Below, in pieces: positions 1 to 28,610 of a stretch of DNA of 28,610 bases. A program made the position numbers and the translations under genes. The stretch is from assembly GCA_900498245.1 (NCBI GenBank), contig LS998015.1, positions 2,773,504-2,802,113 of the forward strand, given 5' to 3'. This stretch comes from Candidatus Zixiibacteriota bacterium. GTDB lineage: Bacteria; Zixibacteria; MSB-5A5; GN15; PGXB01. Position 1 is the first letter of the stretch. Every line of letters begins with the position of its first letter. The notes below the pieces were generated by a model that saw only the letters and a list, made by a program, of their open reading frames with translations, was not told where the DNA came from and did not search any database.

Positions 1-1294
1 GGCCCCGATCCGCCCCTTTTCCGAAGCCACCGGCCAGTGCAATGGCATCGGACACGGACATACCGGCTTTGCCGCAGATTATCAAGCCGGGTCGATTGAC
101 TGCCCCGTAAACACCTATGGTCCCGGTCAGGGCCGGAATTACAATGGAATCTCCCGGCTGTACTTTTATTTCAGGCAAGTGGGCTTTATTAAATTCCGAC
201 ATATTGAGCGAAACCGGTTGATGGCCCAGATCGAAATCCAAATTATTCCCCTCCGATCGTAAGGGGGAAGCCAGGGAATCGCGCGTTACGGTTTTTCGAT
301 GAATGACAAGAGAGCGGATATCGGCCCGCTCGGTCAAGCCGCCGGCATCGCTGATGGCATCAGCCAGGACGAGACCGTCGCGGAAAGGGAATCGGCCCGG
401 CATATTGACCTCGCCGGAGACGGTCAGATAGTCGAGCGGACGGAATTGGTTGCGTCGGGGGACAAGAACCTTATCACCGGCTTTAACGGCAAAAGAAGAG
501 TCGGCAAGCGAAACGGTTAAGGTATTGCCGCCGCGAAAAACGAGAACGGAATCGGATTGCTGACCGGTCACGCCGGTGGCCAGAGCCAGCAAGGTTCCCA
601 GATTATCTCCCTCCTTATATTCAAAACCGCCCGGCCGGGTCACTTCACCAGAAACCTGAACAAAGGAAGTTGAATCGACAACCAGCGGGATGTAAATGCG
701 AAATCCGGCGTACAAATAGGGATTGCCGTCGAAATCACCGGCACGTTCATATTTCAGATAGTCGATCGTATATTCGATCTTGCCGCCGGACAGCACAATG
801 TTGCGATGCGAGGCGCCGGCCGCGAATCCCCCGGCAACATTAATCATCTCCGATACTCGCTGGGATACCAGGGCATCATATAGTCCGGGCCTTCTCACGG
901 CTCCGGCCACAAGAACCTTGACGGAGCGGGTCCCAAGAAGGGTGACCGAGTAATCGCCATCAGAATAAAATTTCCCAATCAATTTTCGCAGAACGGAGCG
1001 GGCCTCGGTCAAAGACAGGTTGCCGATGTCGGCACGGCCCATCGAAGGAAGCAACAAATATCCTTCCGGGGTAACGGTGACTTCAAGCGGCGGCGCGGTT
1101 CCATTCCAGAAATCGATTCTAAATTTATCGCCCGGGCCGACCGTATATTCATCGGGATTGACAACTTCGGTAAAAATCGGCTCATCGGCCATTATTCTCA
1201 CCGGAAGCAAGGATACTGAAGCCAAGGACAGGAATAGAAATAATGCCGTAATTAAGATTTTGCTACGACATTCAGACATGCCCAATTTTTTCAA
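1..1294 (-). CDS. SLBB-domain polysaccharide export protein (partial, 3' end outside window)
   Basis: Reading right to left, an open frame of 431 codons runs off the window without a stop. The start is taken as TTG at 1294, because AGGAG lies 9 bases upstream. The in-frame ATG at 1279 would be 24 bases from that site. The N-terminus (MKKLGMSECRSK then a leucine-rich helix ending near MADEP) is a signal peptide. Around residues 47-70, EYTVGPGDKFRIDFWNG matches the Poly_export domain of Wza-type outer-membrane export proteins. Four SLBB-like repeats follow, near residues 125 (VAGAVRRPGLYD), 211 (VSGEVTRPGGFEY), 289 (VSGEVNMPGRFPF) and 391 (VYGAVNRPGLI). Family knowledge suggests a periplasmic/outer-membrane role in exopolysaccharide export. 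No sugar-export partners are visible in the window, so the substrate is unknown. Confidence 0.9.
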   Translation of the reverse strand, partial: MKKLGMSECRSKILITALFLFLSLASVSLLPVRIMADEPIFTEVVNPDEYTVGPGDKFRIDFWNGTAPPLEVTVTPEGYLLLPSMGRADIGNLSLTEARSVLRKLIGKFYSDGDYSVTLLGTRSVKVLVAGAVRRPGLYDALVSQRVSEMINVAGGFAAGASHRNIVLSGGKIEYTIDYLKYERAGDFDGNPYLYAGFRIYIPLVVDSTSFVQVSGEVTRPGGFEYKEGDNLGTLLALATGVTGQQSDSVLVFRGGNTLTVSLADSSFAVKAGDKVLVPRRNQFRPLDYLTVSGEVNMPGRFPFRDGLVLADAISDAGGLTERADIRSLVIHRKTVTRDSLASPLRSEGNNLDFDLGHQPVSLNMSEFNKAHLPEIKVQPGDSIVIPALTGTIGVYGAVNRPGLIICGKAGMSVSDAIALAGGFGKGADRG

Positions 1295-1350
1295 AATGCC
1301 CTGCTCCTGAGGAGTTTAAAATCGCCAATTTTGCATCAAGTTAATGCAAT

Positions 1351-1379
1351 TAAATACAAAAACGGCATATAAAAGTCAA
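1351..1379 (-). promoter_or_regulatory. Promoter of the SLBB export gene
   Basis: On the minus strand TTGACT (1379-1374), a 17-base spacer and TATTTA (1356-1351) form a sigma-70-like promoter. The expected start of transcription is about 50 bases before the TTG start codon at 1294. Seen by eye; not tested. Confidence 0.55.
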
Positions 1380-1457
1380 GTTTCTTCCTCCGACGGGCGG
1401 AATCATCCGGAAGGCGGGGAAAATGTATCAGATTAGACTATTTTAAGACTCTCAGGG

Positions 1458-1486
1458 TTGACATCTTCGATTCAAGGTATTATAAA
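1458..1486 (+). promoter_or_regulatory. Promoter of the M16 peptidase operon
   Basis: TTGACA (1458-1463), exactly 17 bases, then TATAAA (1481-1486). This is a near-consensus sigma-70 promoter and gives a leader of about 50 bases before the ATG at 1546. It is back to back with the promoter of the SLBB gene in the same 251-base gap. Confidence 0.7.
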
Positions 1487-1545
1487 GAGAATCATGGCAT
1501 CTCTGAGACACCAATATTTTCAATATACCAATTAAAAGGCATGGA

Positions 1546-3087
1546 ATGAGCAAGTACCTAATTTGGACGGCGGTGCTTCTCTTGCTGTTGAGTTCATTGG
1601 CCATCGCCCAAACCGGCCAGATACAGCTCGATGTCAAGAGGCAAACGCTTCCCAATGGATTGCGGATTCTGGTGCTGGAGAATCACTCTTCACCGGTCTT
1701 TTCAGCCATAATCCGCTTCAACACCGGTTCTCTGGATGAGCGCCCCGGACTGACGGGGGTTTCTCACCTTCTGGAGCATATGTTATTCAAGGGGACAAAA
1801 ATTTTCGGCACCAGTAATTATAAGGCCGAGGTGCCGATTATGAATCAGATCGATTCTTTGGCGCATTTGATCTTTGCCGAGCAGGTAAAACTAAACAGCC
1901 CGCTCTACCCGAATGATTCGACTCGATATAAAGAACTCCGGGGACGGCTGGACAGCCTGCAGATGGCCGAAAAGAAATATATTATTAAGGATGAACTCTG
2001 GAGTACCTTCCTGCAGAATGGCGGAACCGGACTGAATGCCTCGACCGGCAACGACGGCACGCAGTATTATGTATCCCTGCCCAAAAACCGTCTGGAACTC
2101 TGGGCCCTCATGGAATCGGATCGGATGGCAAATATGGTCTTGAGGGAATTCTACTCCGAACGTGATGTGGTCATGGAAGAGAGACGTCTGGGCGAAAACA
2201 GCCCCTGGGGATCTCTGGGTGAAGCGCTGAATTCGACCATCTATTGGGCGTCGCCGTACGACTGGCCGGTAGTGGGATGGATGAGCGATTTGCATATGGT
2301 TATGAGAGAAGACGTCGAGGCGTATTTCAAGGCTCACTATTCTCCTTCGAACGCAGTTGTAGCCATTGTCGGCGATGTCGATGCCAACGAAGTTTTCAAA
2401 ATTTGCAGTAAATATTTCAGCGCGATTCCGAGCCAGCCATTGCCGCGCCCGGTCGTTACAAGCGATGCTCCGCAGAGAGGTGAAAGACGAACCGAGATTG
2501 AATATGACGCTAATCCGATGGCTATGGTGGCGTGGAACACCCCTGAGGTCGGCGACTCCGATATTCCGGCGCTGGATTTTGCTGCCAATATTCTTTCCAA
2601 CGGGCGGACCAGCCGCTTCTACAAAAATATAAAGGAAAAGAAACTGGGTGATGCCCGGGCGTCGATGGATAATATGACGCGCAATCCGGGAACCTTCAGC
2701 TGCGTCTTGACGCCGACGGGGGATCATACGGTCGCGGAAATGGAAACGGCCGCCTATGCGGAAATCGATCGCCTTAAAACCGAAAAAGTTTCCGATTGGG
2801 AACTGGAGAAGGTTCGCAATCAGATCGACGCCGGTTTTATCCGGTCACTGCAATCCAACCGCGGCATGGCGTTTCGCCTCTCATCGAGCGAGGCGATCAC
2901 CGGTGACTGGCATTACTTCCTGAATTATCGGGAGGCGCTGAAGAAGGTGACGGCCGATGATATCATGCGGGTCGTCAATAAATATCTGGTGAAAAGCAAT
3001 CGCTCGGTGGCCTACATCGTAAGGACCAAAGGGGCGTCGGATGAAATGAAAAAAGAGAGGCAACCCCGCCCGGAGGGACCGCAATGA
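1546..3087 (+). CDS. M16 family zinc peptidase, catalytic subunit, exported
   Basis: A 513-residue protein with an N-terminal signal peptide (hydrophobic residues 5-20, likely cleaved after AIA). The inverted zinc motif HLLEH is at residues 73-77 (HLLEHMLFKGT). The third zinc ligand is probably E204 in FYSERDVVMEE. Between them lies a long charged insertion (about residues 95-150) seen in some bacterial M16B proteins. The C-terminal homologous domain keeps the fold, but where active M16 enzymes carry the Arg...Tyr pair (pattern LRxxxGLAY) this protein reads IKEKKLGDARA, so that pair is missing. Its stop overlaps the start of the next gene (ATGA), and the next gene supplies the pair. The two products therefore probably form a heterodimeric periplasmic peptidase of the PqqF/PqqG or MPP type. 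AAGG sits 6 bases before the ATG. The substrate cannot be told from sequence. Confidence 0.93.
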   Translation: MSKYLIWTAVLLLLLSSLAIAQTGQIQLDVKRQTLPNGLRILVLENHSSPVFSAIIRFNTGSLDERPGLTGVSHLLEHMLFKGTKIFGTSNYKAEVPIMNQIDSLAHLIFAEQVKLNSPLYPNDSTRYKELRGRLDSLQMAEKKYIIKDELWSTFLQNGGTGLNASTGNDGTQYYVSLPKNRLELWALMESDRMANMVLREFYSERDVVMEERRLGENSPWGSLGEALNSTIYWASPYDWPVVGWMSDLHMVMREDVEAYFKAHYSPSNAVVAIVGDVDANEVFKICSKYFSAIPSQPLPRPVVTSDAPQRGERRTEIEYDANPMAMVAWNTPEVGDSDIPALDFAANILSNGRTSRFYKNIKEKKLGDARASMDNMTRNPGTFSCVLTPTGDHTVAEMETAAYAEIDRLKTEKVSDWELEKVRNQIDAGFIRSLQSNRGMAFRLSSSEAITGDWHYFLNYREALKKVTADDIMRVVNKYLVKSNRSVAYIVRTKGASDEMKKERQPRPEGPQ

Positions 3088-4538
3088 AAAAGTTTATATT
3101 TTTGACAGCAATAATTATGGGGGCAGTCGGTTTGGTTTCCGGCCAGGAAACGGCACCCAGATCGCCCGGGTCGGAATTATTGAGCAAACTGGCAATCCAA
3201 CCGATTGAATTGGCTATTCCCGAAGTGGGCAAAGGTGTTGACAGGGTGGTACTGGATAACGGACTTACGATTTATCTCTACGAAGATCATCACCTTCCGA
3301 TTTTCAATATCAGCACCCTAATTCACTGCGGCGACATATTCGATCCCGCAGATAAAGACGGATTATCCGGGCTGGTAGGAACGGTCATGAGAACCGGCGG
3401 CACAAAAAGTATCAGCGGCGATTCCATCAATGTCCTGATGGAGTACATCGGCGGAAGTCTGGAATGCCATGTGGGGATGGAAAACGGCTCGGTTTCACTC
3501 GATATCTTATCGAAAGATGTAGATTTGGGGTTGAAGTTGTACGCCGATCTTCTCCGCAATCCGGCATTTCCGCAAGACAAACTGGACCTGGCCAAGGCCG
3601 ATATCAGAAATAGCATAAAGAGGAGAAATGATAACCCGTCGGGCGTAGTCAACATGTATTTCGACAATATCGTCTACGGCGATCATCCCTACGGCCGTAT
3701 CCTGAATTGGGCTTCGGTCAAAAATGTCACCGTTCAGGATCTGGTTGATTATCACAAAAAATTCTTCGTCCCCAATCAGACCATTATAGGTGTGAGCGGC
3801 GATTTTAAGAAAGATGAAATCATCGGGAAATTGAAAGAGTATTTGGGTAATTGGCCGAAATCAACGGAACCGCTTCCCCCCTATCCTCCGGTGGAGTATA
3901 AATATCATCCCGGAGTATATGAGATCAGGAAGGATATCAATCAGGGTTACATTTCCATAGGTGAATTGGGAATCAGGCGCGATAACCCGGATCGGTTCGC
4001 CATTAGCATCATGAATTACATTCTTGGCGGCGGTTCGTTCACTTCCCGTCTGACTTCGAAAGTCAGGTCGGATGAAGGGCTGGCTTATCATGTCGGATCG
4101 ACTTTTGAGACAGACTCCCGGGACTTTGGCACTTTTGATGCGGTCTGCCAGACTAAAAGCGCCACGACCTTCAAGGCCATCGATTTGATGGTCGCGGAAA
4201 TAAAAAAGATTCGCGACCAGGGAGTCTCGGAGCAGGAATTGAAGGAAGCCCGGGACGCCGTCATCAACCGCTTTGTTTTCACTTTCGACAGCCCGGCTCG
4301 AATTGTCGGCAATTTGATGAATCTGGAATTCAATGGATTGCCTGAAGATTATTATAGGACATACCTTGATAATTATAGAAAGATATCTACCGCCGATATA
4401 AAACGGGTGGCAATGGAATATTTGAAGCCGGATCAACTGAGTTATATCGTAGTGGGTATGCCGGATAAATTCGAGAAATCTCTTGATGTATTCGGGCCGG
4501 TAAAAGTAATCGATTTGAGTCCGCCGCTATTGGATTAA
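3084..4538 (+). CDS. M16 family peptidase-like protein, non-zinc subunit, exported
   Basis: A 484-residue M16 homologue with a signal peptide (MKKFIFLTAIIMGAVGLVSG). In place of the HxxEH zinc motif it reads GLSGLVGTVMRTGG, with G96, G99 and T100 where the two His and the Glu should be. It therefore cannot bind catalytic zinc. It does keep the Arg/Tyr substrate-orienting pair (R328 and Y335 in KVRSDEGLAYHVGS), which its upstream partner lacks. It overlaps that partner by four bases (ATGA) with GGAGGGA just upstream, so the two are translationally coupled. This complementary division is known for heterodimeric M16B enzymes. Here it is inferred from motifs only. A hairpin terminator follows the stop. 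Confidence 0.93.
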   Translation: MKKFIFLTAIIMGAVGLVSGQETAPRSPGSELLSKLAIQPIELAIPEVGKGVDRVVLDNGLTIYLYEDHHLPIFNISTLIHCGDIFDPADKDGLSGLVGTVMRTGGTKSISGDSINVLMEYIGGSLECHVGMENGSVSLDILSKDVDLGLKLYADLLRNPAFPQDKLDLAKADIRNSIKRRNDNPSGVVNMYFDNIVYGDHPYGRILNWASVKNVTVQDLVDYHKKFFVPNQTIIGVSGDFKKDEIIGKLKEYLGNWPKSTEPLPPYPPVEYKYHPGVYEIRKDINQGYISIGELGIRRDNPDRFAISIMNYILGGGSFTSRLTSKVRSDEGLAYHVGSTFETDSRDFGTFDAVCQTKSATTFKAIDLMVAEIKKIRDQGVSEQELKEARDAVINRFVFTFDSPARIVGNLMNLEFNGLPEDYYRTYLDNYRKISTADIKRVAMEYLKPDQLSYIVVGMPDKFEKSLDVFGPVKVIDLSPPLLD

Positions 4539-4566
4539 ACCCGATAGCGCATCGAATCACTCAAAG

Positions 4567-4604
4567 AAGGCCGTTACATGCTGTTGACGGCCCTCTTTTT
4601 TTTA
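4567..4604 (+). terminator. Rho-independent terminator of the M16 operon, perhaps bidirectional
   Basis: GGCCGT (4569-4574) pairs with ACGGCC (4587-4592), followed by CTC and an eight-T run. On the minus strand the same hairpin directly follows the rluD-like stop at 4602 and is followed by a weaker T-rich stretch (TTCTTT). It may end both convergent operons. Confidence 0.8.
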
Positions 4605-5603
4605 GCGAAATGATTCGGTCAGAAAATTCAGCAAATTTTGAAAATCTTCGGGGAGGGCACTATCAAGAGAAATGGTCCGGCCGGTTACGGGGTGGCGGAA
4701 AACCAGCGACTTGGCGTGCAGCGCCTGACGGGGTATCAGATCCAGCGCCTTTTCGGCAAGGCGGTGATCGGCGGAATATATTCCTCGGTGCCATTTTTGC
4801 CGGCCGCCGTACTCCGGATCGCCAAAAACAGGGTGACCGAGATGAGAGAGGTGAACACGGATTTGATGGGTCCGCCCGGTCAGCAGATCGATTTCAAGGA
4901 GATCATACAATTTATAACGCTCCAGAAGGCGGTAGCCGGTGAGGGCGCGGCGTCCTTTAAGATCGGTTACAGTCATTTTTTTGCGGTCCTTCCGGGATCG
5001 TCCGACCGGCCTGTCGATAGTATCGGAATCCTTTTTCATATGTCCGCAGACCAGCGCCCAATATTTTTTCTTTATTTCTCTTTTTTGGAAGGCATTTTGA
5101 AGAAGCTGATGAACCGTGTCATTTTTGGCGGCAATGATGAGACCGGAGGTGTTTTTGTCAAGACGGTGGACGATACCGGCCCGCTCAAGACCCTGGCCGC
5201 GCGAGAGATCGGATGAGTAATTCAAAAGGGCGTTGACCAGGGTTCCCGACCGGTGACCGGCCGCGGGGTGGGTCACCATTCCGGCGGGCTTATTGACGAC
5301 AAGAAGAAATTCATCTTCAAAAATAACATTAAGGGGGATTTCTTCGGGATTTATTCCGGGATTTACGGCCGGCGGGATTTGAATTTTAATTTTTTCGCCG
5401 CCATTCAGGATATGGGAATGCTCCGCAGGGCGCCCGTCAACTGTCACCAACCCACTCTCAATCAATTTCTGGATTTTGCTTCGGGATAGGCCAATTTTTG
5501 AATCGCGGCCGAGATATCGATCCAGCCGTTCCCTCTTGATGTTCGGCGGGCAGGAAATTTCGACAGTTTTTTGAGGGGGCTGTCGAGTATCATTCCCGGT
5601 CAT
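4602..5603 (-). CDS. rluD: RluA/RluD-family 23S rRNA pseudouridine synthase
   Basis: A 333-residue protein. Residues about 22-75 form an S4 RNA-binding domain (ERLDRYLG ... SRSKIQKLIESGLVTVDG). The catalytic domain carries the family signature HRLDKNTSGLIIAAKN, whose Asp is the catalytic nucleophile, and later GRTHQIRVHLSHLGHPVFGD. The S4-plus-RluA layout and length match RluD, which makes pseudouridines in helix 69 of 23S rRNA. Assignment to RluD rather than RluC rests on the overall look, not on an alignment. It starts 15 bases after the PdxJ-like gene and is the last gene of the ten-gene minus-strand operon. No strong Shine-Dalgarno site precedes the ATG. Confidence 0.9.
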   Translation of the reverse strand: MTGNDTRQPPQKTVEISCPPNIKRERLDRYLGRDSKIGLSRSKIQKLIESGLVTVDGRPAEHSHILNGGEKIKIQIPPAVNPGINPEEIPLNVIFEDEFLLVVNKPAGMVTHPAAGHRSGTLVNALLNYSSDLSRGQGLERAGIVHRLDKNTSGLIIAAKNDTVHQLLQNAFQKREIKKKYWALVCGHMKKDSDTIDRPVGRSRKDRKKMTVTDLKGRRALTGYRLLERYKLYDLLEIDLLTGRTHQIRVHLSHLGHPVFGDPEYGGRQKWHRGIYSADHRLAEKALDLIPRQALHAKSLVFRHPVTGRTISLDSALPEDFQNLLNFLTESFR

Positions 5604-5618
5604 ATTTTTATCCGGGTT

Positions 5619-6350
5619 TTATGGCCTTATTGGAGCCGATTTCACCAGATGCAACAATTCGCTGACGGCTCGATCCAAACCCACCATCAGCGCCCGAGCG
5701 ATTACCGCATTGCCGACGGTAAATTCCTCGAATAAGCCAAGATCGATTAAGGGACGAATGCTCTTATAACTCAGACCATTGCTGCAATTGGGAAGCAAAT
5801 TCAATTTATTGGCCAAATGGGCCATCTGCTCCAGACGATCCAGTTCGGCCTCGGCGCTTTCAATGGTTTCGGCGGCGACATATTTAAAAGCATTAAATTC
5901 GACCGCATCCACTTTGGCCCGAGCGGCTTCTTTGACAGCATCGATATCGGGCTCGATAAAAAAACCGACGCTAATACCCGAGGCCTTAATGGTAGCGGCG
6001 ACCTCAGTGTAAAGATCCTTGTTGTTTGTCAAATCGATACCGTTTTTTATGACGGTTTCATCGCCGATAAATGGCATCAAGGTCACCATGAACGGTTTCA
6101 CTTCCACCGCCCGCTCAACCAGATCGTCGGCCGGGGCCATTTGAAGGGTCAACTTGGTCTTGACCATTTCTTTCAGAATATAGACATCGCGATCGCGGAT
6201 AAAACGGCGATCCTCCCGCAGGTGACAGGTGATACCGTCGGCCCCGGCCAATTCGGCCAGCACCGCGGCCTGCGAAGGATCAGGCTCCCGGAAGCGGCGC
6301 ATCTCGCGCAAGGCGGCAATATTATCCACTTTTATAGAAAGCAGTGCCAT
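5619..6350 (-). CDS. PdxJ-family (pyridoxine 5'-phosphate synthase-like) protein with altered active site
   Basis: A 243-residue TIM-barrel protein that aligns along its whole length with PdxJ, which condenses 1-deoxyxylulose 5-phosphate with 3-amino-2-oxopropyl phosphate. Shared stretches include EPDPSQAA, AGADGITCHLREDRR (residues 35-49) and GLSYKSIRPL. Yet most residues that PdxJ uses are changed. NIDH is VDN (N10), NLEMA is TLQMA (Q70), VPEKR is MPFIG (F94), EIHTG is EFNAF (N153), NAGHGL is NCSNGL (N191) and NIGHAI is TVGNAV (N214). Only H43 and nearby Arg/Asp residues of the HLREDRR motif survive. The comparison is to the E. coli sequence from memory. GGGGA lies 7 bases before the ATG. 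An automatic pipeline would call it pdxJ. I doubt it makes pyridoxine phosphate. No other vitamin B6 gene is nearby. Confidence 0.85.
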   Translation of the reverse strand: MALLSIKVDNIAALREMRRFREPDPSQAAVLAELAGADGITCHLREDRRFIRDRDVYILKEMVKTKLTLQMAPADDLVERAVEVKPFMVTLMPFIGDETVIKNGIDLTNNKDLYTEVAATIKASGISVGFFIEPDIDAVKEAARAKVDAVEFNAFKYVAAETIESAEAELDRLEQMAHLANKLNLLPNCSNGLSYKSIRPLIDLGLFEEFTVGNAVIARALMVGLDRAVSELLHLVKSAPIRP

Positions 6351-6400
6351 ATCATTTCCCCTATTTTTGTGAGGGAATCTAAATTTTTAATATTTTCACT

Positions 6401-7201
6401 TCAAGATAAAATTATCTTTTTTAGTTCCCCAGTCAGGCGAATAAATCCCTCAATATCGATCTCTTCAGCCCGGATCTGGGGCGGCCACCGGAGTCGATCC
6501 AGGACTTTTTCAAGGACGGAGCGGGTTAACTTATCTGACTCCAACAGATTATTTGTCAAGAACTTCCGCCGATGGGCAAAAGAAAGGCGGACAATTTTTT
6601 CAAATGCGGTCCAATCATCAATGCGATATAGTTCCCGGGGCTCAAAGAGGAGCGTGGCGGAATTCACTTTTGGCGGAGGGTAAAATGCTTTCGGTCCTAT
6701 TTTCATCGCCTTCTTGATCCCAAAATGACATTGGCAGAATATAGACAGAGGCGCCCAATTCTTACTCCCCGGTTTCGAGGAGATTCTGTCAGCCAATTCC
6801 TCCTGAGCGGTAATGACTGCCCTTGTGACAGAGGATCGATGAACAATCATCCATTCCAGAAGCGGGGAAGTTATATCATAAGGAATATTGCCTATCAATT
6901 TGAAAGAGCCGGCGTGATAATCATGCGGCTCGACTTTCAGAAAGTCCTGGTTTACGATTCTGACCGCCGGGGTCCCTTCGAACATTCGATTCAATTGGTC
7001 GATCAGAGTCCGATCCAGTTCGAATGAAAAAATATTTGTTCCGGTATCGGCCAAAAGGCGGGTTAAAATGCCGCGCCCGGTGCCGATTTCAAAGACGGTT
7101 TCGCCGGGATGAACTTGAAGCAAATCAACTATGGCTCCGGCGATATTTTTATCGGTCAGGAAATTTTGTGAAAAGCGTTTCTTCGGCTTCTGAAACGGCA
7201 C
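6401..7201 (-). CDS. rsmA: 16S rRNA dimethyladenosine transferase RsmA (KsgA)
   Basis: A 266-residue SAM-dependent methyltransferase, the usual length of the family. It dimethylates two adjacent adenines near the 3' end of 16S rRNA. The N-terminus KKRFSQNFLTDKNI is the KsgA signature. The SAM-binding loop is FEIGTGRG (residues 37-44) and the catalytic motif is NIPYDITSPLL (105-115). The C-terminal helical region ends with IDIEGFIRLTGEL. The start is GTG at 7201, with a G-rich ribosome site in the last codons of tatD, whose stop is 5 bases upstream. Confidence 0.95.
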   Translation of the reverse strand: MPFQKPKKRFSQNFLTDKNIAGAIVDLLQVHPGETVFEIGTGRGILTRLLADTGTNIFSFELDRTLIDQLNRMFEGTPAVRIVNQDFLKVEPHDYHAGSFKLIGNIPYDITSPLLEWMIVHRSSVTRAVITAQEELADRISSKPGSKNWAPLSIFCQCHFGIKKAMKIGPKAFYPPPKVNSATLLFEPRELYRIDDWTAFEKIVRLSFAHRRKFLTNNLLESDKLTRSVLEKVLDRLRWPPQIRAEEIDIEGFIRLTGELKKIILS

Positions 7202-7206
7202 AAACG

Positions 7207-7983
7207 TTACCCCCCGAAAGTCTCAACCAGGCGATAAACCTTACGGCAGTTGCGATCCGTAATCTTCTCGGCTTCGGCGAACGAAATCCCCTGAAGTTCG
7301 GCCAATTTGGCGCAGATGTACTTGACATAAGCCGGCTGATTCGCTTGGCCGCGGAAGGGTACAGGTGTAAGATATGGGGAATCGGTTTCAAGTAATATTT
7401 TGTCCAACGGGACGGCGGCGGCGACTTCGGCCATTTTTGCTTTGGGGTAGGTGATGACGCCGCCGACAGAAATGTGGAATCCCATATCTATTACTTCGAA
7501 CGCTTCGTCGATTGTCCCCGGAAAACAATGAAAAATGCCCCCGGGAAGATTTTCGTAATAGTCTTTCAGGGCCCCTACCGTATCGCGAAACGAATCGCGG
7601 GAATGGATTACCACCGGGAAGTTTTCGCGGACGGCAATTTCAAGCTGCCGCAGGAATACTCTTCTCTGTTCCGCACGAGGTGACAAATCGCGGTAATAAT
7701 CAAGGCCGATTTCGCCAATGGCGACCGTCTTTTTGTGCTGAAGAAGTCGCAACAGACCGGATTCGGTCGGGGGATCGTACTTCGAAGCATCGTGCGGGTG
7801 TACCCCCACGGTAGCGTATATGCAATCGTACTTTTCGGCAAGAGCGACCGATTTTTCAGAAGACTTCATATCGGCACCAATATTGACCATAATTTCAACC
7901 CCCTCGCGGCGGGCATTATTTATGGTCTCCTCCAGATTGCCGTGATATTCTTTCAGATCAAGATGACAATGAGAGTCGATCAT
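7207..7983 (-). CDS. tatD: TatD-family metal-dependent deoxyribonuclease
   Basis: A 258-residue amidohydrolase-fold protein. Metal ligands seen are H5 and H7 (MIDSHCHLD), E91 (IGEIGLDYY), H127 (VVIHSRD), H152 (IFHCFPG) and D201 (LLETDSPYL), the full TatD set. TatD proteins act as 3'-5' exonucleases or DNA-repair/quality-control nucleases; the natural substrate in this organism is unknown. Its ATG overlaps the metG stop by one base (TGATG), so translation is probably coupled. Its position between metG and rsmA is also found in Bacillus-type genomes. Confidence 0.95.
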   Translation of the reverse strand: MIDSHCHLDLKEYHGNLEETINNARREGVEIMVNIGADMKSSEKSVALAEKYDCIYATVGVHPHDASKYDPPTESGLLRLLQHKKTVAIGEIGLDYYRDLSPRAEQRRVFLRQLEIAVRENFPVVIHSRDSFRDTVGALKDYYENLPGGIFHCFPGTIDEAFEVIDMGFHISVGGVITYPKAKMAEVAAAVPLDKILLETDSPYLTPVPFRGQANQPAYVKYICAKLAELQGISFAEAEKITDRNCRKVYRLVETFGG

Positions 7984-9896
7984 CAGGAGATAGTCGCCCC
8001 GACCGGCAGATCCTTTTCCGGCGCGAGAATGCAGAGTTCTTTTCCCTTTTTGGCCGCAAGGAGCATGCCATTGGATTCAACCCCGCGAATCGTGGCTGGT
8101 TTGAGATTCTTGACGACTATGATTTTTTTGCCGACAATTTCATCCGGATTATAGAATTCCGCGATGCCAGCAACGATTTGTCGTTTTTCATCGCCTAGAT
8201 CAATCCTCAATTGGAGCAGTTTATCGGAGCCAGCCACTTTCTCGGCTTCAAGCACCTGCGCCACCACCATCTTAATCCGGGCAAAATCGGTGATATCAAT
8301 CAGGTCGGCCGTGGGAGGAACATTTTTCTGCGATGGGACTGGGGACTTGCTTTCCTGCAGTCGGGGGAAAATCGATTCTCCGAGATGCACGTTGCTACCC
8401 GGAACCAGCGTGAAAAAGGTCCGGGCATTGTCAATCGACAAGTCTTTTTGGCCCAGGCCGAAGACCCCGAGAATTTCAAGCGATTTGTTCGGCATCAAGG
8501 GCGAAAGGAGGATCCCGACGATACGAATCACTTCGGAACAGGCATACAGCACCCCGCCGGTTTTTTTTGTCTGTCCTTCTTTGAGCATTTTCCAGGGCGC
8601 GGCCGAATCGAAAAACCTGTTGGTGTAGCGAACCAATGCCATAATTTCATCGATTGCGGTGCCGATTTGAAAGGTGTTGATATTTCTAAGGACCGCTTCC
8701 GGGAGAGTTTCGCTTCGGCTGACCAGCTCCGCCATCCCGGCAATATCCTTGTCCGGTTCCGGCAATTGGCCGTCAAAGCTCGCGACTATCATCCGGGCCA
8801 CGCGGGAGACCAGATTGCCGAGATCATTGGCCAGATCACTGTTGAATTTAGTTGTCATGCGGGAAACCTGCACATCGCCATCGACACCAAAAGGGTACTG
8901 GGTCAAAAGGAGGTATCTGGCACCATCGGAGCCAAATCGGGCGACCAGTTCATTGGGGTCAATCACATTTCCCAGAGATTTGGACATTTTTTCGCCGTCG
9001 ACAGTGAAATATCCGTGCAGAAAGATAACTTTGGGGAGCGGCAAGCGGGCGGCCATCAACATCGCCGGCCAGTAAATACAATGGAACTTCAAAATTTCCT
9101 TTGCCATCAAATGGACGATTTCCGCTTCATACCACCATTTATGAAATTTCTTTTCGTCGCTTCCATATCCGATGGCGCTGATATAATTGGAGAGCGCATC
9201 GACCCAAACATAGGCGGATTGCGATTTATCGAACGGCAGGGGAATTCCCCATTCCACCCGTTCGCGAGAGGCGGAAAAGTCGGTCAAGTCCTGGTTTAAT
9301 AGACCGAGGACCTCACGGCGGCGTTCCTCAGGCAGAATTATTAATTCATTATTCTCAATCAGACCCTTGAGCCGATCAAGATAGGCGGTAAGCCGGAAAA
9401 AATAATTTTTTTCCCGCAGGACTTCCGGTTTTCTTTTGTGAGCCGGGCAAAGACCGTCGACAAGATCTTTTTCGGTCAAAAATTTCTCGCAACCGACACA
9501 ATAGAGACCTTCATATTCGCCGGGATAGATGACCGGATCACCCTTGTCGGTCGTAGCATTTTTGAGAATATCAAGCAGGTGCTGGACAGCCCGAACATGA
9601 CGATCATCGGTGGTTCGGATGAAATCATCGTACTTAATAGACAGATTTTCCCAGGCTTTTTTGAAATGGATGACGATGCTGTCACAAAAGGCCTTGGGGT
9701 CCAATCCGGCGGCCGCGGCGGCTTCGGCAATTTTCGACCCGTGCTCATCGGTCCCGGTCAGGAAAAAGGCATCCCGGCCGTTCAGGCGCTGATAGCGGGC
9801 CAGAAGATCGGCGGCGATGGTGGTATAAGCATGCCCTATATGGGGACGATCATTGACATAGTATATTGGGGTGGTGATATAATACGGTTTTTGCAC
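7983..9896 (-). CDS. metG: Methionyl-tRNA synthetase
   Basis: A 637-residue class I synthetase charging tRNA-Met. HIGH is at residues 19-22 (DRPHIGHAYTT) and KMSKS at 303-307. The zinc insertion has one knuckle, C133-x2-C136 with C150-x2-H153 (CPAH), so the fourth ligand is probably His rather than the usual Cys. The anticodon-binding helical domain occupies about 345-480. A C-terminal EMAP-II/Trbp111-like tRNA-binding domain (residues about 535-637, VVAQVLEAEKVAGSDKL and IRGVESNGMLLA) is fused, as in dimeric bacterial MetRS. The start is GTG at 9896 with GGAGCG 8 bases upstream. Confidence 0.97.
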   Translation of the reverse strand: MQKPYYITTPIYYVNDRPHIGHAYTTIAADLLARYQRLNGRDAFFLTGTDEHGSKIAEAAAAAGLDPKAFCDSIVIHFKKAWENLSIKYDDFIRTTDDRHVRAVQHLLDILKNATTDKGDPVIYPGEYEGLYCVGCEKFLTEKDLVDGLCPAHKRKPEVLREKNYFFRLTAYLDRLKGLIENNELIILPEERRREVLGLLNQDLTDFSASRERVEWGIPLPFDKSQSAYVWVDALSNYISAIGYGSDEKKFHKWWYEAEIVHLMAKEILKFHCIYWPAMLMAARLPLPKVIFLHGYFTVDGEKMSKSLGNVIDPNELVARFGSDGARYLLLTQYPFGVDGDVQVSRMTTKFNSDLANDLGNLVSRVARMIVASFDGQLPEPDKDIAGMAELVSRSETLPEAVLRNINTFQIGTAIDEIMALVRYTNRFFDSAAPWKMLKEGQTKKTGGVLYACSEVIRIVGILLSPLMPNKSLEILGVFGLGQKDLSIDNARTFFTLVPGSNVHLGESIFPRLQESKSPVPSQKNVPPTADLIDITDFARIKMVVAQVLEAEKVAGSDKLLQLRIDLGDEKRQIVAGIAEFYNPDEIVGKKIIVVKNLKPATIRGVESNGMLLAAKKGKELCILAPEKDLPVGATIS

Positions 9897-9911
9897 TTAT
9901 TTTCGCTCCGA

Positions 9912-10772
9912 TTATTCGGTTTTGTCGATATTAAGGGCTTCGCGCCACTTCTGGAAAAAGGATGTTTGTTTTCGTTCTTTCTTCTTCAAATCGCGGCCGT
10001 AGATTTTAACCTCTTCGCCGTTCAAATGCTTGACCACCATATAGTCTTCAAAAACATTTATGCGGTCGATGATCCCTTCGCCGGCAGGCGTTTGATATTT
10101 TTCTCCCACCTCCGGGTATTTGCCGCGAACCTCGGCATAGTGTTCCGATTCATATTTCAGGCAGCATAAAAGGCGACCGCAATTTCCGGATATTTTGGAG
10201 GGATTAAGTGATAGGCCCTGCACCCGGGCGTCGGTCGTGGATATCGGATCGAAATTCTTTATAAAGGCAGTACAGCATTGCTGTTGTCCGCAAATGCCGA
10301 AGCCGCCGATCCGCTTGGCTTCATCCCTGACCCCGATCTGACGCAGTTCGATTCTGGTCTTATATTCGGCGGCGAGATCCCGAACCAAGGCGCGGAAATC
10401 GACCCGGTGTTCAGCCGTAAAGAAAAAGGTCATTTTATTGCGATCGTGCTGATACTCGATATCCACCAGTTTCATATCGAGTTTGTGACGCCGGATCAGG
10501 TCCAAGACCTTGTCCCAGGCCCTGCTTTCATCGGTGCGATTGGACTCTAATTTTCTTTTATCGTCATCGCTGGCCGGGCGCAGAATGGAGCGGGGCTTCT
10601 CAGTATCGGAAAAATCGATTTGAGCCAGGACTTTTTTATCCAGCAGCCCCATATCTTCGCCCCGGTCGGCCTGAACTATGACATATTCCCGGGGATTGAG
10701 GGAATGGTAAAAATTGTTATAATAATATTCCTTACGACCGCTCTTAAATTGGATCATATATAAGTCAGGCAT
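9912..10772 (-). CDS. ricT: PSP1-domain Fe-S protein RicT (YaaT)
   Basis: A 286-residue PSP1 C-terminal-domain protein. Two cysteine clusters, C161, C166 and C167 (GICGQQQCC) and C198, C203 and C204 (NCGRLLCC), are the family hallmark. In Bacillus, RicT works with RicA and RicF in the Fe-S-containing Y-complex, which assists RNase Y in mRNA maturation. RicA and RicF are not in this window, and whether such a complex exists here is unknown. Position next to holB matches Firmicutes gene order. AAAGGAG lies 6 bases before the ATG. The C-terminus is rich in Lys and Glu. Confidence 0.92.
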   Translation of the reverse strand: MPDLYMIQFKSGRKEYYYNNFYHSLNPREYVIVQADRGEDMGLLDKKVLAQIDFSDTEKPRSILRPASDDDKRKLESNRTDESRAWDKVLDLIRRHKLDMKLVDIEYQHDRNKMTFFFTAEHRVDFRALVRDLAAEYKTRIELRQIGVRDEAKRIGGFGICGQQQCCTAFIKNFDPISTTDARVQGLSLNPSKISGNCGRLLCCLKYESEHYAEVRGKYPEVGEKYQTPAGEGIIDRINVFEDYMVVKHLNGEEVKIYGRDLKKKERKQTSFFQKWREALNIDKTE

Positions 10773-10817
10773 TTTTTCTCCTTTAATCCTCTAAAATCAG
10801 AAATACGGAGCCGGCTG

Positions 10818-11942
10818 TCAAGGAGATTGATTGATATGGCGACGGAACCGTATTGCCAGCGCCATCACGGCTGGCCTGATATGGATATTCCGGCGGAGAG
10901 AGAGAGTGATTTGTTTAAGATACCCGAGCATTTTCACAAAATCCTCGGGGCCCGGGACGCGCGCCGCCAAAATCTCCAACTCGGCCGTCAAATCGGAATT
11001 AGTTATATTTACGGCACGGCCTCCATACTTCAGATAAATCAGGTCACTCAAGAATGATTGCCAGAGGCCAATAATTTTTTCAACCTCTCCCCGATTATTG
11101 GGATTTATCATTTCATTCAGAGTCGCGGCGGCTTGCGCGGTTTCTCCGCCAAATAGACCTTTAAACATCAAGAAGGCGGTTTGGCGCAGGGAGAGTTCGT
11201 CGTCGTCGGCAATATAATTCAAGGCCCGGCCGAGAGAGCCCTCAGCCAAGTTGGCGAAGAATTCGGCCCTTTCCGGTGGAACGGCGTATTTATCTTCCAG
11301 ATATTGGGCGATCTCCTTATCGGCGAGAGTTCGAAACGGTATTTTCTGGGCCCGCGACTGGATGGTGGGAAGGAGGACACCCGGATCGGCGGCGGTCAGG
11401 ATAATAACGGTATCGCGGGGCGGCTCTTCAATTAATTTAAGCAAGGAATCGGCCGATGCCGGCAGCATTTTTTCCATTTGATAAAAGATAATGACCCGTT
11501 TGATTCCGGCATTCTGACTAATGGCGGTTCGCCGCCGAATGTCGCGGGTGAAATCGATCGGAATAGTCAACTGGCGGGTGGAAGTGATTATTTTGTACGG
11601 TTCCTTCTTTTTATCATCAAGGTAAGCGGAAAGCATTTCCCCGGCTTCTTTTTCATTTTTATGGGGCGGAACAGGCGCGGCAATGATAAGGTCGGGGAAA
11701 ATCAGATTAAAAATCTGATGACATGATCGGCATTTGCCACAGGCGTCAATAATTGAACCGCTTTCGTCTTTCAGGGGCTTCTCACAATTCAACAGAGCCG
11801 CCAGCGATATGGCAGCCGGCCACTTGCCGACTCCGTCGGGGCCGTAGAACAGGTAGGTTGAGGCAACTCGGGCGCGATTGAAAGAATTTCTCAGGATCCG
11901 CCGCGCCAGAGCCTGACCGAGAATGTTACTTAATGTTATCAA
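10818..11942 (-). CDS. holB: DNA polymerase III delta' subunit
   Basis: A 374-residue AAA+ clamp-loader subunit. The P-loop is GPDGVGKW (34-41), where Trp replaces the Ser/Thr that holds magnesium. The Walker B region reads IIFYQMEKM without the DE acidic pair, so ATP hydrolysis is unlikely, as in other delta' subunits. A zinc module has C53, C68, C71 and C74 (ACGKCRSC). SRAQ (196-199) corresponds to the SRC arginine-finger motif with Ala in place of Cys. The start is TTG at 11942, 17 bases inside the end of the EnvC-like gene, so coupling is likely. No ATG start is available nearby. Confidence 0.92.
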   Translation of the reverse strand: MITLSNILGQALARRILRNSFNRARVASTYLFYGPDGVGKWPAAISLAALLNCEKPLKDESGSIIDACGKCRSCHQIFNLIFPDLIIAAPVPPHKNEKEAGEMLSAYLDDKKKEPYKIITSTRQLTIPIDFTRDIRRRTAISQNAGIKRVIIFYQMEKMLPASADSLLKLIEEPPRDTVIILTAADPGVLLPTIQSRAQKIPFRTLADKEIAQYLEDKYAVPPERAEFFANLAEGSLGRALNYIADDDELSLRQTAFLMFKGLFGGETAQAAATLNEMINPNNRGEVEKIIGLWQSFLSDLIYLKYGGRAVNITNSDLTAELEILAARVPGPEDFVKMLGYLKQITLSLRRNIHIRPAVMALAIRFRRHINQSP

Positions 11943-13110
11943 GTTTTATCCATTCCACCGGGTCCAGAGGATCTTTACCCTGGCGGAGTTCAAATTTTAC
12001 CCGGCCATTTTCAGCGGCGCCCAGACTTTCGCCTCTCTTGACAATTTGATCCTTATCGACAAGTGCCCTGCTCAACCCGGCATAGGTAGAATAAAAACCA
12101 TCTTCATGTTCGATTATCGCGAAGACACCATATCCGCGAAGGGCGCCGACATAAGCGACGACCCCATCGGCCACCGCCCGGATCGGTGCGCCGACCTTTC
12201 CATCTATTTCTATTCCGGGCGAGAAAGATTTCAATTTCGTGACCGGATCAGTTTTCCATCCATAGCCGGCGGTAATCCGTCCCGAAATAGGAGCCAAAAG
12301 CGCACCTTTGTAGGAGGCAAAATTACCCGTCGCAAATTTAAATTCTGTCGTTCGAGGCGATTCCTCACGACGCCGACGCGCATCTTCGAGCCGGGAAATT
12401 AATTGCTCCATCTGTTTGGCTTCCTCGGAAAGAGATAACAGCCGATCGGCTTCACTTTCTTTTTTCCTTTTGACCCGGAGCAATTCCCGCTCTCTTTTTG
12501 TCATCTGGGATGACACCAGGGCATTTTCATATTTCTTCTTTTTCTGAGCGTCGCCGACCATTTTTACTCTGCTGGCCAGTGCGGAATATTCCTTCTCGGC
12601 ATCCCTGAGATATTCGGAGGAGCGCGTGACTTGCCGGCGATCGTAGGCGGCGACCGCCCGCAGATAGAGAACCCTGAGGAGGGCATCCTTCTCCGCGGAA
12701 ACCTGACCGGCGGTCTCGAACTGGTCCCATCGAATCCCGGTATAGTAAAATTTCAAGTTGCTGATATAGCGATCTCTCGAGGCCGAAAGTCTGAACTGGG
12801 CGTCATCCTGATTCGATTTGGCCCTTTGCAGATCGGAACGAATATTTTTTAACTGCTTATTTAACCGGTCCAGGACCGTTTGATTGATTGAGGTCCTTTG
12901 TTCATATTCGGAAATTTCCCGTTGAACCTTTTTTTCCAAAGCCTGGAGAGAATCAAGATTATTCCGGCTTTCTTCCATCTCTCTCTTAATTCTTTCCAAC
13001 TCCTGCTTCTGCTTGACCATATCGCCGCTTTGAGCATATCCCGCGGGGAATGCAAAAACCACGATAAGAATCGCCGTCAAGAGCCGAAATGTCGATTTAC
13101 TAATTATCAT
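11926..13110 (-). CDS. EnvC-like murein hydrolase activator (coiled coil plus degenerate LytM domain)
   Basis: A 394-residue exported protein: signal peptide (residues 1-26, ending GYAQ), long coiled coil (about 30-250, with a break near 125-150), then a C-terminal M23/LytM fold (about 268-390, ISGRITAGYGW ... PIRAVADGVVAYVG). Every zinc ligand of active LytM enzymes is changed: HxGxD is SPGIE (S297, E301), the YAHL His is G345 and HLHFE is RVKFE (R370, K372). EnvC of E. coli is likewise catalytically dead and activates amidases when FtsEX pulls on its coiled coil. The gene follows ftsX with a 4-base overlap, which strongly supports an FtsEX-EnvC unit. No amidase gene is in the window. Confidence 0.9.
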   Translation of the reverse strand: MIISKSTFRLLTAILIVVFAFPAGYAQSGDMVKQKQELERIKREMEESRNNLDSLQALEKKVQREISEYEQRTSINQTVLDRLNKQLKNIRSDLQRAKSNQDDAQFRLSASRDRYISNLKFYYTGIRWDQFETAGQVSAEKDALLRVLYLRAVAAYDRRQVTRSSEYLRDAEKEYSALASRVKMVGDAQKKKKYENALVSSQMTKRERELLRVKRKKESEADRLLSLSEEAKQMEQLISRLEDARRRREESPRTTEFKFATGNFASYKGALLAPISGRITAGYGWKTDPVTKLKSFSPGIEIDGKVGAPIRAVADGVVAYVGALRGYGVFAIIEHEDGFYSTYAGLSRALVDKDQIVKRGESLGAAENGRVKFELRQGKDPLDPVEWIKLDNIK

Positions 13111-13961
13111 GCCGCAATTCTGCGTGAACCGATAAAACCGCCAACCAAGCCAATCAGAGTCGCCAACAGGCAGAAGTAGACAATTTCCGAAGGTCCGGGA
13201 ATCAATATCTCCACATTTTTAAGCGAATAAAACCGGGAGGTATAATTGAGGACCAGCCAACTTCCGGCGGAAGCCGCCAAAGCATAAATGGCCGCGCTGA
13301 AAATATAGGGAAAGGAAATGAAATAAGTCCCGCCGCCCATCAATGATAATTGCCTGATTCCATATTCGCCGGTTCTGACGGCCAGCCGGATGGCGTAGGT
13401 GAGATTCAAGAAGGCCGCGAGAAAGATGATGATGCCCAGAATGAGAAGGGCGCGCCGGGCCAAGACTTTGGCCAATTCCACTCTCTCCAACCAGCCTCTG
13501 GCATAAAAGACTTCGGCAATGCCCTGAAACGATTGAATTTTATTTTTAAATTCCTCAAGCCGGGTGCTGTTCAGGAAGTTTTCCTTAAAAGTAACTATGA
13601 CAGATCGCGGCAGGGGATTGGATTCAAAACCGTCGAGCAAATCGGTCCCCATGAGATTTTCAAGTCGGGCTCTGGCATCGTCGCGGGAAATATATCCCGC
13701 CGTATCGACTCCATCCATTTGACCAATGGAGGAAACCAGCGCTCCCACGGCGGAATCGGGCAAAGAATCCTGCAAAAAGATCTCGATATTAATATCCGCT
13801 AACTGACGGTCGTAATACGCTCCTATGGTACGGGAGGTCACCCATAGCATGTCGAACAGGAAGAAAAGGAGGAATAGCGATAGAAGAGTTCCCATCGAGG
13901 CGATCGGACGGCGAAATATCAAGCCGACACCTTTTCCCAGCAGATATATGAATTTGCTCAT
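13107..13961 (-). CDS. ftsX: Cell division protein FtsX
   Basis: A 284-residue membrane protein with the FtsX layout: a short cytoplasmic N-terminus, TM1 (about 22-42), a large extracytoplasmic domain (about 45-165, EIFLQDSLPDSAV ... EVFYARGWLERVE), then TM2 (170-193), TM3 (214-239) and TM4 (259-279). It is the permease-like partner of FtsE and transmits the signal across the membrane to an EnvC-type hydrolase activator, which is encoded immediately downstream. It overlaps both neighbours by four bases. The extracytoplasmic loop is the expected EnvC contact site. Confidence 0.93.
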   Translation of the reverse strand: MSKFIYLLGKGVGLIFRRPIASMGTLLSLFLLFFLFDMLWVTSRTIGAYYDRQLADINIEIFLQDSLPDSAVGALVSSIGQMDGVDTAGYISRDDARARLENLMGTDLLDGFESNPLPRSVIVTFKENFLNSTRLEEFKNKIQSFQGIAEVFYARGWLERVELAKVLARRALLILGIIIFLAAFLNLTYAIRLAVRTGEYGIRQLSLMGGGTYFISFPYIFSAAIYALAASAGSWLVLNYTSRFYSLKNVEILIPGPSEIVYFCLLATLIGLVGGFIGSRRIAA

Positions 13962-14626
13962 AGAAGACGTCCCTCATATAGCCTAAATTCACGCGCCTGG
14001 GGAATTGATGGCTTTTCCTGTTCCGTGGTCAGAATCAGCATTGTATACCCTGAGACGGAAAGTCGCTTCAAAACGGTATTTATGTCAGTGGCGGCGGCCG
14101 GCCCCATGCGATCCAAAGGTTCATCTATAAGAAGTAGTGGCTGGTCGGCGATTATGGCTCGGGCGAGAAGGACTTTGAGTCGCTCCCCCCGGGTCAATGA
14201 GGTAACTTTTCGGGAGCGCAGGGCAGAAATATTCAGCTGCGCCATAATTTGTTCGGATTTCATTTTCCTGGCTTTTCGAGAAGCGCCTCTTAATATCAAG
14301 GGATATTGAAGATTAATCTCTACTGTATCGAAGGGGAGCAGATCGAAGATGCCGCCGACTCCGCCAATTCGACGTCTAATGGCGGCCTTCTGTCCTTCAC
14401 CCGCTGAATAAATATTCTGTCCGAAAATGTTGACAGAACCGGAATTAGGCCTTTGACCGCCAATAATCAGCTCCGAAAGATAGGTCTTGCCGGAACCGGC
14501 GGAGCCGGAAATGATGGCGGTCTCGCCTGCAAAGAGGGTAAAGTTTAAGTCGCGGAAGATGTTGTAGCCGGTATCGGTTGTCAGATTTACCGAAACAATA
14601 TCTACCGCTTTTTCTCGACTATTCAA
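13958..14626 (-). CDS. ftsE: FtsE-type ABC ATPase with degenerate motifs
   Basis: A 222-residue ABC ATPase coupled to ftsX. Walker A is intact (GSAGSGKT, 41-48) and Walker B keeps its acidic pair (LLLIDEP, D168-E169). Other motifs differ from typical FtsE. The Q-loop FQD is replaced by GGI (about 91-93), the LSGGE signature reads LTRGE (144-148), the D-loop LD is MG (174-175) and the H-loop His is Thr (T201 in LILTTEQ). The start is TTG at 14626, the only usual start codon downstream of an in-frame stop, without a clear Shine-Dalgarno site. It is the first gene of the operon. Identity rests on the ftsX and envC-like neighbours more than on its own sequence. Confidence 0.85.
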   Translation of the reverse strand: MNSREKAVDIVSVNLTTDTGYNIFRDLNFTLFAGETAIISGSAGSGKTYLSELIIGGQRPNSGSVNIFGQNIYSAGEGQKAAIRRRIGGVGGIFDLLPFDTVEINLQYPLILRGASRKARKMKSEQIMAQLNISALRSRKVTSLTRGERLKVLLARAIIADQPLLLIDEPLDRMGPAAATDINTVLKRLSVSGYTMLILTTEQEKPSIPQAREFRLYEGRLL

Positions 14627-14662
14627 TTTGATAAGGCCGTCTTTTTGGTTATAGTTGGGTAA

Positions 14663-14691
14663 AACATATCATAAAATAGGACCATTTTCAA
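14663..14691 (-). promoter_or_regulatory. Candidate promoter of the ftsE-rluD operon
   Basis: On the minus strand TTGAAA (14691-14686), 17 bases, then TATGTT (14668-14663). The leader to the TTG start would be about 30 bases. The -10 box is a moderate match. Confidence 0.4.
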
Positions 14692-14727
14692 TACTAATGA
14701 TTTTTTAAATCGGATGAGGGCCGAACT

Positions 14728-15669
14728 ATGAAGACAAGTTTATTGCTTCTCGTGACTCTTATTTCTGTTAATGTATTGGGCGCTGATTCCAACTGGCATC
14801 AAATTCCTGCCGGCACCGGAGGAATACTAAATAGCGTTTTCTTCTGCGATCAGGATCGGGGCATGGCGGTGACAAGCGACGGTCTTATAATAAAGTTCTT
14901 CGATAAAGGCAAAGTTTCCTTCGACACTCTTCAACAGAATCTGCCGCTACAGGGCATATTTTTCCTGCCGGGATGCGAGAAAGGATTCATCTGCGGGGCC
15001 AAGGGATCATTATTCAGGACCACCGATGGAGGTCAGACATGGTCGCGGCAACAGTTTGACAGCAGTTACTGGTTCTTTGACATTTCTTTTTCCGACTCGC
15101 TGCATGGTCTATTGATCGGTTCCAATGTCCACAGCGAGTACAGCATGGCAGGAGTGGCTTTTATTACATCGGATGGAGGCATCACCTGGGACTCGGTCGC
15201 GATTAAAGGCCGCCAACTTGATAATATCGACATATCTCCGGAGGGAATAACAGCGGTCACGGGCGCGGGCCGGATTTTTATTTCGAGGGATAGGGGCAAA
15301 ACCTGGGAGGAACATAATTCACCCGAGGGAGGAGCGGTTCGAGCGGCGGCGATTCGAGGCAATATCGGGCTGATGGTGGGAATGAACGGATATGTAGCTC
15401 TTTCCGATGATACAGGACATACCTGGCAGAAATATCTGGTTTTAAGCGAAGATAAGCATCTTCTTGACCTCGTCATGGTTGATGCCAAACGGATGTATGC
15501 CGGCGGGGGTGACGGGGTAATTCTTTACAGCGATGATTCCGGCCGAGACTGGATCCCCGAGGCCAGCACGACCAACGGGGAATTGATGGAAATGAGGAAA
15601 ATCGGCAACCGTTTATATGCCTGCGGGAGTTCGGGAATCCTGATTTATAAGGATTTGGGAAAGAAATAA
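14728..15669 (+). CDS. Exported Ycf48/BNR-type Asp-box beta-propeller protein
   Basis: A 313-residue protein with a signal peptide (MKTSLLLLVTLISVNVLGAD). It has five Asp-box repeats (SxDxGxTW type) near residues 98 (TTDGGQTW), 148 (TSDGGITW), 186 (SRDRGKTW), 226 (SDDTGHTW) and 268 (SDDSGRDW), spaced about 40 residues apart. This predicts a seven-bladed or smaller propeller of the Ycf48/photosystem II stability-factor-like family. Outside phototrophs such proteins are common secreted or periplasmic factors with no firm function. GAGGG lies 8 bases before the ATG. It is divergent from ftsE and convergent with the HAMP gene. No C-terminal sorting domain is seen. Confidence 0.85.
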   Translation: MKTSLLLLVTLISVNVLGADSNWHQIPAGTGGILNSVFFCDQDRGMAVTSDGLIIKFFDKGKVSFDTLQQNLPLQGIFFLPGCEKGFICGAKGSLFRTTDGGQTWSRQQFDSSYWFFDISFSDSLHGLLIGSNVHSEYSMAGVAFITSDGGITWDSVAIKGRQLDNIDISPEGITAVTGAGRIFISRDRGKTWEEHNSPEGGAVRAAAIRGNIGLMVGMNGYVALSDDTGHTWQKYLVLSEDKHLLDLVMVDAKRMYAGGGDGVILYSDDSGRDWIPEASTTNGELMEMRKIGNRLYACGSSGILIYKDLGKK

Positions 15670-15679
15670 TTTATTTGCG

Positions 15680-16228
15680 TCAGGCGCCGGTGACGTTCTC
15701 TTCTTCAAGGGAAAATGACTCAAGGTCGTTTTTAAGCCGGCTGGTGGATATTTTCATCATATAAATGAGGTTTTTGGTATGGGGATCATTGGGGGAATGA
15801 CCTTTCAGTTGCACCGATAGTTCGTCTTCAACTTCGGCCAGCCGATCCAAATTCCGCATAACCACTTTCAGCCGTCCCGACAACTCCTGATTGGCCCGAT
15901 TCATTGATTCGGCGATTTCAGCCATCATATTAGCGGAATCGAGGCGCACCGTCCGGCAGAGTTTTCCCTCGCCCATCATTTTTAGGCTCTGCTTGATTTT
16001 TTCACCGGGACGTCCTTCCCTCTTCGCCAAATGGAAGACGGCAAAAATCGTGACCAGCCCGCCGAGAACCAGCGAAGCAAAATGTGTCAGGATCGGGTTC
16101 CATTTCAGGTAAGTTATCATCCAAATGTTGAGTATTGATGAGGTTATGATGGCGGCAATTATCGCCAAGTAGATTTTCAGGATCAGGTCAAGGCGGTAGT
16201 TATTCCTGAATTTTCTTCCCAAAGACAT
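15680..16228 (-). CDS. Two-helix membrane protein with HAMP-like linker, no output domain
   Basis: A 182-residue protein. Two membrane helices (about 17-40 and 47-68) are joined by a very short loop, so it has no real periplasmic sensor. Residues 69-120 (RPGEKIKQSLKMMGEGKL ... MMAEIAESMNRANQELS) look like a HAMP linker, followed by a helical, probably coiled-coil tail to the end. There is no methyl-accepting, kinase, cyclase or phosphatase domain. It may modulate a separate signalling protein, but no partner is evident. It ends 11 bases from the convergent propeller gene and is divergent from the next membrane protein, with 104 bases between their start codons. Confidence 0.7.
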   Translation of the reverse strand: MSLGRKFRNNYRLDLILKIYLAIIAAIITSSILNIWMITYLKWNPILTHFASLVLGGLVTIFAVFHLAKREGRPGEKIKQSLKMMGEGKLCRTVRLDSANMMAEIAESMNRANQELSGRLKVVMRNLDRLAEVEDELSVQLKGHSPNDPHTKNLIYMMKISTSRLKNDLESFSLEEENVTGA

Positions 16229-16332
16229 CAGCCCCGTCTCTTTAATTTCCCCATATTAGGAAGTATCGGCAGATTGGCGATCTTCTATATTAATTACTTG
16301 ACAGAAAAGTGACGATTTGGAGATATTCAGGA

Positions 16333-17388
16333 ATGCCGATTGTAAAGGACGAGGTTCTCGCCGGCCTGATAGCGGTCGCCTTTAAAGCGTTACGGGTGAA
16401 GAAAATCATTATCGGTTCATTCTTCCTGATCCTGAGTTTCCTGATTTACATATTAATCCTCAATTCTGTGGCCCTGATAGATAGCGCTGATTGGGTTCCC
16501 AGCGCTTTACCGAGTTTTGCCGTGCCGCAAACGGTCGTTTCGAGCATTGTTTTCTATCTGGGGCTTGCGGTTTTAATATTGATCGTAATGGACGGGATGA
16601 CGGCCATCGCCAAATTTGATTATGAGGAAATAAGCGGCCATCGCTTTTATCCAATGCGGAGCGCCATGAGGTTCGGATTTTCCCGATTCAAGCAATTACT
16701 GATGTCGGAGGCGGCCATCATTCTGTTTTTATTATTTGTTATCCTGCTGGGGGCGGCTATAGGTCTTTTGACACGCCTTCCTGTCCTGGGGGATATATTG
16801 TTCAGCGTATTTTTTGTTTTTCCCAATTTCGTAGTGGCGATGCTGGCCGTGCTGGTGATATTTGCCCTGGCCGCATCGATAATGATAATGCCGGCCGCGG
16901 TTGCTGCGGACAAGAAGGGCGAGGCCTTTAATTCAATTCAGGAGACTTTTTCGACAATTATACGGCGGCCGATCCATTGGACGGTTCTGACGATTTATTC
17001 TCTGATCTGGGCCAAGATAGGTGGATTTGTATTCGCCTATTTTTCGTATCGGGCGGTGCAGTTTATAAAATTCAGCACGATGCTGGGGGGCGGTGAAAAG
17101 ACCGCCAATCTTATTGGAGGCGGCTTGAGCCATCTCCCGCTTCACAGTCCGCCGGCATATCATACATTCAGCCTTTTCCCGGGATCAAGGATCGGTATCC
17201 ATTTGGACTCCCTGCTTTCGGCCGGCGGAACCGGTTGGGCGGGGTATTTGATGGCCTTATCGCTCTTCCTGATATTTGTCCTAATCTGGGGCTATATTTT
17301 TTCTGTTATCGCCACGGGACAGGCTTATTTATTTGCTTATATTCGAAAAATCCGCGGTATAGAAAAAGCGAAGCGATATCAGAAATGA
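16333..17388 (+). CDS. Multi-pass membrane protein of unknown function
   Basis: A 351-residue integral membrane protein with about six hydrophobic segments (near residues 26-48, 68-93, 126-147, 155-190, 214-238 and 303-328). A hydrophilic Gly/His/Ser-rich stretch (about 250-295, LGGGEKTANL ... HSPPAYHTF) lies before the last helix. The ATG at 16333 is chosen over the in-frame GTG at 16309, because GGAG (16319-16322) is 10 bases before it. I do not recognise the family. The repeated pattern of a long helix followed by a conserved-looking DKKGEAFNSIQETFS segment recalls polytopic proteins of the YciC/DUF type, but this is weak. Confidence 0.75.
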   Translation: MPIVKDEVLAGLIAVAFKALRVKKIIIGSFFLILSFLIYILILNSVALIDSADWVPSALPSFAVPQTVVSSIVFYLGLAVLILIVMDGMTAIAKFDYEEISGHRFYPMRSAMRFGFSRFKQLLMSEAAIILFLLFVILLGAAIGLLTRLPVLGDILFSVFFVFPNFVVAMLAVLVIFALAASIMIMPAAVAADKKGEAFNSIQETFSTIIRRPIHWTVLTIYSLIWAKIGGFVFAYFSYRAVQFIKFSTMLGGGEKTANLIGGGLSHLPLHSPPAYHTFSLFPGSRIGIHLDSLLSAGGTGWAGYLMALSLFLIFVLIWGYIFSVIATGQAYLFAYIRKIRGIEKAKRYQK

Positions 17389-17407
17389 TACGGCTCAGGA
17401 TGATGTC

Positions 17408-18232
17408 TCAATCTTGTTTCTGACAGCGTCTTTGTTCGTTAAGACGCACCACCGCCCTGGCGACGAAGGTTCCGATAAGAGCTCCGGCGGTGACATCTGA
17501 AAAGAAGTGCATATCATAGTTCATCCGGGAACAGGCCACCATCGTTGCGGTACTGTAGGCCAGGATTTTCACCCAGGTTCGGGGATAATGCTCGGAAATT
17601 ACCGTGGCCAGCATGAAGGCCCGGGTGGTGTGTCCGGAGGGAAAGGAATCGTCGCCGCTGAACGGATGATAATGATAAAGACCGCGATTTTGCCAGGGGC
17701 GACTGCGCCCGAGAGTGATTTTCAGAGCCGGAGTAATGATTTCGGAGGCGATCAGACTGGCGGCGAACCCGTCAAGACCGGTCCGCTGAGCGTTCTTATT
17801 TTTGGCAATCAGCCCAATGACATAAAATGCCCCAGAGAGGCCGAAAGGATATTGGCGGCCAAACGGCTCATAGAATTTGCCGATGTCGTCGGTGGTATGG
17901 TTGCGATTGCGCCTCATAAAATCACGCACCGGGCGATCCAGTAGGAACATCGACCCGCTCACCGCGGCGAGGCCGGCGGAGAATTTTATCCAATCGGTTT
18001 TGCGCCAACGTAACGGAGACCGGAGTATATACTTGCCATCGTTCCATAATGTGCCGGCATAGGCACTCGAAAAGATGAACTCAGTGCGGCAAGAATCGGC
18101 ACTCACTGTCCCAGGGGCGTTTGACGAATCGATTTGAGGACTGATGGCGGCGAAGGAATTACCTCCGGCGCCGGCAAGAAGGAGCCAGAGGATTAACCCT
18201 ATCGAGATTTTAATAAAAGACAAAAGACGCAA
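17408..18232 (-). CDS. PAP2 (type 2 phosphatidic acid phosphatase) superfamily protein
   Basis: A 274-residue protein with an N-terminal hydrophobic signal (about 5-29) and all three PAP2 motifs: KITLGRSRP (171-179), FPSGHTT (197-203) and SRMNYDMHFFSD (235-246). His201 and His242 are the expected catalytic residues for hydrolysis of a lipid or isoprenoid phosphate (phosphatidic acid, undecaprenyl pyrophosphate and the like), acting on the periplasmic side. The substrate cannot be settled. The start is taken as TTG at 18232, only 3 bases after the upstream stop; the ribosome site is weak, so the exact start is uncertain. It is co-directional and likely co-transcribed with the upstream AbfD/HpaB-family gene. 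Confidence 0.9.
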   Translation of the reverse strand: MRLLSFIKISIGLILWLLLAGAGGNSFAAISPQIDSSNAPGTVSADSCRTEFIFSSAYAGTLWNDGKYILRSPLRWRKTDWIKFSAGLAAVSGSMFLLDRPVRDFMRRNRNHTTDDIGKFYEPFGRQYPFGLSGAFYVIGLIAKNKNAQRTGLDGFAASLIASEIITPALKITLGRSRPWQNRGLYHYHPFSGDDSFPSGHTTRAFMLATVISEHYPRTWVKILAYSTATMVACSRMNYDMHFFSDVTAGALIGTFVARAVVRLNEQRRCQKQD

Positions 18233-18235
18233 AAT

Positions 18236-19699
18236 CTACTTTTTTGGCTCCGGCTCGGGAATCTCCTCGGTTATACCGGCCAGCCGTCTGGCGAACTGGA
18301 CTTTTTCCTCGAGATTCTCCGACGCTCGAATCATCAGTTTGGCGCCATCGGGCGAACCGCCCCCATGCATGCAACCGGGAACGCCGGCACCAATAGTCGC
18401 CCATTCCACCAGCCGCGCCGCTCTCACCCGGGATTCAGCGCTATGTCTGGCTTTCAGATATTTCTTAAGCAAATGGCCATACTTGGGAGAGACGATATCT
18501 TTATAGGCCGGAATACAACCGGTTTCGGCGATGCCTCCGGCAATATCCTGCGCCAGAAGTGAGGTTTCGTAGGGAAGCGTCGCCACATGAATCTTATTTA
18601 CATTGGAGAGAAGCATGTCGCATACCCAGGCCCCGGAGGGGTGCCGTTTGCCGAGCGCCGCCGCGGCAATGCCGACACCGTAAGTGGTTTCATTATTGAT
18701 ATGCATTTTTACAAGTTTGTCATTGAAAACTTTGGACGAAAGACCATTGGCGCGGGCGGTAAGAACGGCGGCGCCGATTTTGACATCGCCCTGTCCGGCG
18801 ACACAGCCGCCGATGGCCGCCCGGTAAGCGCTGATAAAGTATTTTACGGCATTCAGGGCGAACTCATACTCGCCCGCCATAAAGACGCGCTCTTTGGGAA
18901 TGAAAACATTTTCGAAAAGGAGGTAGGCCTGCGTAATGCCGCCGTCTTTGACAGGAATATCAAAACCTTCCTCGGTTTCGCGAGTATCGCTGGGACGGCG
19001 GGTCTCCACGATCGTCAGGTTTTCAATGTCGCGCGGAATGACAAATGAAAGGGCATAATCTTTTTCGGCTTCCTTATAACCGGAACCGGGCAAAATAAAA
19101 ATTTCGTTGGAGGCCGCCACTCCGCAAATCATCACTTTGGCGCCGCGAACGACAATGCCATCGGGCCGTTTTTCGACGATATGAAGACACATATCGGGAT
19201 CATCCTGTGCCATCGGCGATTTGGTACGGTCACCCTTGGGGTCGGTGAGAGCGCCGGAGACCGTAATATCGCGCGACTGGGCATCGCGGAGCCAATTGAG
19301 GAGACGAACATGATAGTCCGTACCCAATTTTTGATCCATTTCATAGGTAGTAAGAAACATCGAATTCAGCGCCGTCCAGCCGACACACCGGCCGCCGGTG
19401 CAAGTCCCGGTTTTCTGAAACATATGGCGTTTCAACCGGGAATTAGCATACATATCTTCAGGGGCCCTGATTATTGAGAGATAGCGACTGATTGGCTCCC
19501 CGGTCAGCGAAGAGGTTGTGGTCAGGATCTCCCGTTCCGCCGGGTCATCGAGCAATTTGTAGGATTGACCGTGTCCCTCAATGGTATTGCGAGTCGCCGG
19601 GTGCGTGGTGACATCGTTTATCAATTCATCGAATTTATGAATATTGGGCCGCATCCTTCGCAGCGAGTCGAGGTACTCGGAATATGTTCTAAGGGCCAT
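18236..19699 (-). CDS. 4-hydroxybutyryl-CoA dehydratase (AbfD)/HpaB-family flavoprotein
   Basis: A 487-residue protein, collinear with AbfD of Clostridium aminobutyricum (comparison from memory). The N-terminal helical domain (MALRTYSEYLDSLR) leads to a flavin-binding middle domain with LTDPKGDR (151-158) and EKRPDGIVVRGAK. Of the dehydratase [4Fe-4S] ligands (Cys99, Cys103, His292, Cys299) it has C100 and C105 (one extra residue between) and C299 (IGGCVAGQGD). His292 is Y292. Active-site Tyr296 is I296 and Glu455 is replaced by G442 in GCMHGGGSP. It is therefore a family member of uncertain reaction: a dehydratase, isomerase or flavin monooxygenase-like enzyme. AGGAG lies 7 bases before the ATG. 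No CoA-transferase or other 4-hydroxybutyrate gene is adjacent. Confidence 0.88.
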   Translation of the reverse strand: MALRTYSEYLDSLRRMRPNIHKFDELINDVTTHPATRNTIEGHGQSYKLLDDPAEREILTTTSSLTGEPISRYLSIIRAPEDMYANSRLKRHMFQKTGTCTGGRCVGWTALNSMFLTTYEMDQKLGTDYHVRLLNWLRDAQSRDITVSGALTDPKGDRTKSPMAQDDPDMCLHIVEKRPDGIVVRGAKVMICGVAASNEIFILPGSGYKEAEKDYALSFVIPRDIENLTIVETRRPSDTRETEEGFDIPVKDGGITQAYLLFENVFIPKERVFMAGEYEFALNAVKYFISAYRAAIGGCVAGQGDVKIGAAVLTARANGLSSKVFNDKLVKMHINNETTYGVGIAAAALGKRHPSGAWVCDMLLSNVNKIHVATLPYETSLLAQDIAGGIAETGCIPAYKDIVSPKYGHLLKKYLKARHSAESRVRAARLVEWATIGAGVPGCMHGGGSPDGAKLMIRASENLEEKVQFARRLAGITEEIPEPEPKK

Positions 19700-19744
19700 T
19701 TGATACTCCTATCGAATTTATTTGGGCCGTTTTATATATATTTA

Positions 19745-19773
19745 AATATAATCTCTCGACCCGATATCCGCAA
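19745..19773 (-). promoter_or_regulatory. Candidate promoter of the AbfD-like/PAP2 operon
   Basis: On the minus strand TTGCGG (19773-19768), 17 bases, TATATT (19750-19745). The -10 box lies in a perfect 14-base AT palindrome (19737-19750). The -35 box is poor. The remaining gap down to 19940 shows nothing else clear. Confidence 0.35.
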
Positions 19774-19910
19774 GAAGAGGGTTTGTGATACTATTCAAAT
19801 CGTCTTTCAGGAGCAATGATTATTGGCATCTATTGAATTATTATCGGAATTCCGGGAATAGACCACAGAAATCAATATTAGTAAGTACGTATTTGCCCTG
19901 CCATTGGATA

Positions 19911-19939
19911 AAAAAAGGGCCGGCCCAATGAGGCCGGCC
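19911..19939 (-). terminator. Rho-independent terminator after the haem-binding lipoprotein gene
   Basis: Read on the minus strand, GGCCGGCC (19939-19932), a short loop, GGCCGGCC (19925-19918), then CTTTTTT. It starts 21 bases after the stop of the gene ending at 19961. The arms are strong, since each is itself self-complementary. Confidence 0.9.
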
Positions 19940-19960
19940 AGAATATTCCCAATTTGTCGT

Positions 19961-20998
19961 TTAGCGCTTTAAGATCAGGTAAAACGGCTTCGAACCGGAG
20001 TGCTGCCAGGATGCGTTGACAGGATCGGAGGAGTGGGCATTGGCGGCGGCGATGGTCACCTGCACGGAATCGAATCCGGCCAGGGCCAGGTTGACATCAT
20101 CGATATGACCGGTGTTCAGAGCCCGGGACATCACGATAGTCCAGGTATGCGGAGAGGAAGTGGAATCATACTGGGAAATGGCTCGAACATCCCAGCGGCT
20201 GTAGCTGGAGCGACTGGGGGAATTGTAAATAGTGGAATCTATTCGGTACCCGGGCATTCTATAATTTGAGGGCCACTGGATAGTCGCATAATTCATAGCG
20301 ACCGTATCAGTAAGATATAAATAGGGCCCCAGAAAAGCGATCGTATCCTTGTGCATATAATACGGAACATTGCTGAATGAATTCCAATTGTCCCGATAAA
20401 CGTAGGCATTTACGGTGTTGTCGAAGAGTCTGCCGGTGACATTATTCCACCATTCATCATCGGCCATAAATCCCGGGGCGGTCGAGGTGGCGCTCCAGTT
20501 GATAACGTCGGCGTGCCCATTGGTAGGTTTCATAGAGGTGGCATGACACATCTTGGAGCAGTCGGCCTTTTCCGTGCCGTTGTCGCCAGCGTCAAACATG
20601 ACAAAAAAGCGGTCATCGCCGGCGGATGTTACCTGTTCCCAATCAATAACCTGAGGTAAGGGCCGCATATAATTTCCCCAGATATTGGCAGTGGCATCCT
20701 GCCATTTGGCGCGAAGGTACAGGGTGTCATTCTTTTTTATGGCCTTGAGATTGACATTGATATGTCCCAGATCGGCGTCGAGACCATAATCACTGCCGCT
20801 GCCGATTTCTACCATGACGGATTCAACGGAATTCCAGGCGCCGGCATTGACATTTGTCATTCCAGGAGCGGCAGTCGTATCGACCACCAGTCTGACAGTC
20901 GGGACAGGTGGGGGCGGCGGATTGGAGCCTTTGTCACCGCCGCAGCCGGCGATATACAGGGCAAGAATTGAAATTATAAGGATAAATAGTTTTCTCAT
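19961..20998 (-). CDS. Ethylbenzene-dehydrogenase-related haem-binding lipoprotein
   Basis: A 345-residue lipoprotein. The signal peptide ends in the lipobox IAGC (C19) and is followed by a GDKGSNPPPPPVP linker. The rest resembles the EB_dh domain, the haem-binding domain of the gamma subunit of ethylbenzene/DMSO-reductase-family enzymes. Shared traits are LYLRAKWQD (93-101), DDRFFVMFDAGDNG (128-141) and a cysteine motif CSKMCH (147-152). That motif is CX3CH rather than CX2CH, so covalent haem is possible but not assured. Stand-alone EB_dh lipoproteins may be electron carriers or haem sensors; no molybdenum enzyme subunits are nearby. GGAGG lies 4 bases from the ATG, and a terminator follows. 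Family call is from recall of the pattern. Confidence 0.78.
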   Translation of the reverse strand: MRKLFILIISILALYIAGCGGDKGSNPPPPPVPTVRLVVDTTAAPGMTNVNAGAWNSVESVMVEIGSGSDYGLDADLGHINVNLKAIKKNDTLYLRAKWQDATANIWGNYMRPLPQVIDWEQVTSAGDDRFFVMFDAGDNGTEKADCSKMCHATSMKPTNGHADVINWSATSTAPGFMADDEWWNNVTGRLFDNTVNAYVYRDNWNSFSNVPYYMHKDTIAFLGPYLYLTDTVAMNYATIQWPSNYRMPGYRIDSTIYNSPSRSSYSRWDVRAISQYDSTSSPHTWTIVMSRALNTGHIDDVNLALAGFDSVQVTIAAANAHSSDPVNASWQHSGSKPFYLILKR

Positions 20999-21030
20999 TT
21001 TACCTCCGAATTCCGATAGATCTTCATCTT

Positions 21031-21059
21031 AACTTAACGTATATTGCGGACTCTGTCAA
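21031..21059 (-). promoter_or_regulatory. Candidate promoter of the haem-binding lipoprotein gene
   Basis: On the minus strand a perfect TTGACA (21059-21054), 17 bases, then TAAGTT (21036-21031), a weak -10. The leader to the ATG at 20998 would be about 25 bases and contains GGAGGT. Confidence 0.45.
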
Positions 21060-21087
21060 TGTATTATTTGGTAATGAGATTCAGCGA

Positions 21088-22827
21088 TTAAATCTTCTTG
21101 ATAATGAGCATGGTCAGATCGTCGAAAACGTGCGTTTCTGACGCATATTCCTTTACGGCTTCATAGATTTTTTTCAGTAAATCCGAAGCTTTCAGATCTT
21201 TGTGGCGCTTGAGGACGGCGACCAGTCGTTCCACCCCGAAATCCTCTCCCCGGCCATTTTTTGCTTCCGAGACCCCGTCAGTATAAAACATAATTGTATC
21301 ACCCGACTGGATAAAGATGGGCCGCTCCTCGTAATCGGTATCAGGAATCACTCCGAGGGCCAGACCTCCTTCCTTGAGATATTCGACCCGCCCCCCGCGG
21401 CGAAGCAGGATGGGATGATTATGCCCGCAGTTGGAAAAGGTGAAAATATCGTTCTTGGAATCGAGAACCCCATAGACCGCGGTGACATAATTCTCCCGCT
21501 CCACCGATTCATAAATGAGCGAATTAACCTTACGGCAAATCATGCGGATAGCATAGTTGTTGCGGATCTCGGCTATCAGGGAGGCCCTGAAGGCGGCCAT
21601 GATGAGAGACGCCGGGATCCCTTTTCCGGCCACATCGGCGATGGCGATGCCGGTCTGATGTTCGATAATCTTGATGAAATCGAAATAATCACCGCCGACT
21701 TCGCCGGACGGGATATTTACGCCGGAGATATCATAGCCGGAGATCTGAGGATCATGCTTGGGCAAGAAAGTGAGCTGAATTTCCCGAGCAATGGAAAGTT
21801 GTTCTTCCAGACGCCTGTTTTCAAGCATTTTTTTGTGGAGCATAGCCCTTTCGATGGATATGGCGGCATGACTGGCGAACGCCGTAATCAATTCCAAACT
21901 CTTACGATTGTAAAAAGAGGCATGATCCGATTCCAGGTTCAGGACCCCGATGATGCGCCCATCGATTCGTATCGGGGTCACGATTTCCGATTTGGTCTGC
22001 TGACGGGCGCTGATGTAGCGGGTATCTTTGGTTACATCGGGAACAATGACCGCTTCGCCGTTCTTAGCCACCCACCCGACCAGTCCCTGGCCAATTTTCA
22101 ATTGAATATATTCCTGCCTTAAAGGATCATAGCCGACTGCAAAAACCGTGGCCACCTCTCCCTTTTCGTCGTTAATTAAAAAGACTCCGCCGGCGTCAAA
22201 CCCGACCACTTTCTGCAGAGAGTCCAATATTAATTGCAGGACCTCATCGATATTCAGGGTGCTGCTCAATTTCTTGCCGACATCATAGAGCAACTGACGC
22301 TCCATCGCCTCCTGTTTGGCCTCGCGATAAAGCCGGGCGTTATCAATAGCGACCGCCATCTGATTGGCCAGACCGACCAAGATGTCCAAGTCCTCATCGG
22401 TATAGACACCGTCGATTTTGTTGATGGCTTCAATGACGCCGATCATTTGACCCCGCCCGATGAGCGGTATGGCCAGAACCGATCGGAGCGACAGATCTCC
22501 GAAAATTTCAGCCTGCTGATGATATCGGGGATCAGAAGTGACATCGTTGGCGATAATCGGTTCCTGATGTTCGGCCACCCAGCCGATTATTCCCTGCCCG
22601 CGCGGCAGGGAAAGGGTTTTGACCGAATAATCGCGCCCGTCGAAAAAACGGACTTTCATTATATCCAGATTTTTGTCCAGGCGATAGGCAAGAGCGGCCT
22701 CGGATCCGGTGGCTTCGACGGTGAGTTCCAGCACCTGACGCATTAATTCCTCGTATTCCAGGGTGGAATTTAGCATGCGGGCGGCGTGCAGAAACAGTTT
22801 CTCTAATTTTGACTGATGGGTTGTCAT
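21088..22827 (-). CDS. GAF-GAF-PP2C (RsbU/SpoIIE-type) serine phosphatase
   Basis: A 579-residue soluble protein. GAF1 is at about 27-164 (GIIGWVAEHQEPIIANDV), GAF2 at about 193-326 (GLVGWVAKNGEAVIVPDV), a short coiled linker (330-355) and a SpoIIE/PP2C phosphatase at about 366-577. Metal-binding aspartates are visible in GEVGGDYFDF (D380) and IADVAGKGIP (D398), and FYTDGVSEAKN is the later motif. Such proteins dephosphorylate anti-anti-sigma factors in partner-switching stress pathways after sensing a small ligand or redox state. No anti-sigma, antagonist or sigma gene is in the window. The ligand of the GAF domains is unknown. The Shine-Dalgarno site is weak. Confidence 0.93.
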   Translation of the reverse strand: MTTHQSKLEKLFLHAARMLNSTLEYEELMRQVLELTVEATGSEAALAYRLDKNLDIMKVRFFDGRDYSVKTLSLPRGQGIIGWVAEHQEPIIANDVTSDPRYHQQAEIFGDLSLRSVLAIPLIGRGQMIGVIEAINKIDGVYTDEDLDILVGLANQMAVAIDNARLYREAKQEAMERQLLYDVGKKLSSTLNIDEVLQLILDSLQKVVGFDAGGVFLINDEKGEVATVFAVGYDPLRQEYIQLKIGQGLVGWVAKNGEAVIVPDVTKDTRYISARQQTKSEIVTPIRIDGRIIGVLNLESDHASFYNRKSLELITAFASHAAISIERAMLHKKMLENRRLEEQLSIAREIQLTFLPKHDPQISGYDISGVNIPSGEVGGDYFDFIKIIEHQTGIAIADVAGKGIPASLIMAAFRASLIAEIRNNYAIRMICRKVNSLIYESVERENYVTAVYGVLDSKNDIFTFSNCGHNHPILLRRGGRVEYLKEGGLALGVIPDTDYEERPIFIQSGDTIMFYTDGVSEAKNGRGEDFGVERLVAVLKRHKDLKASDLLKKIYEAVKEYASETHVFDDLTMLIIKKI

Positions 22828-22844
22828 AAATTAATATAAGGCAA

Positions 22845-22873
22845 AGATTACACCGGTTCGACAAAAAAGTCAA
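22845..22873 (-). promoter_or_regulatory. Candidate promoter of the GAF-PP2C gene
   Basis: On the minus strand TTGACT (22873-22868), 17 bases, TAATCT (22850-22845), giving a short leader of about 10 bases. The rest of the gap up to 23073 is AT-rich, with no convincing gene or hairpin. Confidence 0.35.
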
Positions 22874-23073
22874 TCACACATGGTTTCGGCCGGCATGATG
22901 GCAATAATTAATAGATTTTGCAAGGGCATATTTATTATGATTATACGAGTTACTGAGGCATATGATATATCTTTTTCGAAACAGACACACTATAATAATA
23001 TTCAATGACTTACGGGCTGTCCAAGCCGGCAATCGAAGCCATAGCAATAAAATTCCGGGGCGGTGAAAAATTC

Positions 23074-24615
23074 TTATATTAACCAAAGATTCCTGTCCAG
23101 AGAGCGATAATGAATCGCCTCGGCGATATGGACAGCATCGATATTTTCGATATTTTCCAGATCGGCAATGGTTCGGGCGACTTTGAGGATACGGTCATAG
23201 GCGCGGGCGGAAAGACCCTGACGGCTGATGGCCAGGTTCAAAAGAGATTTCGATTTTTCATCGATCGGGCAGTATTTCCGAATATCTTTTGACTGCATAT
23301 GGGCATTGCAGAAAATTTTCTTTTCATTATTGAACCGCGCCAGTTGGCGCTTACGGGCCATATTAACCCGGGCCCGGATAATTTCGGATTTCTCGCCGGC
23401 CGATTCGGAGGAGAGTTCTTTAAATTTGACCGACGGTACGGTGATATGAATATCGATTCGGTCCAGAAGGGGCCCCGAAATACGAGACATATAGCGCTGA
23501 ATAGCCCCGGTGGTGCAATTGCATTCGTGACTGGTATCGCCAAAATAGCCGCAGGGACAGGGATTCATAGCCGCGGCCAGCATGAAGGCGGCGGGATAGG
23601 TCAGTGATGTCGTGGCGCGAGAGAGTGTAACCTGGCCGTCTTCCATCGGCTGGCGCAGAACTTCAAGGACATCTTTGTGAAATTCGGCGATTTCGTCAAG
23701 AAACAGAACCCCATGATGCGCCAGGGAGACCTCCCCCGGCTTCGGAATCCGTCCCCCGCCGATGAGGCCGGCGTCGGAGACAGTATGGTGCGGCGCCCGG
23801 AAAGGGCGGGTGGCAATAAGAGCGGTGTTGCCGGGCATGAGACCGGCCACCGAATGGATTTTGGTGGTTTCGAGAGCTTCGGCGACGGTCATGTCGGGAA
23901 GAATGGTGGGGAGACGCCGGGCCAGCATTGTTTTTCCCGAGCCGGGGGGCCCAATCATAATGATATTATGCCCCCCGGCCGCCGCCACTTCCAGAGCCCG
24001 TTTGGCCGATTCCTGACCTTTGACATCGCAGAAATCGACATCATACTTACGTGACAGGGAAAAGACCGAATTTATATCGAGTTCAAAGCGGTTAATGGTA
24101 TTGGTATCCTCCAAAAAGGCGACCGCCTCCTTCAGTGATGTTACGGGATAGACCGGGAGATCCTGGGCCATAGCCGCCTCGGAAGCATTATCTTTCGGGA
24201 CCAGAATTCCCTTTATCCCTTTGCTGTCCTGAACATGCATCGCCATAGGAAGGACCCCGGGCACCGGACGAATGGCGCCATCGAGCGACAGTTCCCCCAG
24301 GATAACATAATCATCGAAAGAATCGCGAAGTATTTGCCCGGTAGCGGCGAGAATGCCGACCGCCATCGGCAAGTCGAAGGCCGAGCCTTCCTTGCGAATA
24401 TCGGCGGGGGCGAGATTGATGGTTACTTTCTTATTGGGGAAGATATAGTCGGAATTTTTGATGGCGGCGGTCACCCGTTCCTTGGACTCCCGAACCGCCC
24501 CGTCGGGCAACCCGACTGTAATAAAAAGGGGGAGTTGTTGCTGCAGGTCGGCTTCAACTTCGACCAGATAGGCATTGACTCCCAGTGTTGCCGAGGAATA
24601 GACTTTGGACAGCAT
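23074..24615 (-). CDS. comM: ComM/YifB family Mg-chelatase-like AAA+ ATPase
   Basis: A 513-residue protein. It has the N-terminal ChlI-like Lon-type fold (residues 1-170, with LPLFITVGLPDGAVRESKERV), then an AAA+ domain with Walker A GPPGSGKT (222-229) and Walker B GVLFLDE (302-308). A cysteine cluster (NPCPCGYFGD, then HECNC; C353, C355, C365, C367) may bind zinc. The C-terminal Mg_chelatase_C helix bundle ends RSLDRNLWLI. ComM is a branch-migrating helicase that extends heteroduplex during natural transformation, and orthologues are also common in non-competent bacteria. ATG at 24615 is preferred to GTG at 24621, because AGAGG is 5-6 bases before the ATG and would be overlapped by the GTG start. 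Confidence 0.95.
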   Translation of the reverse strand: MLSKVYSSATLGVNAYLVEVEADLQQQLPLFITVGLPDGAVRESKERVTAAIKNSDYIFPNKKVTINLAPADIRKEGSAFDLPMAVGILAATGQILRDSFDDYVILGELSLDGAIRPVPGVLPMAMHVQDSKGIKGILVPKDNASEAAMAQDLPVYPVTSLKEAVAFLEDTNTINRFELDINSVFSLSRKYDVDFCDVKGQESAKRALEVAAAGGHNIIMIGPPGSGKTMLARRLPTILPDMTVAEALETTKIHSVAGLMPGNTALIATRPFRAPHHTVSDAGLIGGGRIPKPGEVSLAHHGVLFLDEIAEFHKDVLEVLRQPMEDGQVTLSRATTSLTYPAAFMLAAAMNPCPCGYFGDTSHECNCTTGAIQRYMSRISGPLLDRIDIHITVPSVKFKELSSESAGEKSEIIRARVNMARKRQLARFNNEKKIFCNAHMQSKDIRKYCPIDEKSKSLLNLAISRQGLSARAYDRILKVARTIADLENIENIDAVHIAEAIHYRSLDRNLWLI

Positions 24616-24683
24616 AAGCACCTCTCTACAAGCGGCCGGTCAGGCCGGTTACCAGATAGCCGACATTTTTTTGATCCGCTTAT

Positions 24684-24716
24684 ATTATAGGAATTGGCGC
24701 TGACAAATGCTGTCAG
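24684..24716 (-). promoter_or_regulatory. comM promoter -10 box with overlapping inverted repeat
   Basis: On the minus strand a perfect TATAAT (24689-24684) lies about 62 bases before the comM ATG once the start site is allowed for. No good -35 is spaced correctly. Instead an inverted repeat CTGACA-AATGC-TGTCAG (24700-24716 on the plus strand) covers the -35 region. It may be an operator or activator site; alternatively it is a weak hairpin downstream of nothing on the plus strand. Confidence 0.4.
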
Positions 24717-24751
24717 TGAAAATCGGATATTATTGTGGAAAAATAAAGGGT

Positions 24752-25213
24752 CTAAAGTTTATTCCAGAGTTCGATGCGGCGATAGAGGGCGGTGTCGGAG
24801 GTTTTGAAGACAATTATCCCGTGATCGACAAGATATTGATATTCGGCGCCGGGTTCTTCGCCGGGGGTACATTGCTGGGAGGTATTGGTCGTAATATTTT
24901 GAAGTTTAAGCGAGTCCCGGCCAAAAATGAATTTGCCCCGGATGACATCACAAAACCGGCGGTAGTTGTCGTCATCGGCCAGATACATGCGAAAAGTATC
25001 GGGCTGTATGAAATAGAAATTCATGGTATCGACTTTCATCTCCTGATCCGGTGATTGCCAGTGCTTGATGACTTCATAAATTCCCCTATAGGTTCCGGGC
25101 ATGAATTGGACGGTGCTGGAAGTGCTGTTCTTGCCACAACCACCGCTCATAAGAACCAATAAGAGCGAACTGTAAAGCAACAGGAGGAAAATTATGGGAA
25201 GCAAACGTTTCAT
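24752..25213 (-). CDS. Small probable lipoprotein, related to its upstream neighbour
   Basis: A 153-residue protein from ATG at 25213; a TTG at 25231 would add six residues but falls inside a terminator hairpin. The N-terminus MKRLLPIIFLLLLYSSLLLV is a signal sequence and MSGGC is a weak lipobox. The mature part has a pattern like that of the gene upstream: PGTYRGIYEVI, then TMNFYFIQPDTFRMYL, then FCDVIRGKF, then a C-terminal basic-hydrophobic RRIELWNKL. The order of these marks suggests a small beta-barrel or lipocalin-like fold. Function is unknown. It sits 17 bases downstream of a strong terminator with no room for a full promoter between them. Confidence 0.75.
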   Translation of the reverse strand: MKRLLPIIFLLLLYSSLLLVLMSGGCGKNSTSSTVQFMPGTYRGIYEVIKHWQSPDQEMKVDTMNFYFIQPDTFRMYLADDDNYRRFCDVIRGKFIFGRDSLKLQNITTNTSQQCTPGEEPGAEYQYLVDHGIIVFKTSDTALYRRIELWNKL

Positions 25214-25229
25214 AGGTTCTATTCCAGCC

Positions 25230-25256
25230 AAAAAACGGTCCCGTTTGGGGGACCGT
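25230..25256 (-). terminator. Hairpin terminator or attenuator between the two lipoprotein genes
   Basis: Read on the minus strand, ACGGTCCC (25256-25249), a 6-base loop, GGGACCGT (25242-25235), then a further five-T run (25234-25230). The perfect 8-base-pair stem and T-run are typical of an intrinsic terminator. It lies 20 bases after the first lipoprotein stop and 17 bases before the ATG of the second. Confidence 0.88.
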
Positions 25257-25275
25257 TAGGCAATATATTATGATC

Positions 25276-25719
25276 CTATTCTTTTTTTAGCGCAATTTCG
25301 ACCCAGCGGCTTCCTTCCCGCATGGTTCCCGATATCTTGACGCTATCGGCTTCTCGGAAAATAGAAAAAGTGCCGACCGGTATATCTTCATGAATGCACG
25401 TAAAAACGTCGGTCATACTGGTATCTGATAGAGTAATTTTGTCGGTTAAACTATAATTTCCGGTGATGTCACAGAAGATTTTGGGCAGAAGGTCAGTTTT
25501 CTCCGCAGTCATCCAGAATTTGTAATCACTGAAGGTCCAATCAATCCACTCCTGAACTGTGGTCGGGGTGGATGTGTCGTATCCGCGAATAATCGTAATT
25601 AAGCCATGATAATTGCCGACAAGAGTGCTGGGGGGTTTAACAATTGTATCTTTCGGACAACCCGACACCAAAGCCAATACAAAAATGGCGATTAGGATCG
25701 ACAAGAAGAACCGTGCCAT
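25276..25719 (-). CDS. Small lipoprotein of unknown function
   Basis: A 147-residue protein with a clear lipoprotein signal (MARFFLSILIAIFVLALVSGC, lipobox VSGC, C21). The mature part shows VGNYHGLITII, WTFSDYKFWM, FCDITGNYSL and a C-terminal RWVEIALKKE. The same landmarks occur in the same order in the next gene downstream, so the two are probably tandem paralogues. The first Gly-x-Tyr-x-Gly followed by strands and a shared FCD are the best marks. I do not recognise a named family. GGAGGAG lies 8 bases before the ATG and a near-consensus promoter precedes it. Confidence 0.8.
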   Translation of the reverse strand: MARFFLSILIAIFVLALVSGCPKDTIVKPPSTLVGNYHGLITIIRGYDTSTPTTVQEWIDWTFSDYKFWMTAEKTDLLPKIFCDITGNYSLTDKITLSDTSMTDVFTCIHEDIPVGTFSIFREADSVKISGTMREGSRWVEIALKKE

Positions 25720-25763
25720 TTATATCTCTCCTCCAATTCTGATTTTTTCCTACAAACCGGACA

Positions 25764-25792
25764 ATTATAAGCAAATCGTGCCGCAATTTCAA
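25764..25792 (-). promoter_or_regulatory. Promoter of the tandem lipoprotein genes
   Basis: On the minus strand TTGAAA (25792-25787), exactly 17 bases, TATAAT (25769-25764). This is the strongest promoter match on the minus strand, about 38 bases upstream of the ATG at 25719 after allowing for the transcription start. Confidence 0.7.
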
Positions 25793-25911
25793 CCAATATT
25801 TATATTCCTGCATTATAAAGACTCGGATAGAAGTCTTCTGTTTAAAGAATTTCCCTTAATTATTGCAGAACCGGTACTTTAGGAGTCAGCAAATGAGGAC
25901 GTCTCTGCCAT

Positions 25912-26607
25912 TTAGAGATTTAACTTGTTGGAAATAAAGGGTATATCCAGAAGTCCCGACAGGTTTTGGATGGTGTGGTCCGGTTCCTCCCGGGGATAGC
26001 GAACGGCCTGGTGGCGATGAGGGCCGACCAGAAGTCTGACGGCGGTCATCTTGAGTGATTTCGCGGGCACGATATCGTTATCCTGACGGTCGCCAATCAT
26101 GGCGGCTTCTTCGGGCCGCGAACCGAGGGACTGTAAAACGGCCAGAAAAATGCGGGTATCCGGCTTGGCCAGGCGCAAATCCTCGGACATCATTTTTGAA
26201 TCAAAGAAAGACAGGATCCCCATTTCCTCGAGGGTTCTCCCCATGGCGGAATTTTGGTTAGCGACAATCCCCAATTTGAAATGACCTTTCAGTTGCTTCA
26301 AAATATCGATGACACCGGGGACCGGCTCCACCAATTTTTCAAAGGGGAAACGGTCACATTCGCGCCGCAATTCATAGAAAAGATTTTTATTCGGTCGTAC
26401 CATTTGCCAGATCACAAAAGATATAAAAGACGGAGCGTAACAGGCGATCGACTGCTCCATTATCGCGCCGATATCGGCCGTGCTGAATTCCTGCCCCGTT
26501 CTGTCAAGGACCAATTGGCGCAGGTGCTCGTGCCAGGCATCGATGGCGGGATCGTCGTTTACCAGCGGCCCGCCGACATCAAAAAGGATGGTTGTTATAT
26601 CGTCCAT
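25912..26607 (-). CDS. HAD-superfamily hydrolase with DxG motif I
   Basis: A 231-residue HAD protein with a helical cap (about 18-95). Motif I is LFDVGGPL: D10 is the nucleophile, but the second Asp of DxD is G12. Motif II is IVANQNS (N117), motif III K148 (AKPDTRIF) and motif IV MIGDRQDND (D173, D178). Proteins with DxG at motif I occur in the HAD subfamily containing YihX and haloacid dehalogenases, so phosphatase activity should not be assumed. The substrate is unknown. The ATG at 26607 follows a TATAAT box by only 12 bases, and no Shine-Dalgarno site is visible. It lies downstream of ppdK but is separated from it by a terminator. Confidence 0.88.
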   Translation of the reverse strand: MDDITTILFDVGGPLVNDDPAIDAWHEHLRQLVLDRTGQEFSTADIGAIMEQSIACYAPSFISFVIWQMVRPNKNLFYELRRECDRFPFEKLVEPVPGVIDILKQLKGHFKLGIVANQNSAMGRTLEEMGILSFFDSKMMSEDLRLAKPDTRIFLAVLQSLGSRPEEAAMIGDRQDNDIVPAKSLKMTAVRLLVGPHRHQAVRYPREEPDHTIQNLSGLLDIPFISNKLNL

Positions 26608-26619
26608 GGGTATAGCCGC

Positions 26620-26625
26620 ATTATA
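26620..26625 (-). promoter_or_regulatory. Candidate -10 box for the HAD gene, near-leaderless
   Basis: TATAAT on the minus strand, 12 bases before the ATG at 26607. Transcription would begin about 6 bases before the start codon, with no visible ribosome-binding site. The 17-base-spaced -35 hexamer (TTTTAA) is poor and sits in the T-tract of the ppdK terminator. Confidence 0.35.
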
Positions 26626-26640
26626 GTGATAAGTCTTTGA

Positions 26641-26666
26641 AATTAAAAGGCCCGCCGGAGCGGGCC
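26641..26666 (-). terminator. Rho-independent terminator of ppdK
   Basis: Read on the minus strand, GGCCCGC (26666-26660), loop TCCG, GCGGGCC (26655-26649), then TTTTAATT. It begins 15 bases after the ppdK stop. Confidence 0.85.
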
Positions 26667-26681
26667 GTATGATTAATAATC

Positions 26682-28610
26682 CTATTTATCGCGTTCGGCG
26701 GTCTTTTTCTTTTCCTTAATGGTCGCCTGCGCGGCCGCCAGACGGGCAATCGGAACCCGGAACGGCGAACAGGAAACGTAATCGAGACCGATACGGTTGC
26801 AGAATTCAATTGAATCAGGGTCACCGCCGTGTTCTCCGCAAATACCGATTTTTAAGTCGGGTTTGGCGGAGCGTCCTCTTTTCGTGCCCATTTCTACAAG
26901 TTGCCCCACACCAACCTGATCGATGGATACAAATGGGTCCTTGGGAAGAATCCCTTTCTCGACATAATAAAGAAGGAATTTGGCAGCATCATCGCGAGAA
27001 AATCCCATTGTCATCTGGGTCAAGTCATTGGTACCGAAACTGAAAAATTCCGCTTCGGAGGCGATTTCATCGGCGGTCAGCGCGGCCCGCGGAATTTCGA
27101 TCATCGTTCCGATATGATATTCGATTTTGGCCTTATGCCGAGCGATGACCTCATCGGCGATTCGCTTCACTACTTCCTTCTGATTACGGAATTCATTGAT
27201 ATGACCGACCAGGGGAATCATGATTTCGGGCACGACGGTCTTTTTCTCTCTGGCAACGGCGCAGGCCGCCTCAATAATGGCCCGGACCTGCATTTCCGTT
27301 ATCTCGGGATAAACTATGCCGAGGCGGCAGCCGCGATGACCGAGCATGGGATTGATTTCTTTCAGTTCGTCAATCCGCTGCAATATTTTCCGTTTCCGGG
27401 CCAGGAGTTCATCATAGTTTTCATCGGTCTTATCCAGGGCCGCTATTTCCTGCTCGATCACTTTTTTGTTCGGCAGAAACTCGTGCAGTGGCGGATCGAG
27501 AGTTCGGATAGTCACGGGAAGCCCATCCATGACTTCGAACAGCCCCTTAAAATCGCTTTTCTGAAACGGCAGAAGTTTATCGAGGGCCTGTTGACGTTCT
27601 TCGGTCGTGTCGGCCAAAATCATCTCCTGCACACTAGGGAGACGATCTTCGGCAAAAAACATGTGTTCGGTACGGCAGAGCCCTATTCCCTGCGCTCCGA
27701 ATTTGCGGGCCTGAATAGAATCAGACGGAGTATCGGCATTGGCCCGGACTTTCAAGCGGCGAATCTCATCGGCCCAGCTCATGTATTCAGCGAATTCCCC
27801 GGAGAGTTCCGGATCGATGGTCGGCACCTCACCGATCATGACTTCGCCGGTCGAGCCGTTAATGGTAATAATGTCTTTTTCCTTAAGAATGAGTTTGCCG
27901 ATCTGTAACTGCTTTTTGGTTTCATTGACCCGCGCCGCCTCGCATCCGGCGACACAGCATTTTCCCATGCCCCGGGCGACGACGGCGGCATGCGATGTCA
28001 TTCCGCCCCGAGACGTGAGAATTCCGGCGGCAGCATGCATTCCCTCGATATCATCGGGATTGGTTTCCTGACGAACCAGTATGACCGGTTCCTTCCCGCT
28101 GGAAGCTTTCACGGCCGCATCGGCGGTAAAATAGATCGCCCCATGGGCGGCCCCCGGTGAGGCCGGCAGTCCGCGCGCTATGACTTCGTATTCAGCATTG
28201 GGGTCCAATCTTTTATGAAGCAGTTGATCCAATTGGGCCGGCTCCAGACGCATCAGAGCCTCTTCTTTGGTGATAAGCTTTTCCTTAACCATGTCGACCG
28301 CTATTTTCAGCGCCGCCTGGACGGTTCGTTTACCGGTTCGGGTCTGAAGCATGAAGAGTTTGCTTTCCTGAATAGTAAATTCGAAGTCCTGCACATCGCG
28401 GTAGTGCTTCTCCAGCCGGGTCGTAATTTCTTTCAATTGTTTAAAGACGTCCGGCATTTCCTCGCCCAATTGGGTAATCGGCTGGGGGGTCCGAATGCCG
28501 GCGACGACATCCTCGCCCTGCGCATTCAGCAAATATTCCCCGTAAAATTCCTTATCGCCGGTGGCGGGATTACGGGTAAAGCCGACGCCGGTGCCGGAGG
28601 TGTTGCCCAT
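26682..28610 (-). CDS. ppdK: Pyruvate, phosphate dikinase (partial, N-terminal part outside window)
   Basis: The last 642 residues of PPDK, which interconverts pyruvate, ATP and phosphate with phosphoenolpyruvate, AMP and pyrophosphate. Present are the end of the nucleotide-binding domain ([20 protein letters not shown], then [16 protein letters not shown]), the phosphohistidine domain with catalytic His ([14 protein letters not shown]207 of this fragment) and the PEP-binding TIM barrel ([33 protein letters not shown], with the catalytic Cys in ICGEHG). Full-length enzymes are about 870-900 residues, so roughly 230-260 residues lie beyond the window. The ATG at the window edge is an internal Met, not the start. 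PPDK suggests pyrophosphate-linked glycolysis or gluconeogenesis. Confidence 0.97.

Follow-up and report, generated by a model that had tools for sequence, protein, structure and literature searches.

The window, which is the whole stretch of 28,610 nucleotides of DNA that was analysed, carries a gene for a PdxJ ortholog that has probably (roughly three chances in four) been repurposed in place after a switch of the vitamin B6 pathway. The protein would no longer be a pyridoxine 5'-phosphate (PNP) synthase, with its phosphate cradle partly kept. The gene is almost certainly misannotated when it is called pdxJ, and the ortholog probably has another role now. The features of the locus are listed in Table 1.

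Table 1. Coordinates in the window of the PdxJ-like gene, its altered codons, and the neighbouring genes
Feature	Positions	Strand	Remarks
PdxJ-like gene	5619..6350	minus	243 aa; fold of a PNP synthase, canonical catalytic residues missing
Codons K7, V8, D9, N10 (E. coli N9, V/I, D11, H12)	6321..6332	minus	Substrate contacts of strand 1, two changed; counted from the gene start at 6350
Codon Q70 (E. coli catalytic Glu72)	6139..6141	minus	Gapless alignment
Codons 94-105, former lid (E. coli 96-107)	6034..6069	minus	PEKR..TTEGG motif lost
Codon N191 (E. coli His193)	5776..5778	minus	Change common to 11/11 family members
Codons G213, N214 (E. coli G215, H216)	5707..5712	minus	Phosphate-cradle Gly kept, His lost
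rsmA (ksgA)	6401..7201	minus	TIGR00755, 231.5 bits; upstream, same operon-like run
tatD-like DNase gene	7207..7983	minus	Part of the conserved order metG-tatD-rsmA-pdxJ
RluA-family (RluD-like) pseudouridine synthase	4602..5603	minus	Downstream

Identity and active site of the protein

The open reading frame is intact in two assemblies, where the protein of the second assembly is 96% identical. The closest named record in the database scan, from an uncultured candidate division Zixibacteria bacterium, shows 96% identity. The plus strand of the same interval is interrupted by many stops. The PF03740 profile matches residues 4-235 on profile positions 2-233 of 234 with 215.7 bits (cut-off 24.5). 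The NCBIfam equivalog NF003625 is passed with 221.7 bits (cut-off 190) and TIGR00559 is barely passed with 193.1 bits against a cut-off of 192.75; automatic pipelines would therefore name the gene pyridoxine 5'-phosphate synthase. The initial annotation had described a PdxJ barrel, an intact gene, and a possible misannotation as pdxJ. These three points are borne out by the PF03740 score together with the gapless alignment to 1m5w, by the 243-residue frame in both assemblies, and by the two cut-offs that are passed. A second, canonical pdxJ, for which it had proposed a search, was not found in the source genome, which is a single contig of 3.5 Mb with 98.9% completeness and a single PF03740 match.

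The AlphaFold2 model, built from 51 sequences, is a (beta/alpha)8 barrel with a pLDDT of 92.9 and a pTM of 0.90. The best PDB matches of the model are all PdxJ, with TM scores of 0.92-0.95 (0.94 to 3f4n and 1ho1); the alignment behind the model included canonical PdxJs, so that this fold call is partly built in, and sequence homology alone implies the fold.

In phmmer, the window protein aligns to E. coli PdxJ (1m5w) without a gap along 235 residues (161.8 bits), and window position n corresponds to E. coli position n+2 throughout. The E. coli sequence used in the scripts agrees with the aligned 1m5w segment. The absence of gaps and the constant offset of 2 rule out catalytic residues at shifted positions. 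The changes relative to E. coli are N9K, H12N, H52F, E72Q, E96F, T102V, T103I, E104K, G105N, G192S, H193N, and H216N, where K7, N10, F50, Q70, F94, V100, N191, and N214 of the window protein correspond to N9, H12, H52, E72, E96, T102, H193, and H216. The kept residues are D9, R18, H43, R45, E151, G192, and G213, which correspond to D11, R20, H45, R47, E153, G194, and G215. H45 and E153 alone are kept from the PNP-synthase set of N9, H12, H45, E72, E153, H193, and H216, the residues of catalysis and ligand binding in the PdxJ structures. The loop 95-105 that closes the active site, with its conserved TTEGG, is lost in the window protein, and the former lid (codons 94-105) is the most variable stretch in the family and has the lowest model confidence inside the barrel. 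Residues 95-105 of PdxJ have been reported as the active-site lid (PMC10471632).

The initial annotation had listed six replaced positions. The gapless alignment upholds N10, Q70, F94, N191, and N214. N153 (E. coli H155) drops out as it is not diagnostic: Asn is also found there in 7/7 canonical Zixibacterial PdxJs, and six of these seven genomes have PdxA. That list does not include the changes K7 (N9), F50 (H52), and V100 (T102), nor the disappearance of the TTEGG lid. The interpretation of the replacements as a systematic, near-isosteric rewrite of His to Asn and Glu to Gln is not supported, since the replacement residues vary between families and partly within them. Nor is the Asn/Gln set supported as the signature of a clade, the exact set being confined to the genus and N153 being no change relative to functional relatives.

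The erosion was followed across 51 full-length divergent orthologs from Zixibacteriota. His193 is kept in 0/51 of them, H12 in 8%, and the lid residue Gly105 in none; almost every one of the 51 lacks the lid. Position 193 is occupied by N in the family of the window protein (f1) and mostly by R in family f4, and the other families have G, Q, S, K, or E. At position 45, f1 retains the His and f4 has mostly Q; f4 keeps E72, and the polar set of E72, Q45, and R193 is nearly fixed in f4. The phosphate cradle is partly retained among the divergent orthologs (G194 in 96%, G215 in 100%, and R47 in 75%). The invariant or nearly invariant residues are R17, P25, P27, G38, D57, L61, P88, G194, N199, G215, G226, and A230. 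Ligand and lid positions have a mean retention of 0.41, compared with 0.67 for the remaining positions that are invariant in the canonical form (P = 0.007), which indicates that erosion is concentrated in the active site. It does not follow one fixed Asn/Gln signature. In families f14 and f15 the erosion has gone further, with copies of about 220 aa.

Within f1 (n=11), D11, H45, E153, N155, and N193 are invariant, and K9 and Q72 are found in 9/11 members. N10 and N214 occur in the two genomes of the window's genus only; the other members have Y, H, C, or Q at position 12 and Y or H at position 216, and position 72 is Q or R. N193 is the only one of the four real His/Glu replacements in the initial annotation that is fixed in 11/11 members. 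This conservation of the pocket is suggestive, but within families the pocket does not exceed the average significantly (P = 0.11 for the f1 set; P = 0.18).

Vitamin B6 pathways in Zixibacteriota

PdxS is directly followed by PdxT (SNO, 176 bits) in the source genome. The same genome gave no match to PdxA (PF04166) in a profile search that was positive in five control genomes, which answers the question of pdxA raised in the initial annotation. PF04166 is presumably matched by both PdxA and PdxA2.

The sweep of the phylum covered 97 Zixibacteriota genomes with completeness of at least 85%, and 68 of them have a PdxJ match. The matches fall into canonical PdxJ with 307-324 bits (n=7) and divergent PdxJ with 248 bits or less (n=61). 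PdxS is matched in 60/61 genomes with divergent PdxJ (two as fragments only and one below the curated cut-off), and the sole exception is a draft genome (G099). PdxA is matched in 0/61 of these genomes. The genomes with canonical PdxJ have PdxS in 0/7 and PdxA in 6/7. A second set of named records gave PdxS in 9/9 divergent compared with 0/20 canonical records, and PdxA in 0/9 compared with 18/20; the Fisher tests on the pathway counts treat genomes as independent, and on the host tree the contrast within the phylum may reflect as few as one switch. Their P values are therefore descriptive.

PdxH was rejected as a pathway marker. PF10590 matches 0/97 Zixibacteriota genomes, so that PdxH is absent even from those with PdxA and canonical PdxJ. 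Two drafts (G081 and G085) have no PdxJ, PdxA, or PdxS match and are either incomplete assemblies or B6 auxotrophs.

Neighbourhood, selection, and loss of the gene

The placement of the gene in the initial annotation, with rsmA before it and rluD after it, agrees with the profile matches to both neighbours. The tatD-like gene is named from sequence similarity. The PdxJ-like gene lies directly between rsmA and rluD in families f1-f4. The tatD-rsmA pair is located about 3 kb before pdxJ in four canonical genomes (G082, G083, G084, and G088), and the same spacing of about 3 kb is found in the divergent families f9, f10, and f16. The 3-kb stretch of G084 has three genes without Pfam matches. M16 peptidase genes follow pdxJ in canonical G083, G084, G087, and G088 and are shared with several divergent loci. 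The presence of tatD-rsmA before both forms makes the canonical and divergent genes positional orthologs, and on this synteny paralogy of the two forms was rejected. The gene tree supports the families and groups the canonical sequences, including that of E. coli, at 91/95; without a fixed root it is not decisive alone. The most parsimonious account has the gene inherited vertically at a single position while the pathway around it was exchanged. A functional link to rRNA modification was dismissed, as the same order surrounds canonical pdxJ in the phylum and reflects inherited synteny.

Two of the very eroded PdxJ-like proteins of f15, of about 220-240 aa (L119:5864-6535 and L101:6001-6717), lie away from rsmA. 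The f15 copies adjoin a radical SAM gene (PF04055) in two genera, which is a conserved new neighbourhood. Elsewhere in the window, a minus-strand gene at 18236-19699 encodes a 487-aa protein that by eye resembles the 4-hydroxybutyryl-CoA dehydratase / 4-hydroxyphenylacetate hydroxylase family.

Pairwise dN/dS is 0.017 for G000/G001, 0.057 for G006/G013, and at most 0.12 for the other divergent pairs, and the canonical pairs give 0.041 and 0.083; the precision is limited because dS approaches saturation in several comparisons. The window gene (G000) and its counterpart in G001 differ by 111 synonymous and 14 non-synonymous changes. The low dN/dS indicates that the divergent gene is maintained by strong purifying selection. 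A pseudogene was rejected given the intact frame in two assemblies and the dN/dS of 0.017. Six genomes (G015, G017, G021, G024, G027, and G042) cleanly lack the gene at its place between rsmA and rluD. Its absence from several near-complete genomes indicates that the function is not essential, and a non-essential, conditionally useful function would fit. The f1-family gene of G005 (L221, around 4135-4521), in a single-contig genome, keeps the first 129 residues only, by truncation or by an assembly frameshift.

We propose that a zixibacterial ancestor made B6 via PdxA and PdxJ. One branch would have gained PdxS-PdxT and lost PdxA, which would have left PdxJ stranded. The barrel would then have been kept and repurposed in place. 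Its general acid/base residues and the lid that closes over the substrate disappeared by different routes, while the fold, D11, and some of the phosphate cradle (G194, G215, and in most cases R47) remained. We infer that PNP synthesis has been lost. Our guess at the present role, offered at somewhat less than even odds, is the binding of a small phosphorylated metabolite; the protein would then act in binding or regulation, open and without a lid, and would no longer form a ring as an enzyme. At similar odds we extend this to an in-place conversion without duplication after displacement by a non-homologous pathway, with a new role (possibly a new enzyme or a phosphometabolite sensor) that is conserved over much of the phylum and a pocket that is remodelled by family.

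The initial annotation had named a binding protein or an enzyme with a new substrate as candidates. A new enzyme, whose pocket would have been rebuilt for another phosphorylated substrate with one set of residues in f1 (e.g., K7, H43, E151, and N191) and other sets elsewhere, is the main rival, though rather unlikely in our view. The invariance of D11, H45, E153, and N193 in f1 makes some pocket chemistry conceivable, and N155, the frequent K9 and Q72, the different and nearly fixed polar set of f4, and a dN/dS as low as that of the catalytic form are also in its favour. However, the sets differ between sister families, the rim positions 12, 52, and 216 and the lid vary freely, which would be odd for one conserved reaction, and the gene is absent from several relatives. 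A B6-vitamer (PLP/PNP) binder or sensor, with affinity for the product kept after synthesis was lost, appears improbable. It would explain the retained cradle glycines, and a pure product binder could tolerate the loss of acid/base groups, but H193 and H216, which contact the ligand in PdxJ, are lost, and the neighbouring genes, which represent inherited synteny, gave no genetic connection to B6 genes.

The losses at E72, H193, H12, N9, H216, and the lid weigh against a protein that is still a PNP synthase, perhaps a poor one fed by a PdxA-independent route. The window protein keeps the fold, D11, R20, H45, R47, and E153, and PdxA2 and other pathway holes have been discussed (PMC9997740); however, none of the 61 divergent genomes has a PF04166 protein and PLP is already supplied by PdxST, so that we give this explanation hardly any chance. 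A relic without function since the PdxST switch, in slow decay and being lost, is very improbable as well. The clean absences, the copy of G005 that is broken after residue 129, and the eroded f14 and f15 copies are what a relic would leave, but dN/dS values of 0.017-0.12 with many synonymous changes and intact open frames in at least 50 full-length divergent orthologs contradict it. Repurposing in place with loss of PNP synthesis is the explanation that we prefer.

Relation to known systems and distribution beyond the phylum

The window protein resembles known PdxJ (PF03740, TIGR00559; 1ho1, 1m5w, 3f4n, and 5dlc) in its full-length gapless homology, its barrel, and seven kept residues. It differs in the substitutions N9K, H12N, H52F, E72Q, E96F, T102V, H193N, and H216N, in the absence of TTEGG, and in a genome that has PdxST and lacks PdxA. 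Canonical Zixibacteriota PdxJs (f6, f11, f12, and f13; e.g., G084 and G088) share the position behind tatD-rsmA and the Asn at 155, but those have the complete catalytic set and the lid, and their genomes lack PdxS and have PdxA in 6/7 cases. A comparable case in the same pathway is PdxA2, in which a fold of B6 biosynthesis serves a purpose other than making PLP (PMC9997740). PdxA2 is, however, a paralog and retains the PdxA activity, whereas here the sole ortholog has changed and the catalytic residues are gone. MamO is reported to have a protease fold that was turned to metal binding and is not proteolytic (PMC4794232). It is an example of kind only, in which the scaffold of an enzyme persists, its catalysis has gone, and another role has been acquired; the fold and the system are unrelated.

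In the literature searched, no work on pdxJ in Zixibacteria was found, and none on a PdxJ that had been repurposed. A non-synthase PdxJ ortholog that is maintained after pathway displacement would thus be new relative to that literature, where the fold and the family are already known. The pdxJ gene has been regarded as a signature of the DXP-dependent B6 pathway and as well annotated (PMC9997740). This rule fails in these Zixibacteria, where pdxJ is called though PLP must come from PdxST, and pathway predictions and automatic annotation are consequently wrong. The locus would also serve as a natural experiment with one position, one switch, catalytic and putatively non-catalytic orthologs, and selection that persists past the use of the original reaction. 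It makes testable what keeps an enzyme fold once its reaction is gone.

The database scan covered 84,980 species genomes with patterns derived from the divergent forms, and the best 80 loci were kept. Ten of these best 80 loci are divergent and differ from E. coli at 4-6 of nine key positions; where a title of these ten gives a phylum, it is Zixibacteriota or the GN15 candidate division, and the others of the ten are titled only 'bacterium'. The other 70 loci come from many phyla, where 68 match E. coli at 9/9 positions and two differ at one. The best 80 loci found with such patterns suggest that divergent PdxJ may be restricted to Zixibacteria. One PdxJ from KSB1 (L133:4001-4711), whose genome has PdxA, is canonical except for a Lys in place of the catalytic Glu72; this is either an error of sequencing or a change of another kind.
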